Below, one piece after another: positions 1 to 64,000 of a stretch of 64,000 nucleotides of DNA. The notes beneath the pieces were generated by a model. The model made no database searches. It was given only the letters and a program-made list of their open reading frames with translations, and was not told the DNA's origin. Origin of the DNA: Amylibacter sp. SFDW26 (GTDB lineage Bacteria; Pseudomonadota; Alphaproteobacteria; Rhodobacterales; Rhodobacteraceae); assembly GCF_009184395.1 (NCBI RefSeq), contig NZ_WEIC01000004.1, forward strand, positions 62,001 through 126,000, read 5' to 3'. A program made the translations under genes and the position numbers. Numbering within the stretch: the stretch's first letter is position 1; each line of letters opens with the position of its first letter.

Positions 1-758
1 TCGCATGCAAGATATGTACCCCATGGTGTTTCGCCGTTACCGCAGTTGTTCCATGTACCAAGGGATTGTGTGCCTGATGGATCGGCAGATGTTTTCAACA
101 GATCATGACCTGCTGCTGGGCCGGTTAATTCCATTGGTGTGTCGGCTGTGATGCGACGGTTTAAGGGGCTGTCTTTGATCACTTCCCAGTTTTCGCCAAC
201 TTTGTGGACTTCTGCCACTGTTACGCCGTGTGCGGCTTTACCCTTTGCTACATCATCTGGTGTTTCGGGTAATTTGCTGTCGCGGTTGCCGTAAATGATA
301 GGGCGGTTTGTGTACTCGTTGTTGGCAACCAAAACGTGACGGTTGCCGATTGCGAACATGGACATGCCATCGTTGTTGTCACCAAAGGCACGCAATTGAC
401 TGGCGGCTGTGCCGCGTGTTGCTTCGTCAAATTCTGGTGCGTCGGACCATAATGGATCGCCCCATTTTACCAACATGTCCCATTTGTAGCCTTCTGGAAC
501 AGAGATTGTATCATCTGTGCTGGCTGCAACTTGTTTGAACCCAAAGCGATCTGTTGCTGCTTCTGCAACATTCACAAGGCTGGATGTACCCATCACAAAT
601 GTGCCTGCGCCAAATGTCAAAACGCCTGATAGGAAGCCGCGACGTGAAATTGCGGCGTCAACTACGGCGTCAAATTGTGGGTCTTCGGTGCGTGGGCTGT
701 TTATTTCGTCGAATTCGTCAAATGACAATTCGTCGTGGGTGATGTTCGTATCTTTCAT
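1..758 (-). CDS. phoX: PhoX-family alkaline phosphatase, N-terminal part (cut by window edge)
   Basis: The visible 252 residues are the N-terminus of a PhoX (DUF839) phosphatase, a Fe/Ca-dependent periplasmic enzyme that releases phosphate from organic esters. Residues 40-43 give a twin-arginine signal (SRRGF) followed by a hydrophobic stretch and an Ala-rich cleavage region, so it should be exported folded by Tat. Further on come GDNNDGM and GTWNNCGNGETPWGTYLACE-type sequence; the latter, close to the window edge, is characteristic of the family. The start at 758 is the first Met before the twin-arginine segment and follows an AAGGATTATCC ribosome site. The C-terminal part lies outside the window. 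A Pho box about 105 bases upstream suggests induction by phosphate starvation through PhoB. Confidence 0.88.
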   Translation of the reverse strand, partial: MKDTNITHDELSFDEFDEINSPRTEDPQFDAVVDAAISRRGFLSGVLTFGAGTFVMGTSSLVNVAEAATDRFGFKQVAASTDDTISVPEGYKWDMLVKWGDPLWSDAPEFDEATRGTAASQLRAFGDNNDGMSMFAIGNRHVLVANNEYTNRPIIYGNRDSKLPETPDDVAKGKAAHGVTVAEVHKVGENWEVIKDSPLNRRITADTPMELTGPAAGHDLLKTSADPSGTQSLGTWNNCGNGETPWGTYLAC

Positions 759-862
759 GGTGGATAATCCTTAAACTGTTTCGGTAAATCCCCAAGGGAA
801 TCGCCTTAACAAAAGATTAAGGATGATATGTAACAACGTGGGTTCATTCATGATGCGCCCAC

Positions 863-880
863 GTTACAGAATTATGAAAG
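863..880 (-). promoter_or_regulatory. Pho box (PhoB operator) for phoX
   Basis: On the minus strand the sequence reads CTTTCAT-AATT-CTGTAAC: two 7-bp half sites separated by 4 AT bases, the layout of the classical Pho box (CTGTCAT repeats at 11-bp spacing). A third, weaker half site lies one 11-bp step further upstream (GGTTACA). It faces phoX, and a weak -10 candidate (CATGAA) lies about 11 bases downstream. The box sits just after the 3' end of trpS. The match is visible; PhoB binding is inferred. Confidence 0.65.
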
Positions 881-890
881 ATTTGTAACC

Positions 891-1913
891 TTAGCGGCTG
901 CGGATCATTCCAACGATATCGTAAGCATCTGCCAAAATTGGTTCTGCGATTTCAGCGGCACGATTTGCACCATCGCCCAAGATACGGTCGATTTCGGCAG
1001 GGTCAGCCATAAGTCGGCCCATCTCATCTGCGATTGGGGCAAGATGTGCGACGGCTAGATCTGCCAATAATGGTTTGAATTGGCCGAACTGTTGCCCTGC
1101 AACCTCTGTCAGAACTTCGGCAGGTGTTTGCCCTGAAATGCCTGCATAGATGTTGATCAAGTTGCGGGCTTCTGGACGGTCTGCAAGGCCATCCATATTG
1201 TCTGGTAACGGTTCAGGATCAGTTTTGGCTTTGCGGATTTTCTTGGCAATTGCATCGGCATCATCTGTCATATTGATGCGGCTCATATCGGATGGATCAG
1301 ATTTTGACATTTTCTTGGATCCATCGCGCAAAGACATCACGCGTGTGCCAGCGCCATCAATGATTGGTTCTGGCTCTGGGAAGAAATTCGTTTTGAAATC
1401 GTGGTTGAATTTATTTGCAATATCACGAGTTAGTTCAACATGTTGTTTCTGGTCTTCCCCCACAGGGACATGCGTGGCTTTATAGGCCAAGATGTCTGCC
1501 GCCATCAGGGATGGATAAGCGTATAGGCCCAGCGACATTTTTTCGGCGTTTTTACCAGCTTTGTCTTTGAATTGCGTCATGCGGTTCATCCAGCCAAGGC
1601 GGGCGACGCAGTTGAATAACCAGCCGAGTTCTGCATGTGCAGACACTTGGCTTTGGTTAAACAGAATGGATTTTTTCGGGTCTAGGCCACAGGCCAAATA
1701 GGCAGCGGTCAATTCGCGTGTTTGGCGGCGCAAAGCTTCTGGGTCTTGCCAGACGGTGATGGCGTGCATGTCGACCACGCAATAGATGGTTTCGATGCCG
1801 CTGTTTTGCATTTCCACAAAGCGCTTAACGGCGCCTAGGTAGTTGCCAAGCGTCAGGTTCCCAGATGGTTGGATGCCTGAGAAAACACGTGGTGTGAAGG
1901 CCGCTTCGGTCAT
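891..1913 (-). CDS. trpS: Tryptophanyl-tRNA synthetase
   Basis: Class I aminoacyl-tRNA synthetase that charges tRNA-Trp in the cytoplasm. With the start at 1913 it has 340 residues, the usual bacterial length. The HIGH-type signature is in [11 protein letters not shown] (residues 17-27) and the KMSKS loop is intact at 201-205. The open frame extends 22 codons further upstream, but those residues match nothing in the family, while [18 protein letters not shown] is a typical N-terminus. Divergent from the rhomboid gene, with about 80 bases between them. Confidence 0.95.
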
Positions 1914-1995
1914 AGTAATCTTGCTCCGCCTAGAGTAATAAGGTTTTAGGCTTATCGCGCCACAAATGCGCGGCGTCAACTAAAAGGGCACCTGA

Positions 1996-2694
1996 ATGTA
2001 CGAACCTGACTTGAATGCACCCCCCATTAACCCTTTGCCGCCCGTTGTGATCGTTTTGGTGTGCTTGTTGGGTGGTGTGGAATTGGTGTTTCAAGCCGCT
2101 GAAGCTGGTTTCGCTGGTGGGGCAGCTGGTATTGGTTGGCGGATTGAAGCGGTGCAGCAATATGCGTTCAGCGACAGTGTTTTTGATTGGATGCGTGAAA
2201 CGGGGCAATATTCGTGGGAAAATATGCTGCGGTTTTTGACCTATCCATTTTTGCATCAGTCGTTCATGCACACATTGTTTGCGGTCGTGTTCGTGTTGGC
2301 GATTGGGAAATTTGTGTCTGAGGTCATGAATTCATTCGCAGTTTTATTGATATTCTTTGCCAGCTCGGCGATTGGGGCAGCGTTGTATTCAGTGGTGCTA
2401 GATCAGCAATATGCGTTGATTGGTGCTTATCCTGCCGTTTTCGGATTGATTGGTGCATTTACGTGGTTGCAGTTCAGCAGTCTTAAAAGATCAGGCCAAA
2501 GCGGGCTGAAAGCATTTACCCTTATCTTGTTCTTCTTAGGAATTGCGCTGCTTTATAAGTTCTTATTTGGTGGAACCAACGAATGGTTGGCCGAAATGAT
2601 TGGATTCTGTGTTGGGTTTGCACTGTCCATTGTGCTGGGGCCAGATGGCAAAGAACGGTTGCAAAAGGTGTTATTGATGGCGCGGCAACGTTAA
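1996..2694 (+). CDS. Rhomboid-family membrane protein, catalytic residues lost
   Basis: Integral membrane protein of 232 residues with about six hydrophobic segments (near 15-33, 88-108, 113-133, 140-160, 172-192 and 197-215) in rhomboid arrangement. The first-loop motif survives as H87-x4-H92. The serine of the GxSG motif is replaced (G143-A-Y145-P146), and the histidine of the last helix (normally AHxGG) is E200 in AEMIGFCVG. It should therefore bind membrane clients without cleaving them, like an iRhom or derlin. This is inference from missing residues. Start follows AAAGGGCACCTGA. The stop codon overlaps the convergent murJ stop by 4 bases. Confidence 0.75.
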   Translation: MYEPDLNAPPINPLPPVVIVLVCLLGGVELVFQAAEAGFAGGAAGIGWRIEAVQQYAFSDSVFDWMRETGQYSWENMLRFLTYPFLHQSFMHTLFAVVFVLAIGKFVSEVMNSFAVLLIFFASSAIGAALYSVVLDQQYALIGAYPAVFGLIGAFTWLQFSSLKRSGQSGLKAFTLILFFLGIALLYKFLFGGTNEWLAEMIGFCVGFALSIVLGPDGKERLQKVLLMARQR

Positions 2695-4235
2695 CCGCGT
2701 TTCACAAACCCTTTGATATCTGTGACTGAATAAGCCCCTGTGCCGATAAGGGCGATCGCGTAGGTTGCCATGCCTGATATCACTAATGCTGCCAATGCAA
2801 TGTAGCGTTTTCCGTGTGTGTGCAACGCTTCTGTTAGTGTTAATTGGACGCCGTAAACAACGACACCCATTATGGCGACCGCGATTAAGACTTTTGGCAG
2901 TGTTTTTACAAAGCGGTCATCGAAACGTGCCGCATCACCCATATTTTTAGTGCCAAGCCAAAGTAGGATGATCATGCCCCATGCGGATACTGTGGTGCCA
3001 AGTGCAGCAGCGATATATCCGAATTGATAGGATAGACCGACGGCAACAACCAGATTGATTATCATAGAGACGAGGGCGAAGTAGAACGGTGTTTTGGTGT
3101 CTTCGCGTGCGAAATAGAGTGGCTGGATGACTTTTTGGAATACAAATGCAGGGAGGCCACAAGCGTAGACTGCAAGTGCTGTGGCTGTGGCAATTGAATC
3201 TGCGGATGTAAACCTGCCACGTTCAAAAAGAACGGAGATGAGGGGTTCAGCGGCAATGCATAATGCGGCGGCTGAGGGGAGCGTCAGTGCCAATGAAAAC
3301 TCTGCTGCGCGGTTGAAAGCGTGACGACCACCATCTGTGTCATTGGCGCGGATTTTGCGTGATAGGTCGGGTAGTAGTACGACGCCAATGGCGATGCCGA
3401 CCACGCCTAGGGGGAGTTGATACAAACGATCTGCAACAGAAAGCCATTGGATGGCACCATCGAAATAACTGGCGACCTGACGTCCTACCAAAAGATTAAC
3501 CTGCACCACCCCACCAGCAAGCGCCGCTGGGGCAGCGATTATAGCGAGTTTCTTTATATCTGGTGTCATTTTAGGTAGGCGTGGGATAAGGCGTAGGCCT
3601 GCACGATCTGCGGCATACCAGACGAGCCCCATTTGAGCGATACCAGCCACAGGCACAGCCCAGACAAGGGCGCGGGACGTGTCCCAACCCAGTAGGTATG
3701 CGCTGCCCATAGCAGCAACGATGATGATATTTAGGAAGACGGGCGCTGCTGCGGCTGCCGCAAAACGCCCACTGGCATTTAGAACGCCACTTAAGAGTGC
3801 CGCGAGAGATATAAACAGGATGTATGGGAAGCAGATACGGGCGAAATCGACGGCGGTATCGAACCTTGTGTCGCCCACGAAACCGCTGGCCATTGCCCAG
3901 ACGAACCAAGGCATGAACATTTGTGCGATAAGGGTTAGAACGATGAGGACAGCTGCTAATCCTGCAAAGGCGTCTTGAGCGAATTCTACAGGGTTTTCAT
4001 CAGCCTCTAGTTTTTTGGAAAACATTGGTACGAAAGCCATGTTGAATGCGCCTTCGGCAAAGAAGCGGCGGAACATGTTTGGTAAGGAAAACGCAACCTG
4101 AAAAGCTTCGGCAATGGGGCCAGAGCCAAAGAAGGCGGCGATCATGATGTCACGGACAAACCCAGCAACACGGCTGAGAAGCGTCCAAAGGCCAACAGTG
4201 AAAAAAGACGCAACCAGACGTATTGGTTTTGTCAT
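2691..4235 (-). CDS. murJ: Lipid II flippase MurJ (MviN)
   Basis: Polytopic MOP-superfamily flippase that moves lipid II across the inner membrane for peptidoglycan synthesis. At 514 residues with about 14 hydrophobic segments it has family length. The N-terminus is typical: GLWTLLSRVAGFVRD followed by AFQVAFSLPNMFRRFFAEGAF, including the arginine-rich cavity loop. Its ATG overlaps the glnD stop by 4 bases (ATGA), so the two are probably translationally coupled. The murJ-glnD pair is common in Rhodobacterales. Confidence 0.95.
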   Translation of the reverse strand: MTKPIRLVASFFTVGLWTLLSRVAGFVRDIMIAAFFGSGPIAEAFQVAFSLPNMFRRFFAEGAFNMAFVPMFSKKLEADENPVEFAQDAFAGLAAVLIVLTLIAQMFMPWFVWAMASGFVGDTRFDTAVDFARICFPYILFISLAALLSGVLNASGRFAAAAAAPVFLNIIIVAAMGSAYLLGWDTSRALVWAVPVAGIAQMGLVWYAADRAGLRLIPRLPKMTPDIKKLAIIAAPAALAGGVVQVNLLVGRQVASYFDGAIQWLSVADRLYQLPLGVVGIAIGVVLLPDLSRKIRANDTDGGRHAFNRAAEFSLALTLPSAAALCIAAEPLISVLFERGRFTSADSIATATALAVYACGLPAFVFQKVIQPLYFAREDTKTPFYFALVSMIINLVVAVGLSYQFGYIAAALGTTVSAWGMIILLWLGTKNMGDAARFDDRFVKTLPKVLIAVAIMGVVVYGVQLTLTEALHTHGKRYIALAALVISGMATYAIALIGTGAYSVTDIKGFVKRG

Positions 4236-7039
4236 GACATTGCCCCCTTTGCCCCTTTTGCAATCGCATCACGCAGTTTTTTCTCAATCGCATCGCGTTT
4301 GCTTTGCGCATGCAATTTCAAGCCAAATGTATCTTTAACATAAAACACATCTACGGCTTGAACGCCATATGTGGCAATTACAGCGGAGGCGATGTAGATA
4401 TTTGCGTTGCGCAGGGTGAGGGTCAGATCATGTAAAAGACCAGGGCGATCACGAGTATCTACCTCAATAATCGTATAGATTTCTGATCCTTCGTTATCGA
4501 ATGTAATCTCGGTTGGTACGATAAAGTCGCGCTCGCGTTTCTTTAGTTTATCGCGTGATTTAAGGGCGTCACGGGCAATAACTTCGCCTTTGAGTGTTTT
4601 CAGGATCATTGATTTTAAGCGATCAATACGTCCCATTTCATATGGCTTTTCATCGGCATCTTGGATCCAGAATACAGCAGTCGCATACCCATCCGCAGTG
4701 GTATATGTCCGTGCGTCCACGACATTTGCACCAACCAAGGCAAGAGCGCCTGCAAGACGTGAAAATATGCCAGGGTGATCTTGCATCACAAAACATGCGC
4801 GTGTGGCATCGCGGTCGATGTCAGGAACGATATCGATTGCCATTTCTTCATGGCCCATTTTTGAAAATAGATGCGCAAAAATGATATGTGCCGCGGTATC
4901 CAAACCTTGCCAATATGGGTCGTAATGACGTTCATCTTCTGCTTCGTATAGTTTTTTGTGTTCTGATCCCAATGCCGTTTGTAAGGCTGCTTTAGATTCA
5001 TCTAAACGGTGTGCATTCGTAAGCTTATCCATGCCATCTTTGAAAACCTGAGCGCTGGCATGATATAATGTTCGGATCAGTTGGGCTTTCCAGTTATTCC
5101 ATGTTTCGGGGCCAACGCCGCGAATATCGCAGACGGTTAGGATCGTAAGCAAATTGAGGCGTGAACTGCTTTTTACAACACGGATAAAATCGCGAACGGT
5201 ACGCGGATCAGATAGGTCACGCTTTTGGGCAACGTCGGACATTAGCAAATGGTTGCGGATCAGCCAAATAACGGTTTCTGTTTCTGCCGCATTCAGTCCC
5301 AAACGTGGGGCGATGGTTCCTGCCATACGAGCACCTGCAATGGAATGATCTTCGGGTAAACCTTTGCCGATATCGTGCAGAAGTAAAGCAACATAAATGA
5401 TCCTGCGATTGACCCCTCTTTCCAAAAGGCGTGATACGATTGGCAAATCTTCTTGTAATTCACCGCGCTCAATTTGTGCGAGGTTAGAGATACATTGGAT
5501 GGTGTGTTCGTCTACGGTGTAGTGATGGTAAACGTTGAACTGCATCATCGCGATGATGCGTTGGAACTCTGGGACAAAGGCGCCCAAAACACCCAGTTCA
5601 TTCATGCGTCGCAAGGCGCGTTCTGGGTTCCCTTGTTCTATCAGTGTATCAAGGAAAATTGCGATGGCTTCTGGGTTTGTGCGAAAATCATCATCTATTA
5701 GATCAAGGTTTGCCGAGATAAGGCGCATGGCATCTGGATGAATTAGAATTTCCGATCGTAACGCTTCTTGGAAGATGCGTAAGATATTCAAAGGATCATC
5801 GAATACAGTATTTTCATTATCAAAGGTGATGCGCCCGTGTTGTACAGCATAACCTGCGGCAACTTTTTCGCGCCCCCAACCCACAGCTTGCATCAGTCGT
5901 TTGCCAAAATGCGGTTGTTTTTTCACATGTTGCGCTTCTAGTGCTGTCAGGAAGATACGTGTTAGATCACCCACTTTGGTGGCATGACGGAAGTAATCTT
6001 GCATGAATTTTTCAACGCCGCGTTGCCCGTCTTGGTCTTCGTATCCAAGAGCTTCGGCGACTTCGATTTGCGTGTCGAATGTTAGCTGTTCTGTCGCGCG
6101 TTTGGTTATCAGATGTAGATGGCAGCGTACTGTCCATAGAAACTCTTGCGCTTCAAAGAACTGCTCGTGTTCTTCTGCTGTGAAATACCCTTGTTGGATC
6201 ATCTCTTCGGGGTTTTCAGCATGGCTGAGGTATTTTGTGATCCAAAAAAGGGTCTGAAGGTCACGTAAACCGCCTTTGCCCTCTTTTACATTAGGCTCAA
6301 GCATAAACCGTTGGCCGCCCTGTTTGGTGTGGCGATCTTCGCGCTCGATCAGTTTTTGCTCAACGAACTCTGGACCTGTTTTGCTAAATAGCTCTTTCCA
6401 TAGGCGGCGATCTAATTGGTTGGAGAGGGTTTTCTTGCCAGCAAGATACCGAGATTCCAATAATGCTGTGCGGATGGTTAAATCTGTTTTGCCAAGTTTT
6501 ACACATTCATCGATCGAGCGTGTGGCGTGGCCCACTTTCAATTTCACATCCCACAGCATGTATAGAATGGATTCGACAACTGTTTCTGTCCACTCTGTTA
6601 AACGCTGCGGGGTTAGAAATAAGAGATCAACATCGGAATGCGGTGCCATTTCTGCGCGACCATATCCACCAACCGCGATCATACACACGCGACTATGTTT
6701 ATCATCTTCTGGATTTGGGTGAAGCATCGTTGCCGCAACCTTAAAAGCTTCGCAAACGACTTGGTCGGTTAGGTAAGTGTATGAGGTTGTGACACGATGT
6801 GTTTCAAACGGAGCTTTTTCATAAGCTTCGCGTATTGCAGCGCGGCCTTGGGTATAAGTATCGCGTAAGACGGCTGCGATTTCAGCGCGTCTGCCTGTTT
6901 TCATGTTTGCGTCGAAAACTTTGCGAATGTCCGCGGTGACTTGTTTTTTATCAAAAAGAACGTCGGGCGGGCATATTAACTCGTCCGACGAAGGTGCGGA
7001 TTGAAATTTTCGCGATAAATTAAAGGCCTGCTCCACCAA
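4232..7039 (-). CDS. glnD: [Protein-PII] uridylyltransferase / uridylyl-removing enzyme
   Basis: Bifunctional nitrogen sensor that uridylylates PII proteins when nitrogen is low and deuridylylates them when glutamine is high. The 935 residues show all four domains. The nucleotidyltransferase has GGYGRAEM...SDVDLLFL (124-142). A central helical linker follows. The HD domain has LLHDIGKG (553-560) as the deuridylylation site. Two C-terminal ACT domains begin near 747 (DHPGIFSRLAGAL) and 857 (DRPGLLHDLTLTL). The start overlaps the 3' end of the upstream lipoprotein gene by 20 bases; a later start would trim only the poorly conserved N-terminus. Confidence 0.95.
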   Translation of the reverse strand: MVEQAFNLSRKFQSAPSSDELICPPDVLFDKKQVTADIRKVFDANMKTGRRAEIAAVLRDTYTQGRAAIREAYEKAPFETHRVTTSYTYLTDQVVCEAFKVAATMLHPNPEDDKHSRVCMIAVGGYGRAEMAPHSDVDLLFLTPQRLTEWTETVVESILYMLWDVKLKVGHATRSIDECVKLGKTDLTIRTALLESRYLAGKKTLSNQLDRRLWKELFSKTGPEFVEQKLIEREDRHTKQGGQRFMLEPNVKEGKGGLRDLQTLFWITKYLSHAENPEEMIQQGYFTAEEHEQFFEAQEFLWTVRCHLHLITKRATEQLTFDTQIEVAEALGYEDQDGQRGVEKFMQDYFRHATKVGDLTRIFLTALEAQHVKKQPHFGKRLMQAVGWGREKVAAGYAVQHGRITFDNENTVFDDPLNILRIFQEALRSEILIHPDAMRLISANLDLIDDDFRTNPEAIAIFLDTLIEQGNPERALRRMNELGVLGAFVPEFQRIIAMMQFNVYHHYTVDEHTIQCISNLAQIERGELQEDLPIVSRLLERGVNRRIIYVALLLHDIGKGLPEDHSIAGARMAGTIAPRLGLNAAETETVIWLIRNHLLMSDVAQKRDLSDPRTVRDFIRVVKSSSRLNLLTILTVCDIRGVGPETWNNWKAQLIRTLYHASAQVFKDGMDKLTNAHRLDESKAALQTALGSEHKKLYEAEDERHYDPYWQGLDTAAHIIFAHLFSKMGHEEMAIDIVPDIDRDATRACFVMQDHPGIFSRLAGALALVGANVVDARTYTTADGYATAVFWIQDADEKPYEMGRIDRLKSMILKTLKGEVIARDALKSRDKLKKRERDFIVPTEITFDNEGSEIYTIIEVDTRDRPGLLHDLTLTLRNANIYIASAVIATYGVQAVDVFYVKDTFGLKLHAQSKRDAIEKKLRDAIAKGAKGAMS

Positions 7040-8192
7040 ATCCCCTCGGTGCTGGATCGATTACAACTGCTTTACCTTCGCGAACTTCTGCGATGGCTAG
7101 GCCGCGTTGATTTGTTCCGTCAGGCATTAACCTGAATACACCATTTACACCAGCAAAACCGCCAGACCGCGTCAGTTTGGACCGCGTTAAAGCATCAGAT
7201 GAGCCTGTTGCTAATAGTGCGCCGACCGCAGCAACACCGTCATATGCGAAACCTGCCAACGGATGCGGCTGTTTTCCATAGCTGGCTGAATAGCGTGTTC
7301 TGAATGCTGAGATAGAACCAGTATCAGGTAGAGTGAACCACCCACCTTGTAGTCCTGGGATAGCCAATGTGCTTTTTGGGATGTCCCAACGTGTAAGGCC
7401 CATGTATTGTACTTTAGCGGATGTTACACCGTTTTCTGGTAGGAGCTGGGCAAGGATTGGCAAAGCACCTGCTGAATCAGAGGAGAAAACCAAACCTTCG
7501 GTACCAGTACTGGATACTTGCTGTTTAATAGCAGGTACTGCAGCAACAACACCTTCTGATGAGAACTCATAAGATGTAGAGCCAGTATAGTTAGCACCCG
7601 ATTGAGATGCGGCTTTACGCACAGCTTCTAACGCAACGGAGCCTGCTGCGTTATTTGCTGCAACAGCAGCTACATTACGTTTGCCTTTGCCAACAGCATA
7701 ACGCACCAAACGGTTGGCCTTGTTTTCGAACGTACTACCCAGAACAAATACGTTTCCACCTGCGATTTGAGTGTTGTTTGATAGGCTAAGAACATTCACA
7801 TTACGAGCTGCAACAGCAACACCTGCTGCGTTTGCGGCTTGTGCGAAAAGTGGTCCGACTAAGATTTTAGCGCCTTCATCAACAGCTTTTTTAGCGACAA
7901 GGCTGGCTTGCGATGCAGAACCACCTGTTGAGTAAACCTTTAGATCGATTTGCGCGCCTTTTATATCGCTGGCAGCAAGCTTTGCTGCGTTCACAAGGCT
8001 TGCTGCTAAAGCGTCTTGTTGCGCATTGCCTGTTCCAGCTGGAACCAAAAGGGCGACTTTTACTTTTTTACTGGGGTTAACTGTTTGCCCAACGTTACTT
8101 GTCTCTACACAGGCAGATAAAAAGGTCGCTGCGCAGGCTAAGAAGCCAAATCGTATTGTTTTTGAAATATTTGTTGGTTTTTGCGCACTCAT
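7020..8192 (-). CDS. Periplasmic-binding-fold lipoprotein (LppC / penicillin-binding protein activator type)
   Basis: Secreted lipoprotein of 390 residues. The signal sequence ends in a lipobox FLSAC with the acylated Cys at 28. The rest is a type I periplasmic-binding fold (Peripla_BP_6-like): VKVALLVPAGTGNAQQDALAASLVNAAKLA, then a second lobe with FAYDGVAAVGALL near the end. Homologs in alphaproteobacteria are annotated as penicillin-binding protein activator or ABC-transporter substrate-binding lipoprotein. No permease or ATPase gene is nearby, while murJ lies in the same transcription direction, which favours a cell-wall role over transport. That assignment is inference. Confidence 0.75.
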   Translation of the reverse strand: MSAQKPTNISKTIRFGFLACAATFLSACVETSNVGQTVNPSKKVKVALLVPAGTGNAQQDALAASLVNAAKLAASDIKGAQIDLKVYSTGGSASQASLVAKKAVDEGAKILVGPLFAQAANAAGVAVAARNVNVLSLSNNTQIAGGNVFVLGSTFENKANRLVRYAVGKGKRNVAAVAANNAAGSVALEAVRKAASQSGANYTGSTSYEFSSEGVVAAVPAIKQQVSSTGTEGLVFSSDSAGALPILAQLLPENGVTSAKVQYMGLTRWDIPKSTLAIPGLQGGWFTLPDTGSISAFRTRYSASYGKQPHPLAGFAYDGVAAVGALLATGSSDALTRSKLTRSGGFAGVNGVFRLMPDGTNQRGLAIAEVREGKAVVIDPAPRGFGGAGL

Positions 8193-8296
8193 TATTCTTC
8201 CCCATTATATTGAATAAACGACTCGTTTGCGTTGAAACCTAGGTACTGTCATAAGCGAAATCAACGCCTTGGCCTAAATAGACTGGAAATAAGCAA

Positions 8297-9154
8297 GTGA
8301 CTGCTGCAAAACTGCCGCCCGGATTATACATTGTTTCGACCCCGATTGGGGCCGCACGCGACATTACATTGAGGGCTTTGGATATTCTAAGTTTGGCAGA
8401 TATTATCGCTGCTGAGGATACACGTAATACGCGAAAATTGATGGATATTCATGGGATTACTTTGGGTGATCGCAAGTTGATTTCTTATCATGATCACAAT
8501 GGCGCAGAAAAACGTCCGTTTTTGTTGAAAGCTTTGGAAGAGGGACGGTCTGTGGCTTTGGTTTCTGATGCAGGGACACCTTTGTTGGCTGATCCAGGAT
8601 ACCACTTGGCGCAACATGTGCGTGATGAAGGCCATAATGTACGTACAGCTCCCGGTGCGTCTGCATTGTTGGCAGCTCTTTGTGTGGCAGGGCAACCAAC
8701 GGATAAGTTTTTCTTTGCAGGTTTTGCACCTAATAAGACCAAAGCACGTACGGATTACTTCCGTAGTTTGGCGGCTATTCCGTCAACGCTTGTATTTTAC
8801 GAATCCCCTAAGCGGCTATCGAAATGCTTGGCGGATATGGTTACGGCTTTTGGCGGTGCGCGTTCTACAACGATTTGCCGTGAGTTGACCAAGAAGTTCG
8901 AAGAGGCACGGAGTGGCACTTTGCAAGAGTTGGTGGACCATTATGCAGATGTACCAACACCCAAAGGCGAGATTGTGATTGTTGTGGGTACCCCTGTGAA
9001 GGTGGAAATGACCCAAGATGATATTGATGCGGCTTTGTTAACCGCATTGAAAGATATGAAAGTCAAAGATGCAGCGAATAAGGTATCCCTTGAAATGGGT
9101 ATATCACGCAAGGAAGCGTATAATCGTGCATTGGACATAAAGGATAATGGTTAA
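8297..9154 (+). CDS. rsmI: 16S rRNA (cytidine-1402-2'-O)-methyltransferase
   Basis: SAM-dependent methyltransferase that 2'-O-methylates C1402 in the decoding centre of 16S rRNA. The 285 residues carry family sequence throughout: LYIVSTPIGAARDITLRAL at the N-terminus, AAEDTRNTRKL, SYHDHN, LVSDAGTPLLADPG and TAPGASALLAAL in the tetrapyrrole-methylase fold. The start is GTG; upstream is the short divergent interval shared with the lipoprotein gene. The 3' end overlaps yraN by 8 bases. Confidence 0.95.
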   Translation: MTAAKLPPGLYIVSTPIGAARDITLRALDILSLADIIAAEDTRNTRKLMDIHGITLGDRKLISYHDHNGAEKRPFLLKALEEGRSVALVSDAGTPLLADPGYHLAQHVRDEGHNVRTAPGASALLAALCVAGQPTDKFFFAGFAPNKTKARTDYFRSLAAIPSTLVFYESPKRLSKCLADMVTAFGGARSTTICRELTKKFEEARSGTLQELVDHYADVPTPKGEIVIVVGTPVKVEMTQDDIDAALLTALKDMKVKDAANKVSLEMGISRKEAYNRALDIKDNG

Positions 9155-9491
9155 TCAAAGCTCTTACTACAAAGGGATTGCTGCTGAAGATATAGTTGCG
9201 GATCATTACAAACGGCTTGGATATGTTTTGAAGGAAACACGTTTCAAATCAGCACATGGTGAGATTGACTTGATTTTCATGGGGCAACGCGAATGGGTGT
9301 TTGTTGAGGTGAAATGCAGCAAAACCTTTGATACTGCGGCTGCGCGAATTTTGCCGCGCCAAATCCAACGGATATACGCAGCTGCCCAAGATTACCTGTC
9401 TGATATGGCAGGGGATGTGGATTGCCGATTTGATGCTGCATTGGTGGATAAGGTCGGTCGCGTAGAGGTGATTGAAAACGCATTTCTCTAA
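9147..9491 (+). CDS. yraN: YraN-family (UPF0102) endonuclease-like protein
   Basis: Small protein of 114 residues with the UPF0102 core: AAEDIVADHYKRLGY near the N-terminus, then GEIDLIF (32-38) and VFVEVK (45-50), which carry the Asp and Glu-x-Lys residues of a restriction-endonuclease-like fold. Function is not firmly established in the family; a role in recombination or DNA repair is suspected. Translationally coupled to rsmI (8-base overlap), a conserved pairing in proteobacteria. Confidence 0.85.
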   Translation: MVNQSSYYKGIAAEDIVADHYKRLGYVLKETRFKSAHGEIDLIFMGQREWVFVEVKCSKTFDTAAARILPRQIQRIYAAAQDYLSDMAGDVDCRFDAALVDKVGRVEVIENAFL

Positions 9492-9547
9492 TTGCAACTC
9501 TGGTCGTGCTGGGCCATGAATGGGTAAATTAGAAATTAGGTGAATAC

Positions 9548-10486
9548 ATGTCTCTTAAAGTAGCCATTCAAATGGACCCGATTGAGCCGATTGATATCAA
9601 CGGCGACAGTTCGTTTCGCATTGCATTAGAAGCCCAAGCGCGTGGTCATGAATTGTTTTATTACACGCCAGATCGTTTGTCGTATCAACAAGGTAAAGTG
9701 ACAGCCAAAGGCTGGCCGTTGGAAGTGCGCCGTGAAGAGGGTAATCACTTCTCACTTGGTGAGTTTCAGGAAATTGATCTGAGTACACAGGATGTAGTTT
9801 GGTTACGCCAAGATCCACCGTTTGATATGGGGTACATCACGACCACGCATATTTTGGATATGATCCACCCTGATACTTTGGTGGTGAATGATCCAGAATG
9901 GGTGCGCAATTATCCTGAGAAGTTGCTGGTTTTGAATTTCCCTGATCTGACACCACCCACAACGATTTCGCGTGACTTGGACACGTTGAAAGCATTCAAA
10001 GAAGAGCATGGCGATATCATTTTAAAGCCGCTTTATGGCAATGGTGGTGCAGGTGTGTTCCGTCTGCGCGCCGATGATAACAATCTGAACTCTCTGCATG
10101 AGTTGTTTGCGGGTATTAATCGTGAACCGTTGATTGCGCAAAAGTTTCTACCTGATGTCAGTAAGGGCGACAAACGTGTGATCTTGGTGGATGGCTACCC
10201 TGTAGGAGCAATTAACCGCGTTCCTGCTAAGGGTGAGACGCGATCCAATATGCATGTTGGTGGACGTCCTGAGAAGGTGGCGTTGGATGAACGCGACTTG
10301 GAGATATGTGAACGTATCGGGCCATTGCTGCGCGAAAAAGGTCAGATTTTTGTAGGCATCGATGTCATTGGTGGCAATTTGACCGAGATTAATGTGACAT
10401 CGCCAACGGGTATTCAGGAATTGGAACGGTTTGACGGTGTGAATGTTGCCGAAAAAATCTGGGAAGCGATTGAAGCGAAAAGATAG
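9548..10486 (+). CDS. gshB: Glutathione synthetase
   Basis: ATP-grasp enzyme joining gamma-glutamylcysteine and glycine. The 312 residues match prokaryotic Gsh[28 protein letters not shown] at the start, [36 protein letters not shown] and a C-terminal [22 protein letters not shown] where Mg-ATP is bound. The start follows AAATTAGGTGAATAC. It lies 56 bases after yraN and is probably in the same transcription unit. Confidence 0.96.
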
Positions 10487-10495
10487 GTTGGTAAT

Positions 10496-10531
10496 ATACG
10501 GCTGATAACGATGGTTTCGTATCAGCCGTAT
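10496..10531. terminator. Hairpin between convergent gshB and repeat-protein genes
   Basis: Perfect 12-bp inverted repeat ATACGGCTGATA / TATCAGCCGTAT with a 12-base loop, between two convergent genes. Neither strand has a good T-tract after it, so it may protect 3' ends rather than terminate by itself. Confidence 0.55.
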
Positions 10532-10544
10532 AAGGTCACGTTTG

Positions 10545-11798
10545 TTATGCTATTGTATCCAGATAGCCTGATGGAACTTCGTAAAATTCGGGAATATCTT
10601 CTGCTGTTTCATAGAAAATAACGTCCGTTTTTTCACCGTCAGCATCATATAATATTTCTTTTGCAAACCAGTCTTTGTCATCGTCACCATCAATACCTAA
10701 ACGAGCTTGAATTGTACCTTCGTCATAAAATTCGAATATAGAGTCTGTGTCATCAAAGTAGGTAACTTTTGAGGCGAGCTTTCCATTTTCATCATAATTT
10801 TTTCTTATAAGGCCCCAATCCTGCCCCAAGCCATCAGCAGAATTATCTAACTGCAAGTTTTCAGAACGTACTCCACCTGTATATTTAATAAATTCATCGA
10901 TACCGTTATCATAGGTCGTGTTGCGTTTTTCTACATTGCCTGCAGCGTCATAAAAGATTGTCAAAGCCTGCCAATTTACAGCTGACCCATCTTCAGAATA
11001 ATCGCCTTCTAACCTGTGCCTAAGTACACCATCAGTAAAGAATCTATATGATTCAACGCCATTATCGTATTTTATATTTTGGCTGATAAGGCTTCCTTCT
11101 GTATCGTATTGATTGCTAAGAAATTTCCAATTTGCAGCTAGTCCGTCTTCGGATAAATCTTCTTTTACTATATAAGTTCGAATGCCATTTTTAAAGCCTT
11201 CGTTTTTTTCAATGTTGTTGTCAAATTGAGTAAATTTTGTCGTAAGATTTCCTTCGGCATCGTATTCATTTACCTGTGTTTGCCAATTTGCGGCTAATCC
11301 ATCTTGTGATTGATCTTGTTGTTCAATAAAAGTTCGAACGCCGTTTTCGAAGTTTTCGATTTTTATGATGTCATTATCGAATTGTGTGAAATTACTTTTA
11401 ATATTCCCTTCTGCATCATATTCAGCAACGCGCGTTTGCCAATTTGCGGCTAACCCATCTTGTGATTGATCTTGTTGTTCAATGAAAGTTCGAACGCCGT
11501 TTTCGAAGTTTTCGATTTTTATGATGTCATTATCGAATTGTGTGAAATTACTTTTAACATTCCCTTCTGCATCATATTCAGCAACGCGCGTTTGCCAATT
11601 CGCAGCTAACCCATCGTATGATTGATCAAGCCATTGAACATAAGAAAGAGTACCATTTTCGTAATTCACGTCTTTTAGAAGGCCATTATCGTAAAGTGTG
11701 TGACGGGATACAATTACACCGTTTTCATCACGCGCTGTATGTATTTCACTCCAGTTATATTGGTTATCAGTATCAAATCGACTAATTATGGTTTCCAT
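10545..11798 (-). CDS. Acidic protein built of eight 52-residue repeats, function unknown
   Basis: I do not recognise a characterised relative. The 417 residues consist almost entirely of about eight units of 52 residues, each starting near a conserved NW (N-W-x5-x-YDxEGN...), with a central F/YDN, a turn N/DG and ending in S-x-DGLAA; units begin near residues 67, 119, 171, 223, 275 and 327. Similar YDxxGN units occur in large RTX-type secreted proteins of Rhodobacterales (recalled, not checked). There is no signal peptide, membrane segment or RTX nonapeptide here. The protein is strongly acidic. The start follows AAGGTGAGG. It could be a secreted or surface-associated repeat protein exported by a type I route, or a cytoplasmic scaffold. 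Confidence 0.75.
   Translation of the reverse strand: METIISRFDTDNQYNWSEIHTARDENGVIVSRHTLYDNGLLKDVNYENGTLSYVQWLDQSYDGLAANWQTRVAEYDAEGNVKSNFTQFDNDIIKIENFENGVRTFIEQQDQSQDGLAANWQTRVAEYDAEGNIKSNFTQFDNDIIKIENFENGVRTFIEQQDQSQDGLAANWQTQVNEYDAEGNLTTKFTQFDNNIEKNEGFKNGIRTYIVKEDLSEDGLAANWKFLSNQYDTEGSLISQNIKYDNGVESYRFFTDGVLRHRLEGDYSEDGSAVNWQALTIFYDAAGNVEKRNTTYDNGIDEFIKYTGGVRSENLQLDNSADGLGQDWGLIRKNYDENGKLASKVTYFDDTDSIFEFYDEGTIQARLGIDGDDDKDWFAKEILYDADGEKTDVIFYETAEDIPEFYEVPSGYLDTIA
11289..11600 (-). repeat. Two nearly identical 156-bp tandem units inside the repeat gene
   Basis: Units 2 (11445-11600) and 3 (11289-11444) of the repeat protein are almost identical at DNA level, with only about five base differences seen by eye, whereas the other units have diverged widely. 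This indicates a recent in-frame duplication. Confidence 0.8.
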
Positions 11799-11897
11799 AA
11801 AACCTCACCTTATAATTACATTAAATATGGTTTTGTTAGAATTCGATTGTGTCTAAAAAAAGGCTAAGCATGCATCAATTTGAGATTATTGAATTGC

Positions 11898-13409
11898 TTA
11901 AATGTTTGCACTGACCAATCTGTAACTGACTGCCTCTGCGATGTGATGGCGGCGGACATTTGGTTCGCTTTCTAAGTCTGCAATTGTGCGGGCAACACGT
12001 AGCACGCGGTGATATCCGCGGGCGGTCATGCGGTATTTATCTGCGACTTTTGAGAGAAGTTCTGCGCCTTCTGCATCAGGTGTGGCAACGGCTTCTAGAA
12101 CCTCACCTTCGGCATCTGTGTTTAGGGTTGCACCTAGAGTGTCTTTATAGCGGTTCGTTTGAATATCGCGTGCTCTAGCGACACGGTTCGCTATATCTTC
12201 ACTACCTTCTTTTGGGTTCTCTAAGGAAAGGTCTTGTAAGGTAACGGGTGGAACTTCTACGCGTAGGTCGAAACGATCCATAAGAGGGCCTGAAACGCGC
12301 CCTAAGTAATCCTGCCCACATAGGGGAGCGCGTGCGCATGCGCGAGCAGGATCGGCTAAATATCCGCATCGGCAGGGGTTTGCAGCACTTACTAACATAA
12401 ACTTGCACGGGTATTTTACATGGGCGTTTGCGCGGGCGATCATGACATTTCCGTTTTCTACGGGTTGGCGTAGGGTTTCTAGCACTTGGCGGGAAAACTC
12501 GGGGAGTTCGTCCAAGAACAACACACCGTTATGTGCCAATGAGATTTCGCCTGGTTTTGCACTGCGACCGCCGCCGACTATGGCGGCCATAGAGGCTGTA
12601 TGATGCGGATCACGAAAGGGGCGGGTTTTGGATATGCCACCTTCGGATAATAGCCCTGCGAGGGAATGGATCATCGAGGTTTCCAGCGCTTCTTGAGCGT
12701 TCAATGTTGGCAATATACTGGGCATGCGCGATGCCATCATGGATTTGCCTGATCCGGGAGACCCGACCATAAACAGGTGGTGCCTGCCTGCGGCGGCGAT
12801 TTCCATGGCACGTTTGGCGCGCTCTTGGCCTTTGACATCGCGTAAGTCGCGTTCTTCTGTATCTTTGGTAACTTCGCCCGGTTCTGCGCTTTTTAGGATT
12901 TGCTTGCCGTTGAAATGGTTCATAACTTGCAAAAGCGTTGCGGGAGCGATGACGTTTACGGAACCAACCCAAGCGGCCTCTGCACCGCAGTCTTTGGGAC
13001 AGATCAAATCGCAAGAGGCCTCCGCAGCGGCAAGGGCTGCGGGGAGGGCGCCGATCACGGGGATGAGTTTGCCATCAAGCGAGAGTTCACCCAGTGCCAC
13101 TTGTCTAGACACCTCGTCGTTTGGGATGACTTCCATGGCTGCAAGGAGGGATAGAGCGATAGGTAGGTCGAAATGGGAGCCTTCTTTGGGGAGGTCAGCG
13201 GGGGATAGGTTTACAGTGATACGTTTTGAGGGAAGTGCCAAGGCCATAGAGGTGAGTGCGGCGCGCACGCGCTCTTTGGCTTCTGATACGGCTTTGTCGG
13301 GCAGGCCCACAATGTTAAAGGCAGGAAGGCCTGGAGAGAGGGAGCATTGTACCTCGATCAAGCGTGCCTCGACGCCTATGAATGCAACTGTGTAGGCGCG
13401 TGTGACCAT
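11898..13409 (-). CDS. comM: YifB/ComM-family Mg-chelatase-like AAA+ ATPase
   Basis: AAA+ protein of 503 residues. It has an N-terminal Lon-substrate-like domain (residues 1-170, VEVQCSLSPGLPAFNIVGLPDKAVSEAKERVRAAL type), Walker A GSPGSGKS at 216-223, Walker B LFLDELPEF, a Cys-containing insertion (AANPCRCGYLADPARAC) and a C-terminal Mg-chelatase-like domain ending in the typical RVARTIADLE...HIAEAVSYR. In Vibrio and Haemophilus the ortholog ComM is a hexameric helicase that drives branch migration during natural transformation; here that role is inferred from orthology. No other competence gene is nearby. Confidence 0.93.
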   Translation of the reverse strand: MVTRAYTVAFIGVEARLIEVQCSLSPGLPAFNIVGLPDKAVSEAKERVRAALTSMALALPSKRITVNLSPADLPKEGSHFDLPIALSLLAAMEVIPNDEVSRQVALGELSLDGKLIPVIGALPAALAAAEASCDLICPKDCGAEAAWVGSVNVIAPATLLQVMNHFNGKQILKSAEPGEVTKDTEERDLRDVKGQERAKRAMEIAAAGRHHLFMVGSPGSGKSMMASRMPSILPTLNAQEALETSMIHSLAGLLSEGGISKTRPFRDPHHTASMAAIVGGGRSAKPGEISLAHNGVLFLDELPEFSRQVLETLRQPVENGNVMIARANAHVKYPCKFMLVSAANPCRCGYLADPARACARAPLCGQDYLGRVSGPLMDRFDLRVEVPPVTLQDLSLENPKEGSEDIANRVARARDIQTNRYKDTLGATLNTDAEGEVLEAVATPDAEGAELLSKVADKYRMTARGYHRVLRVARTIADLESEPNVRRHHIAEAVSYRLVSANI

Positions 13410-13454
13410 GGTCTTCCCCTGTGAACGTGGTTAACAGCTAACAGGGGGAATGGT

Positions 13455-14324
13455 TTATTTTTGGTAAATTTCCATGAAGGCAGGCCAAGCTTCTGCATCA
13501 GCAACAGTCTTATCGCGGCAAAATGTGTTGCAGAAGCCGAATATACGGCCGTCTAGTTCTAAGAAATCAGTGACTGGCTTGCCTGAATAAGGACAGTTCG
13601 TGTTTTCAGATGGACCTGCATCCACTGGATTTGCTGGCAGGCGTTTGGGACCTGTCCATTCACCCTCTGGTAAATCGTTGTCATAGCCTGGTTGGATGTA
13701 GTTTTGTGCAAAGCCCATAGCGCGCCAGCGGCGGAATGCTGGATCGGCGAGATGCGCATCTATATAGGCATCTGATACATCATTACGTGGCAAATTGAAT
13801 GTTGCAAAGCGTGTGGCAACGGGTGCGTAGAAGACGTCTGCGATTGTGTAATCGCCGAATAACCACGGGCCGTTCGTACCGTATGTTGCGCGTGCGACTG
13901 ACCAGAGTTCTTCGACCCTTGCGGTGTCTTTTAAAACTGCGTCGGATGGGGCAAATGTTGGATAATTACGGCGCAAATTCATTGAGCAATCGGAACGTAA
14001 ATTCACGAATGATGAATGCATTTCTGCAACCAGATTACGGGCCATAGCGCGGGCTGCTGGATCGGTTGGCCACATATTTGCCTCTGGATGGCGTTCAGCC
14101 AAAGTTTCGGCCATTGCCAATGTATCTTGAACCACAATGCCGTCAAATTTCATCGCGGGTACAAGGCGCGAAGGTTTGAAACCCTCTAGCATTTTGTAGA
14201 ATTCATCTGATTTCATCCGTGCCCAATGTGTTTTCACAGGCAGGTTGAATTTTTCGAATAACAACCAACCGCGTAGCGACCAGCTGGAATATATATAATC
14301 CCCAAGGGCGAGTTCATAAGTCAT
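13455..14324 (-). CDS. Glutathione S-transferase with C-terminal Cys-containing extension
   Basis: GST-fold protein of 289 residues from the start at 14324. The thioredoxin-like N-terminal domain contains YSSWSLRGWLLFEKFNLP (12-29) with the Ser typical of zeta/beta-like bacterial GSTs, then an all-helical domain with WLFGDYTIADVFYAPVATRF (154-173). The unusual part is a tail after residue 235 with C244-PYSGKPV, F-C265-NTFC269 and RDK, resembling a YHS/TRASH-type metal-binding module. The open frame continues 38 codons upstream without family similarity, hence the shorter start. Substrate unknown. Confidence 0.8.
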   Translation of the reverse strand: MTYELALGDYIYSSWSLRGWLLFEKFNLPVKTHWARMKSDEFYKMLEGFKPSRLVPAMKFDGIVVQDTLAMAETLAERHPEANMWPTDPAARAMARNLVAEMHSSFVNLRSDCSMNLRRNYPTFAPSDAVLKDTARVEELWSVARATYGTNGPWLFGDYTIADVFYAPVATRFATFNLPRNDVSDAYIDAHLADPAFRRWRAMGFAQNYIQPGYDNDLPEGEWTGPKRLPANPVDAGPSENTNCPYSGKPVTDFLELDGRIFGFCNTFCRDKTVADAEAWPAFMEIYQK

Positions 14325-14382
14325 GAAGGTTAGTATGGTGAGGTTTTGGGGAAATGCAAAACGTGATTTGTGAAGGGGTGTA

Positions 14383-14964
14383 TCACGGTTTGTGATTAAC
14401 GCCTGCGATGCGCCACGTGTCATCGCCCAGATGATCAAGCTTTGTGACAGACAGATTGTCGATTTGGAAACTTGTGGCGGCTTGGGCAGTCATACTGCCT
14501 GCAACTTGGATTTGCGTAAGGATCACACCGTAATGGGCGACGACAATTATATCTCGGCCTTTATACGTATCCGCAAGGTTGGCGACCTCTGTATTTACAC
14601 GGTTTGACAGTTGGTTCCAGCTTTCACCATTTGGGGTACTGTGATCGCCTGGGTTTTCCCAGAAGGTGCGCAGGTATTCTTGTTGCCCTTTGGGGATATC
14701 GTTGAAATGGGTATCTTCCCAATCACCGAAGTGAAGTTCACGTATGCCTGCGTTGTGTGAAAGACGTTCGCGCCCCTCGCTCAGAGCATTTGCGGTATCC
14801 ACGCATCTGATGAGATCAGAGGATACAATGACGGCATCCTTTGGCAGGTGGTCGTTTAGGCGTGCAATCTGGTCTGTGTTGGATAGGTCAGCGGGGGCAT
14901 CAGTCCAGCCGATCATGGTTTTTTTATGAGTTGGGCCGTGGCGCACCCACCAAAAATTGGTCAT
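14383..14964 (-). CDS. Histidine phosphatase, possible alpha-ribazole phosphatase (CobC-like)
   Basis: Histidine-phosphatase protein of 193 residues starting MTNFWWVRHGPTH, where the RHG motif carries the phosphorylated His. ELHFGDWED supplies the acid and VVAHYGVI the second catalytic His. Its start codon overlaps the stop of cobU (ATGA), so they are co-translated. CobC dephosphorylates alpha-ribazole phosphate next to the step performed by CobU. The pairing makes a cobalamin role plausible, but the family is promiscuous and the assignment is inferred from context. Confidence 0.8.
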   Translation of the reverse strand: MTNFWWVRHGPTHKKTMIGWTDAPADLSNTDQIARLNDHLPKDAVIVSSDLIRCVDTANALSEGRERLSHNAGIRELHFGDWEDTHFNDIPKGQQEYLRTFWENPGDHSTPNGESWNQLSNRVNTEVANLADTYKGRDIIVVAHYGVILTQIQVAGSMTAQAATSFQIDNLSVTKLDHLGDDTWRIAGVNHKP

Positions 14965-15503
14965 GGTGTCACCTGTGGAAGTTGGCCTTTTAAGGACAAT
15001 GGGAGCCCTGCGGTGATGAGGACGACAAGATCGCATAGAGCGGCAAGGTCTTGGTTCAATTCGCCTTGGGCTTGGCGAAATTGGCGGGCGAGTTTGTTGT
15101 CTGGGACGACACCTTGGCCGACTTCGTTTGTAACGATTACAACGGAGCCATTTGCATTTTTGAGGCCGTTTAGGAAATGTACTTTTTCTTCGGCTAAGTT
15201 AGCGTCATTTATTAACATGTTGGAGAGCCAGAATGTTGCGCAATCTAATAGGGTTACATTGGCTTTATCTATTCCCGCCAGAGCTTCCCAAGGTTTGAAA
15301 GGAGCTTCGTATGTATCCCAATCCGCACCGCGCTGGGCTTTGTGTTTTACCACTTTATCACGCATTTCATTATCTAATGCTTGTGCTGTAGCGATATAGC
15401 TGCGGGGATGTCCTGAAGTGATAACCAAATTCTCTGCATAAACGGATTTGCCAGAGGCGGCACCGCCGATCACCATGGTTAATTTTGGTAAAGTTAAAAT
15501 CAT
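14961..15503 (-). CDS. cobU: Bifunctional adenosylcobinamide kinase / adenosylcobinamide-phosphate guanylyltransferase
   Basis: Lower-ligand assembly enzyme of cobalamin synthesis: phosphorylates adenosylcobinamide and then transfers GMP. It has 180 residues with the P-loop GGAASGKS (13-20), SYIATAQALDNEMRDKVVKHKAQRG (the catalytic His region) and IVTNEVGQGVVPDN before RQFRQAQGELNQDLA, all CobU/CobP hallmarks. Overlaps the downstream phosphatase by 4 bases. No cobalamin riboswitch is visible upstream; the nearest upstream gene, rpoH, is divergent. Confidence 0.94.
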   Translation of the reverse strand: MILTLPKLTMVIGGAASGKSVYAENLVITSGHPRSYIATAQALDNEMRDKVVKHKAQRGADWDTYEAPFKPWEALAGIDKANVTLLDCATFWLSNMLINDANLAEEKVHFLNGLKNANGSVVIVTNEVGQGVVPDNKLARQFRQAQGELNQDLAALCDLVVLITAGLPLSLKGQLPQVTP

Positions 15504-15588
15504 TCTATTTCAAAGTGATCCAATTGTGCGTTTCATCCGTAATAAGTCACATAAAGTTAAAAAACCAGATGTTTGCTGAGAGGATATT

Positions 15589-16473
15589 ATGTCGACTGAT
15601 GCACCGCAGGGTATAACCATTACGAAACGCGCGATGAAAGCGGAGCTTTTGGACGCGGAAACAGAATATGCATTGGCTGTTGCTTGGCGTGATGATCGTG
15701 ATGAAAAAGCGTTGCATCGTTTGATACATGCTTACATGCGCTTGGCTGTATCCATGGCGATGAAATTTAAAAGGTATTCAGTATCACAACAAGATTTGAT
15801 TCAAGAAGCTGGCATCGGGTTGATGAAAGCTGCCGAAAAGTTTGACCCTGATCGTGGGTTTAGATTTTCGACCTATGCACAGTGGTGGATTAAGGCGTCT
15901 ATTCAGGATTTTGTAATGCGGAATTGGTCTATGGTCCGTACAGGATCTACGACTTCGCAAAAGTCACTTTTTTTCAATTTGAAACGGGTCCAGGCCAAGA
16001 TCGAGCGTGAAGCGCAGCAAAGTGATGTGCAATTGGATAGGGCTGAGTTGGATGAATTGATTGCACAAGAAATCGGTGTGCCGCTTCGTGATGTGGAAAT
16101 GATGCAGGGGCGTATGTCTGGATCTGATTTTTCATTGAATGCACCGCAAGCAAGTGATGAAGATACGCGTGAATGGATGGATACGTTAGAGGATCCAAGT
16201 CCTCAGTCTGCTGAAGTGGTGGAACGCGAGCATGATTTGAATAAGATGCGTGGATGGATCACGGATGCGATGAGTGTTTTGAGTGATCGTGAGAAATATA
16301 TCATTGCGCAACGTAAACTGATGGACGAGCCACGTACGCTTGAGGGTATCGGGACTGAGTTGAAGTTGTCCAAAGAGCGTATTCGTCAAATTGAAGCTGT
16401 TGCATTGGAAAAATTGCGGAAGCGATTGGAAAATAATGCGGGCAAAGCTGCGCGTGCTTTGGTGATGGCATAA
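15589..16473 (+). CDS. rpoH: RNA polymerase sigma-32 factor
   Basis: Alternative sigma factor for the heat-shock response. It has 294 residues with the region 2 core (DLIQEAGIGLMKAAEKFDP...FSTYAQWWIKASIQDFVMRNW, 69-113). The RpoH box QKSLFFNLKR (124-133) distinguishes sigma-32 from other sigma-70 relatives, and a region 4 helix-turn-helix ends in LSKERIRQIEAVALEKLRKRL. The start follows GAGAGGATATT. Rhodobacterales often carry two RpoH paralogs; which one this is cannot be decided here. Confidence 0.94.
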   Translation: MSTDAPQGITITKRAMKAELLDAETEYALAVAWRDDRDEKALHRLIHAYMRLAVSMAMKFKRYSVSQQDLIQEAGIGLMKAAEKFDPDRGFRFSTYAQWWIKASIQDFVMRNWSMVRTGSTTSQKSLFFNLKRVQAKIEREAQQSDVQLDRAELDELIAQEIGVPLRDVEMMQGRMSGSDFSLNAPQASDEDTREWMDTLEDPSPQSAEVVEREHDLNKMRGWITDAMSVLSDREKYIIAQRKLMDEPRTLEGIGTELKLSKERIRQIEAVALEKLRKRLENNAGKAARALVMA

Positions 16474-16544
16474 TTTAGCGAGCTTGCACCTTTGTGGGTG
16501 CGCCTCTACATATGTTCCAAGTGAAATTGGAATGGAATGTTGCC

Positions 16545-17741
16545 ATGCTGGCAGGTCGTAAAATCCTATTGATAATTGGGGGCGGTATTGCTGCCTATAA
16601 AAGCCTTGATTTGATCCGTCGTTTTAAAGAACGGGGCGCATCAGTTGTGCCCGTATTGACGAAAGGTGGATCAGAGTTTGTGACACCTTTGTCTGTCACG
16701 GCTTTGGCGGGTGAAAAACTGTATAGCGATTTATTTGACTTGGGTGATGAGGCTGAAATGGGCCACATTCAATTGTCGCGCGCGGCTGATTTGGTTGTGG
16801 TGGCTCCTGCAACGGCTGATTTGATGGGGAAAATGGCAAGTGGTCAGGCCAATGATTTGGCGACGACTTTGTTAATGGCTACAGACAAGCGTGTTTTGAT
16901 TGCCCCTGCGATGAATGTGCGGATGTGGGATCATGCATCTACGCAGGCGAATGCAGAGCAATTGAAAAAAGACGGTGTTCTGTTTGTTGGTCCAAATGAC
17001 GGCAATATGGCGTGTGGTGAATTTGGGCCAGGTCGTATGGCCGAACCGATGGAAATTGTAAAAGCCGTTGAAGATATATTGCTGAATGGGCCTTTAAAAG
17101 GCCGTCATATTGTTGTGACCTCTGGCCCTACTCACGAGCCGATTGATCCAGTACGCTATATCGCGAACCGCTCATCTGGTGCTCAAGGGACTGCGATTGC
17201 AAATGCATTGGCAGGGCTTGGGGCAACTGTGACGTTTGTAACGGGCCCCGCGCGACATCCTTGGCCAAGTGGGTGTAAGATTGTGCCTGTGGAAACAGCT
17301 GATGAAATGATGGCGGCCGTTGATGCCGCTTTGCCTGCGGATGCTGGGGTGTTTGCAGCTGCTGTTGCAGATTGGAAAGTGACGAGCGCTTCCGACCAGA
17401 AGATCAAGAAGACCAAAGATGGGTTGCCTGAGTTAAGCTTTGCAGAGAATCCTGATATTTTACGTACAGTTTCTAATCTGAAAAAGAACCGCCCCGAATT
17501 GGTTGTGGGCTTTGCTGCGGAAACCAATGATGTGTTGGAAAATGCGACAGCGAAGCGCAAACGCAAAGGCTGCGATTGGATTGTTGCCAATGATGTATCC
17601 CCTGAAACGGGTATCATGGGTGGTGATGATAATGATGTGACGCTGATTTCTGACGGTGGTGCTGATAGTTGGCCACGTATGAGCAAAGAAGAAGTGGGGC
17701 ATCAGTTGGCTGATAAAATTGCGGCTGCTTTAAGGGGATAA
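16545..17741 (+). CDS. coaBC: Phosphopantothenoylcysteine decarboxylase / phosphopantothenate-cysteine ligase
   Basis: Bifunctional coenzyme A biosynthesis enzyme (398 residues). The N-terminal flavodoxin-like CoaC part has [43 protein letters not shown] and [11 protein letters not shown] (catalytic PAMN region). The C-terminal CoaB part starts near residue 187 ([25 protein letters not shown]). The start at 16545 gives the standard N-terminus [14 protein letters not shown]; upstream GTG (16494) and ATG (16512) add residues without family similarity. Four bases separate it from dut. Confidence 0.94.
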
Positions 17742-17745
17742 AAAG

Positions 17746-18216
17746 ATGCCTGATATCAACGTGAATGTTATGCGTGTCGCAGGCTCTGATCCTGCGATTG
17801 AAATGCCTGAATATGAGACGGCGGGTGCGGCTGGCATGGACTTACGTGCAAACTTTAAGGATGATTTGCGCGGTTCTGGTGTGGTTCTAAACACTGGTGA
17901 ACGCGCGTTGATCCCAACGGGTTTAGCATTTGCTTTACCTTTTGGGTATGAAGCACAGGTACGCCCGCGCTCTGGTTTAGCTTTGAAAAAAGGTGTGGCT
18001 TTGGTGAATAGCCCAGGCACTATTGATTGCGATTATCGGGGTGAGGTTGGCGTGATAATCATCAATCATGGCGCTGATGCGTTTGAGATTAAGCATGGCG
18101 ATCGCATTGCCCAAGTTTTGTTCGCGCCTGTCACGCGCGGCACGTTAACAGTTGTGGATGACTTAGATGAAACCGATCGCGGTGCGGGTGGTTTTGGATC
18201 TACAGGCCAAGGGTAA
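17746..18216 (+). CDS. dut: dUTP diphosphatase
   Basis: Hydrolyses dUTP to dUMP, keeping uracil out of DNA and feeding dTMP synthesis. The 156 residues contain the five trimeric dUTPase motifs: [43 protein letters not shown] and the C-terminal GRGGFGSTG-like arm ([13 protein letters not shown]) that closes over the active site. The coaBC-dut-moeB order with almost no spacing indicates one operon. Confidence 0.96.
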
Positions 18217-19113
18217 ATGGATATTTTCGGCGTAACATTTAGCCCAGAACGGCTGCAGTTCATCGTGATGATGGTACTGTTGTTGGCTGTTTTGCTTTAT
18301 GTGCGTATGTTGAAGAAAATCCGACAAAAGCCAAAAGACCAAAGTATTACAAAACCTGATGATGGGTCGATGTCTGACACTGAATTGGATCGTTATGCAC
18401 GCCATATAGTACTGCGTGAATTGGGTGGTGCTGGGCAACAAAGACTACGCAAAGCCAAAGTTTTGGTTGTTGGTGCAGGGGGGCTTGGATCGCCTGTATT
18501 ACAATATTTGGCTGCGGCAGGTGTTGGAACGATTGGGGTGATTGACGATGATCATGTCAGCTTGTCGAATTTACAACGCCAAGTGCTTTTTGATGAAGAA
18601 CAACTCGATATGCCAAAGGTGTTTGCAGCTCAGATAAAATTAACTGCTTTGAATCCACATATCGAAATACGCCCGTATCATCGACGTCTTGATTTGAAAG
18701 ATGCTAAAGCATTGGTTGCAGATTATGATTTGGTTCTGGATGGCACTGATAATTTCATTACGCGTAGTTTGGTAAATCAGTCATGCGTGGCGCAATCTGT
18801 GCCATTGATTTCAGGGGCGATTACGCAATGGGAAGGGCAGATTACGTTGTTTGATCCTGCGAACGGTACACCTTGTTATGCATGTCTGTTTCCAGAAGAG
18901 CCAGCTGACGGTTTAGCACCGAGTTGTGCAGAAGCTGGTGTTGTTGGGGCTTTGCCTGGGATTGTTGGGTCAATCATGGCGGCAGAGGCGATCAAGCATA
19001 TTACGGGCGCAGGGCAAACCTTGTCTGGTGAAATGCTGATCTTTGATGCGCTTTATGGTGAAAGCCGCAAGATTACATTGCAAAAGACAGATGATTGCCC
19101 TGTTTGTTCTTAG
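18217..19113 (+). CDS. moeB: Membrane-anchored MoeB/ThiF-family adenylyltransferase
   Basis: E1-like enzyme that adenylates the C-terminal Gly of a sulfur carrier such as MoaD or ThiS. It has 298 residues. Residues 13-31 form a hydrophobic segment followed by basic residues (KKIRQKPK), predicting a single N-terminal membrane anchor. The catalytic domain starts near 57 with the nucleotide loop GAGGLGS (86-92), DDDHVSLSNLQRQVLF and two zinc-binding pairs, CYAC and a terminal CPVC. The ATG abuts the dut stop codon. No moaD or thiS lies nearby, so the partner is unknown. Confidence 0.88.
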   Translation: MDIFGVTFSPERLQFIVMMVLLLAVLLYVRMLKKIRQKPKDQSITKPDDGSMSDTELDRYARHIVLRELGGAGQQRLRKAKVLVVGAGGLGSPVLQYLAAAGVGTIGVIDDDHVSLSNLQRQVLFDEEQLDMPKVFAAQIKLTALNPHIEIRPYHRRLDLKDAKALVADYDLVLDGTDNFITRSLVNQSCVAQSVPLISGAITQWEGQITLFDPANGTPCYACLFPEEPADGLAPSCAEAGVVGALPGIVGSIMAAEAIKHITGAGQTLSGEMLIFDALYGESRKITLQKTDDCPVCS

Positions 19114-20096
19114 CGTTGCGGGATGACTTGATCTGGTGGGCGGTGCCCCAGTTCAAAAGTTTTGATATTCAGGATAACACGTTCACCCATGTCCACACGT
19201 GCTTCGGTCGTGGCAGAAGCCATATGCGGTAAAAGCATCACGTTATCACGGTCACAAAGCTTTGGGTTCACTTCGGAACCTTTTTCGAACACATCCAAGC
19301 CAGCACCTGCGAGTTTTTCAACTTCTAATGCTGCAATCAAAGCATCCTCATCAATGACCTGCCCGCGTGCTGTGTTGATGATAAACGCGGTTGGTTTCAT
19401 CAATGCCAAACGATCAGCATTCATCAAATGATGCGTTTCTGGCGTGTTAGGGCAATGTAAGGATAGAACGTCTGCCATTGGTAACATCTCTTCGAGGTTT
19501 TCAATGTAAGTTGCATCCAAATTGCGTTCGATCTCTGGGTGGACTGCTGAACGGTTGTGGTAAACGACCTTCATACCAAAAGCATTCGCGCGGCGTGCAA
19601 CAGCCATGCCGACACGACCCATACCGATTATGGCGAGTGTTTTGCCGCCTATTGAGGAACCAAGGAAAGTGGATGGCGACCAGCCTTTCCAATTGCCAGA
19701 TTGCAATGCAGCAGAGCCCTCTTTGAAACGGCGCATCACTGTAAGGATTAATGCCAATGTCATATCGGCAGAATCTTCGGACAAAAGACCTGGTGCATTT
19801 GTCACCATGATACCACGGGCATCTGCCGCTTCGATATCGATGTGATCATATCCAGAGCCGTAATTCGCGATCAATTTCAACTGATCGCCTGCTTCTGCAA
19901 GAACATGTGCATCTAATGTGTCATTGAGTGTTGGCACCAAAATATCAGCACGACCAATGGCATTGATCAACTGATCTTGTGTGAATGGCACGTCATTTAC
20001 GTTGAGTTCGGCGTCAAATAATTCTGCCAATCTGTCTTCTACGGGCTTGGGTAACCGTCGCGTCACGACAACACTTAGTTTTGAACTGGACATCAT
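19110..20096 (-). CDS. D-2-hydroxyacid dehydrogenase (glyoxylate/hydroxypyruvate reductase type)
   Basis: NAD(P)-dependent dehydrogenase of 328 residues. It contains the Rossmann loop IGMGRVGMAVARRANAFGMKVVYHNR, the catalytic Arg in INTARGQVIDEDALIAAL, the catalytic Glu region FEKGSEVNP and the His in LLPHMASAT. The closest named families are glyoxylate reductase and D-glycerate dehydrogenase; the substrate cannot be fixed from sequence alone. The 3' end overlaps the convergent moeB stop by 4 bases. Confidence 0.88.
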   Translation of the reverse strand: MMSSSKLSVVVTRRLPKPVEDRLAELFDAELNVNDVPFTQDQLINAIGRADILVPTLNDTLDAHVLAEAGDQLKLIANYGSGYDHIDIEAADARGIMVTNAPGLLSEDSADMTLALILTVMRRFKEGSAALQSGNWKGWSPSTFLGSSIGGKTLAIIGMGRVGMAVARRANAFGMKVVYHNRSAVHPEIERNLDATYIENLEEMLPMADVLSLHCPNTPETHHLMNADRLALMKPTAFIINTARGQVIDEDALIAALEVEKLAGAGLDVFEKGSEVNPKLCDRDNVMLLPHMASATTEARVDMGERVILNIKTFELGHRPPDQVIPQR

Positions 20097-20211
20097 GCAC
20101 CTATATTGACTGGATTTTTCTATTTCATTCTGCCAAATTTTACATCAAATGGGCAAGGGCGAAACAACAGTCTTATGTGAAAAAAGACAGAAGTCCCGAC
20201 AGGCAGTAAAA

Positions 20212-20724
20212 ATGGTATATAAACGCGTAAATAATTGGTTTTTGGGCACTTTGGCAACGGTTTTTTGCCTAAGTACATCTGTGCTTCATGCCGCTGAACG
20301 TGGCCCCGTTACGAATTTACCTTTGCCGCGCTTTGTTTCGATGAAAGCAAAAGAGGGTAATGTGCGTCGTGGCCCAAGTTTAACACACCGTATTGATTGG
20401 GTTTTTCAACACAGTAACATGCCATTGTTGATCACAGCCGAGTTCGGCCATTGGCGTCGTGTTCAAGATATGGAAGGCCAAGGCGGTTGGATGCATTATG
20501 CATTGTTGTCAGGTGTGCGAACTGTCGTTGTGAAAACACCCAACCTAGCATTGCGTTTGAAACCTAATATTGCAGCGGCAACAGCTGTTTTTGCTGAAGA
20601 ACGGGCAATTGCGGCGCTAGAGGAATGTATTATTGACTGGTGTGAAATTTCATCAGGCGGTCATAGTGGGTGGGCGCCCAAAGCTGATCTATGGGGTGTT
20701 TGGGATCACGAGATTCGCGATTAA
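20212..20724 (+). CDS. Secreted bacterial SH3-domain protein
   Basis: Exported protein of 170 residues. A signal peptide is followed by cleavage near LHAAERG; the mature part has two SH3b-like segments of the SH3_4 type (KEGNVRRGPSLTHRIDWVFQHSNMPLLI...HWRRVQDMEGQGGWMHYALLSG, then ALRLKPN...WCEISSGGHSGWAPKADLWGV). Such proteins usually bind cell-wall or act as periplasmic adaptors. The longer frame from 20149 adds a charged stretch before the signal peptide and is unlikely. Confidence 0.82.
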   Translation: MVYKRVNNWFLGTLATVFCLSTSVLHAAERGPVTNLPLPRFVSMKAKEGNVRRGPSLTHRIDWVFQHSNMPLLITAEFGHWRRVQDMEGQGGWMHYALLSGVRTVVVKTPNLALRLKPNIAAATAVFAEERAIAALEECIIDWCEISSGGHSGWAPKADLWGVWDHEIRD

Positions 20725-20904
20725 CGCTTATTGATCTGAAAAATGTTACAAAAATTATTGTAAACTCACGCTGGCTTGAACAGACGTGTTTTTACATCTG
20801 TAATCACTCAAATTATATCTTCATTAAAGACGCAGCCAATAGGGTGATATCTCCCCTGATCGAACTTTACTGGTTGTGCACTATCCCTGACTATCCCAAT
20901 GGGT

Positions 20905-20942
20905 GCCGCTCCTTTTCCCCTGAGGAGCGGCAACTCTTTTTA
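20905..20942 (+). terminator. Intrinsic terminator after the SH3 gene
   Basis: Stem GCCGCTCC / GGAGCGGC followed by AACTCTTTTTA. It ends at the 3' edge of the convergent M3 peptidase gene. Confidence 0.7.
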
Positions 20943-22967
20943 TACGGCGTCTAATCCGCGACCTTTTAAAAGGGCATCCACTTTTGGCAATGCACCACGG
21001 AATGCAGTGTATAATTCTTCGGCATCTTTAGAACCACCTGTAGAGTAAATGTTGTCATATAATTTCTGAGCCATTTCTGGATCAAAAGCATCACCCGTTT
21101 CTTTGAAGGCTTCAAAGGCGTCGGCATCCATGACTTCGGACCACATATAGCTGTAGTAACCGCTGGAATACCCATCGCCAGCAAACACATGAGCGAAATG
21201 TGGTGTTGCATGGCGCATTGTGATTGCTGATGGCATGCCGATACGATCCAAGATTTCAGCTTGTTTTTGCATGGGATCGGTTGAAACGGGTTCTGTATGG
21301 AACGCCAAATCCACCAATGCACTGGCTGTATATTCCACTGTCGCAAAGCCTTGGCCAAAGTTATCTGCGGCTAGCAGACGTTCTAGTAACTCTGAAGGGA
21401 TAACTTCGTTAGTATCCGCATGACGTGCGAACTCTTCGAGTACTTCTGGAACGGATAACCAATGCTCATAAAGTTGGCTTGGCAGTTCCACAAAGTCACG
21501 TGCCACAGAAGTGCCCGAGATGAAGCCATAGGTCACATCTGACAGCATAGAGTGCAATGCATGGCCGAATTCGTGGAATAATGTGCGCGCATCGTCAAAG
21601 GTTAATAAGCATGGTTCGCCTTCTGGAGCTTTGGCAAAGTTACAGACGTTTACGGTGATAGGGCGCACTTCTTTATCCAAGTTTGACTGGGAACGGAAAC
21701 GAGAGCACCATGCGCCAGAGCGTTTAGAAGAACGGGCAAAATAATCACCAATAAACACTGCGATGTGGCGATCACCTTTTTTGACTTCCCAAGCCAGAGC
21801 ATCTGGATGGTAAAGGGGCACTTCTAGCGGCTGAAATGTTAGGCCAAAGAGTTTAGTTGCGCAGGCAAAAGACGCTTCAATCATTTGGTCCAGTTGGAAA
21901 TATGGTTTTAATTCGGCTTCATCCAAATCATGCTCTGCTTTTCGCAGTTTTTCTGCATAATAGCGCCAATCCCATGGTGCTAGATCACCTTGAACGCTTT
22001 CTGAATGCATGAGGGCTGTCAATTTTTCGGCGTCTTTTTCAGCTGCTGCTTTTGCAGGCTTCCAAACAGCCATTAACAAATCACGTACGGCTTGGGGTGT
22101 TTTGGCCATCTCAGGAGCCAGTTTGAAATCAGAAAACGTATCAAACCCCAACAGGTTTGCACGTACTTGGCGTAGATTTAAGGTTTCTGCCACAATTTCA
22201 CGGTTGTCAGTTTCACCACCATTTTCACCGCGTGCAACCCATGCTTTGAATGCTTTTTCGCGTAGGTCGCGACGTGGAGAGAATTGTAAGAATGGTACAA
22301 TCAAAGAGCGGGATAGTGTAATAACATAGCCATCTATATCACGCTCTTTTGCCGCTTCTTTTGCGGATGCGATTAGGAAGTTGGGACAGCCATCTAAATC
22401 ACTATGGCTTAATGTCATTGACCAAGAGCGTTCATCTGCAAGCAGGTTTTGGGTAAATGCTGTACCAAGTTCTGCCAAGCGTTGGGAAATTTTTGCTAGA
22501 TGATCACGGTTTTCGCCAACCAAGTTTGCACCAGCGCGGACAAACATTTGGTGATAAAGCTCTAAAACGCGCTTTTGTTCATCTGTAATGTCTAAATCTT
22601 CACGCGCTTCGAATAGTGTATCCACGCGAGAGAAAAGTTCTGCGTTCATCATCGTTTCAGAATGAAATGCGGCGTACTGGGGGGAAATCTCGCGTTGTAA
22701 GGCTTCTAAGGTTGGGTTTGAATTTGAGCCTGAAAGGTTAGCAAAAACTGAACCAACCTTGTCTAAAACCTCTGCATCCAATTCCATTGCATCAATTGTG
22801 TTTTCAAATGTAGGTGCATCAGGGTTGCTTGCGACTTTTGCAACATCAGCACGTGCTTGTCTGAATGCTTCTTCAAATGCAGGCGCAAAATGCTCGTCTT
22901 TGATTTGGTCAAATGGGGGCATTTCAAAGGGTGTGTTCCAGTCGGAAAAGAAGGGGTTTGTTTGCAT
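20940..22967 (-). CDS. M3-family zinc metallopeptidase (peptidyl-dipeptidase Dcp / oligopeptidase A type)
   Basis: Cytoplasmic zinc peptidase of 675 residues that degrades short peptides released by ATP-dependent proteases. The zinc site is LFHEFGHALH (HExxH) with the downstream Glu in the EYTASALVD region; the N-terminus PPFDQIKDEHFAPAFEEAF and the C-terminal YSYMWSEVMDADAFEAFKETG are typical of M3A enzymes. Length and N-terminus favour Dcp, but OpdA cannot be excluded. Confidence 0.92.
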   Translation of the reverse strand: MQTNPFFSDWNTPFEMPPFDQIKDEHFAPAFEEAFRQARADVAKVASNPDAPTFENTIDAMELDAEVLDKVGSVFANLSGSNSNPTLEALQREISPQYAAFHSETMMNAELFSRVDTLFEAREDLDITDEQKRVLELYHQMFVRAGANLVGENRDHLAKISQRLAELGTAFTQNLLADERSWSMTLSHSDLDGCPNFLIASAKEAAKERDIDGYVITLSRSLIVPFLQFSPRRDLREKAFKAWVARGENGGETDNREIVAETLNLRQVRANLLGFDTFSDFKLAPEMAKTPQAVRDLLMAVWKPAKAAAEKDAEKLTALMHSESVQGDLAPWDWRYYAEKLRKAEHDLDEAELKPYFQLDQMIEASFACATKLFGLTFQPLEVPLYHPDALAWEVKKGDRHIAVFIGDYFARSSKRSGAWCSRFRSQSNLDKEVRPITVNVCNFAKAPEGEPCLLTFDDARTLFHEFGHALHSMLSDVTYGFISGTSVARDFVELPSQLYEHWLSVPEVLEEFARHADTNEVIPSELLERLLAADNFGQGFATVEYTASALVDLAFHTEPVSTDPMQKQAEILDRIGMPSAITMRHATPHFAHVFAGDGYSSGYYSYMWSEVMDADAFEAFKETGDAFDPEMAQKLYDNIYSTGGSKDAEELYTAFRGALPKVDALLKGRGLDAV

Positions 22968-23077
22968 TTTTGTTCATTTCTTTTAGGTGTTTAAGTGTAA
23001 ATAGATCACATTTTTAAAGGAACCGCATCTTATTTAAGCCATATTTATATATGTATAGATAAGAAATATTTTTTATT

Positions 23078-23539
23078 ATGTTTACTAAGGCTCAAATTGT
23101 TATGTTTAAGGCGTTCTCTAGAATTTTTAAATTATGCTGCTTTTGTAGTCTGTGTCTTTATATTGTTTTTGTCTTTAGAGTTGTCGATGAAACACAAAAA
23201 GAAGGCGGGATCATTGATCAAGTCGCTGGAGATATAACCACCATTGATATAGCTGGCCAATTTAGCGGCGAAAAAAACTATAAAAAGAAAAAAGAAAAAG
23301 AGAAACGTATAAAAGTATCTGGTGATGACTCTTCTTCCTGGCCTCTTAATTTGAATGTATTAACGTCAATGTACTCTAAAAATGAAACGAGAGATATCAC
23401 AGTTCATCGTATTCCAGATGGTTTTTTCGTTGGGGAAAATACAGGTTCATTACGTATTAAGGTAAACAATACAGAGCCTAGTAAGTTTGATAAATTTGTG
23501 AATAACGTTAAAGGTTTTTTCTCTTTTCTTGCTGGGTAG
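23078..23539 (+). CDS. Hypothetical protein with one N-terminal membrane segment
   Basis: I do not recognise this 153-residue protein. A Cys-rich hydrophobic segment (residues 17-35) is followed by a lysine-run linker (KNYKKKKEKEKRIK, near 66-79) and a soluble domain of about 75 residues. The gene is visibly AT-rich, and no good ribosome site precedes 23078; an internal Met at 23102, after AAGG, is an alternative start. It stands alone between the peptidase and the dehydrogenase. Possibly a strain-specific gene. Confidence 0.55.
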   Translation: MFTKAQIVMFKAFSRIFKLCCFCSLCLYIVFVFRVVDETQKEGGIIDQVAGDITTIDIAGQFSGEKNYKKKKEKEKRIKVSGDDSSSWPLNLNVLTSMYSKNETRDITVHRIPDGFFVGENTGSLRIKVNNTEPSKFDKFVNNVKGFFSFLAG

Positions 23540-23700
23540 CTACATCACATTTACAAGTTAAGTTATTACGAATCTGGAAACCCATTAACATTGTATTTCA
23601 TACAAATGTCGTTTTCGGCTAAATCTAGTCGGCAGCCCCTAGCATCAATGCATCAAATTCTGCAATCTATCCTTAGAATTTAATCTCAAGGAATCGGATC

Positions 23701-26202
23701 ATGAAAACGCATGTAAAAGCTTTGGTTGTTGGCGGCGGTGCTGTTGGCGCAGGGATTGCATATCATTTGGCGAAATATGGCTGGAAAGATGTGATGCTTT
23801 TGGAGCGTGATGAATTAACGTCTGGTTCCACCTGGCACGCGGCTGGTTTGTTGCCGCTGTTTAACATGGGTTATGCCACAACGCACTTGCATGATTATTC
23901 CGTTGATTTTTATAAATCGCTTGAAGCTGAAACTGGCTTAAATGCTGGGTTTTCTGTTGTTGGTAATTTGCGTATGGCACAAACCAAAGACCGTATGGAT
24001 GAATATATGTTATACGGATCGACTGCGGAAACTGTCGGCATTGAGTATCATCATATGACACCAGCACAAATCAAAGAGCGCTGGCCGCTGATCAATACAT
24101 CCGACTTGGAAGGGGCAATTTATCATCCAGGTGATGGCTATATAAACCCTGCGGACGTGACGATGGCGATGGCGAAAGGTGCGCGCCAACGTGGTGTGAC
24201 GATTGAACGTAAGTGGCAGGTTGATGGCTATGAATGGACAGGCTCTGAGTGGAAAGTGACCTGTACGAAAATGGTGGAAAAAGGTGGTAATCTTGTGCCG
24301 TCTGAAGAACAAACTGTAATTACGGCAGAGCATGTTGTGACGGCAACGGGCAACCATGCGCAACGTACGGCGCAAATGTTGGGTATCAAAATCCCTGCTA
24401 TTCCAGTGGAACACCAGTTTATCGTAACAGATGCAGACCCAGCATTGGTGAAATGGCGTGCTGATGGTAATCCAGAACACCCAGTGATCCGTGATGCTGA
24501 TGCTCAATCTTATGTGCGTGAGGAACGTGGCGGGTGGATTTTAGGTGTGTATGAGAAAAACGCACCAGCCCGTTTTGAATATGGTGTTCCTGATAGCTTC
24601 CGCGCTGACCTATTCCCATTGGATTTGGAGCGTATTGAAGAGCAATATATGGCGATGATCCACCGTATGCCGTCTTGTGAAGAAAGCGGTTTGAAAGACG
24701 ACTTCAACGGGCCGATTTGTTATACTCCTGACGGCAACCCGCTGGTTGGTCCAGCTCCTGGTCTGCGTAACATGTGGTTGGCAGAGGGCTTTAGTTTCGG
24801 CATTACAGCTGCTGGCGGTGTTGGTAATTATTTGGCGCAAATGATGGTCGAAGGTGAAGCTGAAATAGATATGGCTTCGCTTGACCCTAAACGTTACGGC
24901 AGTTGGATGACGACGGAATATGGCGCGCGAAAGAACGAAGAATGCTATGATCACGTTTATATCCTTCACCACCCTGATGAAGAACGCCCAGCTTGTGCTG
25001 GTTTGCGGACTTCTCCTGCTTATGATCGCCAAAAAGCTGCTGGGGCACAGTTTGGTCGTGTGAATGGTTGGGATCGCCCGAATTACTTTGGCCCTAAAGA
25101 TGCGGATGAGAATTTTGACCATGATGGGCGTTCATTCCGACGTGGCACATGGTGGCCTTATGCCGTGGAAGAAGCGAAAGCGATCCGTGAAGGTGTTGGT
25201 TTGGTTGATGCAACAGCATTTACAAAACACGTTGTTAAAGGGCCAGGGGCAACACAGTTCCTTGATTGGTTCACATGTAACAAACTGCCGAAAATTGGCC
25301 GTATTAATCTGACTTATGCGCTGACTAGCCATGGTACGACACGTACGGAATATACGATTGTGCGTAATGGTGAGAATGAATATTACCTTGTGTCTGCGGG
25401 TGCATGGACAGCTTATGACGCAGATTATCTGCGTAAGGCTGCCGAAGATAAGATGGAAGAGTTTGGGTATATCGAAATCCAAGATGTGACGACACAGTGG
25501 GGTGTATTCGCCATTGCTGGTCCGAAGTCGCGCGAGGTTTTAAACAAAATCATCAAGGATGCTGATCCTGAAACAGCGCTATCAAATAAGCGTTTTCCTT
25601 GGTTGTCTGCAAAACAGATTGAGTTGGGTATGTGCCCAGTGAATGCGATCCGTGTGGCCTATACAGGTGAATTGGGTTGGGAATTGCACCACCCGATTGA
25701 AATGCAGAACTATCTGTATGATCTGTTGATGGAAGCAGGTGCCGATGTTGGCATGAAACTGGTTGGTGGACGTGCGCAAAACTGGTTGCGTCAGGAAAAA
25801 TCATACCGTGCGTTTGGCACAGAACTTGGTCGTGATGCGACACCACAAGAGGCTGACTTGCCACGTTTCATTGATTTGGAAAAAGACTTCCACGGTAAAG
25901 AGGCAATGCTGAAAACGGGCGTGCGTTCAAAATGTGTGACACTTTTGATCGACGGCCCTGACGATGCTGATCCATGGGGCCGTGAGGCGCTTTATGATGG
26001 TGATACGAAAGTGGGTCGTTTGACGTCTGGTGGGTATTCCGTGGCTTTTGGTAAATCCATCGGCATGGGATATGTGACACCTGAGTTGGCAAATGTTGGC
26101 CAAAAGCTGAAAGTGAAGATGTTCGCACAGCTTTGGGATGCAGAGATTGTTGAAGACAGCCCATATGATCCGACGAATGCGACGATCCGTGTGAACGGTT
26201 AA
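23701..26202 (+). CDS. FAD-dependent dimethylglycine/sarcosine dehydrogenase-like enzyme
   Basis: Demethylating flavoprotein of 833 residues, passing one-carbon units to tetrahydrofolate. Residues 1-370 form the DAO-type FAD domain with GGGAVGAGIAYHLA (11-24) and SGSTWHAAGL, where H46 corresponds to the His that binds FAD covalently in DMGDH and SARDH. A FAO_M linker and then a GcvT-like aminomethyltransferase domain follow (about 430-820, with GELGWELHHPIEM and GMGYVTPE near its end). The start follows AAGGAATCGGATC. With the BetI/BCCT/MttB block 5 kb away it suggests use of methylated amines. Choice between dimethylglycine and sarcosine is open. Confidence 0.85.
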   Translation: MKTHVKALVVGGGAVGAGIAYHLAKYGWKDVMLLERDELTSGSTWHAAGLLPLFNMGYATTHLHDYSVDFYKSLEAETGLNAGFSVVGNLRMAQTKDRMDEYMLYGSTAETVGIEYHHMTPAQIKERWPLINTSDLEGAIYHPGDGYINPADVTMAMAKGARQRGVTIERKWQVDGYEWTGSEWKVTCTKMVEKGGNLVPSEEQTVITAEHVVTATGNHAQRTAQMLGIKIPAIPVEHQFIVTDADPALVKWRADGNPEHPVIRDADAQSYVREERGGWILGVYEKNAPARFEYGVPDSFRADLFPLDLERIEEQYMAMIHRMPSCEESGLKDDFNGPICYTPDGNPLVGPAPGLRNMWLAEGFSFGITAAGGVGNYLAQMMVEGEAEIDMASLDPKRYGSWMTTEYGARKNEECYDHVYILHHPDEERPACAGLRTSPAYDRQKAAGAQFGRVNGWDRPNYFGPKDADENFDHDGRSFRRGTWWPYAVEEAKAIREGVGLVDATAFTKHVVKGPGATQFLDWFTCNKLPKIGRINLTYALTSHGTTRTEYTIVRNGENEYYLVSAGAWTAYDADYLRKAAEDKMEEFGYIEIQDVTTQWGVFAIAGPKSREVLNKIIKDADPETALSNKRFPWLSAKQIELGMCPVNAIRVAYTGELGWELHHPIEMQNYLYDLLMEAGADVGMKLVGGRAQNWLRQEKSYRAFGTELGRDATPQEADLPRFIDLEKDFHGKEAMLKTGVRSKCVTLLIDGPDDADPWGREALYDGDTKVGRLTSGGYSVAFGKSIGMGYVTPELANVGQKLKVKMFAQLWDAEIVEDSPYDPTNATIRVNG

Positions 26203-26226
26203 CATCGTACCAATACCTATTGACGA

Positions 26227-26262
26227 AAGAGCCGCGCCCGATAGGGTGGCGGCTCTTATTCT
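26227..26262 (+). terminator. Intrinsic terminator after the dehydrogenase gene
   Basis: Perfect 9-bp stem AAGAGCCGC / GCGGCTCTT with a 13-base loop, followed by ATTCTTT. It separates this gene from the EamA transporter. Confidence 0.75.
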
Positions 26263-26274
26263 TTGGATATTAAT

Positions 26275-27129
26275 ATGACGCAAGCTATTCGGCTCCAATC
26301 CGTTTTCATGATGCTATTGGGCATGACCTTGATTGTGACGGGTGATACCGCTGGTAAACTTTTGCTGGCAGCAGGTTTTACACCATTTTTCGTTGCTGCA
26401 ACGCGGTTCTTTTTTGGAGCTTTGATGTTGGCACCATTTATGGGGCTGACACGTGCGGATATTCCAAACTTCTTTAACTGGCGTGTGATCTTACGAGCTT
26501 GTTGTGTAACTGGTGCGATCTCGTGTATTTTAACGGCCCTTTCAACAGAGCCTATTGCGAATGTGTTCGGCGCTTTCTTTATTGGTCCGCTTTTGTCGTA
26601 TTTCTTATCCGCGGTCTTGTTAAAAGAAGCTATTACTTGGCGGCGTACAGCTCTGATCCTTACGGGCTTTGCGGGAGTTGTATTGGTAGTGAAGCCTGGT
26701 TTTGGCATGACAACAGGTATGGGGTTTGCTGTGCTTGCAGGCTGTTTTTACGGTTGCTTTATTGTGGCGACGCGTTGGTTGGCTGGACAGTATCGCCCAC
26801 GGTTCTTGCTGATCTCGCAATTGATGATTGGATCGTGTTTCTTAATGCCAATGGCAATTGGGCCTATCCCTGACTTGAACATCAAGCTTAGCAGTCTTGT
26901 AGCAATCAGTGCATTAAGTTCGGGTTTGGGTAATTTATTATTGGTTGTAGTTAGCCGCACAACACCAGCCAACGTTGTGGCGCCTTTGGTATATACACAA
27001 TTATTAGCAGCAACGATATTTGGATTTTTAGTGTTTGGAGATTGGCCCGATACGCTTAGCTTTATAGGATTAAGTGTTATCTTGTTTAGCGGTCTGGCGT
27101 CATTCTGGTTGGCAGGACGTGGGAAATAA
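26275..27129 (+). CDS. EamA/DMT-family membrane transporter
   Basis: Drug/metabolite transporter superfamily protein of 284 residues with ten hydrophobic segments arranged as two EamA repeats (about 10-130 and 145-280). Substrates of the family are metabolites such as amino acids or methylated amines; none can be named here. The start at 26275 is an ATG; the frame also opens at a TTG four codons earlier. It lies after a terminator and should have its own promoter. Confidence 0.85.
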   Translation: MTQAIRLQSVFMMLLGMTLIVTGDTAGKLLLAAGFTPFFVAATRFFFGALMLAPFMGLTRADIPNFFNWRVILRACCVTGAISCILTALSTEPIANVFGAFFIGPLLSYFLSAVLLKEAITWRRTALILTGFAGVVLVVKPGFGMTTGMGFAVLAGCFYGCFIVATRWLAGQYRPRFLLISQLMIGSCFLMPMAIGPIPDLNIKLSSLVAISALSSGLGNLLLVVVSRTTPANVVAPLVYTQLLAATIFGFLVFGDWPDTLSFIGLSVILFSGLASFWLAGRGK

Positions 27130-27141
27130 GCCACCTCTGTA

Positions 27142-27180
27142 TGACTTGTAAATTTACATTCTTTACAAATTTACAAGTCA
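27142..27180. promoter_or_regulatory. Large inverted repeat upstream of isocitrate lyase
   Basis: Perfect 14-bp arms TGACTTGTAAATTT / AAATTTACAAGTCA separated by 11 bases, with further TTTACAA units inside and just after it (27162-27169, 27186 on). No T-tract follows, so it is more likely an operator than a terminator. The TTTACAAA-type repeated half sites resemble the TTTGCAAA motif of RamB/ScfR/PccR-type acyl-CoA regulators that control acetate and propionate genes. The link is inference. Confidence 0.6.
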
Positions 27181-27320
27181 AAATTTACAAAACCCACACA
27201 AAATCACACGAAAAAACGCCGCATGGGCGTAGAGAGGGGAGACTCTTTTAAGTGACAGGCGTAAATCAGCCTCAGAAACTCCCGAGTCGCCACTGACTCA
27301 ACAACCAAAGGAACAGTAAT

Positions 27321-28913
27321 ATGCCTTATGATTCTGATAATGCTGAACTACAAAGCCTGATCGGCGAGCATGGTAATGCTTGGGCTGCGATCAACCCAGA
27401 GTACGTTTCTCGTATGCGCGCTCAAAACAAATTCAAAACAGGCCTAGATATCGCTAAATACACAGCTGACATCATGCGCGCTGATATGGATGCATATGAC
27501 GCTGACTCATCTCAGTACACACAATCACTTGGTTGCTGGCATGGTTTCATCGGTCAACAAAAAATGATCTCAATCAAAAAACATTTCGGTACAACAAAGC
27601 GTAAATACCTTTACCTTTCAGGTTGGATGATTGCTGCGTTGCGTTCAGAGTTCGGCCCATTGCCTGACCAATCAATGCACGAGAAAACATCTGTTCCAGC
27701 TTTGATCGAAGAGTTGTACACGTTCTTGCGTCAAGCTGATGCGCGCGAATTGGGCGGTTTGTTCCGTGACCTAGACGCTGCACGCGCTGCTGGCGACACT
27801 GCAAAAGCTGCTGAAGTACAATCTGCAATCGACAACCACGAAACACACGTTGTGCCAATCATCGCAGACATCGACGCAGGCTTCGGTAACCCAGAAGCTA
27901 CATATCTACTAGCTAAGAAAATGATCGAAGCCGGTGCATGTGCATTGCAAATCGAAAACCAAGTATCTGATGAAAAACAGTGTGGCCACCAAGATGGTAA
28001 AGTTACTGTTCCTCACGAAGATTTCTTGCAAAAAATCCGCGCATGTCGTTATGCATTCCTAGAAATGGGCGTTGAAAACGGTATCGTTGTTGCACGTACA
28101 GACAGCTTGGGTGCTGGTCTTACAAAACAAATCGCTGTGACGAATGAGCCGGGCGATTTGGGTGACCAATACAACAGCTTCCTAGATTGTGACGAAGTTA
28201 CTTTGGACACTATGGGTAACGGCGACGTTGTTATCAAACAAGACGGCAAACTAATGCGTCCAAAACGCTTGCCTTCAAACTTGTTCCAGTTCCGTAAAGA
28301 CACAGGCGTTGCACGTTGTGTTCTAGATTCAATCACATCATTGCAAAATGGTGCGGACATGATCTGGATCGAAACTGAAAAACCACACATCGGCCAAATC
28401 GGTGAGATGATCAACGAAGTTCGCAAAACTGTTCCAAATGCTAAATTGGTGTACAACAACTCACCATCTTTCAACTGGACATTGAACTTCCGTCAGCAAG
28501 TATTTGATGCATGGACAGAAGAAGGCAAAGACGTATCTGCATATGACCGCGCTAACTTGATGTCAGTTGATTACGATGGCACAGAATTGTCAGATGCAGC
28601 AGACGACAAAATCCGTACATTCCAAGCGGACGCTGCTCGTGAAGCTGGTATCTTCCACCACTTGATCACATTGCCAACATACCACACAGCTGCGTTGTCT
28701 ACAGACAACCTTGCTAAAGAGTACTTCGGTGCTGAAGGCATGTTGGGTTACGTGGCTGGTGTTCAGCGTAAAGAGATCCGTCAAGGTATCGCATGTGTGA
28801 AACACCAAAACATGTCTGGTTCAGACATGGGTGATGACCACAAAGAATACTTTGCTGGTGAAGCAGCACTTAAAGCTGCTGGTGAAGACAACACAATGAA
28901 CCAGTTCGGCTAA
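27321..28913 (+). CDS. aceA: Isocitrate lyase (long form)
   Basis: Glyoxylate-shunt enzyme cleaving isocitrate to succinate and glyoxylate, needed for growth on acetate and other C2 sources. It is 530 residues, the longer subfamily found in Pseudomonas and many marine proteobacteria. The active-site signature is K219-Q-C-G-H223 (KQCGH instead of KKCGH), with IADIDAGFGN and a downstream NNSPSFNW. The start follows AAAGGAACAGTAAT. Codon choice is clearly more biased than in neighbouring genes (CGT, AAC, TTC, GCT), as in rpsA and metK, implying high expression. A leader of about 190 bases carries the inverted repeat. Malate synthase is not in the window. Confidence 0.96.
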   Translation: MPYDSDNAELQSLIGEHGNAWAAINPEYVSRMRAQNKFKTGLDIAKYTADIMRADMDAYDADSSQYTQSLGCWHGFIGQQKMISIKKHFGTTKRKYLYLSGWMIAALRSEFGPLPDQSMHEKTSVPALIEELYTFLRQADARELGGLFRDLDAARAAGDTAKAAEVQSAIDNHETHVVPIIADIDAGFGNPEATYLLAKKMIEAGACALQIENQVSDEKQCGHQDGKVTVPHEDFLQKIRACRYAFLEMGVENGIVVARTDSLGAGLTKQIAVTNEPGDLGDQYNSFLDCDEVTLDTMGNGDVVIKQDGKLMRPKRLPSNLFQFRKDTGVARCVLDSITSLQNGADMIWIETEKPHIGQIGEMINEVRKTVPNAKLVYNNSPSFNWTLNFRQQVFDAWTEEGKDVSAYDRANLMSVDYDGTELSDAADDKIRTFQADAAREAGIFHHLITLPTYHTAALSTDNLAKEYFGAEGMLGYVAGVQRKEIRQGIACVKHQNMSGSDMGDDHKEYFAGEAALKAAGEDNTMNQFG

Positions 28914-28935
28914 ACCAAACTGATTTAAGACTTTG

Positions 28936-28970
28936 AAGGGCCCGCAGCGAAAACTGCGGGCCTTTTCTTT
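28936..28970 (+). terminator. Intrinsic terminator of aceA
   Basis: Nine-bp perfect stem GGCCCGCAG / CTGCGGGCC with flanking AA/TT and a TTTTCTTT tract. Its T-tract touches the 3' end of the convergent membrane-protein gene. Confidence 0.9.
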
Positions 28971-29397
28971 ATGCTGCTACTGTTTCTTTCCGAAGGAGTA
29001 TTGGCGTGATGAAAATGGCTAAGAAACCAGTATTGAGCACAGCATTAAACCATGCACCTACTAATACTGAAGCTGTGCTATCTATAATGAACCACGTCAA
29101 AACCGCCGTTAAAATGATTTGACCTCCGAGTTTTGGATCATTGGTGTAAACAGTGTTGGTGATCATATAGATCATGATACCCCAACCGATGGATATTCCG
29201 CTCATTATTGCAATCAAGATTTTACTTTCAGGATTGTTGAACGTTTGCAGGCCATCGAGCGGTAAGAAAACTAGATCAGCGAAGAATTCGGCAAGAACTG
29301 AAACAGGTGTGAAAAGGGCGAAAAAGAAGAGGGTGCCAAACCCGATTAAAATTTCTGATGCGAGTTTGAGATAAAAGATGCTGGATGAATGTGACAT
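28969..29397 (-). CDS. Small four-helix membrane protein, function unknown
   Basis: Hydrophobic protein of 142 residues with four membrane segments (near 10-32, 60-80, 92-112 and 116-134). I do not recognise a characterised family. A good ribosome site (ACGGAGACAGC) precedes the ATG. Divergent from the XRE regulator, with about 130 bases between the starts, so regulation by that neighbour is possible. Confidence 0.75.
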   Translation of the reverse strand: MSHSSSIFYLKLASEILIGFGTLFFFALFTPVSVLAEFFADLVFLPLDGLQTFNNPESKILIAIMSGISIGWGIMIYMITNTVYTNDPKLGGQIILTAVLTWFIIDSTASVLVGAWFNAVLNTGFLAIFITPILLRKETVAA

Positions 29398-29528
29398 GCT
29401 GTCTCCGTTTGTTGTGAACAGCTTTGTTTTGTCACACGGGGAAACATCAAAACAATTACCTCATAGGTAAGTGCAGCGCGTTATTTTTTACGCTATTCTA
29501 TTTTAGGATAGGCATAAAGGTGGATGGT

Positions 29529-30305
29529 ATGGATAATCTATTTGGTGAAACTCTAAAAGATTGGCGTAACCAACGACGGATGAGCCAACTTGATCTTGGG
29601 TTAAGTGCAAATGTATCCGCGCGACATATCTCCTTTCTAGAAACAGGGCGTTCGAAACCAAGCCGCATGATGGTTCTCAGATTGTGTGAGGAATTGGATG
29701 TCCCGCGCCCCGCGCGCAATCAATTGTTAAATTCCGCTGGCATGGCGCCTGCATATGTGAAGCGCGATTTATCAGAGCAAGATATGGAACCTGTCAGATC
29801 AGCCGTTGATTGGATGCTAGAACGCCATACGCCGTACCCAGCAATTGCTATGGATAAATCGTGGGCAATCTTAAATATGAATAAGCCTGCCATGTTTCTG
29901 TTATCGGGTATGAACATCAATATAGGGGATAGCATGATTGTTGCGTTGGCAGAAAATAAAATGGTGCGGGATGCAATCGAAAACATTGATGAGGTTATTG
30001 CACATACCGTTGCACGTTTGCGAACTGAGAGTGCCCATTTGGGTGGGGATCAAGTTTTGGATACTGCCATTGAAAAATTGACGGCTCAGCTTGGTGATTA
30101 TACGCACCCTGAAACGGGGGTGTTACCTGCGTTTATTCCAGCGCGATATCGTGCGAATGGGATGGTGTTTTCGTTTTTCTCTACGTTTAGTCAGTTTGGA
30201 ACAGCAGAAGATATTGCTTTGTCAGAGCTGAAAATAGAAATGATGTTTCCTGCGGATGATCTGACGCGAGACTTGTTAATTGGTATGATGACCAACACCC
30301 AATAG
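29529..30305 (+). CDS. XRE-family regulator with MmyB-like ligand domain
   Basis: DNA-binding regulator of 258 residues. The N-terminal helix-turn-helix spans about 6-60 (LKDWRNQRRMSQLDLGLSAN...HISFLETGRSKPS). The rest (about 95-255) is of the MmyB-like PAS-type domain: ERHTPYPAIAMDKSWAILNMN, then FFSTFSQFGTAEDIALSELKIEMMFPAD. Members respond to fatty-acid or other small ligands in actinobacteria; the ligand here is unknown. The start at 29529 is preceded by AAAGGTGGATGGT; the 35 upstream codons of the frame are not conserved in character. Confidence 0.85.
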   Translation: MDNLFGETLKDWRNQRRMSQLDLGLSANVSARHISFLETGRSKPSRMMVLRLCEELDVPRPARNQLLNSAGMAPAYVKRDLSEQDMEPVRSAVDWMLERHTPYPAIAMDKSWAILNMNKPAMFLLSGMNINIGDSMIVALAENKMVRDAIENIDEVIAHTVARLRTESAHLGGDQVLDTAIEKLTAQLGDYTHPETGVLPAFIPARYRANGMVFSFFSTFSQFGTAEDIALSELKIEMMFPADDLTRDLLIGMMTNTQ

Positions 30306-30312
30306 TGTCGTG

Positions 30313-30513
30313 TTAATCTGAGGGTGGTTTATCTTTGTTTTTTTGCCTTTGATTAAGAGAAGCGCCAACGACAACGCCAAAACACATACCTATAGCCAGA
30401 CCCATTCCAGGGTCATTAAAGAGACCTTGGCCCACTGCTAGTCCCAAACATGTTCCAAGAGCTAATGAAACTGGAATATGATCTTTGCTTTTGTTATTTT
30501 CATCATTCTTCAT
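30313..30513 (-). CDS. Small glycine-rich membrane protein
   Basis: Short hydrophobic protein of about 66 residues with two segments rich in Gly and Ala (SLALGTCLGLAVGQGLF and MGLAIGMCFGVVVGASL) in a glycine-zipper style, flanked by charged ends. The frame extends 20 codons further upstream to 30573, but the Met at 30513 begins the charged cytosolic-looking N-terminus. No strong ribosome site supports either start. Function unknown. Confidence 0.5.
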   Translation of the reverse strand: MKNDENNKSKDHIPVSLALGTCLGLAVGQGLFNDPGMGLAIGMCFGVVVGASLNQRQKNKDKPPSD

Positions 30514-30712
30514 TCTCAACGGTATCCTTTGAAATGTCGGATTTGAGTTTATTTGCTCTGGGTGCATCAACATTGAATAATGTTTATCAAAGTATCGAGC
30601 ATAAGTTTTTTATTATGCCAAATGAGCGGTTGTTGGCGACTTGTTGTTGTATTTTCAAACGTCACTTGCTGAAACGCCCTTAAAGTCTACCGTCCCTCAA
30701 AAGGAGATGGCT

Positions 30713-31192
30713 ATGCAGAAGTTTTCGAGGCGTGTAATTCTGGGTTTATTTTTAACTACGGCTGCTGGTTGTAGCATTGCCGAAGAACCTAAACCAGTTT
30801 TGCGATCAGATGATATCCCATTACATCCCCAAGAAACGCCTGAATTGCGTGTTTTGATAAATAAATATGCAGATTTGTATGAAGTTCCTCGTGAATTGGT
30901 ACACCGTGTTGTTCACCGCGAAAGTCGACACAATCCTAAAGCGCTTAGTAGACCCTATTATGGTTTAATGCAGATATTGCCTGCAACGGCAAAATCGATG
31001 GGGTTTCAGGGAAAACCTATGGATCTGTTAGATGCAGAAACGAACTTAAAATATGCTGTGAAATATTTGCGCGGCGCTTGGCTGTTGTCAGATGGCAGTT
31101 ATGATACGGCAGTGAAATGGTATTCGCGTGGGTATTATTATGAAGCGAAACGACGTGGTATGTTGGTGGAAACAGGATTGCGTAAAAAATGA
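30713..31192 (+). CDS. Lytic transglycosylase, SLT domain
   Basis: Peptidoglycan-cleaving enzyme of 159 residues. The signal sequence ends in AAGC with C20 as a possible lipoprotein acylation site. The SLT fold contains the catalytic Glu at 70 (VVHRESRHNPKA), GLMQILPATAKSMGF (84-98) and a C-terminal AVKWYSRGY helix. The start at 30713 has AAAAGGAG at ideal spacing; the Met at 30707 lies too close to it. A minimal SLT protein, about the catalytic domain only. Confidence 0.88.
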   Translation: MQKFSRRVILGLFLTTAAGCSIAEEPKPVLRSDDIPLHPQETPELRVLINKYADLYEVPRELVHRVVHRESRHNPKALSRPYYGLMQILPATAKSMGFQGKPMDLLDAETNLKYAVKYLRGAWLLSDGSYDTAVKWYSRGYYYEAKRRGMLVETGLRKK

Positions 31193-31198
31193 CAGAAG

Positions 31199-31780
31199 TT
31201 ATGAACGATCTAATAAGAGTTCTAAAAACTTAACAGCGTCTGTTTGAACAGTATTTGCATCTGCCCGTACACCGCTTTGTGCTGCATGAACCCATACACC
31301 ATCCATATAGGATTGGATGGCGATACGCGCGGTTTCTACGGATTGTTTTGGGAGCAATCGTTTTAGTTCTGCTCGGAGATTACTGCGAATGCGGTTTTTA
31401 TTCATCATTTGCAGGCGTGCCAAGCTTGGTGAGTATGGTGCGTATGCCCAAAATTGAACCCATACACTTGTACTTTGGTCTGTGAAAAACAAAGCATCAA
31501 AGTTGCCTGTGACAACTGCAATAAGTCGTTGTTTTGGGTCGGTTTGTCCTTGCATACGTACGGAAATTGCATCTTTTAAGATAGACAATAGATGCCGCAT
31601 TGTTGCTTCTAATAATGCATCCTTACCACCGAAATAATAATGAATACTTCCCGTAGAGGTCTCGGCTTCTTTTGCGATTTGGCTAACGGTTAAATCTGCA
31701 AAACCATATCTATGAATTGTAATCATCACAGCATCAATAAGCTCTGCTCGACGGATTGATTTAATATCTTGGCGGCCCAT
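31199..31780 (-). CDS. betI: TetR-family regulator, BetI-like
   Basis: Repressor of 193 residues whose sequence follows BetI, the choline-sensing repressor of glycine-betaine synthesis: SIRRAELIDAVMITIHRYGFADLTVSQIAKEA (8-39), a helix-turn-helix with STGSIHYYFGGKDALLEATMR, then VTGNFDALFF and IQSYMDGVWVHAAQSG in the ligand domain. Divergent from the BCCT-type transporter gene, 180 bases apart, with a palindrome between. No betA or betB genes lie in the window. BetI itself rather than another choline-related TetR is likely but not certain. Confidence 0.78.
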   Translation of the reverse strand: MGRQDIKSIRRAELIDAVMITIHRYGFADLTVSQIAKEAETSTGSIHYYFGGKDALLEATMRHLLSILKDAISVRMQGQTDPKQRLIAVVTGNFDALFFTDQSTSVWVQFWAYAPYSPSLARLQMMNKNRIRSNLRAELKRLLPKQSVETARIAIQSYMDGVWVHAAQSGVRADANTVQTDAVKFLELLLDRS

Positions 31781-31844
31781 GGCTCTCTCTAAAATTTGAG
31801 ATATTTGTACAACTAATTAAATTTTGACACAAGTGACTAAAAAA

Positions 31845-31860
31845 TTGCACACTTGTGCAA
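31845..31860. promoter_or_regulatory. Palindromic operator between betI-like and transporter genes
   Basis: TTGCACA-CT-TGTGCAA is a 7-bp-arm palindrome in the divergent interval; a second perfect palindrome TTGTACAA lies at 31805-31812. TetR proteins bind such sites, so the adjacent BetI-like repressor is the natural candidate. Binding is inferred. Confidence 0.55.
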
Positions 31861-31960
31861 AATATGAAGTTAGAATCACTATCTAATTAATAAGAACTCA
31901 TTGGGAGATGAGGTAAACGCAGCACAGAGAGGCTGCACAACAAAGGGGAGGGACGCCATT

Positions 31961-33175
31961 ATGGCTGCCATACTTTCAATAATCATATCCTTCGGGATTA
32001 TACTTGCGCTGACGCTGGTCGTATTTTGTGTGATCAAGTGGTGGGGCGTGCGGGTCGTTGGTGTAACGCCAGTGCCGCTGTTCACCTTTATGGCTATTCT
32101 GTTTACATCTGGACTTGACGTGGGACTGATCATGTTCCCGCTTGGGGAATTCCCGGTTTATGCGGATGCGGCGAACGCTGAATATGGATTTACCAATCCA
32201 CTTGCGATTGAGTTTGGATTTTGGGGCTTCTTAATCTGGGGCTTCTATTTCCTTACCAGCTTCTATTTCTGTATCGTAGAGCCGCGCGTACAGTTCTTTA
32301 AGATCCCAATTGTGAAATGGTTGAACAACCTTGTTATTATCGGCACATGTGCTTTCACTGCCAGTTTATTCTTGATTTACTTACCATTCTACATCCCAGA
32401 AATTGGCGATGGTGAAACGGTTGTGGCAACATTCTATGTCATCGTATTCTGCGTGATCTTAGCTGCTGCATATTCCAGTACAGATATCAAGTTCGTGCGT
32501 ATATTGAGTGTTGGCTCAACAGTATTATTCCTTGCTTTGATCCTGTTGATGTGGGCAAACGCTGGTATCGGTTTGGGCGAAATGGGCTCAACAATCGGAC
32601 TGATCAGCGGATATTTTGGTAACATCCATAAGTTCGTTCTGCCGATCAATGATTATCATGAATTCTATCTGTTCTGGTGGTTCGCTTGGTCTATCATGAT
32701 TGGTCAATTTACATCACGCTTTGTGGGTGGCATGAAAACGCAGCATCTATTAGCAGCACTTCTTGTGATCCCATCTATTCCATTGGCGATATGGTTCTCG
32801 ATCTTGTATTACTACTATGCAAACGGGATCGATACGACTGGCCTGTTGAATGGTGCGATGATCGTTGTGGGTATTACATTCGTTATCAACTCACTTGATA
32901 GTTTGATCCGCCTGTATTCAGATAATCTGTCCATCACAACAGCGCGTTTTGGCAAGGCGAAATACATTGTTGGTAATGTAGCAGTGTTGTTCGGCCTGAC
33001 ATTGTTGTTCAAAAGCCAGTGGTTGCAAATCCAATGGATCGGTGCCGTGGTTGTTGGTATTTACCTAGCCTGTGTGGTGTTTATTTTCCTCACGAAGCGC
33101 AAAGAGGTTATGTCAATCGAAGCATCGCCAGAACAAAATGAACTGGACTTCAATAAGATTAATAAAGTGCATTGA
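31961..33175 (+). CDS. BCCT-type betaine/choline/carnitine transporter, short form
   Basis: Polytopic membrane protein of 404 residues with about ten to eleven hydrophobic segments. The aromatic stretch FYLFWWFAWSIMIGQFTSRF (centred near 235) resembles the BCCT signature around the substrate-binding tryptophans. BCCT proteins usually have about 500 or more residues, so this is short. The start at 31961 has GGGGAGGG ahead of it; the frame continues upstream to a TTG at 31901 without a ribosome site. Context with a BetI-like repressor and an MttB-type enzyme supports choline or betaine uptake. Confidence 0.68.
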   Translation: MAAILSIIISFGIILALTLVVFCVIKWWGVRVVGVTPVPLFTFMAILFTSGLDVGLIMFPLGEFPVYADAANAEYGFTNPLAIEFGFWGFLIWGFYFLTSFYFCIVEPRVQFFKIPIVKWLNNLVIIGTCAFTASLFLIYLPFYIPEIGDGETVVATFYVIVFCVILAAAYSSTDIKFVRILSVGSTVLFLALILLMWANAGIGLGEMGSTIGLISGYFGNIHKFVLPINDYHEFYLFWWFAWSIMIGQFTSRFVGGMKTQHLLAALLVIPSIPLAIWFSILYYYYANGIDTTGLLNGAMIVVGITFVINSLDSLIRLYSDNLSITTARFGKAKYIVGNVAVLFGLTLLFKSQWLQIQWIGAVVVGIYLACVVFIFLTKRKEVMSIEASPEQNELDFNKINKVH

Positions 33176-33194
33176 TCTGGTTTGAATAAACGAC

Positions 33195-33228
33195 AAAGGC
33201 CTGCGGGGAAACCCGTAGGCCTTTTTTA
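33195..33228 (+). terminator. Intrinsic terminator of the transporter gene
   Basis: Thirteen-bp stem AAAGGCCTGCGGG / CCCGTAGGCCTTT with one G-U pair, followed by six T. It touches the 3' end of the convergent MttB-family gene. Confidence 0.9.
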
Positions 33229-34734
33229 TAGCAAGATATTAAAGTTATCGCGGACTTTGCGTTCTATATCCGTTGTTAGATACTCAGGGTGATATTCGAC
33301 CAATACACGCTTAGCCTCTTCGCGGGCACGCTCCCATGCATCGGGTCGGCCATTTTCGCGCCATGTAATAGGCGGGTCGCGATCGGCAAACTCTGGATAA
33401 TAATAGTCGCGCTCCATAGCTGCTAAAGTATCTGCACTACCAAGGAAGTGACCCTCGCCCAAAACGGCATCTTCGATGGCTTCAAAACTTAAGGTTTCAT
33501 CATTCACTTCTATACCGCGCAATGTGCGGTAGATTGCGGAATGCATATCATTGTCTAACAGAAAAGCCTCAAAGGATGCACCCAAAAGGGAGGCTGTCAT
33601 ACCAGAACTTTCATAAATAAGGTTACCACCTGCCAAACCAGCAGCCAGTGATGTAAGTGCTTTCTCTGCACCATATTGGGCATCAATAGCTTTGGCATCT
33701 GTCATCGAAGACGCAACACCAGATGGCAGCCCCAGCCAATTTGAAAGCTGTGCAGATGCAGCATTCATCACGGCGCATTCGCCACCACCGCCTGCAAAGG
33801 CACCTGTACGTAGATCGATTACTAAGGGCCAGTTTGAAAACACCATTGGATAACTAGGTTTGATGACGTGAACCATCAATAAGGCTGCTAATGTCTCTGC
33901 TAATGATTGAGCTAAAAAACCCGCCAAGGTTGCTGGTGCCGTTGCACCTGATTGAGCGGCGGTAATGTTTGAGATTGGAATGTTATGCTTCATACATTCG
34001 AAAACCACATCCACAGCGTCTTCGCCAAATCGCATGGGGGAAATCAATGGGCTTACATGTGCTTTGATATAAGGGCGTTTGGAAAATGAACCTGTGCCGC
34101 CTTCGATCATATCCAGCATATCTATAATCGGTTGTATGCTTTCAGCAACGGTGAAAGAGGTAGCTACGGGTTTTGTCGTGCCCTTCAAAAGCGCAAACAC
34201 AGTGTTCACATCTAAGTCTAATGTTGTTTCCATATCCGTAGCGACACAGCACCTTGTGAACCAACTGACGTTATCCAATTGATCTTGCAGTCGTGTGAAA
34301 TCATAGAGATCTTGTAACGTTGAAGGGCGATAATCATGGGTGTTCAAATCCAAGGTTTGAACGGCAGCACCGCCCGTTCCAAAATGCACACGATCCCCAC
34401 CCACTTCGATTGTGCGGTTTGGGTCGCGCCCGTGTAAGGGGAATGTTTTAGCTGCTTTATCGATGGCCTCTTCAACAAGGCCTTTGGGAAAGTACACGCG
34501 GTCATCTTTTGCTGTGGCGCCTGCCTTAATAAACAGATCGATTAACCGCTGTGGTGTTTCTCCAATTCCAAGATCGCAGAGCAATTTTAGGGCCATATTA
34601 TAGATGGCCTTCAATTCTGTTGTGTTGAGTGGTTTGTAAAAGCCGCCAACTTGTCCAGGAGGGCAAGGGTTTGTTGTTGGCGGCGCTGCGCGCAGTGCCA
34701 ACCTGTCTTTTCGTCCTCCCGATCGTCTTACCAC
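33226..34734 (-). CDS. Trimethylamine/glycine-betaine methyltransferase family (MttB-like)
   Basis: MttB-family corrinoid-dependent methyltransferase relative of 502 residues; members without pyrrolysine act on glycine betaine, proline betaine, carnitine and similar. No in-frame amber codon interrupts it, so it belongs to the non-pyrrolysine group. Typical sequence includes RSGGRKDRLALRAAP at the N-terminus, GQVGGFYKPLNTTELKAIYNMALKLLCDLGIGETP, and FGTGGAAVQTLD. The start is taken as GTG at 34734 after AAGGATACGCAT; an upstream ATG at 34794 lacks a ribosome site. No corrinoid protein gene is adjacent. Substrate is inferred from the choline/betaine context. Confidence 0.82.
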   Translation of the reverse strand: MVRRSGGRKDRLALRAAPPTTNPCPPGQVGGFYKPLNTTELKAIYNMALKLLCDLGIGETPQRLIDLFIKAGATAKDDRVYFPKGLVEEAIDKAAKTFPLHGRDPNRTIEVGGDRVHFGTGGAAVQTLDLNTHDYRPSTLQDLYDFTRLQDQLDNVSWFTRCCVATDMETTLDLDVNTVFALLKGTTKPVATSFTVAESIQPIIDMLDMIEGGTGSFSKRPYIKAHVSPLISPMRFGEDAVDVVFECMKHNIPISNITAAQSGATAPATLAGFLAQSLAETLAALLMVHVIKPSYPMVFSNWPLVIDLRTGAFAGGGGECAVMNAASAQLSNWLGLPSGVASSMTDAKAIDAQYGAEKALTSLAAGLAGGNLIYESSGMTASLLGASFEAFLLDNDMHSAIYRTLRGIEVNDETLSFEAIEDAVLGEGHFLGSADTLAAMERDYYYPEFADRDPPITWRENGRPDAWERAREEAKRVLVEYHPEYLTTDIERKVRDNFNILL

Positions 34735-34847
34735 ATGCGTATCCTTAATAAACTTTGGAACATCAGAAATGACAAAGTGAAACGGATCAAGCATACGATC
34801 AGAGTTTCATTAAAAATAACGGCCAAGATAATAGAAGCTGAAAGGGT

Positions 34848-35651
34848 TTACCCCAAAAGTGCCTTTACCATTTCAGAATTCATATCCTTTAAACCGTCTA
34901 CCACTGTGAAATGGTGCATAGTCGGTTCGATCATTAACTTTGTATCTACACCCAGTTCTGACCACTTCTCATGTAGTATCTTTGTTTGACTTATAAACTC
35001 TGGCCGCTCATCAGCACCCACCCAACAGTTTAATGGAATGTTGGAAAGTGGCGTTTGTAAATAAGGGCTTTCTGATATGGCTTCTTCAGTGGATAAGCGT
35101 AAGACTTCGTTTAATTCGGTATGGCAAAGATTACGTAGATCATGAACGCCGCTGACTGAAACCACATTTTCTATACGGCTTATGATTGATGCATCCAATG
35201 ACGTGTCTTTGCACATCATACGCGTTGCCAAATGCCCTCCTGCGGAGTGGCCAATCAAACGAATTGGGCCCTCTATGCGCTTTGCTGCGGCTGTAACCGC
35301 GTGAGCAATTTCAAACGTCATCTCATGAATATAAGCATTGGGGGCAAGGGTATAGGATGGCATCGCAACAGCCCACCCATGTGCTAATGGTCCTGCAGCA
35401 AGATCGGAAAAATAGCTGCGATCCAAGCGCTTCCAATAACCACCATGGATAAAGACAACCAAACCTTTTGGCGTTCCCTCTGGCCAGAACATATCGAATT
35501 TTTGGCGTTCCATGTCACCATATGGCTGATTTATCTCTGCTTTAGTATGAGTATTGCGAAATGCAGCGGCGCGACCACACCATATGTCAAAGAATCCTAA
35601 TGCGTTTGGCACATGGCCTACATTGTCAAATTCGTCATCCCAATCTTTCAT
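34848..35651 (-). CDS. Alpha/beta hydrolase, arylformamidase-like
   Basis: Serine hydrolase of 267 residues. HGGYWKRLDRS (around 69-79) forms the oxyanion region and GHSAGG (nucleophile Ser) follows; His is in MHHFTVVDGL near the C-terminus. The HGGYW motif is typical of the kynurenine-formamidase-like esterase group, but no kynurenine genes are nearby. It lies 10 bases after the EEP-family gene, in the same operon. Confidence 0.82.
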   Translation of the reverse strand: MKDWDDEFDNVGHVPNALGFFDIWCGRAAAFRNTHTKAEINQPYGDMERQKFDMFWPEGTPKGLVVFIHGGYWKRLDRSYFSDLAAGPLAHGWAVAMPSYTLAPNAYIHEMTFEIAHAVTAAAKRIEGPIRLIGHSAGGHLATRMMCKDTSLDASIISRIENVVSVSGVHDLRNLCHTELNEVLRLSTEEAISESPYLQTPLSNIPLNCWVGADERPEFISQTKILHEKWSELGVDTKLMIEPTMHHFTVVDGLKDMNSEMVKALLG

Positions 35652-35661
35652 GCTTTATTTC

Positions 35662-36861
35662 TCAACGATCTTCGTCGTACAGACGCATGTGCGCAATGAT
35701 TTGCCCGTGATCTGAAGCCAACTTATTGTAGGGTGCTTCTGGGTGCGAGCCGTCTGTCAGATGGTCATTTAGAACAGAGAAATATTCCATCGTAGCAACA
35801 GCATTTTCATTTTCAGGATGGAAATGGCGTGACATCAAAATTTGGTCAATGCTTTCATAAACACCACCAAATGCAGAGGTATAAACCATATCACGTAGGG
35901 ATTTACGTACGAATAGTTTCTCGGCACTCACTAACTGCATTGCTTCAATATCACCGCGGATTTGTTCATTTTCTTCACGGGTATACCGGTCGTTCTTTTT
36001 CTGGGCATCATGGCGACGCATCCATGAATAATTCTTAAATGGTTTCTCGCCCATCACAATTTCAGAAGAGACAGCATGTTCGCTGTCATTGAAATCACCC
36101 AGTGACATGACGGGATGCCCTGCCTTTAATTCGTCTACAATCAAACGGCGCAAAACCAATGCTTCCGCTGTTCTGCGTAACGATGCACGCAAACTGCCTA
36201 ATGCACGCCCTGTTGGATCGTAATTCGTTAGATCGGCCTCTGGAGAGAAGGGTGCACCTTTTGGTGTCAGGTACTCGCCAAGTTTGGATTTGAAATGGGT
36301 GTTGAAAACGGTGATCACTTCACCACCGACACGAATACGTGCTTTGATGATTGGACGCGAAAGTTTTGTTAATGTGAAGTTGCCTGCATGGCCACCTCCC
36401 AATTCTGGAAATTCAATAACCAGAGGTTCGGAAAGTTTTTGAATAACTTCTGGTGTGCCTTCGAACCCATAACGGGACAGAATAGCCAGGCCAGGTCTGC
36501 GATGCCCTGGTTCACCATCATTTACGTTGGGCGCAAAGAATAAAGAACCGTCTTCATAGGGTGTATAGCTGAGTTTGCGAAAGATTGCTTTGCGGTGGTA
36601 GCGTTTGGAACGATCTGGAATAACCTCATCATTCAGTGCTTCGCCACTTTCGTTTGCTGCTTTAATCACTGCATACAAAGACGGTTGGTCGAAAATTTCC
36701 TGAAAACAAACGATGTCTGTGTCCATCGTAACAAGTTGATCCGCCAGCCAGCTTTCTTTCCAAGCGTGTTCTTCTTCTGTGTATTCTTCAAAGCGATAAT
36801 ACTCGCTGTTGGCACCGATTAAATTTTTGACGTTAAAACTGGCAATCGTAAATTCTGTCAC
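35662..36861 (-). CDS. Endonuclease/exonuclease/phosphatase (EEP) family protein
   Basis: Metal-dependent phosphodiesterase fold of 399 residues. It has the N-terminal ASFNVKNL, the metal-binding Glu in VCFQEIFDQ, FNTHFKSK, the SLGDFNDSEHA motif with catalytic Asp and Asn, and the terminal SDHGQIIAHMRL His. No signal peptide. Substrate unknown: nucleic acid, lipid or small phosphodiester are all possible. Its start overlaps the dehydratase stop by 4 bases. Confidence 0.85.
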   Translation of the reverse strand: MTEFTIASFNVKNLIGANSEYYRFEEYTEEEHAWKESWLADQLVTMDTDIVCFQEIFDQPSLYAVIKAANESGEALNDEVIPDRSKRYHRKAIFRKLSYTPYEDGSLFFAPNVNDGEPGHRRPGLAILSRYGFEGTPEVIQKLSEPLVIEFPELGGGHAGNFTLTKLSRPIIKARIRVGGEVITVFNTHFKSKLGEYLTPKGAPFSPEADLTNYDPTGRALGSLRASLRRTAEALVLRRLIVDELKAGHPVMSLGDFNDSEHAVSSEIVMGEKPFKNYSWMRRHDAQKKNDRYTREENEQIRGDIEAMQLVSAEKLFVRKSLRDMVYTSAFGGVYESIDQILMSRHFHPENENAVATMEYFSVLNDHLTDGSHPEAPYNKLASDHGQIIAHMRLYDEDR

Positions 36862-37838
36862 GCTTTGCTCCCATATTTATCTAAGGCCATTTGGAAAATA
36901 GCTGCGTCTACATTACCGCCTGTTGCTACGGCAATCATCGTATCATTATCACTATCTTTACTGTGAAAGAGCGCTGCCGCCAATGCCGCAGCACCGCCTG
37001 GTTCAATGACAATTTTGAGGCGTTCAAATGCAAGAGCCATTGCATGTAGGCACTCGTCTTCAGTAACGACGTGACCTGTTCCACATAGGCGTTTCATTAT
37101 TGGAAATGTGATGTCACCTGGTTGGGGTGTTAAAATCGCATCACAAATTGATGTGGCTGGCGCGTTTTGTTTGATTTCGCCCGCTACAAGTGATCGGGCA
37201 ACATCATCAAATCCCGCAGGTTCGCATGTGCGCATCGTATAAGATGGCGCATCTCGTTCTAACGCCAATGCTATACCAGACGTTAAACCACCGCCTCCGC
37301 AGCAAACCAAAACATCTGCGGCATCTATATTGGCATCGTTGGCTTGTTCTGCAATTTCTAATCCAACTGTACCTTGCCCCGCTATGACTTCGTTATTATC
37401 GAACGGTTGGATCAAGGTCATATTACGCCCTGCGTTTGCTTTATTGGCGATTTCTAAACGGTCGTCATTGAAACGATCAAATAAAACGACTTCAGCGCCG
37501 AATGCTTTGGTGTTCTCAATTTTGATTTTTGGGGCATCTGACGGCATGATAATAACAGCTGGAATACCGTGTTCTTTTGCTGCAAATGAAACACCTTGTG
37601 CATGGTTGCCAGATGAAAATGCGATCACACCACATTTACGATCCGCTTCTGGTATTGCAGAAACGGCTGACCAACCGCCGCGAAACTTGAAAGATCCTGT
37701 ATGCTGTAAACATTCTGCTTTGACATAGACTTTGCGCTCTGCAATTTCATCCAGAAAGGGCGAGGATAAAAGAGGTGTTCTTATTGCTTTACTGCCAATT
37801 CTTTTGGCGGCGGCCTGGATCATTTCATAACTGCTCAT
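36858..37838 (-). CDS. PLP-dependent threonine/serine dehydratase
   Basis: Fold type II PLP enzyme of 326 residues. The Schiff-base lysine is K51 in HTGSFKFRGG, the phosphate-binding loop is CCGGGGLTSG and the substrate loop is FSSGNHAQG. It lacks the C-terminal regulatory domain of biosynthetic IlvA, so it is a catabolic dehydratase or serine racemase-like enzyme. It overlaps the EEP gene and follows the dehalogenase by 5 bases. Confidence 0.87.
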   Translation of the reverse strand: MSSYEMIQAAAKRIGSKAIRTPLLSSPFLDEIAERKVYVKAECLQHTGSFKFRGGWSAVSAIPEADRKCGVIAFSSGNHAQGVSFAAKEHGIPAVIIMPSDAPKIKIENTKAFGAEVVLFDRFNDDRLEIANKANAGRNMTLIQPFDNNEVIAGQGTVGLEIAEQANDANIDAADVLVCCGGGGLTSGIALALERDAPSYTMRTCEPAGFDDVARSLVAGEIKQNAPATSICDAILTPQPGDITFPIMKRLCGTGHVVTEDECLHAMALAFERLKIVIEPGGAAALAAALFHSKDSDNDTMIAVATGGNVDAAIFQMALDKYGSKA

Positions 37839-37843
37839 AAACG

Positions 37844-38533
37844 TTAAAACTCTTTGGCAAGGTTTGGGATTTTATGGAGTGTTTTTAATACTTCACGAGG
37901 CGTCCATGGCAATTTATCTTGTGGTTCTCCTGCGCGGTTTACCCACGCAGTTTGGAAACCGAATTTTGAAGCGGCCGCCGCGTCCCAGCCGTTTGAAGAG
38001 ACGAATAGCACTTGATCTGGTGTGCAGTTAAAACGGTCACATACCATCTGGTAAACGACTGGAGCAGGTTTAAATATACCGACATCTTCAACGCTTAGTA
38101 CATCATCCAAGACATCCCCAACACCAGCAGATTGCACTGCGCCATCTAGCATTTTAGGGGATCCGTTGGATAGGATCGCAGTATTGTACCCCGCTGATTT
38201 TAAAGCAGTTAACATCTCTGGAACTTCTTCGTAGGCGTCTAATTCCCAATAAAGTGCTAAAAGACGTTCACGTAATTCAGTATCGCCAGATAGCCCGCTC
38301 GCTTCTAGTGCGTAATCCAAACCATTTTGTGTGACGTCCCAAAAGTCTGCATGTGCATCCATAACAGCACGCAACCACGTGTATTGAAGTTGCTTTAAAC
38401 GCCAATCATTGGCGACCTTTGTCCAAACCTTTGCAAAAGCTTCACGATTTGGCTCAGATGCAGCTTGGCGTGCTGCGGCGGCTACATCAAATAACGTGCC
38501 GTATGCGTCGAAAATACAGGTGGTAATTGGCAT
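37844..38533 (-). CDS. Haloacid dehalogenase type II
   Basis: HAD-superfamily enzyme of 229 residues. The nucleophile is D9 in IFDAYGTLFDV, with ILSNGSPKML (Ser/Asn), KPAP (Lys) and VSSNGWDAAAASKFGF, the last being typical of L-2-haloacid dehalogenases. First gene of a tight minus-strand operon. Its ribosome site and start codon are embedded in a strong hairpin (38530-38567). Activity on halogenated acids is inferred from family motifs only. Confidence 0.86.
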   Translation of the reverse strand: MPITTCIFDAYGTLFDVAAAARQAASEPNREAFAKVWTKVANDWRLKQLQYTWLRAVMDAHADFWDVTQNGLDYALEASGLSGDTELRERLLALYWELDAYEEVPEMLTALKSAGYNTAILSNGSPKMLDGAVQSAGVGDVLDDVLSVEDVGIFKPAPVVYQMVCDRFNCTPDQVLFVSSNGWDAAAASKFGFQTAWVNRAGEPQDKLPWTPREVLKTLHKIPNLAKEF

Positions 38534-38567
38534 GTGTAACTCTCCTTGAGCGGAGCTTTACACATGC
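38530..38567 (-). promoter_or_regulatory. Hairpin enclosing ribosome site and start codon of the dehalogenase gene
   Basis: Ten-bp perfect arms GCATGTGTAA / TTACACATGC with an inner CTCC / GGAG pairing. On the mRNA one arm contains the AUG and the inner part the AGGAG ribosome site. Translation could be controlled by opening this hairpin; it could also mark the 3' end of the fabI transcript, although no T-tract follows. Confidence 0.55.
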
Positions 38568-38591
38568 GCTTTTAGAATGGAATGGGGAACC

Positions 38592-39380
38592 TTACAGATT
38601 TTCAGGTTGGGCCATCCCAAGTACGTGATAACCACCATCCACACAGATGACTTCACCGGTTGTGCATTCGCCGTAATCAGAAGCCAGATAAACGGCTGTA
38701 CCGCCCACTGCTTCCAATGTTGCATTTGCCCGTAAAGGTGAGTTTGCTTGTGTAGCTTTGAACGTTTTGCGTGCACCACCAATAGCCGCGCCTGCCAATG
38801 TCCGCATTGGGCCTGGGCTGATTGCATTAACACGAATCCCATCTGGACCAAGGTCGTTGGCCAAATAGCGCACAGCACTTTCTAAAGCGGCTTTCGCGAT
38901 ACCCATTACGTTGTAATAAGGGGTGACACGGTTAGAGCCTTGATATGTCAACGTAAGGATTGTCCCGCCGTCTTTCATCAATGGTTTCGCACGACGTGCA
39001 ACCTCAATCAAAGAATAACATGAGATATCTAGAGAATTTTTGAAATTCGCGCGAGATGTATCAACAATACGACCTGTCAGTTCATTCTTGTCAGAATAAG
39101 CAATGGCGTGGATCAAGAAATCAAACTTGCCCCATTCTTTTTCTAAAGATGCAAACAAAGCACCAAGAGAAGCATCATCTTGAACGTCTGCTTCTAAAAC
39201 AATGTTTGACCCGAGGCTTTCCGCCAATGGGCGCACACGTTTTTCAAAAGCTTCACCTTGGAATGTGAATGCCAATTCAGCGCCTTCAGCAGCCATAGCG
39301 CATGCAATGCCCCAAGCGATTGATTTGTCGTTAGCTACGCCCATTACAAGGCCGCGTTTGCCTTTCATAAGATCAGCCAT
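38592..39380 (-). CDS. fabI: Enoyl-[acyl-carrier-protein] reductase (NADH)
   Basis: Short-chain dehydrogenase of 262 residues that reduces the enoyl-ACP in each fatty-acid elongation cycle. It begins [21 protein letters not shown], typical of FabI, and has the catalytic Y-x6-K in [14 protein letters not shown] and the [11 protein letters not shown] loop. Overlaps fabB by 8 bases. The order fabA-fabB-fabI is the unsaturated-fatty-acid operon common in alphaproteobacteria. Confidence 0.95.
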
Positions 39381-40599
39381 GGTATTTACTCATTGCTAGG
39401 GTCGCGTTTGTGCCACCAAAGCCGAAGCTGTTGGAAATAACTGTATCTAGCTCCACATTGTCACGACGTGTTGTTACGATTTCTTCAGGTTTCAGGTTTT
39501 CATCCAACTCTGTCACATTTGCAGAAGCTGCGATAAAGTTGTTTTGCATCATAAGAAGTGAATAGATGGCTTCTTGCGCACCTGTTGCACCTAATGAGTG
39601 ACCAGTCAAAGACTTGGTTGAACTGATTGGTGGTGTTGATTCTTCTCCGAATACACGGCGAACAGCTTCAACTTCGGTTACATCACCTGCTGGTGTCGAT
39701 GTGCCGTGTGCGTTGATGTAATCGACTTTGCGTTCACCAATTGTGGATATTGCAAGCTTCATAGAACGTTCACCACCTTCACCAGATGGCGCAACCATAT
39801 CGTGGCCGTCTGATGTAGCACCGTAACCAGTAACTTCTGCATAAATTCTGGCGCCACGCGCAAGTGCGTGATCAAGCTCTTCTAGAACTACAACCGCACC
39901 GCCACCAGCAATTACAAAACCATCGCGGTTTGCGTCGAACGCTCGAGAAGCTTCTGTCGGTGTGTCATTGTATTTAGAAGACATCGCACCCATCGCATCA
40001 AATAAGCAGGACAATGTCCAATCCAATTCTTCACCACCACCAGCAAACACAATGTCTTGCTTACCAAGTTGGATTTGCTCAACGCCGTTGCCAATACAAT
40101 GTGCTGATGTTGAGCAGGCTGATGTGATGGAATAGTTAACGCCTTTGATTTTAAACGGGGTCGCCAAACAAGCAGAGTTTGTTGACGACATACCACGTGT
40201 CACCATGAATGGACCCATACGTTTTGGGGCGCCTTTTTCGATGACGATTTTATGTGCATTGAACAGGTTGATCGTTGACGGGCCGCCAGACCCCATTACC
40301 AAACCTGTGCGTTCGTTAGAAACTTCGTTCTCTTCCAACCCACTGTCTGCAACAGCTTGTTCCATGGCTAGGAAGTTATAAGCAGCACCCATACCCATAA
40401 AGCGCATCTGACGCTTATCGATGTGCTCTACTGGATCAATAGATGGCATGCCGTGAATTTGGCTGCGAAATCCATGCTCTTTGTAGTCTTCTGCGGCACT
40501 GATGCCAGACGTTCCATTTTTCAAAGAGGCTAGAACCTCTTCTGTATTGTTCCCGATTGAGGAAATAATCCCCAAACCTGTGATAACGACACGGCGCAT
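39373..40599 (-). CDS. fabB: 3-oxoacyl-[acyl-carrier-protein] synthase I
   Basis: Condensing enzyme of 408 residues needed for elongating the cis-unsaturated intermediates made by FabA. The thiolase fold has the Cys nucleophile in SACSTSAHC and two catalytic His in [11 protein letters not shown] and [11 protein letters not shown]. The N-terminus [16 protein letters not shown] is typical. It lies 23 bases after fabA. Confidence 0.95.
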
Positions 40600-40622
40600 T
40601 AGCGTGCTCCTTTATTTGGGTA

Positions 40623-41141
40623 TTAGTTTGACAGATCAACGGCAGCGAGGCCTACTTTCATATCTGTGACTTCATAGGCGAGTTCATCGTCTGCATAGAC
40701 TTTACCATTGGCCACGCCAATCTTGATTTTACGATCAATGACACGTGTGAATTCAATGTCATATGTCAGCATTTTACATTCTGGTGTCACCATGCTCATT
40801 AATTTCACTTCACCAACACCAAGAGCCATACCTTGGCCCAGCATTCCGCGCCATCCAAGGTTGAAGCCTGTAAGTTGCCAAAGGCCGTCTAAACCAAGAC
40901 AACCTGGCATAATCGGGTTTCCAGGAAAGTGGCATTCGAAAAACCAAAGATCAGGCGTGATATCAAATTCAGCTTTAATGTGGCCTTTGCCATGTGCGCC
41001 GCCATCAGCAGAGACTTCTGTAATGCGGTCCATCATCAACATTGGCGGCATGGGTAGCTGTGCATTGCCTGCACCAAACATCTCTCCCTTGGCGCATTTA
41101 ATCAGTGCATCTTTATCAAAACTTGTTGGTCTTTCGGACAT
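40623..41141 (-). CDS. fabA: 3-hydroxydecanoyl-ACP dehydratase/isomerase
   Basis: Forms the first cis double bond in anaerobic-type unsaturated fatty-acid synthesis. The 172-residue protein starts MSERPTSFDKDALIKCAKGE; the catalytic H71 (FFECHFPGNPIMPG) and D85 (LGLDGLWQL) are present. The frame extends 10 codons upstream, but 41141 is preceded by GGAGACAGG and gives the family length. Divergent from irr, a conserved arrangement. Confidence 0.96.
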   Translation of the reverse strand: MSERPTSFDKDALIKCAKGEMFGAGNAQLPMPPMLMMDRITEVSADGGAHGKGHIKAEFDITPDLWFFECHFPGNPIMPGCLGLDGLWQLTGFNLGWRGMLGQGMALGVGEVKLMSMVTPECKMLTYDIEFTRVIDRKIKIGVANGKVYADDELAYEVTDMKVGLAAVDLSN

Positions 41142-41307
41142 GTTTGCCTGTCTCCATTTATTCATTTCCAATTGTGAGTATCACTACTTTTGTCTGACTA
41201 TCAATAGGTGGTGGCACTTAAGCGCATGCACTGCATATCTGTTTTTGTTGAACTTCTGATAAAATACCGTCATAATCCCCAAGAAATGTATAAACTGGTG
41301 AACTGAT

Positions 41308-41727
41308 ATGCATACCGACCCGCAAACGCGTGGCAGGCAATGGCTTGAAAGCAAAGATGTACGTCCGACCAAACAGCGTTTGGCTTTGGCTACTTTGCTT
41401 GTGGGTGATGGCAAAAATCGCCATGTAACGGCTGAAAGCTTACATGAAGCTGTGTCAGATACAGAAGCGTCAGTTTCATTGGCAACGGTTTATAATACAT
41501 TACGGTTGTTCTGTGATGCGGAGTTAATGAATGAAATCACTGTTGATGGGAATAAATCCTATTTCGATACGCGCACAGACCAACACCCTCATTTCTTTTG
41601 GGAAGGGGATCGTAAATTAACGGATGCTCCCACAGAAACGTTGAAATTTGAAAGCATACCAACACCACCAGACGGTATGGAAATTGCAAGCGTTGATGTT
41701 GTCATTAGGTTGCGTAAGCGTCAGTAA
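41308..41727 (+). CDS. irr: Fur-family iron response regulator Irr
   Basis: Transcription regulator of 139 residues. The winged-helix part has RPTKQRLALATLL and ASVSLATVYNTLRLFCDAELMNEI, the recognition helix of the Fur family. The dimer part has DQHPHFFWEGDRKLTDAP as in Irr rather than Fur or Zur. In alphaproteobacteria Irr senses heme and represses or activates iron-linked genes under iron limitation. It faces away from fabA. Which genes it controls here is not visible. Confidence 0.9.
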   Translation: MHTDPQTRGRQWLESKDVRPTKQRLALATLLVGDGKNRHVTAESLHEAVSDTEASVSLATVYNTLRLFCDAELMNEITVDGNKSYFDTRTDQHPHFFWEGDRKLTDAPTETLKFESIPTPPDGMEIASVDVVIRLRKRQ

Positions 41728-41728
41728 T

Positions 41729-42577
41729 TTAAAACCACTGACCTGGTTCCATAAATCCGTGATCCATGAGTTGTTGTGAATTCCAGCGGAATTTTACAGA
41801 TTTTGACCATATAAAATTATCAATCTCATACATAGATCCTGGATTCGTTTTGAGGCTCTTCGCCGTGCGGAATGAACAAATCGCAATTGTTGTATTGTGA
41901 TGCCAAGGGCAAGAGAAAGTATTGTATTCCCCAATATTGAAATATCCATCTTCGCCCATTTCCAACCCTGCTTGTGGTTTGAATAAGCCAACACGGTTTA
42001 AGCGTCTGCGCTGATAAGGTAGATGTTCTTCGAAACGCCATTTTAAGCCACCATAGATATCTAATTGACGATCTTGGGCTTCACCTTCGATGTATCGTTG
42101 CAAAGCATAATATCCTGCTCCATCAAAATGCGCGTCTTCTAATGAAAATCCATCCTTAGCTTTGCCGAGATCATCAGCATAAAGATCAATTGTGTAAGTG
42201 AAAACAGATGATCGTTTTTCTTCGGTGGCAAAATCCGTCAAATCTGTAATAGCCCGGGTCTCACAAAAAGGAAAATGCAGGTATTCTGCATTAAAGCAGT
42301 AATAAACCCACCGATTGAGGCATAATTCTATCATGCGATTCAAGTAAGGTGATACGTCAGAAAAAAATGCATCTTCGATATCAATTGTATCGCAAAGTTC
42401 GGCACAACTTTCAGGAAGTTCTAAGTCTGGGCGTTTGATTACAAACAAATTTTCAAATCCCAAACGCGAATGATGGCGAATACACGAGCTAAGGCCAGTT
42501 AGGTCCTCTGCAAGGATAAAGCCGATAGGACCTTTGCCCGTATCGCTGGATGGAATGTCGAAAAGTGCTTTTGCCAT
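41729..42577 (-). CDS. Hypothetical protein, possible glycosyltransferase-like fold
   Basis: Soluble protein of 282 residues with no signal peptide. The N-terminal part (GPIGFILAEDLTGLSSCIRHHSRLGFENLFVIKR) reads like the first beta-alpha-beta of a GT-A glycosyltransferase; later there are many aromatic residues and C-terminal SCPWHHNTTIAICSFRTAKSL. I could not identify a clear DxD site. Convergent with irr, one base between the stop codons. The assignment is a weak resemblance only. Confidence 0.65.
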   Translation of the reverse strand: MAKALFDIPSSDTGKGPIGFILAEDLTGLSSCIRHHSRLGFENLFVIKRPDLELPESCAELCDTIDIEDAFFSDVSPYLNRMIELCLNRWVYYCFNAEYLHFPFCETRAITDLTDFATEEKRSSVFTYTIDLYADDLGKAKDGFSLEDAHFDGAGYYALQRYIEGEAQDRQLDIYGGLKWRFEEHLPYQRRRLNRVGLFKPQAGLEMGEDGYFNIGEYNTFSCPWHHNTTIAICSFRTAKSLKTNPGSMYEIDNFIWSKSVKFRWNSQQLMDHGFMEPGQWF

Positions 42578-42756
42578 ATATGCCTGCTATTACTCGTTAT
42601 TTCTAAACTTTTATAATCTCTATTCAGTCTAAGTTGAAAAATCCAGTAAAGAGTATTTTAAAATGCCTAAATATTACAAAGTCGCTAAGACATTGCGGAT
42701 TATGCCTTAGGGGTGTAAAGCGCTGGCTTTAGAAACCCCATGCTGAGTGTTAAAAG

Positions 42757-44079
42757 ATGTCGGAACAGAAAAAGCTTTATATTAAGACATATGGTTGCCA
42801 GATGAACGTATACGATTCTGAACGTATATCGGATGCTTTGGCACCAGAAGGCTATTCTGTGACTGCGGATGAAAACGAGGCAGATTTGGTCTTGTTGAAC
42901 ACTTGCCATATTCGCGAAAAAGCTGCGGAAAAGATTTATTCAGAACTTGGCCGTATGAAGCAGTTGAAGCTTAAGAAACCTGAAATGCAATTTGGTGTCG
43001 CTGGGTGTGTTGCGCAAGCTGAGGGTCAAGAAATTATCAATCGCCAGCCAATGGTGGATTTGGTTGTGGGTTCGCAAGCCTATCATAATCTGCCCGAAAT
43101 GATGCGTGACGTGGCAAAAGGGCAAAAGCCTGTTGATATAGATTTTCCAGCAGAAGATAAATTCGACCATATCCTGCGCAGCAAAGGGAAACGCAAATTG
43201 CCAAGTGCGTTTTTAACGGTTCAAGAAGGTTGCGATAAATTCTGTGCTTTTTGCGTGGTGCCTTATACACGCGGCGCCGAAGTTTCGCGACCAGCGCAAA
43301 AAATTATCGATGAGGCAAAGCATTTGGTGGATCAAGGTGTTGTTGAAATCAACTTGCTTGGTCAAAATGTGAATGCCTACCATGGTCAAGGTGCTGATGG
43401 TGAATGGTCACTTGCACGCCTTATCCGTGAGTTGGCAAAGATTAATGAATTGAAGCGCATTCGTTTCACGACATCGCACCCAAATGACATGGATGACGAT
43501 TTGATTGCAGCACATGGCGATACTGAAAAATTGATGCCGTATCTACATTTGCCTGTTCAAGCAGGCTCTGACCGTGTTTTGAAGGCTATGAATCGTAAAC
43601 ATACAGCTGAAGAATATCTAAAGCTTATCGAGCGTATCCGTTCTGTCCGTAAAGATATCGCTTTATCTGGCGACTTCATTGTTGGATTTCCTGGCGAAAC
43701 CGAAGCTGATTTTCAAGATACTTTGAATTTGTGTGAAGAGGTTCGCTATGGGCAAGCATATTCTTTTAAATATTCAACGCGCCCTGGTACGCCTGCAGCG
43801 GACCGAGACCAAGTTGATGAAGTGGAAAAAGCAGATCGCTTGAAGCGGTTACAAACACTGCTGACCAAACATCAGTATGAGTTCCAATTATCTATGGTTG
43901 GGAAGATACTTCCTGTTCTTTTGGAAAAACCGGCACGTGATCCAGGACAATTTGTTGGCAAATCGGAATATTTACATGCGGTTCATATGGATGCAAAAGC
44001 TGAACAAGTTGGCACAATTGTACAAGCTAAAGTGACTCGTACTGAAAGAAATTCTCTTGGGGCGGAAATTGTAAAATAA
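42757..44079 (+). CDS. miaB: tRNA-2-methylthio-N6-dimethylallyladenosine synthase
   Basis: Radical-SAM methylthiotransferase of 440 residues that modifies A37 of tRNAs reading UNN codons. The N-terminal UPF0004 domain starts [12 protein letters not shown] and contains [10 protein letters not shown]; the radical-SAM cluster motif is [15 protein letters not shown]; a TRAM domain ends the protein ([11 protein letters not shown]...[11 protein letters not shown]). All six cluster cysteines are present. Confidence 0.96.
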
Positions 44080-44081
44080 GG

Positions 44082-44100
44082 TGAAAAATCTTATTTTTCA
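44082..44100 (+). terminator. Short AT-rich hairpin after miaB
   Basis: TGAAAAA / TTTTTCA with a 5-base loop directly after the miaB stop. The 229-base interval up to the OmpA gene also has stems GTGAAG/CTTCAC (44172-44189) and CACCAA/TTGGTG (44236-44251). A terminator is plausible but weak. Confidence 0.4.
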
Positions 44101-44308
44101 AACAATTGGTTCCATTGTGGATACAATAGAAGCTTACGCAAGGTTAATGTTTCCCAACTATACATAGTATAGTGAAGTTTTTCCTTCACAAACTGTAGAT
44201 ATTTGCTACCCTTAGGTAAAATTAATGTTAAGTATCACCAAATAATTGGTGCGCTATCGCTTTTTTAAGTGTTGGTAATAGTTTATGTAGTAGAAGGGGA
44301 GCAGTAGG

Positions 44309-44863
44309 GTGTTCAAAAATCTATTAAAGATTGCAGCTGTGACTGTAGTAGGGGCGTCAATTGCTTCCGCAGCCAGTGCAGATCTTGTTGTAACAAAATC
44401 AAGTCAGAGCGAAAGATATGTTCCTACGATCTGGGTTGACCCAGATGGGTGCGAACATTGGGTTATGGATGACGGTGTTGAAGGTTATATGACGCCGCAT
44501 ACAACCCGTGATGGTATCCCTGTTTGTCGCCGTGGTAACACATGCGCAGTGATGAACACGGATCAGTTATTCGCTGTTGATAAATGGCACATCAATTCTG
44601 CAAATCGTTCACGTTTGCAAAATTTCTTTAAAAGCGCTGGTGCAACAGCCTATTTGGTTGATGGTCACACAGACAGCGATGCGAGTGATGCTTACAACAT
44701 GCGCCTTTCACAAAATCGTGCCATTGCAATTGCTAAGATTGCACAAAGCGTAGGTGCTAAAGCGCAAGCGCGTTGGTATGGTGAACGTGTTCCTGTGGCG
44801 TCAAATAAAACGAAACATGGTAAGTCAAAGAACCGCCGTGTTGAAATCACTTGTATCCGCTAA
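44309..44863 (+). CDS. OmpA-family outer-membrane/periplasmic protein
   Basis: Exported protein of 184 residues. The signal peptide ends near ASAASA. Residues 41-73 form a small domain W-V-D-P-D-G-C48...DDGVEGY...PVC73. The C-terminal OmpA domain (about 88-184) has YLVDGHTDSDASDAYNMRLSQNRA and RWYGERVPV...NRRVEI, the peptidoglycan-binding loop. The start is GTG after GGGGAGCAGTAGG. The next gene, a lipoprotein 16 bases downstream, repeats the small domain, so the two probably act together at the envelope. Confidence 0.85.
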   Translation: MFKNLLKIAAVTVVGASIASAASADLVVTKSSQSERYVPTIWVDPDGCEHWVMDDGVEGYMTPHTTRDGIPVCRRGNTCAVMNTDQLFAVDKWHINSANRSRLQNFFKSAGATAYLVDGHTDSDASDAYNMRLSQNRAIAIAKIAQSVGAKAQARWYGERVPVASNKTKHGKSKNRRVEITCIR

Positions 44864-44879
44864 GCTGGAAGGAAAAACT

Positions 44880-45179
44880 ATGAAACTTGTAAAAGCAATT
44901 TCAATCGCACTTCTACCTTTAGCACTTGCTGCTTGCTCGGGTACAAAAGTAAACAAAACTGTAGATCGCGGCTTTGACGCTAAACACCTTAGCCAGCTTA
45001 AAGCGGGTATATGGGTTGACCCACGCGGGTGCGATCATTGGATCATCGATGATGGTGTGGAGGGATACCTATCCGCACGTTTGGATAAATATGGCAAACC
45101 AGTTTGTTCTGGTATAGCTCCGCCAAATACTGCTAATGGGGCGTTTAAATCTGGTAGTACATTTGGTGATACAATCTAA
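44880..45179 (+). CDS. Small lipoprotein sharing the WVDP-GC domain with the OmpA gene
   Basis: Lipoprotein of 99 residues with lipobox LAAC (Cys19) after a short signal. Residues 44-76 (IWVDPRGC51DHWIIDDGVEGY...KPVC76) are clearly paralogous to residues 41-73 of the preceding OmpA protein, with the same 25-residue spacing between the two Cys, which may form a disulfide. The start follows GGAAGGAAAAACT. Function unknown; cell-envelope location is clear. Confidence 0.8.
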   Translation: MKLVKAISIALLPLALAACSGTKVNKTVDRGFDAKHLSQLKAGIWVDPRGCDHWIIDDGVEGYLSARLDKYGKPVCSGIAPPNTANGAFKSGSTFGDTI

Positions 45180-45200
45180 TTAGAGCCAGCATAATTTTAG

Positions 45201-45230
45201 AAAGGCCGCGTTTTTCGCGGCTTTTTTTTT
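45201..45230 (+). terminator. Intrinsic terminator after the lipoprotein gene
   Basis: Stem GCCGCG / CGCGGC with flanking A/T pairs, 5-base loop and a run of nine or more T. Confidence 0.88.
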
Positions 45231-45300
45231 GATATTAGCTCTTGCAGGAATCCGTTTATCTTGCGACTATTTTCATAACCCAAGCTAGGAGGCCACACTG

Positions 45301-46317
45301 GTGAACACTGCCACACCACCCGCACAAGATGCGGTAAAAAACCCAGAAGTTTTTTTGAATTTTGAGAACAATAGATATCTAATTGATTTATGTGGCGAAT
45401 TTGATCGTAATCTAGCCCAGATAGAAGCAGCCTTAAGTGTACAGATATTACGCCGCGACAATGGTCTTGGTGTATTAGGTGGTGCAGATGAGCAAGCAAA
45501 AGCTTCAAATATCTTGCAGTATTTATATGGGCGCGCAGAGCGTGGTAAAAGCATTGAACCTGCAGATATAGATGCAGCGCTTCGGTTTTTGAAAGAGCAA
45601 AAGCACGATGCGCAAAAACCAGCGGATCAGATTGAGATGTTTAAAGGCGGTGCGTTAGAAATCCGTACACGTAAGAAAACCGTTGAACCACGCACAGTCA
45701 CGCAAAAGAAATATGTCGAAGATTTAATGTCCAAAGAGTTGGTATTTGGTCTTGGGCCTGCGGGTACTGGTAAGACATACATTGCGGTTGCAGCGGCGGT
45801 TTCCATGTTCATCAACGGTATGGTTGATAAAATCATCCTTGCACGTCCAGCGGTTGAAGCTGGGGAACGGTTGGGATTTTTACCTGGCGACATGAAGGAA
45901 AAAGTTGATCCATATATGCAGCCACTTTATGATGCTTTGAATGACTTCTTTCCGGCTAAACAAGTTGAGAAGCTGATCGAAGATAAACGCATTGAAATAG
46001 CGCCGTTGGCTTTCATGCGGGGGAGAACGCTTAGCAACGCATATGTGGTTTTGGATGAAGCGCAGAATGCCACGACAATGCAAATGAAAATGTTCCTAAC
46101 CCGCATGGGCGAAGGGTCACGGATGGCAATCACTGGCGATATGAGCCAAATAGATTTGCCGCGCGGTGTGCCATCTGGTTTGGTTGAAGCAGAAAAAGTA
46201 TTGCGAGATGTTAAGGGTGTAGCTTTTACATATTTCAAGGCCGAAGATGTTGTGCGGCACCCGATGGTAGCTAAAATCATCATCGCGTATGATAAACACT
46301 CTAAAAATAATGGATAA
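45301..46317 (+). CDS. phoH: PhoH-family ATPase
   Basis: ATP-binding protein of 338 residues, PhoH-like type found before ybeY. P-loop GPAGTGKT and VVLDEAQNATTMQMKMFLTRMGEGSRM (Walker B and sensor) are intact; the N-terminal 110 residues are the KH-like extension of this group. The role is thought to be in RNA metabolism together with YbeY. The start is GTG after AGGAGG. It overlaps ybeY. Confidence 0.92.
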   Translation: MNTATPPAQDAVKNPEVFLNFENNRYLIDLCGEFDRNLAQIEAALSVQILRRDNGLGVLGGADEQAKASNILQYLYGRAERGKSIEPADIDAALRFLKEQKHDAQKPADQIEMFKGGALEIRTRKKTVEPRTVTQKKYVEDLMSKELVFGLGPAGTGKTYIAVAAAVSMFINGMVDKIILARPAVEAGERLGFLPGDMKEKVDPYMQPLYDALNDFFPAKQVEKLIEDKRIEIAPLAFMRGRTLSNAYVVLDEAQNATTMQMKMFLTRMGEGSRMAITGDMSQIDLPRGVPSGLVEAEKVLRDVKGVAFTYFKAEDVVRHPMVAKIIIAYDKHSKNNG

Positions 46318-46825
46318 TGAGATTGATATCCTAATCGAAGAAGAGCTTTGGGCGTCTATTGATTTGGAAGAGATTAGCCATAAAGTTATGGCACATATAT
46401 CAGTTGCGCTAGATATAGCGACTGCCCCATATGAGGTCAGCATTCTGGCTTGTAATGATACACGTATTGCTGTGTTGAATACTGAGTTTCGAGGTAAGAA
46501 AAAGCCTACGAATGTGCTGTCGTGGCCAAGTTATGATTTAAATCCAGAGATTGCAGGCGAAATTCCATCTTTGCCACCAAAGCCAGATTTCGGAGATCCG
46601 TTTGTAAATCTTGGCGATATAGCAATTGCATATGAAACTTGTATCAACGAGGCGAAAGCGGCTGAAATTTCGCTGTACAACCATGTTACACATCTTTTAA
46701 CGCACGGTATTTTACATTTGCTAGGATATGATCATGAAACAGATAAAGATGCAGAGTTAATGGAAAACCTAGAGATAAAACTACTTGCAGATATGGGTAT
46801 TGGAAACCCGTATAAAACCGTGTAA
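46310..46825 (+). CDS. ybeY: Endoribonuclease YbeY (16S rRNA maturation)
   Basis: Zinc-dependent RNase of 171 residues for 16S 3'-end maturation and ribosome quality control. The zinc motif H-x3-H-x5-H is in LTHGILHLLGYDHE; the conserved Arg/Lys-rich segment is TEFRGKKKPTNVLSWP. Two starts are possible, 46289 and 46310; the second leaves an 8-base overlap with phoH and the usual length. Confidence 0.93.
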   Translation: MDNEIDILIEEELWASIDLEEISHKVMAHISVALDIATAPYEVSILACNDTRIAVLNTEFRGKKKPTNVLSWPSYDLNPEIAGEIPSLPPKPDFGDPFVNLGDIAIAYETCINEAKAAEISLYNHVTHLLTHGILHLLGYDHETDKDAELMENLEIKLLADMGIGNPYKTV

Positions 46826-46852
46826 TTTGACGATGAATATTGGAAAGAGGCT

Positions 46853-47710
46853 ATGAGCGATACCATCGAAGGATCTTCTAACGCGGCGCAAAGCGCGCAG
46901 CTTGAAGGTATAGAAAAACCAGCAGGTTTTTTTAAACGTTTGTTTGCGGGAAAAACTGAAACAAACGAACCAGCACCGTCTTATTCTGACACATTATCAC
47001 CTGTAAGTGGGTTGAAAATTCTCAGTGATCTGCGTGTGGAAGACGTTGCTGTCCCACGGGCAGACATAATTGCAGTATCTAATGACCTAAAACTTGATGA
47101 ATTGCTGAAAGTTTTTACAGATAGCGGTTATTCACGCCTGCCTGTTTATAATGAGGCGCTAGATACACCAGACGGCCTGCTTCATCTAAAAGATTTAGCC
47201 TTGAAACACGGTTTTAATGGCAAAGTTACACGGTTTTCAATAAAGCGGCTTGTACGGCCATTGCTATATGTTCCGCCGTCAATGACGATTGGTGTTTTAC
47301 TACAGAAAATGCAGGCAGATCGTATTCACATGGCGCTTGTCATCGATGAATATGGCGGTGTGGATGGTCTTGTGACGATCGAAGACTTGGTTGAACAAGT
47401 TGTCGGTGAAATTGCTGATGAGCATGACGTCGAAGAAGATGATTATTGGATCGAAGAAAAGCCAGGCGTTTATATGTGCCAGGCACGCGCACCGTTAGAT
47501 GAGTTCGAAAAAGTGCTAGAAGTTGATTTAGCAAGTAGTGCTGATGACGAAGATATCGAAACACTTGGTGGTTTGGTCTTTATGATGATCGGACGTGTGC
47601 CTGTGCGTGGAGAAGTGATTAAACATCCAGATGGTTTTGAATTTGAAGTGGTTGATGCGGACCCGCGCCGTATTAAAAAGCTTCGTGTTAGTAGGTCACA
47701 AAAACGGTGA
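46853..47710 (+). CDS. corC: CorC/HlyC-family CBS-domain protein
   Basis: Cytoplasmic protein of 285 residues with paired CBS domains (about 60-190: VPRADIIAVSNDLKLDELLKVFTDSGYSRLPVY, then MALVIDEYGGVDGLVTIEDLVEQVVGEI) and a C-terminal CorC_HlyC domain (VEEDDYWIEEKPGVYMCQAR...). Family members are linked to Mg/Co efflux, and the phoH-ybeY-corC-lnt order is widely conserved. It overlaps lnt by 4 bases. Confidence 0.92.
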   Translation: MSDTIEGSSNAAQSAQLEGIEKPAGFFKRLFAGKTETNEPAPSYSDTLSPVSGLKILSDLRVEDVAVPRADIIAVSNDLKLDELLKVFTDSGYSRLPVYNEALDTPDGLLHLKDLALKHGFNGKVTRFSIKRLVRPLLYVPPSMTIGVLLQKMQADRIHMALVIDEYGGVDGLVTIEDLVEQVVGEIADEHDVEEDDYWIEEKPGVYMCQARAPLDEFEKVLEVDLASSADDEDIETLGGLVFMMIGRVPVRGEVIKHPDGFEFEVVDADPRRIKKLRVSRSQKR

Positions 47711-49263
47711 TACATCAAAGGCTGGAAAAACTACTGATGTGGTTGGACCATAGCCCGAAACGGATGTGGGTTTTAGCATTTGTTTTGGGGGCTATACTGG
47801 CGCTGGGACAGGCGCCTGTTTCGTTACCTATAGGTGTATTTATATCTATACCTATCCTTGGATATTGTGGTTTTCACACTCAAACAAAAAAACAAGCTTT
47901 TGGAATTGGTTGGTGGGCTGCTTTTGGATATTTTGTCTTTGGCCTTATTTGGCTGGTTGAACCATTTTTTGTAGAACCAGAAAAACATGCAATTCTGGCC
48001 CCTTTTGCTTTGGCGATGATGTCAGGTGGGTTGGCATTGTTTTGGGGTGCAGCATTCGCTGTTGCAAAAATTTGGGGTGAAAGTTTGATGCGTTACAGCA
48101 TTGGGCTTGCGGTTGCTTTTGTGTGTGCAGAATATCTACGTTCTGTGTTATTTACAGGGTTTCCATGGGGGCTTTTATCTTACATGTGGATTAATACGCC
48201 TGTTGCACAAGCAGCAGCTTTTATTGGACCGTATGGATTAACATTTGTGACTTTGTTGGGCGGCCTATTGATGCTTTCTTTTGCTAAGCACCGCTTTATG
48301 GGGCCCATAATCTCTATCTGTTTCGTCGGTATTTTTGCTGTTATGGGAGCTTATCGGCTTTCTGTGGTTTCTGAGATGTCAGAAACGCGCGTTCGTTTGG
48401 TACAACCAAACGCGCCTCAACATCAAAAATGGCATCCTGAATGGAAGCCAGTCTTTTTTCGAAGAGGCTTAGAGTTTACACAGGCAAAAGCTGACAAACC
48501 TATAGACCTAGTGGTTTGGCCTGAAACTTCAGTGCATTTCCTATTCGAAAATAATACTGCAGATCTAGGAATACTATCGAACTATGCAGGCCCGAACGCA
48601 CATATCATCGCGGGGATTCAACGAGCTCAATTTAATGCGCAAACACAACGTGATCAATATTACAATTCATCAGTTCACTTGGATCCACGCGGTGGTTTGT
48701 TATCCACATATGATAAAAGTCATTTAGTGCCATTCGGGGAATACGTCCCTTTTTCCGAATATTTATCCGAGTATGGGTTTCGTGGACTTGCCCAAACCAT
48801 TGGGGGCTTTTCGACAGGAGAAGGCTTGAGGGTTGTTAAAACACAAGGTCTTCCATCCTACATGCCTATGATTTGCTATGAAGCCATCTTTCCAATGGCA
48901 ATTAATGGACACCCAGAACGCCCAGAGTTCTTATTGCATATGACAAACGATGCATGGTTCGGTGATTATATTGGACCATATCAACATCTCGTCCAAGTGC
49001 AGTTTCGTGCGATTGAACAAGGTTTGCCTGTTGCGCGGTCAGCCAATACAGGCGTATCAGCAATGATTGATCCATATGGGCGTATACTTGATCAGCTTGA
49101 ACTTAATAAAAAAGGGTTTCTGGATGCTAACTTGCCAAAACCGTTAAATCCTACGGTTTATTCGCAATACGGTGAACTTCCAGTACTTATCTTGCTATTA
49201 CTCTTGGGTTTAGGTGCTAAATATGTGACATTTAGGCCTAATCTGCGACAACACGACCAATAA
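47707..49263 (+). CDS. lnt: Apolipoprotein N-acyltransferase
   Basis: Inner-membrane enzyme that adds the third acyl chain to lipoproteins. It has 518 residues with about six N-terminal membrane segments, then a periplasmic nitrilase domain carrying the Glu in VVWPETS, Lys in [14 protein letters not shown] and Cys in MICYEAIFP, plus a last membrane helix near 493-510. The start is GTG in GTGA overlapping the corC stop. Confidence 0.94.
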
Positions 49264-49308
49264 TTTTATTGACCCAAGCTATCCGTATCTCTACCTGAAG
49301 GATACCTA

Positions 49309-49354
49309 TCGCTACAACGGCTTCCTGAAGTGGCGATTTAATCTTACTGGAGCG
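49309..49354 (+). ncRNA. SAM/SAH riboswitch upstream of metK
   Basis: The leader directly before metK matches the SAM/SAH riboswitch I know from Rhodobacterales: stem TCGCTA / TGGCGA (49309-49314 and 49331-49336), the loop ACAACGGCTTCCTG, an AU-rich linker and CTGGAGCG. GCTTCC (320-325 of this block, 49320-49325) can pair with GGAGC (49349-49353) to form the pseudoknot that hides the metK ribosome site, GGAG, 8 bases before the ATG. Expected action: ligand binding blocks metK translation. The pairings are visible; the ligand is known from the class. Confidence 0.88.
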
Positions 49355-49360
49355 ATATTT

Positions 49361-50527
49361 ATGTCCCGACAAAATTACCTATTTACTTCGGAATCCGTTT
49401 CCGAAGGTCACCCAGATAAAATCTGTGACCGTATTTCAGATGCAATCTTGGATGCATTTCTAACAGAAGAAGAATTGGCACGTGTTGCCTGTGAAACGTT
49501 CGCTACAACCAACCGCGTTGTGATCGGGGGCGAAGTTGGCCTGTCTACACCTGAAAAGCTTGATGCTTTTATGGGCGGTGTTGAAGGCATCGTACGCGAT
49601 TGTGTTAAAGACATTGGTTATGAACAAGACGGTTTCCACTGGAAAAATATGTCTGTTGAAAACCATCTACATGCACAATCAGCGCATATCGCACAGGGCG
49701 TTGATGCCGCTGGTGCGGGCGACCAAGGTATCATGTTTGGTTATGCTGTAGATGAAACTACAGAATTGATGCCAGCACCAATTCAATATTCACACGCGAT
49801 CCTACGCAATCTTGCAGAAGCACGCCACGAAGGTACGCTTGGAATGCTTGGTCCAGATGCAAAATCTCAGCTTTCTGTGAAATACGTTGATGGCAAGCCA
49901 GTTGGTGTAACATCTATCGTTCTTTCAACTCAGCACTTGGATGAAACAATGACATCTGCGGATGTACAAGCGGTTGTAGAGCCATACATTCGCAATACAT
50001 TGCCAGAGGGTTGGATTTCTGCCGAAACTGAATGGCACGTGAATCCAACAGGCAAGTTCGTGATCGGCGGCCCTGATGGGGATGCTGGCCTAACTGGTCG
50101 TAAAATCATCGTTGATACATACGGCGGTGCAGCCCCTCACGGTGGTGGTGCATTCTCTGGTAAAGATCCAACCAAAGTGGACCGTTCAGCAGCATATGCA
50201 GCACGTTACCTTGCGAAAAATGTTGTTGCGGCTGGTATGGCGAAACGTTGTACAATTCAGCTGTCATACGCGATTGGTGTAGCCAAACCACTTTCGATCT
50301 ATTGCGATACACATGGCACAGGCCAAGTACACGAGTCAGAGATTGAAAAAGCAGTGGCACAAGCAATGGATTTGACACCAACGGGTATCAAAGATCACTT
50401 GCAACTGACACGTCCCATTTACGCACGTACAGCGGCTTACGGTCACTTTGGCCGTACACCAACAGATGACGGTGGTTTCTCTTGGGAACGCACAGATTTG
50501 GTGGAAGCACTGAAAAAGGCTGTTTGA
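49361..50527 (+). CDS. metK: S-adenosylmethionine synthetase
   Basis: Makes SAM from methionine and ATP. It has 388 residues with the N-terminal [36 protein letters not shown] and [32 protein letters not shown] motifs that bind ATP, phosphate and metals. Codon use is biased as in highly expressed genes. Translation should be feedback-regulated by the preceding riboswitch. Confidence 0.97.
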
Positions 50528-50562
50528 TCTAAGCTTGATCAAACACGCATGAAAAGCTAGTG

Positions 50563-50593
50563 AAGCCCCGAGATAACTCGGGGCTTTTTCTTT
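50563..50593 (+). terminator. Intrinsic terminator of metK
   Basis: Ten-bp perfect stem AAGCCCCGAG / CTCGGGGCTT with a 4-base loop, then TTTCTTT. The trmB start codon follows at once, so trmB is read by read-through or from a promoter overlapping metK. Confidence 0.92.
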
Positions 50594-51322
50594 ATGGATG
50601 ACCATCAGCGTAAAAAACACGTATCAGGCGCACCTTGGCGCAATTTCTATGGTCGTATCAAAGGCAAAGGCCTGCACCAAAGCCATGAGCGGTATTTGGA
50701 AGAGGATTTGGATAAGCTTGCGCCAAAGAATGTAAGTTGGAAAGAAAACCCTGATCGCAACCCGCTTAACCTGTCAGAACTGTTTGGCAACGATAACCCT
50801 GTTTGGTTGGAAGTAGGCTTTGGCGGTGGTGAGCATTTGGTGCACCAAGCACAGCAAAACCCTGATGTGAATATCATTGGGTGTGAACCTTATATCAATG
50901 GTGTGGCAACACTGCTTGGTAAAATCCGCAAAGCTGGCGTGACCAATCTAAGTGTCCATCCAGGTGATGCACGTGACATGATGGATGTACTGCCAGAAGG
51001 GTCTATTGAGAAAGCATTTCTATTGTACCCCGACCCATGGCCCAAAGCGCGCCATCACCGTCGCCGTTTTGTAACACCAGAACATCTTGATCCTTTGGCG
51101 AAATGCCTGAAAGCAGGATCGGTCTTCCGTGTTGCCACAGATATCGAAGATTATGTACGCCAAACACTGGAGCAAGTGCCAACGCGCGATGATTTTGAAT
51201 GGTTGGCAGAAAGCCCAACAGATTGGCGCAACGCTTGGCCTGATTGGTATTCAACGCGGTATGAGCAAAAAGCATTGCGCGAAGGCCGCACACCGCATTA
51301 TTTGACTTTCCGCAAACTCTAG
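50594..51322 (+). CDS. trmB: tRNA (guanine-N7-)-methyltransferase
   Basis: Methylates G46 in the variable loop of tRNAs. It has 242 residues with the SAM site WLEVGFGGGEHL, the active-site region LYPDPWPKARHHRRRF and a C-terminal TRYEQKALREGRTPHYL. It starts right after the metK terminator without a clear ribosome site, so expression may be low or coupled to read-through. Confidence 0.93.
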   Translation: MDDHQRKKHVSGAPWRNFYGRIKGKGLHQSHERYLEEDLDKLAPKNVSWKENPDRNPLNLSELFGNDNPVWLEVGFGGGEHLVHQAQQNPDVNIIGCEPYINGVATLLGKIRKAGVTNLSVHPGDARDMMDVLPEGSIEKAFLLYPDPWPKARHHRRRFVTPEHLDPLAKCLKAGSVFRVATDIEDYVRQTLEQVPTRDDFEWLAESPTDWRNAWPDWYSTRYEQKALREGRTPHYLTFRKL

Positions 51323-51390
51323 TCTGTTCGGAATAGACCGCCCGTTCGCAATAGGGTATACGCTAGGCAAATTAGACTAGGACGACCGAT

Positions 51391-52725
51391 ATGTCAGGAC
51401 ACGGCACCCCCATTCCAATGCAATCCCGCGCAGGCGGCCCTCTTTCGGGCACAGCTGAAATTCCGGGTGATAAATCAGTATCGCACCGCTCGTTGATCCT
51501 TGGTGCTTTGTCTGTTGGTCAGACAAATATCAGGGGGTTGCTTGAGGGCGAAGATATTCTGGACACAGCCAAAGCGATGGCTTCATTTGGAGCTGATGTT
51601 GAACGTATTGGTTATGGTGAATGGACTGTTAACGGCGTAGGCGTTGGTGGTTTTGCGGAGCCCGAAGATGTAATCGATTGCGGTAACGCGGGCACTGGCG
51701 TGCGCTTGATTATGGGCGCAATGTCTACATCTCCGATCACGGCGACTTTCACGGGGGACGCATCTTTACGCTCTCGCCCAATGGGTCGTATCACGGATCC
51801 GCTGGCATTGTTTGGTGCGCAATCTGTAGGGCGCGATAAAGGTATGTTGCCACTGACGATGGTTGGTGCGCGTGATCCGTTGCCTGTGCGCTATACGTCA
51901 CCACATCCATCTGCCCAGATTAAGTCAGCTGTGCTTTTGGCGGGTTTGAATACGCCTGGGAAAACTGTGTTGATCGAAAAGGAAAAAACTCGGGACCATA
52001 CGGAACGTATGTTGCGTGGCTTTGGGGCTGAGATTGAAACGGTTGAAACGGATGAGGGATTTGAGATCACTTTGACGGGGCAACCTGAATTGAAGGCGCA
52101 GGATATTGCTGTGCCGCGCGATCCAAGTTCAGCGGCTTTTCCTGTCTGTGCGGCTTTGATCGTCGAAGGATCAGAGATTGTTTTGCCCAACATCGGCTTG
52201 AACCCAACACGCGCTGGGTTGTTTACAACGCTTGTTGAAATGGGTGCGGATATTACCTTTGAAAACGAGCGTGAAGAGGGTGGTGAGCCTGTTGCTGACT
52301 TGCGTGTAAAAGCAAGCAAACTCAAAGGGATAGAGGTGCCAGAAGATCGTGCGCCAAGCATGATTGACGAATATCCGATCCTGTCCGCAGTGGCTGCTTT
52401 TGCGACAGGTAAAACCGTTATGCGCGGCGTGAAAGAGCTGCGCGTTAAGGAATGTGACCGCATTGATGCGATGGCGCGGGGGCTTGAAGCGCAAGGTGTG
52501 CAAATCGAAGAGGGTGAGGACTTTTTGATTGTGCATGGGCAATCTGGTGATGTGAAAGGTGGGGGGACGGCTAAGACGTTTATTGACCACCGTATCGCCA
52601 TGTCATTCCTGTGTATGGGGCTTGCGACGAAGGAGCCTGTGAGCGTGGATGATGGGGCTGCGATTGCGACAAGTTTCCCTATATTTCAAGACCTTATGAA
52701 GGGTCTGGGCGCTGATATTTCATGA
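51391..52725 (+). CDS. aroA: 3-phosphoshikimate 1-carboxyvinyltransferase (EPSP synthase)
   Basis: Shikimate-pathway enzyme of 444 residues. Motifs include [31 protein letters not shown], the [16 protein letters not shown] loop and [17 protein letters not shown]. Family length and all substrate-binding Lys/Arg residues appear intact. Overlaps cmk by 4 bases (ATGA). Confidence 0.96.
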
Positions 52726-53348
52726 GTTTCACGGTCGCCATAGACGGGCCAGCGGCGGCTGGTAAGGGAACTATTTCCAAGGCTGTGGCGGCGCATTTTG
52801 GGTTTCATCATCTGGATACGGGGTTGCTGTATCGGGCTGTTGGGAAGAAGGCCTTAAATTACTCAAGAACCAGCTATTACCCTGAAATTGCTGAACAATT
52901 AGCGTTGGAACTGACGGCAGAAGACCTGCAAGCGACTGACCTTAGAACGGCGGAAGTGGCGCAGGCGGCTAGTAAGATTGCGGTTATTCCGCAGGTCAGA
53001 ACGGCACTTGTTCAATTCCAAAAAACCTTTGCAAAACAAGAGGATGGGGCGGTTTTGGATGGGCGTGATATCGGCACTGTGATCTGCCCTGATGCGGATG
53101 TGAAGCTTTTTGTGACTGCCAGCGCGCGGGTGCGGGCGGATCGGCGGTTTAAGGAGCTGTCTGCCAAAGACCCATCTGTGGAATTTGAGCAAGTATATCA
53201 AGATGTTATGGCACGTGACGCGCGGGACGCGGAACGGGATGTGGCGCCTATGGTGGCGGCTGATGATGCCCATTTGATCGACACATCTACGCTTTCTATT
53301 GAGGAAGCAATCCAAGCGGCCATCGCGGTGATTGACGCCAAAAAATAG
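52722..53348 (+). CDS. cmk: Cytidylate kinase
   Basis: Phosphorylates CMP and dCMP. It has 208 residues with the P-loop [21 protein letters not shown] and [23 protein letters not shown]. In most alphaproteobacteria rpsA follows closely; here the next 4.4 kb are accessory DNA. Confidence 0.95.
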
Positions 53349-53349
53349 C

Positions 53350-53393
53350 TGTATGGAATGCGTATGGCAGACGTATGGAAAGCGTATGGCACC
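53350..53393. repeat. Four copies of an 11-bp tandem repeat
   Basis: TGTATGGAATG, CGTATGGCAGA, CGTATGGAAAG and CGTATGGCACC follow directly after the cmk stop codon. All share GTATGG at 11-bp spacing, that is on the same face of the helix. It marks the left edge of the accessory segment; a protein-binding array is possible. Confidence 0.75.
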
Positions 53394-53400
53394 CGCAGGG

Positions 53401-53601
53401 TTAATGAAATAGCAACTGTATGCGGTTTCTGATGCGGATTTCATTTACATTTTCTTGACGGGCAAAGGCGGCGATGATCGGGATCAGGGGATCATCGGCA
53501 TCTATGAATTTTTCTTCGATCAGAAAATCCACGACATGTGGTTTGGTCTTTTGGGTGAAATACACGGTCTGCATACCGCTGCTTTTTGGAAATATCATCA
53601 T
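53401..53601 (-). CDS. Small protein of unknown function downstream of the structured RNA
   Basis: Open frame of 66 residues without recognised relatives: MMIFPKSSGMQTVYFTQ..., charged, ending in IRIRNRIQLLFH. AAGGGAGCGGC precedes the start, about 13 bases away, which is long; an internal Met near residue 10 is another option. It lies on the same strand and just downstream of the structured RNA, and would be read if the RNA terminator is passed. An overlapping plus-strand frame (53455-53640) is less convincing. Confidence 0.45.
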   Translation of the reverse strand: MMIFPKSSGMQTVYFTQKTKPHVVDFLIEEKFIDADDPLIPIIAAFARQENVNEIRIRNRIQLLFH

Positions 53602-53619
53602 GGCGCAAACGCCGCTCCC

Positions 53620-53733
53620 TTAAATCAAATAAACAAATGAAAACGGCCGTCGGTGTGATCCGACAGCCGGGGAGTTCGTAAGTCGCTCATCACGACTGCT
53701 ATGGCCTTTAGGTTGCCCCTGGACATACGCCAT
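53620..53733 (-). CDS. 37-residue open frame inside the structured RNA
   Basis: Starts MAYVQGQPKGHSSRDERL and continues TNSPAVGSHRRPF, ending VYLI, with GGGAGGTT directly ahead of the ATG. The frame runs through three of the RNA's stems, including the terminator. Its central residues look like short frames I associate with prophage antisense/immunity regions, a recollection that I cannot check. It may be a real leader peptide or simply the RNA read as codons. Confidence 0.35.
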   Translation of the reverse strand: MAYVQGQPKGHSSRDERLTNSPAVGSHRRPFSFVYLI

Positions 53734-53872
53734 AACCTCCCCGACCTTTTGAAATCGAGGAGGTATCATTTCGGTTGATACCAACCGGATGAGTGAGGTT
53801 ACGACACCCCGAGACAGACTGCTGCCTGTCCTTCGGTTAGGATAGGGGATGTGTTGGGGCTAGGGAAGGGGC
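53632..53872 (-). ncRNA. Strongly structured minus-strand RNA of unknown class
   Basis: Stems seen (plus coordinates): 53644-53653/53660-53669 with T-rich sequence after it on the minus strand (intrinsic terminator); AGTCG/CGACT 53681-53685/53693-53697; TATGGC/GCCATA 53700-53705/53729-53734; ACCTCCCCGA/TCGAGGAGGT 53735-53744/53755-53764 with one mismatch; GGTATC/GATACC 53762-53767/53777-53782, which competes with CGGTTG/CAACCG 53772-53777/53782-53787; and CCTGTCC/GGATAGG 53825-53831/53840-53846, which competes with GACAG/CTGTC. A TATAAT lies at 53879-53884. Competing stems and a masked GGGAGG suggest a regulatory RNA. The boundaries are estimates. Confidence 0.6.
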
Positions 53873-53878
53873 TGGTTC

Positions 53879-53884
53879 ATTATA
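53879..53884 (-). promoter_or_regulatory. -10 box for the structured RNA
   Basis: TATAAT on the minus strand, about 10 bases before the first stem-forming bases. No good -35 is visible at 16-18 bp, so an activator or an extended context may be needed. Confidence 0.4.
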
Positions 53885-53957
53885 TTAAAAATATTCCTTG
53901 CATCGTTTAATATTTTGCTCCACAAACGAGGTGAGAAAAATTAAACGGAGTGTTTCT

Positions 53958-54593
53958 GTGACTGTTTTTAAAACGGCAATAATTAGTAACGAGGATGATG
54001 TAGCCCAGCGCCTTGAAGAGTTAGGAGTAACTGCAGAACAGATTATTTCTGTAGGTCTTGTTGCACGTGCTCGACAAAATGATGCTAGCCCACTTATGCC
54101 AATCAATGCGCCTGGAAGTCTTGCGTATATTTTTGGTGTAGAAGAGATGCGCCAGCAAATCAGTGGTAGCGATTGGTATTCAGAAAGAAAGTATGGTGTT
54201 GAGGCGATTGTAAATCGTAAAAGTAATATTCGCATTGCCTATCAAAATGTTGATGAAGCATGTTCGATTACATGGAAACCAAAGCCACGTTCAGCAAAAG
54301 GTACAGGCTCAGAAAATCTATGCAGCCCTACTTTATTTGAGCATGCTGGTGTTGACGCTGGACCACTTACAAATGTCTGCTCTGATGGGCTAACTACTTA
54401 TTACATAATGGTAGGGGAAAATGGTGGTATAGAATTATCATGCCCTGTAATCTCAAATAAGACATTTGCGGCTTTTATTGAGCGAATTTTTGTCTACATT
54501 CCTTCTAATGAATTAGATGAAGTTGCAAATGATAATTCTGATAGTCCAATAGAAGATTTTGAGATAAGCGTGTCTCTAAAAGAATCTGAGTAA
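53958..54593 (+). CDS. Unknown 211-residue protein, partner of the XRE-ImmA/IrrE gene
   Basis: I do not recognise this protein. The start is taken as GTG at 53958 with CGGAG seven bases ahead; the frame opens 20 codons earlier without a ribosome site. It is soluble, with four Cys in the middle (EACS, ENLCSP, NVCSDG, LSCPV) and a very acidic tail (EVANDNSDSPIEDFE). Its stop overlaps the ATG of the next gene (TAATG), so the two are translationally coupled. The region is AT-rich compared with cmk and rpsA, which suggests transfer. A toxin, sensor or protease substrate is possible. Confidence 0.78.
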   Translation: MTVFKTAIISNEDDVAQRLEELGVTAEQIISVGLVARARQNDASPLMPINAPGSLAYIFGVEEMRQQISGSDWYSERKYGVEAIVNRKSNIRIAYQNVDEACSITWKPKPRSAKGTGSENLCSPTLFEHAGVDAGPLTNVCSDGLTTYYIMVGENGGIELSCPVISNKTFAAFIERIFVYIPSNELDEVANDNSDSPIEDFEISVSLKESE

Positions 54594-55672
54594 TGTTTAA
54601 TATCAAAAGATTTAAGCTTGCCAAACAAATACGGCGGCTAACTGGTAAAAGCCTAGCTGAAAAAGCTGGGCTAACACCCGTTACAATCTCGAAAATTGAA
54701 AACGGTCACGCCCCAGAAAAAGAAACAATTGAGCGTTTAGTAAAAGCTTTAGGGTTTCCTAAAAGCTTTTTCGTCATGGACGATCCTGAATTGCTAGACA
54801 GTGAGGCTGTCAGTTTTAGAAGCTTATCAAAAATGAATGCTAAAGAACGTGATGCATCTCTTGCTGCTGGGGGGCTTGGAATTGAGTTATATAACTGGAT
54901 CAATGATAAATTTAATTTACCCGAAGTAGATTTAATTGACTTAAACAAAGAGAGAAATCGTCCAGAAACAGCGGCAAGAATGTTGAGGCAACATTGGCAA
55001 TTAGGCGATCGACCTATTGGAAATATGCTTAAATTGCTTGAGTCTAAAGGGATAAGAATATTATCGCTTTCGGAAAGTACAAAGAATGTAGATGCATACT
55101 CCTTTTGGCACAGTAATTCTGCTTATATATTTCTCAATCAAGAGAAAACAGCAGAAAGGTCTATTTTTGATAGTGCTCATGAACTGGCACATTTAGTTCT
55201 ACATCATCACGCAGGTGCAAAAAATGATCGCGGAGCTGAGATGCAAGCTGATCGTTTTGCATCTGCATTTTTAATGCCAGAAGCAGATATAAGAAGTAAT
55301 GTTAGGCATAACGTAATAACAGCTACCGAGGTTATAAAGCTTAAATTTAGGTGGAGAGTATCTGCTATGGCTCTAGCATATCGTTTGCATGCCTTAGAGC
55401 TACTCAGTGATTGGCGTTACAGGTCGCTTTGTATCGAATTAGGACAGCGAGGTTACCGTAGCGGTGAACCAAAAGGTGTAAAAAGAGAAACTTCTGTTGT
55501 TCTAGAAAAAGTGTTTAGAGCTCTTTGGTTAAAGCAATTCACAAAAGAGGATTTAACTGAAGAATTGTCTTTTCCTTTAAATGACCTAGAAAACTTAATT
55601 TTTAAGCTTTCAGTTGTGAATGAAGTGAGCCAATCAGAAGAAGCCGTAGAGGGACTTCGACTCGTTAACTAA
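54593..55672 (+). CDS. XRE regulator fused to ImmA/IrrE metalloprotease domain
   Basis: Protein of 359 residues. Residues 8-60 form an XRE helix-turn-helix (LAEKAGLTPVTISKIENGHA). Residues about 165-260 form a DUF955/ImmA-IrrE zinc peptidase domain with H196-E-L-A-H200 and the third ligand E216 in EMQADRFASAFLMP. A C-terminal 100-residue part has no clear match. In this family the protease cleaves a repressor or partner (ImmA in ICEBs1, IrrE in Deinococcus) and the HTH autoregulates. The natural partner is the coupled upstream protein. AT-rich, and alone in an otherwise housekeeping region. Confidence 0.9.
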   Translation: MFNIKRFKLAKQIRRLTGKSLAEKAGLTPVTISKIENGHAPEKETIERLVKALGFPKSFFVMDDPELLDSEAVSFRSLSKMNAKERDASLAAGGLGIELYNWINDKFNLPEVDLIDLNKERNRPETAARMLRQHWQLGDRPIGNMLKLLESKGIRILSLSESTKNVDAYSFWHSNSAYIFLNQEKTAERSIFDSAHELAHLVLHHHAGAKNDRGAEMQADRFASAFLMPEADIRSNVRHNVITATEVIKLKFRWRVSAMALAYRLHALELLSDWRYRSLCIELGQRGYRSGEPKGVKRETSVVLEKVFRALWLKQFTKEDLTEELSFPLNDLENLIFKLSVVNEVSQSEEAVEGLRLVN

Positions 55673-55701
55673 TCTCACAATAGTGCTTGCTAGCCTTAGC
55701 G

Positions 55702-55885
55702 CCCGATCCGAGGGTGGGTGTGAAGCACCCGCCCGTGGGGGCGGATCGGGTGCTGTCCGTGCTATAGCACGGACTGGGTGCGGCTGGGTTGTGTGGTTTG
55801 TAGGATCGGCTCTCGCGCATTGCTTTGCAATACTTTGCCGCCTGACCATTGCAGGCAATGGTTTTACGCGTGGGCTGAAGCCCAC
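55702..55885. repeat. Cluster of palindromic repeats
   Basis: The block contains CCCGATCCG/CGGATCGGG (55702-55710/55742-55750) enclosing GGGTGGGTG/CACCCGCCC; a 20-bp perfect palindrome centred on CTATAG at 55755-55774; CCATTG/CAATGG at 55846-55861; and GTGGGC/GCCCAC at 55870-55885. GC content jumps against the AT-rich operon just before. This is the look of dispersed REP-type elements rather than a gene; open frames here are reads through hairpins. The stretch 55673-56069 holds nothing else apart from the inverted repeat at 55951. Confidence 0.7.
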
Positions 55886-55950
55886 CCTACGGTTTGATTT
55901 TGAATTGATAGCTTGGCTGGAATAGATACCTGCAAACATTTGTAAATTGA

Positions 55951-56036
55951 CGCAAGCGGGATGGTGATGCTTTAAATTATGGTTCGCACAAGCACCTAAT
56001 CATCCTCCCCCAAAGGAGTGTGGCATCCCGCTTGCG
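55951..56036. repeat. 86-bp inverted repeat with 13-bp arms
   Basis: CGCAAGCGGGATG at 55951-55963 and its exact complement CATCCCGCTTGCG at 56024-56036, with inner CTCC...GGAG pairing. It could be a small structured RNA, a non-autonomous mobile element or a protein-binding site. A further hairpin ACCACCC/GGGTGGT follows at about 56042-56062. Confidence 0.65.
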
Positions 56037-56069
56037 ATGTACCACCCCCGCAAGGGTGGTAGATGGGAT

Positions 56070-56687
56070 TTATGCAACCGCGCGTTGTTTGGCAGCTGAC
56101 AAAATTGCAGACAAATGTGCCGCTTCGCCGATCAGCAGGTAATCCAACCGTTCCGAGGCGCCGTTGAACACATGGAATTTTTCCGCTTTGACATCAAGAA
56201 TGGCGAATTTGATCGATGGGTATTGTTCATGGAACATATTTTCCATGATCAACCCAGCCGCTTGTGCTTTGAGATCAGAGAGCTTTTTGTTGTTGATATA
56301 GAGTTTGATTGCATGAACCTCTCCATCCAGTATCAGCCCTATTTCTGGGTTTATGTTCACATCAAATTCTTGCAAGGCCCAGATTTGTTTAGGCGGTTCA
56401 AACCATGCCGCAGAGACATAGTTGCTCTTCCATTTGTAAAATTTAATCAGGGCATCGCGTGTTGCTTCTTGTGCTTCTTCTTTTTGGTCGCGAATGAATT
56501 CTTCCCAGTCGGTGTATTTCCCCGACCTCTCCGCCGTGATCAAGGCTTCTCTTAAGTTTTCATAATAATGTGTGCGCGAATTTTGCATGTTACCGCTTTG
56601 GTAGAAGGCCGCTAATGCTGATGCAGCTTTGGCACTACCTGTTTGTGCGGTAAAATCCAGAAACTTGGTAAATCCTACGTGTTTCAC
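56070..56687 (-). CDS. Hypothetical protein, 205 residues
   Basis: No family recognised. The start is GTG at 56687 with a perfect AGGAGG five bases ahead; the 16 upstream codons to 56735 are dominated by Lys and Gln. It is a soluble protein with a helical N-terminal half (FTKFLDFTAQTGSAKAASALAAFY; then a charged DWEEFIRDQKEEAQEATRD segment) and a more beta-like C-terminal half (IWALQEFDVNINPEIGLILDGEVHAIKLYIN). The latter resembles nuclease-like cores only in a general way. Probably part of the accessory segment. Confidence 0.7.
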   Translation of the reverse strand: MKHVGFTKFLDFTAQTGSAKAASALAAFYQSGNMQNSRTHYYENLREALITAERSGKYTDWEEFIRDQKEEAQEATRDALIKFYKWKSNYVSAAWFEPPKQIWALQEFDVNINPEIGLILDGEVHAIKLYINNKKLSDLKAQAAGLIMENMFHEQYPSIKFAILDVKAEKFHVFNGASERLDYLLIGEAAHLSAILSAAKQRAVA

Positions 56688-57084
56688 TTTAGCCTCCTGT
56701 TCGTTTTTCTGCTTGTACTTAATGCTAGGATTCAACCATGACGTTCGTCAATTGGCGAAAATCGCAATGTTTAAAATACCTTTAAAAAGCCATTAAGAAC
56801 CTTGGAATTGCCACAATTCAGGGGAGATTTCATGATTTTGACAAATTACGTGACGTGTTTGTGGTTAATATTTAGGCACACTACATTTAGTAGGTTGCTG
56901 GGGTTGGCATCCAATAGGTTGGGGTGAAATCTGTTTTTGTTTGTTGGGTGCGTTTTGAAATGCTTCTGAATTGTGCGCAAAAAAGGGCAAAAATTGATTT
57001 TTTCCTTAGGCGGAATTCCACCCGTTTTTGTTACAGCCAAGCGTGGCTTTCAATTAACCCACCTGTTGAAGCGTGTGAGAGGCG
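56688..57084. other. Intergenic stretch of about 400 bases
   Basis: T-rich, with short runs but no clear RNA gene, repeat or terminator. One tiny frame, 56832-56927 (+), 31 codons, has AGGGGAG six bases before its ATG and encodes a partly hydrophobic peptide beginning MILTNYVTCLWLIF. It is only a possibility. Confidence 0.4.
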
Positions 57085-57420
57085 TTATTTCAATTTGAAT
57101 TTATAGCCGCGGCTTGAGTAGATGCCGTTGCCTTCTTTCTTTACTTTATCGCAATGTTTGTAGCCGTTGTTGAATTTGCGGCAGTATTTGTTGTCTTTGA
57201 TCCACCATTTGCCGGAGAAATTGCCGTTGGTTTCATCCTCTACGGTGAATGTGGTGGGGGTGTAGTGGGATGTGCCCTTGGTCTTGCCCCAATATTCAAA
57301 GGAGTGACTTGTGTAGAGATCGCCGATTTCGGGGCCAGTTAGGTATTTTGACCCTGCTTGTGCTGATGTGGCTGTGGCGATGAATGTGGCCGTAATGAGG
57401 GTGGTTTTTAGGTTGGGCAT
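57085..57420 (-). CDS. Small secreted protein, DUF995-like
   Basis: Exported protein of 111 residues with a signal peptide cleaved near AQAGS. The mature part has LTGPEIGDLYTSHSFEYWG and GKWWIKDNKYCRKFNNGYKHC with two Cys, the pattern of DUF995-like small periplasmic proteins; the C-terminus is Lys-rich. AAGGGGAACCCAA precedes the start. Divergent from rpsA. Function unknown. Confidence 0.72.
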   Translation of the reverse strand: MPNLKTTLITATFIATATSAQAGSKYLTGPEIGDLYTSHSFEYWGKTKGTSHYTPTTFTVEDETNGNFSGKWWIKDNKYCRKFNNGYKHCDKVKKEGNGIYSSRGYKFKLK

Positions 57421-57575
57421 TTGGGTTCCCCTTTGTGTGTTTGTTTAGCAGGGTAATGGGGCGGTGTTTAAATGCAAGTGACGTCTGTGTGAGCGCATTC
57501 GCTTCCTTTCGAGATCAAGCGCTTTGTATCTGGTTTGAGATGGCGGCGTTTTGCGCAGGATTTTTCCAACTATAC

Positions 57576-57604
57576 TTGCATATGCTACGATAATCTCTTA
57601 TACG
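57576..57604 (+). promoter_or_regulatory. Candidate promoter of rpsA
   Basis: TTGCAT and TATACG separated by exactly 17 bases, about 170 bases before the rpsA start. The rest of the interval from 57421 has no other clear -35/-10 pair facing rpsA. Confidence 0.35.
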
Positions 57605-57656
57605 CGCGACAGTCGTAAGGGCAGGGGACGTTAGATTCCCAAACTTATAGCAGAGC

Positions 57657-57680
57657 AGGGCCGAAATTTCGGCCCTTTGT
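57657..57680 (+). terminator. Palindromic hairpin in the rpsA leader
   Basis: Perfect 20-bp palindrome (AGGGCCGAAA and its complement) followed by TTGTGTGTTTG, about 100 bases before the rpsA ATG. It resembles an intrinsic terminator and could work as an attenuator of rpsA, or end a transcript entering from the accessory segment. Confidence 0.5.
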
Positions 57681-57777
57681 GTGTTTGTAGCTTTGCTTGG
57701 TTCTGTCGGCTGAAACGAAACCTAAAGACCCGTGGTAAACCGCGTGGCCCGAAAAAACGTTATAAGGATGTATATAT

Positions 57778-59463
57778 ATGTGCGCTAAAGCCACTATGGA
57801 GGAATTCGAAGCCCTCTTGAACGAAAGCTTCGACGTAGACACACCTGATGAGGGTAGTGTTGTAAAAGGCAAAGTTATTGCGATTGAAGCAGGACAAGCC
57901 ATCATCGACGTAGGCTATAAAATGGAAGGCCGCGTTGATCTTAAAGAATTCGCAAATCCTGGACAAGCTCCTGAAATCGAAGTTGGTGATTCAGTAGAAG
58001 TGTTCCTTGAGCGTGTTGAGAATGCGCGTGGTGAAGCTGTTGTTTCACGCGAAAAAGCGCGCCGTGAGGAAGCTTGGGATCGTCTTGAAAAAGCATATGA
58101 AGCTGAAGAGCGCGTTGAAGGTGCAATCTTTGGTCGTGTTAAAGGCGGCTTTACAGTTGATCTGGGCGGTGCGGTTGCATTCCTACCAGGTTCACAAGTT
58201 GACGTACGTCCAGTACGTGACGCTGGCCCATTGATGGGTATGGCGCAACCTTTCCAAGTTCTTAAAATGGACCGTCGTCGTGGCAACATCGTTGTATCAC
58301 GTCGTGCAATCCTTGAAGAGTCACGTGCAGAGCAACGTGCAGAGATCGTTGGCAAGTTGGCTGAAGGCGATGCAGTTGACGGTGTTGTTAAGAACATCAC
58401 TGAATACGGTGCATTCGTTGACTTGGGCGGCGTTGACGGCTTGTTGCACGTCACAGACATGGCATGGCGCCGTGTGAACCACCCATCTGAGATCCTGACA
58501 ATTGGTGAAACTATCAAAGTTCAAGTGATCAAGATCAACAAAGATACACACCGTATTTCATTGGGCATGAAACAGTTGCAAGACGATCCATGGTCAAATG
58601 TTGAAGAGCGCTTCCCATTGGAGTCAGTTCACATGGGCCGTGTTACAAACATCACTGATTACGGTGCGTTTGTAGAATTGGATTCAGGTGTTGAAGGTTT
58701 GGTTCACGTTTCTGAAATGTCTTGGACTAAGAAGAACGTACACCCAGGTAAAATCGTTTCTACATCTCAAGAAGTTGAAGTTATGGTTCTGGAAATCGAT
58801 CAAGAGAAGCGTCGTGTTTCCCTTGGCTTGAAACAAACTCAAGGCAACCCATGGGAAGGTTTCGCTAAAAACTTCCCAATCGATACAAAAGTTGAAGGTG
58901 AAGTTAAGAACATCACTGAATTCGGTTTGTTCGTTGGTCTTGAAGGCGACATCGATGGTATGGTTCACTTGTCAGATCTTGACTGGAACCGTTCTGGTGA
59001 AGAAGCAATTGCGGACTATAAGAAGGGCGATATCGTAACAGCTATCGTTACTGATGTTGACGCAGAAAAAGAACGCATCTCATTGTCTATCAAAGCGCTT
59101 GACGGTGACCCATTCGCAGACGCTACTTCTGGTGTGAAACGCGGTGCGGTTGTGACTGTTGAAGTGACTGCGATCGAAGACGGTGGTGTTGAAGTTGAAT
59201 ACGATGGCATGAAAGCATTCATCCGTCGTTCAGACCTTGCACGTGACCGCGCTGATCAACGCCCAGAGCGTTTCAACGTTGGTGACAAAGTTGATGCTCG
59301 TGTGACAAACATCGATGCGAAAACACGCAAATTGGGTCTTTCAATTAAAGCACGTGAAATTGCTGAAGAGAAAGAAGCAGTGGAACAATATGGTTCAACA
59401 GATGCTGGTGCATCATTGGGCGATATCTTGGGCGCTGCTTTGAAGAACCAAGACAACGACTAA
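57778..59463 (+). CDS. rpsA: 30S ribosomal protein S1
   Basis: Protein of 561 residues with six S1 RNA-binding domains in tandem, recognisable by repeats such as GVVKNITEYGAFVDLGGVDGLLHVTDM and GRVTNITDYGAFVELDSGVEGLVHVSEM. It recruits mRNA to the 30S subunit. Codon use is strongly biased for high expression. The start follows AAGGATG. Followed by ihfB, lapA and trpFB as in relatives; preceded by the accessory segment instead of cmk. Confidence 0.97.
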   Translation: MCAKATMEEFEALLNESFDVDTPDEGSVVKGKVIAIEAGQAIIDVGYKMEGRVDLKEFANPGQAPEIEVGDSVEVFLERVENARGEAVVSREKARREEAWDRLEKAYEAEERVEGAIFGRVKGGFTVDLGGAVAFLPGSQVDVRPVRDAGPLMGMAQPFQVLKMDRRRGNIVVSRRAILEESRAEQRAEIVGKLAEGDAVDGVVKNITEYGAFVDLGGVDGLLHVTDMAWRRVNHPSEILTIGETIKVQVIKINKDTHRISLGMKQLQDDPWSNVEERFPLESVHMGRVTNITDYGAFVELDSGVEGLVHVSEMSWTKKNVHPGKIVSTSQEVEVMVLEIDQEKRRVSLGLKQTQGNPWEGFAKNFPIDTKVEGEVKNITEFGLFVGLEGDIDGMVHLSDLDWNRSGEEAIADYKKGDIVTAIVTDVDAEKERISLSIKALDGDPFADATSGVKRGAVVTVEVTAIEDGGVEVEYDGMKAFIRRSDLARDRADQRPERFNVGDKVDARVTNIDAKTRKLGLSIKAREIAEEKEAVEQYGSTDAGASLGDILGAALKNQDND

Positions 59464-59484
59464 TATTTATCCATAGGGTAAATG

Positions 59485-59514
59485 AAAACGGCGCCTGTTT
59501 GGGCGCCGTTTTTT
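59485..59514 (+). terminator. Intrinsic terminator of rpsA
   Basis: Eleven-bp stem AAAACGGCGCC / GGCGCCGTTTT with a 6-base loop, ending in six T. Confidence 0.92.
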
Positions 59515-59743
59515 GTGCGAATCATATATTTGAGAAATTGAACTGGGTTCGGAAAAAGTCTAATAAAGTTGGGTTCGGGCGAACCGCTGACCTTAGGTTA
59601 AGCCCGAAAAACGACAAAAACAGGCGTATTTTTCAAAAAAAACAACACCTTCGCGGCCAAGGATATTCCCAGAGCGCATTATTTCTGCAAGTATCCTTGA
59701 AAAATTAGACACTATTTAAATTGCCTTGGGGAGGGATATATTA

Positions 59744-60025
59744 ATGATACGTTCTGAATTGGTTGAGAAAATTGCTGAAGAGAACCCACATCTGTATCAC
59801 CGTGATGTAGAGCGGATCGTCGCAACCATATTTAACGAGATCATTGATGCTATGGCCGAAGGCAATCGTGTTGAGTTAAGAGGCTTCGGAGCCTTTTCAG
59901 TCAAAAAGCGAGATGCTAGAGTTGGTCGTAACCCCCGCACTGGGGATTCTGTTTCTGTTGACGAAAAACACGTTCCGTTTTTTAAGACAGGCAAACTATT
60001 GCGAGATAGGCTTAACGGAAGCTGA
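59744..60025 (+). CDS. ihfB: Integration host factor subunit beta
   Basis: DNA-bending HU/IHF-family protein of 93 residues. It has [17 protein letters not shown] and the beta-arm [31 protein letters not shown], both typical of IhfB. The ATG at 59744 follows GGGGAGGGA; the six extra upstream codons are not used. Partner IhfA is not in the window. Confidence 0.95.
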
Positions 60026-60051
60026 TGCTCGCTTAAACTGCGAGTATTTAA

Positions 60052-60393
60052 ATGCGTTTCATTCGATATTTTTTCCTAGGTGCAATTGCCCTTGTTTTGA
60101 TCATTGTGGCTGTGGCCAATCGTCAACCTGTACAACTGCAACTTTTACCTGAAGATTTAGCGGCTTTCGTGCCGTTTGCAGGTAGTATTACAGTTCCATT
60201 ATTCTTGGTTATTTTTGCAGGCGTCCTTGGCGGCCTACTGATCGGATTTGTTTGGGAATATTTACGCGAGTTTAAAATCCGTAATGATCTTTCTAAAAGC
60301 ACCAAGCAGGTGAAGAGCCTTGAACGTGAAGTTGGTAAGCTACGTGCGAAGACTGGCGAAGGTCAGGATGAAATCCTAGCCTTATTGGATTGA
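60052..60393 (+). CDS. lapA: LapA-domain (DUF1049) inner-membrane protein
   Basis: Protein of 113 residues with two membrane helices (about 4-20 and 43-65: [30 protein letters not shown]) and a C-terminal coiled coil ([22 protein letters not shown]). In E. coli LapA works with LapB in controlling lipopolysaccharide synthesis; no lapB is adjacent, so that role is inferred. It overlaps trpF by 4 bases. Confidence 0.85.
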
Positions 60394-61034
60394 GTTCAGT
60401 GGCTGTCAAAATCTGTGGTTTAAAAACCCCTGAAACGCTACAAGCGGCTGTTGATGCTGGTGCACGTTATATCGGGTTTAATTTTTTCCCTAAATCACCG
60501 CGTTATGTAACTGTCGAACAAGCCAAAGAACTGGCAGAACAGATACCCATGGGCGTCTGTAAGGTGGCGTTGGTTGTGGATGCTACAGATGATACGCTGG
60601 ATGCGATTACGGCATCTGTACCCGTCGATATGCTTCAATTACATGGGCATGAAACACCTGAGCGGGTTTTAGAGATTAAAGAGCGTTACGGTTTGCCTGT
60701 AATGAAAGTCGTTGGCGTAGCGACTGCTGATGATTTGGAACGTATCGATACCTATTCGCGTGTTGCAGATCAGATATTGGTGGATGCGAAAGCGCCAAAA
60801 AATGCCGTGCTTCCAGGAGGAAACGGATTACCTTTTGATTGGACGTTGATTGCGCAGCGTCGTTGGGCTGTTCCGTGGATGTTAGCGGGTGGTCTTACGC
60901 CTGAAAACGTGGCAGAAGCGGTGAAAATGACGGGTGCACCCCAAGTGGATGTAGCGTCAGGTGTGGAAAGCGCACCAGGGATAAAAGATGTGATTAAGAT
61001 CGCGGCCTTTGTTGCTGCCGCGCAAGGAGAATAA
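60390..61034 (+). CDS. trpF: Phosphoribosylanthranilate isomerase
   Basis: Third step of tryptophan synthesis. The TIM-barrel protein of 214 residues has the catalytic Cys in [37 protein letters not shown] and the C-terminal [17 protein letters not shown]. The start is TTG at 60390, or GTG at 60399. One base separates the stop from trpB. Confidence 0.94.
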
Positions 61035-61035
61035 A

Positions 61036-62262
61036 ATGTCAGAGCTGTTTAATTCATTCATGAATGCACCAGACGAAAAAGGCCGTTTCGGCGATTTTGG
61101 TGGGCGTTTTGTTTCTGAAACGTTGATGCCTTTGATCCTTGATCTAGAAGCAGAGTATGAACGCGCTAAAGTGGACCCAGAGTTTTGGGCCGAGATGGAT
61201 CATTTGTGGAAGCATTATGTTGGCCGCCCAAGCCCATTGTATTATGCGGATCGTTTGACAGAAGAATTAGGTGGAGCAAAGATTTATCTAAAACGTGATG
61301 AGTTGAACCACACTGGTGCGCATAAAATTAACAACGTGTTAGGGCAGATTTTGCTGGCGCGCCGTATGGGTAAGACACGGATTATTGCAGAGACAGGTGC
61401 AGGTCAGCACGGTGTTGCGACAGCGACTGTTTGTGCGAAGTTCGGTTTGAAATGCGTAGTTTACATGGGCGCACATGATGTTGAACGTCAGGCGCCAAAT
61501 GTATTCCGTATGAAACTGTTGGGTGCAGAAGTTGTGCCTGTGACCTCTGGTCGTGGCACTTTGAAAGATGCGATGAATGATGCGCTGCGTGACTGGGTGA
61601 CTTATGTGGACGAGACATTTTATTGCATCGGTACTGTGGCTGGTCCGCATCCGTATCCCGCCATGGTGCGTGATTTCCAATCTATCATTGGTAAAGAAGT
61701 CCGTGAGCAGATCATGGAGCAAGAAGGCCGTTTGCCAGATACGCTGATTGCTGCGATTGGCGGTGGATCAAATGCGATGGGTTTGTTCCATCCGTTCTTG
61801 AATGACAAAGACGTTAATATCATCGGTGTTGAAGCGGGTGGTAAAGGTGTGAACATGAAGATGGAGCACTGTGCATCACTTACAGGTGGCCGCCCAGGTG
61901 TGTTGCATGGCAATCGTACATATTTGCTGCAAGATGAAGATGGGCAGATTTTAGAAGGTCATTCGATTTCTGCCGGCTTGGATTACCCAGGTATCGGGCC
62001 AGAGCATTCGTGGTTACATGAAATCGGCCGTGCGGAATACGTGTCCATTACTGATGTAGAAGCTTTAGAGGCATTTCAATTGTCATGTCGTACAGAAGGT
62101 ATCATTCCTGCGTTAGAGCCATGCCATGCCTTGGCACATGTTGCGAAAATCGCTGGTGACCTGCCAAAAGATCATTTGTTGGTTATGAACATGTGTGGCC
62201 GTGGCGATAAAGATATCTTTACGGTGGCAAAGGCACTTGGTTTGGATATGAACGAAGAGTGA
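61036..62262 (+). CDS. trpB: Tryptophan synthase beta chain
   Basis: PLP enzyme of 408 residues that condenses indole and serine. The PLP lysine is in [16 protein letters not shown], the indole-channel Glu region is [13 protein letters not shown], and the phosphate loop is GGGSNAMG. The ATG at 61036 follows AAGGAGAATAA. trpA is not in the window; the genes downstream are on the other strand. Confidence 0.96.
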
Positions 62263-62292
62263 TCTACAATCTTGATGTATTGTGTTGTGCTG

Positions 62293-63069
62293 TCAGATTA
62301 TGCGTGACACCCATGATAACGGTAATGTCCGCATCAAGAAGCCAATCAATGCCCAAGGCCAATAAGGGACGTATGCTTTAGCTGGTTTGCGTTCAATCGC
62401 TTTAACCAAAAGTTTACACCCTTTTTCGGCATCAATGATAAACGGTGTCTTTGATTTTGGCAGGCCTTGATTGATCTCTGTGCTTATATAGCCAGGGTAA
62501 ATTGTACTGACATTGATTTTTGGTTTTCGCAGCATATCTGCACGAATACCTTCGGCTAATGCGGAAACGGCGGCTTTACTTGTTGCATAAGCCGTCATTG
62601 CGCTGCGCATGCCCCGCATAGCGGTGATCGATGACATCATGACCAAGTGTCCCTCGTTTTGATCACGGAAGATTTCCATTGCTGCCTCGGATTGTGCCAT
62701 GGCAGCGATCAGGTTTGTGTTCATTAGCGTAAGGTTTGTTTCAAATGCACCTTTACCAATTGGGGCGCCTTTACCTATGCCAGCGTTGATGATGATGCGG
62801 TCAATTTTGCCAAAGCTGTTGCGAAATTCATTAAAGACGTCGAATACGGATGCATATTCAGTGACATCTAAACGCGCTGTTTCTATGCGTGCTTCTGGAG
62901 CGATTTTTTCTATGTCGGCTTTTAATTCATTCACCTGTTCAATACGGCGGGCAGAAAGGGCCAGATCATAGCCACGTTTGGCGAATTCTTTGGCCATACC
63001 TGCGCCCAATCCAGAGCTGGCACCAGTGATCAAGATAACAGGGCGGTTTCTTTTATCTGTAGGTGACAT
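62293..63069 (-). CDS. Short-chain dehydrogenase/reductase
   Basis: SDR of 258 residues: GASSGLGAGMAKEFA nucleotide loop (16-30), NAGIG, catalytic Ser in MMSSITAMRG and YATSKAAV (Tyr-x3-Lys). The C-terminal LPLSWVSRII is hydrophobic and may touch the membrane. Substrate unknown. It overlaps the upstream phosphatase by 17 bases and is the last gene of a run of three. Confidence 0.88.
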   Translation of the reverse strand: MSPTDKRNRPVILITGASSGLGAGMAKEFAKRGYDLALSARRIEQVNELKADIEKIAPEARIETARLDVTEYASVFDVFNEFRNSFGKIDRIIINAGIGKGAPIGKGAFETNLTLMNTNLIAAMAQSEAAMEIFRDQNEGHLVMMSSITAMRGMRSAMTAYATSKAAVSALAEGIRADMLRKPKINVSTIYPGYISTEINQGLPKSKTPFIIDAEKGCKLLVKAIERKPAKAYVPYWPWALIGFLMRTLPLSWVSRII

Positions 63070-63736
63070 AATGGGCCTCTTGGTTTTGAAGGTGGGCGTG
63101 ACAATTCAAAGTGATCAGACGGGGTGTATTGCCTCGTAACGACAAGCTTGTGACGCCCGTATTTACCATTGTGCGTTCAATTCGGCGTGTTGCGTCTTCG
63201 CTTAAATCTAATGCATCTTGGACAACTGCACTTATAGGGCCGCCAGAACTGAAGATATAAACAGATTTGTCTTCTGGGGTGTCTGCACAGAGGTTTTCTA
63301 ATGCAGTGCGAACGCGTGTGCGAAACGCTGTGCGGCTTTCTGTGTAATCATTGTCATACTCGCCTGAAGCCCACCGCGATACTGCGGCGTCATAAAGTTT
63401 TTGAAATGCTTTGTTTGGGTTGGATGTATTGGCAAACTCTTTGACCAAGGCAGCGTGTGTTTCCATATCTGGGCGGTGTGCTTTGATCACATCGAGATAA
63501 TCAAACTCATTCCACCGTTTATCTTGAGTTATAGAAACAGTTTCTGATTGCTCGGATAAAAAAGCCGTGGCGGTTTGTATATGTCTGCGTAGAGTGCCAC
63601 TGACAGTATTACTGCCATTTACTTTACGTGATTTACCTAAAATACGTCCCTGAAGCATTCCAGTGTCACTGAGTTGGTCGTAATCTGACGCACCAAAGGA
63701 TGCTTGTCCGTGGCGGATTAAATGAACACGTACCAT
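63053..63736 (-). CDS. Histidine phosphatase family protein
   Basis: Phosphatase of 227 residues: VRVHLIRHGQASFG carries the phosphorylated His and the catalytic acid lies near RWNEFDYLDV; YIFSSGGPISAVVQDAL is at the position of the second His motif, where His is replaced by Ser-Gly. Substrate unknown. The third motif being atypical lowers the certainty of activity. Confidence 0.82.
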   Translation of the reverse strand: MVRVHLIRHGQASFGASDYDQLSDTGMLQGRILGKSRKVNGSNTVSGTLRRHIQTATAFLSEQSETVSITQDKRWNEFDYLDVIKAHRPDMETHAALVKEFANTSNPNKAFQKLYDAAVSRWASGEYDNDYTESRTAFRTRVRTALENLCADTPEDKSVYIFSSGGPISAVVQDALDLSEDATRRIERTMVNTGVTSLSLRGNTPRLITLNCHAHLQNQEAHYVTYR

Positions 63737-63737
63737 T

Positions 63738-64000
63738 TTAACGCGCGGCTTTCATGATTTTGCGGCATCGATAGTGTAGGTAATGGATGATAATCCAGAA
63801 ATTTTTGAATGCTGGGTTACGTGTTTGTTTGTGATGGTAACGGTAATAAATTTGTTGCGCGATGGCGGAGAGACGGAACAATCCATAAACCTCGTAAAAT
63901 GCAAAATTATCTTTAGGAAAGCCCATTTCAGAGTGATAATAATTGATCACTTCTTGGCGGGTCATCATGCCATCCAATGTGGTTGGTTGGCGACGTGTGG
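63738..64000 (-). CDS. Phosphotransferase-family protein, C-terminal part (cut by window edge)
   Basis: The last 86 residues of a protein that begins outside the window. TRQEVINYYHSEMGF and YEVYGLFRLSAIAQQIYYRYHHKQT match the C-terminus of the aminoglycoside-phosphotransferase/ACAD10-type kinase family common next to SDR and histidine-phosphatase genes in Rhodobacterales. The catalytic part is not visible here. One base before the phosphatase start. Confidence 0.75.
   Translation of the reverse strand, partial: TRRQPTTLDGMMTRQEVINYYHSEMGFPKDNFAFYEVYGLFRLSAIAQQIYYRYHHKQTRNPAFKNFWIIIHYLHYRCRKIMKAAR

What the first reader, a model, noticed from the sequence alone, without database searches (positions are those of the whole stretch)
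53632..53872. Unassigned, strongly folded RNA with a terminator and competing stems
At least six stems, one a 10-bp arm with a single mismatch and one an intrinsic terminator, are packed in 240 bases. Two pairs of stems exclude each other (GGTATC/GATACC against CGGTTG/CAACCG; CCTGTCC/GGATAGG against GACAG/CTGTC), and a GGGAGG ribosome-site-like sequence is masked in a stem. It is transcribed away from the XRE-ImmA/IrrE operon. From memory the layout recalls phage C4-type antisense/immunity RNAs, but I cannot confirm that.
Basis: partly seen in the sequence, partly recalled or inferred. Interest (0 to 1): 0.75.

Follow-up and report, generated by a model that had tools for sequence, protein, structure and literature searches.

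The report
Switch-like RNA leader of small gene
The folded RNA is real, lies just upstream of a small unknown gene, and belongs to a widespread family of RNA leaders on bacterial mobile DNA that look able to switch the following gene on or off, including a known brake on plasmid transfer.

Summary
Window 53640-53874, minus strand, encodes a structured RNA, one of five copies in this genome. In 14 copies 99.2% of cells pair and 26 of 61 pairs change on both sides (0 of 500 shuffles). G-U beats A-C 83 to 3, fixing the strand. One 'competing pair' is an H-type pseudoknot. The real competition is between helices H3 and B, which share GGUCGGGGAG; B also uses the first four bases of the terminator stem. 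A small ORF follows in 19 of 21 copies of the genus (two cut by contig ends). On plasmids and ICE-like loci the same core sits about 65-76 nt before traM, DUF2285 (QseM-like) and XRE genes. Best reading: a cis-acting leader with an antiterminator/terminator switch for the gene at 53401-53601. Closest known family: Rfam RF02221 (sRNA-Xcc1), which covers the 3' half, matches relatives below threshold and does not match the window. In 30 RF02221 loci the missing partner strand lies upstream, and the same strand is complementary to the downstream start region (0 of 2000 permutations). Transcript, switching and signal are untested.

The parts
53640..53874 (-). structured RNA, 5' end near 53874 (not mapped) to terminator U-tract
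   Evidence: Model R1 matches positions 1-252 at 264.6 bits (L075, the same place); 61-pair structure counted; strand by G-U/A-C ratio
53795..53810 (-). hairpin A (GGGG 53810-53807 / CCTC 53798-53795); its loop UCGUAA (53804-53799) pairs with UUACGA (53681-53676) = P1b
   Evidence: A3 (51 rows): hairpin A 201/202 cells, P1b 292/294 cells paired with several pair types
53686..53793 (-). P1c, CUCAUC (53793-53788) with GAUGAG (53691-53686), the most variable and best covarying stem
   Evidence: A3: 339/339 cells; 45 of 45 ungapped rows fully paired with 35 distinct 5' heptamers
53763..53787 (-). H-type pseudoknot: CGGUU/AACCG (53787-53783/53776-53772) and GUAUC/GAUAC (53781-53777/53767-53763)
   Evidence: A1: both helices 100% of cells, 3 of 5 pairs each with changes on both sides; A3: 244/248 and 229/246 cells
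53737..53762 (-). H3: CUCCUCGA (53762-53755) with UCGGGGAG (53744-53737); excludes helix B
   Evidence: A3: 386/401 cells
53665..53746 (-). helix B (candidate antiterminator): GGUCGGGGAG (53746-53737) with CUCCCCGGCU (53674-53665)
   Evidence: A3: 407/409 cells; AU->UA in 4 rows, AU->GC in 1, GC->CG in 1; a matching stem closes Rfam RF02221
53700..53734 (-). H4 hairpin with conserved internal loop GUAUGUCC / UAAAG and swapped tetraloops (GCAA here, UUCG in relatives)
   Evidence: A3: 334/341 cells (7 pairs); alignment
53640..53669 (-). intrinsic terminator; its 5' strand GGCU is shared with helix B
   Evidence: a terminator stands there in 19 of 21 copies of the genus and 13 of 49 other alphaproteobacterial loci with a recognised tail (32 of 70, 2.8 expected from mononucleotide shuffles)
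53401..53601 (-). small ORF (66 aa, P0003), candidate regulated gene, no Pfam/PADLOC family
   Evidence: same-place ORF in 19 of 21 copies; dN/dS 0.065-0.274 in 6 comparisons; AlphaFold mean pLDDT 79.6

Best explanation
The RNA is the 5' leader of the small gene at 53401-53601 and acts in cis. A roughly 165-nt core (hairpin A, pseudoknot, H3/H4 arms, P1b and P1c) is conserved like an aptamer. Its strand GGUCGGGGAG can pair upstream (H3), which leaves CUCCCC-GGCU free and lets the terminator form (gene OFF). Or it can pair downstream with CUCCCCGGCU (helix B), which takes the first four bases of the terminator stem and should let transcription run on (gene ON). Relatives on conjugative plasmids have no terminator there and may switch translation instead. 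Shown here: conserved fold, strand, competing helices, terminator, place before a conserved ORF. Inferred: transcription, switching, which state is ON, and the signal (metabolite, protein or RNA chaperone), which is unknown.
For: Covariation: 99.2% of cells paired, 26 of 61 pairs changed on both sides, 0 of 500 shuffles, slid controls 30.3-46.2%; P1c 45 of 45 ungapped rows paired with 35 distinct sequences. Helix B 407/409 cells with compensatory changes, H3 386/401. Terminator directly after the tail in 32 of 70 loci, 2.8 expected (19 of 21 in the genus, 13 of 49 elsewhere). RNA plus small ORF are shared as one block between paralogous sites with different flanks (L020/L021, 481 nt, 87.1%), and the ORF is under purifying selection. 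The same core stands before other genes, start codons about 65-76 nt after the core: TraM (L120, L121, L124), DUF2285 (L093, L096, L097, L116, L123), XRE (L115) (Pfam for L115, L116, L120, L121, L124). A strict ATG+SD ORF starts 42-77 nt after the tail in 52 of 79 alphaproteobacterial loci, against 9.5% of 3160 random windows (related copies are not independent). In 30 RF02221 loci the stem strand is complementary to its own downstream region (Watson-Crick run 6.80 vs 5.29 for other loci, 0 of 2000 permutations), over or beside an SD-like site in 15 of 30 by my reading of that listing.
Against: No transcript data. No sigma-70-like promoter was found in 53380-54100 (0 found, 1.1 expected), and the sequence upstream of the RNA differs between copies. 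The window itself fails the strict ORF test: its SD-like AAGGGAG ends 13 nt before the ATG. 27 of 79 alphaproteobacterial and 13 of 30 RF02221 loci fail that test, and one XRE locus (L094) starts only 23 nt after the core. 38 of 70 loci have no terminator by my criteria, and 13 loci were dropped for lack of a recognisable tail. Energy alone favours H3+terminator over extended helix B by about 11 kcal/mol (-89.9 vs -79.1), though pseudoknots are not scored. The strand exchange with the ribosome site seen in RF02221 loci was not tested in the window class. In Xanthomonas sRNA-Xcc1 was reported as an 88-nt RNA (PMC2996969, passages).
Confidence: 0.72

Rival explanations
1. A trans-acting small RNA (as sRNA-Xcc1 was described) that ends at the terminator; the downstream gene is incidental.
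For: sRNA-Xcc1 was seen as a discrete ~100-nt band with mapped ends (PMC2996969, passages) and is called trans-acting in the title of Chen 2011 (seen only as a citation). Strong terminator in the window class. TraM protein falls in an A. tumefaciens hfq mutant (PMC4201532, passages), which would also fit an sRNA.
Against: Place about 65-76 nt before start codons of unrelated genes; RNA and ORF shared as one block; complementarity of the stem strand to its own downstream region in RF02221 loci; Xanthomonas integron cassettes carry sRNA-Xcc1 upstream of symE (PMC12444791, passages).
Confidence: 0.17
2. An RNA partner or antitoxin in a toxin-antitoxin-like pair with the small protein (type III-like layout RNA - terminator - ORF).
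For: Order RNA, terminator, small ORF; defence genes beside several copies.
Against: The same core precedes TraM, DUF2285, XRE and, by my reading of translations, membrane and nuclease-like genes, so there is no fixed protein partner; no tandem repeat in the RNA, unlike ToxIN (recalled); the small proteins scanned match no toxin family.
Confidence: 0.04
3. A folded-DNA recombination or replication signal (attC-, oriT- or single-strand-promoter-like) that marks cargo insertion sites.
For: Multi-copy; on conjugative plasmids (266 records match the L093 core, 228 typed conjugative); different cargo next to it at orthologous sites; a relative lies in integron cassettes (PMC12444791, passages).
Against: Tetraloop swaps UUCG/GCAA, G-U excess on one strand, terminator after the tail, narrow distance to start codons.
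Confidence: 0.05

Closest known systems
Rfam RF02221 sRNA-Xcc1 (Xanthomonas; integron cassettes and plasmids)
   Same: Its closing stem corresponds to helix B and its inner hairpin to H4; sub-threshold matches in relatives (L150 46.3, L140 44.1, L136 37.2, L132 36.6 bits against a cut-off of 53). In 30 RF02221 loci a partner for the P1b/P1c strand lies upstream of the Rfam model (own-locus Watson-Crick run 6 or more in 27 of 30); a hairpin-A-like element is visible by eye in several.
   Different: Rfam models 87 nt (3' half) as an sRNA; here a longer pseudoknotted leader. The window and own genome do not match RF02221 at E<=10, and R2 finds only 5 of the 30 RF02221 loci at E<=10.
Terminator-type riboswitches in general (recalled)
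   Same: Complex conserved core followed at once by mutually exclusive antiterminator and terminator, before diverse genes.
   Different: No ligand known; the downstream genes share no metabolic pathway that I could see.
TraM / QseM antiactivator loci of Ti plasmids and ICEs
   Same: The same RNA core lies directly before traM and DUF2285 genes.
   Different: In the window the following gene is an unrelated 66-aa protein on the chromosome. I found no report of an RNA leader there (searches; term finds in PMC10359603, PMC4201532 and PMC6341043).

Membership tests
RF02221 sRNA-Xcc1 | Covariance match at or above the gathering score (53 bits) | tested here: not met
   Window region: no RF02221 match at E<=10; own genome 0 of 1 at E<=10. 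Relatives match only below 53 bits
RF02221 sRNA-Xcc1 | Closing stem GgCcGGggG/CccCCgGcC and inner hairpin in the same order | tested here: met
   Helix B and H4 of A3 correspond
RF02221 sRNA-Xcc1 | Trans-acting function | not testable with these tools
   No expression or target data
riboswitch / cis-regulatory leader | Conserved structured core in the 5' leader of genes, same strand | tested here: met
   the window itself fails the strict SD criterion (SD 13 nt from ATG)
riboswitch / cis-regulatory leader | Mutually exclusive helices linked to a terminator or ribosome site | tested here: met
   sequence and covariation only:
riboswitch / cis-regulatory leader | Ligand binding changes expression | not testable with these tools
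   no ligand or assay
C4 antisense RNA (RF01695) | Match to the Rfam family | tested here: not met
   No C4 match in the window or in the relatives scanned
retron msr-msd | Cognate reverse transcriptase beside the RNA | tested here: not met
   Of the nine other sites whose neighbours were scanned (L020-L028), two (L022, L025) have an RT of DRT type; the window has none
type III toxin-antitoxin | Repeated RNA antitoxin before an endoribonuclease toxin | tested here: not met
   No family for the window's small protein or two relatives; no tandem repeat in the RNA region

The most novel reading that the evidence does not exclude
A single ancient riboswitch-like class, of which Rfam's sRNA-Xcc1 is a truncated view, has been adopted by conjugative plasmids, ICEs, integron cassettes and chromosomal defence-gene sites across Pseudomonadota. 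It gates small regulators such as TraM and QseM (brakes on DNA transfer), restriction-like genes and small proteins in answer to one common cellular signal, by terminator or ribosome-site switching. In the window's genus it has expanded into five to nine chromosomal copies, each driving its own small protein next to exchangeable anti-phage genes.
Probability: 0.4. Interest if true: 0.93.

Novelty: new variant of a known kind. Interest (0 to 1): 0.82.

Why it matters
It would add an RNA layer to the control of plasmid transfer: TraM sets the threshold for quorum-dependent conjugation of Ti plasmids, and a switching leader before it offers a testable entry point for signals not yet explained. 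It would also recast a catalogued 'trans-acting sRNA' as part of a cis-acting leader, changing how its copies in many genomes are annotated, and it points to an unknown small-protein family that sits beside anti-phage genes.

Tried and rejected
Plus-strand RNA: folds well, but G-U/A-C asymmetry and tetraloops speak against it. A masked start for an internal peptide (MTYVQGFGLK...): frame not conserved among copies. My first closing helix GGGG/CCCC (P1a) never varies in A1 and so had no support of its own; hairpin A and helix B have compensatory or wobble changes in the wider set. P66 as a TraM- or QseM-like fold: AlphaFold model mean pLDDT 79.6, Foldseek against PDB gave no match at E<=0.001, so undecided. 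P66 search in viral contigs: one weak match. A promoter: none found. The cargo-insertion idea (GTATGG repeats at 53351-53389, dispersed repeat at 55687-55866) was seen but not pursued to an empty site; of 28 rpsA-anchored loci, cmk lay within the fetched stretch in 6. The window RNA itself as a blastn query found only 9 plasmid records, none over 35% of its length; the large plasmid count comes from the relative L093. Rows dropped: weak matches L105-L114, L085 and L066 (some only terminator-like pieces) and also L103 (41.4 bits) were not given to A3 (50 sources, 51 matches); for model R2 a further 16 sources were left out to keep the alignment under 400 columns (A4, 34 rows).

Full report
What is there. 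The minus strand of 53620-53890 folds far better than shuffled sequence (z -3.98, 0 of 200). The plus strand is nearly as good (z -3.38, 2 of 200), so folding alone does not give the strand. Rfam has no family for it: the only match at the gathering thresholds in the window is a SAM-SAH riboswitch at 49306-49354, and around the RNA there are three irrelevant weak matches at E<=10.

Copies. The DNA occurs five times in the window's own genome (79-87% identity for the other four) and in 7 other of 195 genomes by sequence alone, short matches included. An alignment of 14 copies (A1) supports a 61-pair structure with a pseudoknot: 99.2% of 836 cells paired, 26 pairs with changes on both sides, covariation score 0.370 against 0.181 in shuffles, 0 of 500 shuffles as high; structures slid by 1-3 columns pair in 30.3-46.2% of cells. 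Paired cells show 83 G-U against 3 A-C, which fixes the minus strand. A hairpin loop alternates between UUCG-type and GCAA tetraloops. The copies are related and partly paralogous, so cells are not independent events.

Spread. Model R1 found it in 5 of 33 genomes of the genus (one, G020, only at E 7e-4) and 33 of 394 of the family at E<=0.001, several of the latter weak and probably chance. Strong copies: five in G000, five in G032, nine strong and one weak in G024, two complete and one partial in G025. A second model, R2, found 51 of 385 genomes of the class and 16 of 299 of the phylum (12 of them inside the class) at E<=1e-5, with at most five or six candidates scored per genome. By blastn a plasmid-type core (L093) matches 266 of 72,556 PLSDB plasmids, 228 of them typed conjugative; the window RNA itself matches 9, partly. 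Six IMG/VR contigs carry an exact core motif.

What follows the RNA. In 21 distinct copies of the window's genus a small ORF starts about 51-69 nt after the core in 19 (start codons chosen by me); the other two end at contig ends. The ORF is under purifying selection: dN/dS 0.144, 0.265, 0.274, 0.148, 0.158 in five orthologous pairs and 0.065 in one paralogous pair, with dS above 1.2 in three of the orthologous pairs. It has no Pfam or PADLOC family. RNA and ORF are shared as one block between sites whose flanks differ (L020/L021, 481 nt, 87.1%). On plasmids and ICE-like loci the core lies at a similar distance before other genes: Prok-TraM (pGV2260 E 1.5e-34, Bradyrhizobium 8.5e-25, Novosphingobium 1.5e-11, and 0.0028, below Pfam's cut-off, in L117), DUF2285/PF10074 (L116, 8.3e-7; alike by eye in L093, L096, L097, L123), and HTH_3 regulators (L115, L094, the latter starting only 23 nt after the core). 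DUF2285 includes QseM, the antiactivator of ICEMlSym R7A transfer (PMC10359603, start of abstract and passages). In other class-level loci the next gene is a membrane protein, lipoprotein, nuclease- or restriction-like protein, or FkbM-type protein by my reading of the translations, not by a family search. A strict test (ATG with an SD, ORF of 50 aa or more, 36-100 nt after the tail) is met by 52 of 79 alphaproteobacterial loci against 9.5% of 3160 random windows, and by 17 of 30 RF02221 loci against 13.2% of 1200 random windows. The window fails it, because its SD-like AAGGGAG ends 13 nt before the ATG.

The switch. On 51 aligned matches (A3), the strand GGUCGGGGAG pairs with the 3' tail CUCCCC plus four bases (helix B, 10 pairs) in 407 of 409 cells, with A-U to U-A in four rows, A-U to G-C in one and G-C to C-G in one. 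Its last eight bases also pair with the upstream CUCCUCGA (H3) in 386 of 401 cells, and row L115 keeps H3 through a change that breaks helix B. The two helices exclude each other. In the window class helix B takes GGCU, the start of the terminator stem. A terminator follows the tail in 32 of 70 alphaproteobacterial loci with a recognised tail (19 of 21 of the genus, 13 of 49 others; 2.8 expected in mononucleotide shuffles; 13 loci without such a tail were dropped). Plasmid-type copies carry instead a conserved hairpin GCGGGGGCGUACCGC. By nearest-neighbour energy without pseudoknots H3+terminator is -89.9 and extended helix B -79.1 kcal/mol, so the ON state would need stabilising by the pseudoknots or a ligand. 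P1c is the most variable stem and the best kept: 45 of 45 ungapped rows fully paired with 35 different 5' heptamers.

Link to a known family. Rfam RF02221, sRNA-Xcc1 (87 positions), matches the 3' half of relatives below its cut-off: 7 of 20 loci at E<=0.5 and 8 of 11 at E<=10 (the two sets overlap), best 46.3 bits against 53. Its closing stem corresponds to helix B. RF02221 itself is found in 47 of 299 phylum genomes at E<=1e-4, 35 above the cut-off. In the 30 loci fetched from that search the sequence upstream of the Rfam model holds a partner for the P1b/P1c strand (mean Watson-Crick run 8.43 within a locus, 5.63 between loci, 0 of 2000 permutations), and the same strand is complementary to the downstream region (6.80 vs 5.29, 0 of 2000); in 15 of the 30, by my reading of that listing, the match lies over or beside an SD-like site. 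R2 finds only 5 of these 30 loci at E<=10, so the two groups are distant. Passages of PMC12444791 say the most widespread Xanthomonas integron cassette carries symE with sRNA-Xcc1 located upstream of it in the same direction, and PMC12189769 lists seven copies in Xylella, five spaced about 380 nt in a genomic island. I did not see Chen et al. 2011 itself.

Reading. I take the window RNA as the leader of the small gene at 53401-53601 in a family of mobile leaders. Location, fold, strand and competing helices are shown; transcription, direction of switching and signal are inferred. The defence genes next to several copies (RmrT-RmrA here; DRT-type reverse transcriptases at L022 and L025, PDC-M36A at L023; TIR at L020) differ between orthologous sites of G000 and G032 where RNA and ORF stay, at the three sites compared (cmk-rpsA, ttcA, fabH-like). 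They look like cargo at the same hotspots rather than the regulated genes. I found no report of an RNA leader before traM or qseM in the searches named, which cover open-licence PMC papers only. TraM protein is reduced in an hfq mutant of A. tumefaciens (PMC4201532, passages), which fits post-transcriptional control but does not show this RNA.

Noticed in passing
53958-55672: RmrT-RmrA anti-phage pair (PADLOC E 6.5e-77 and 5.7e-171); at other RNA sites its place is taken by DRT reverse transcriptases, a TIR protein or PDC candidates.
   Followed up: partly
53351-53389 and 55687-55866: GTATGG tandem repeat just after the cmk stop, and a dispersed repeat after RmrA; both recur near other RNA sites and may mark ends of an exchangeable segment.
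   Followed up: partly
L026 9649-9851 vs L024 8849-9052: Within G032 two RNA copies at different sites are 95.6% identical over about 200 nt, while the corresponding copies of G000 (L023 and the window) are 78.6% alike, which suggests gene conversion between copies.
   Followed up: no
L070 1501-1762 and 2018-2189: Two RNA copies in tandem, a small ORF after the first; the second is cut by the contig end.
   Followed up: no
L087, L090, L103: RNA copies close to tRNA-Thr(CGT) in three genera; in L086, L087, L089 and L090 a membrane protein of about 200-256 aa, alike by eye, follows.
   Followed up: no
L120 8557-8889: A ProQ/FinO-family RNA chaperone gene lies directly upstream of the RNA and traM on pGV2260.
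   Followed up: no
L115-L125, L154-L159, L168-L170: Conserved hairpin GCGGGGGCGUACCGC between the core and the start codon in most of these plasmid-type copies, loop GGGCGYA kept while stem bases change.
   Followed up: partly
49306-49354: SAM-SAH riboswitch (RF01727, 49.6 bits) before the ORF at 49361, metK by my reading.
   Followed up: no
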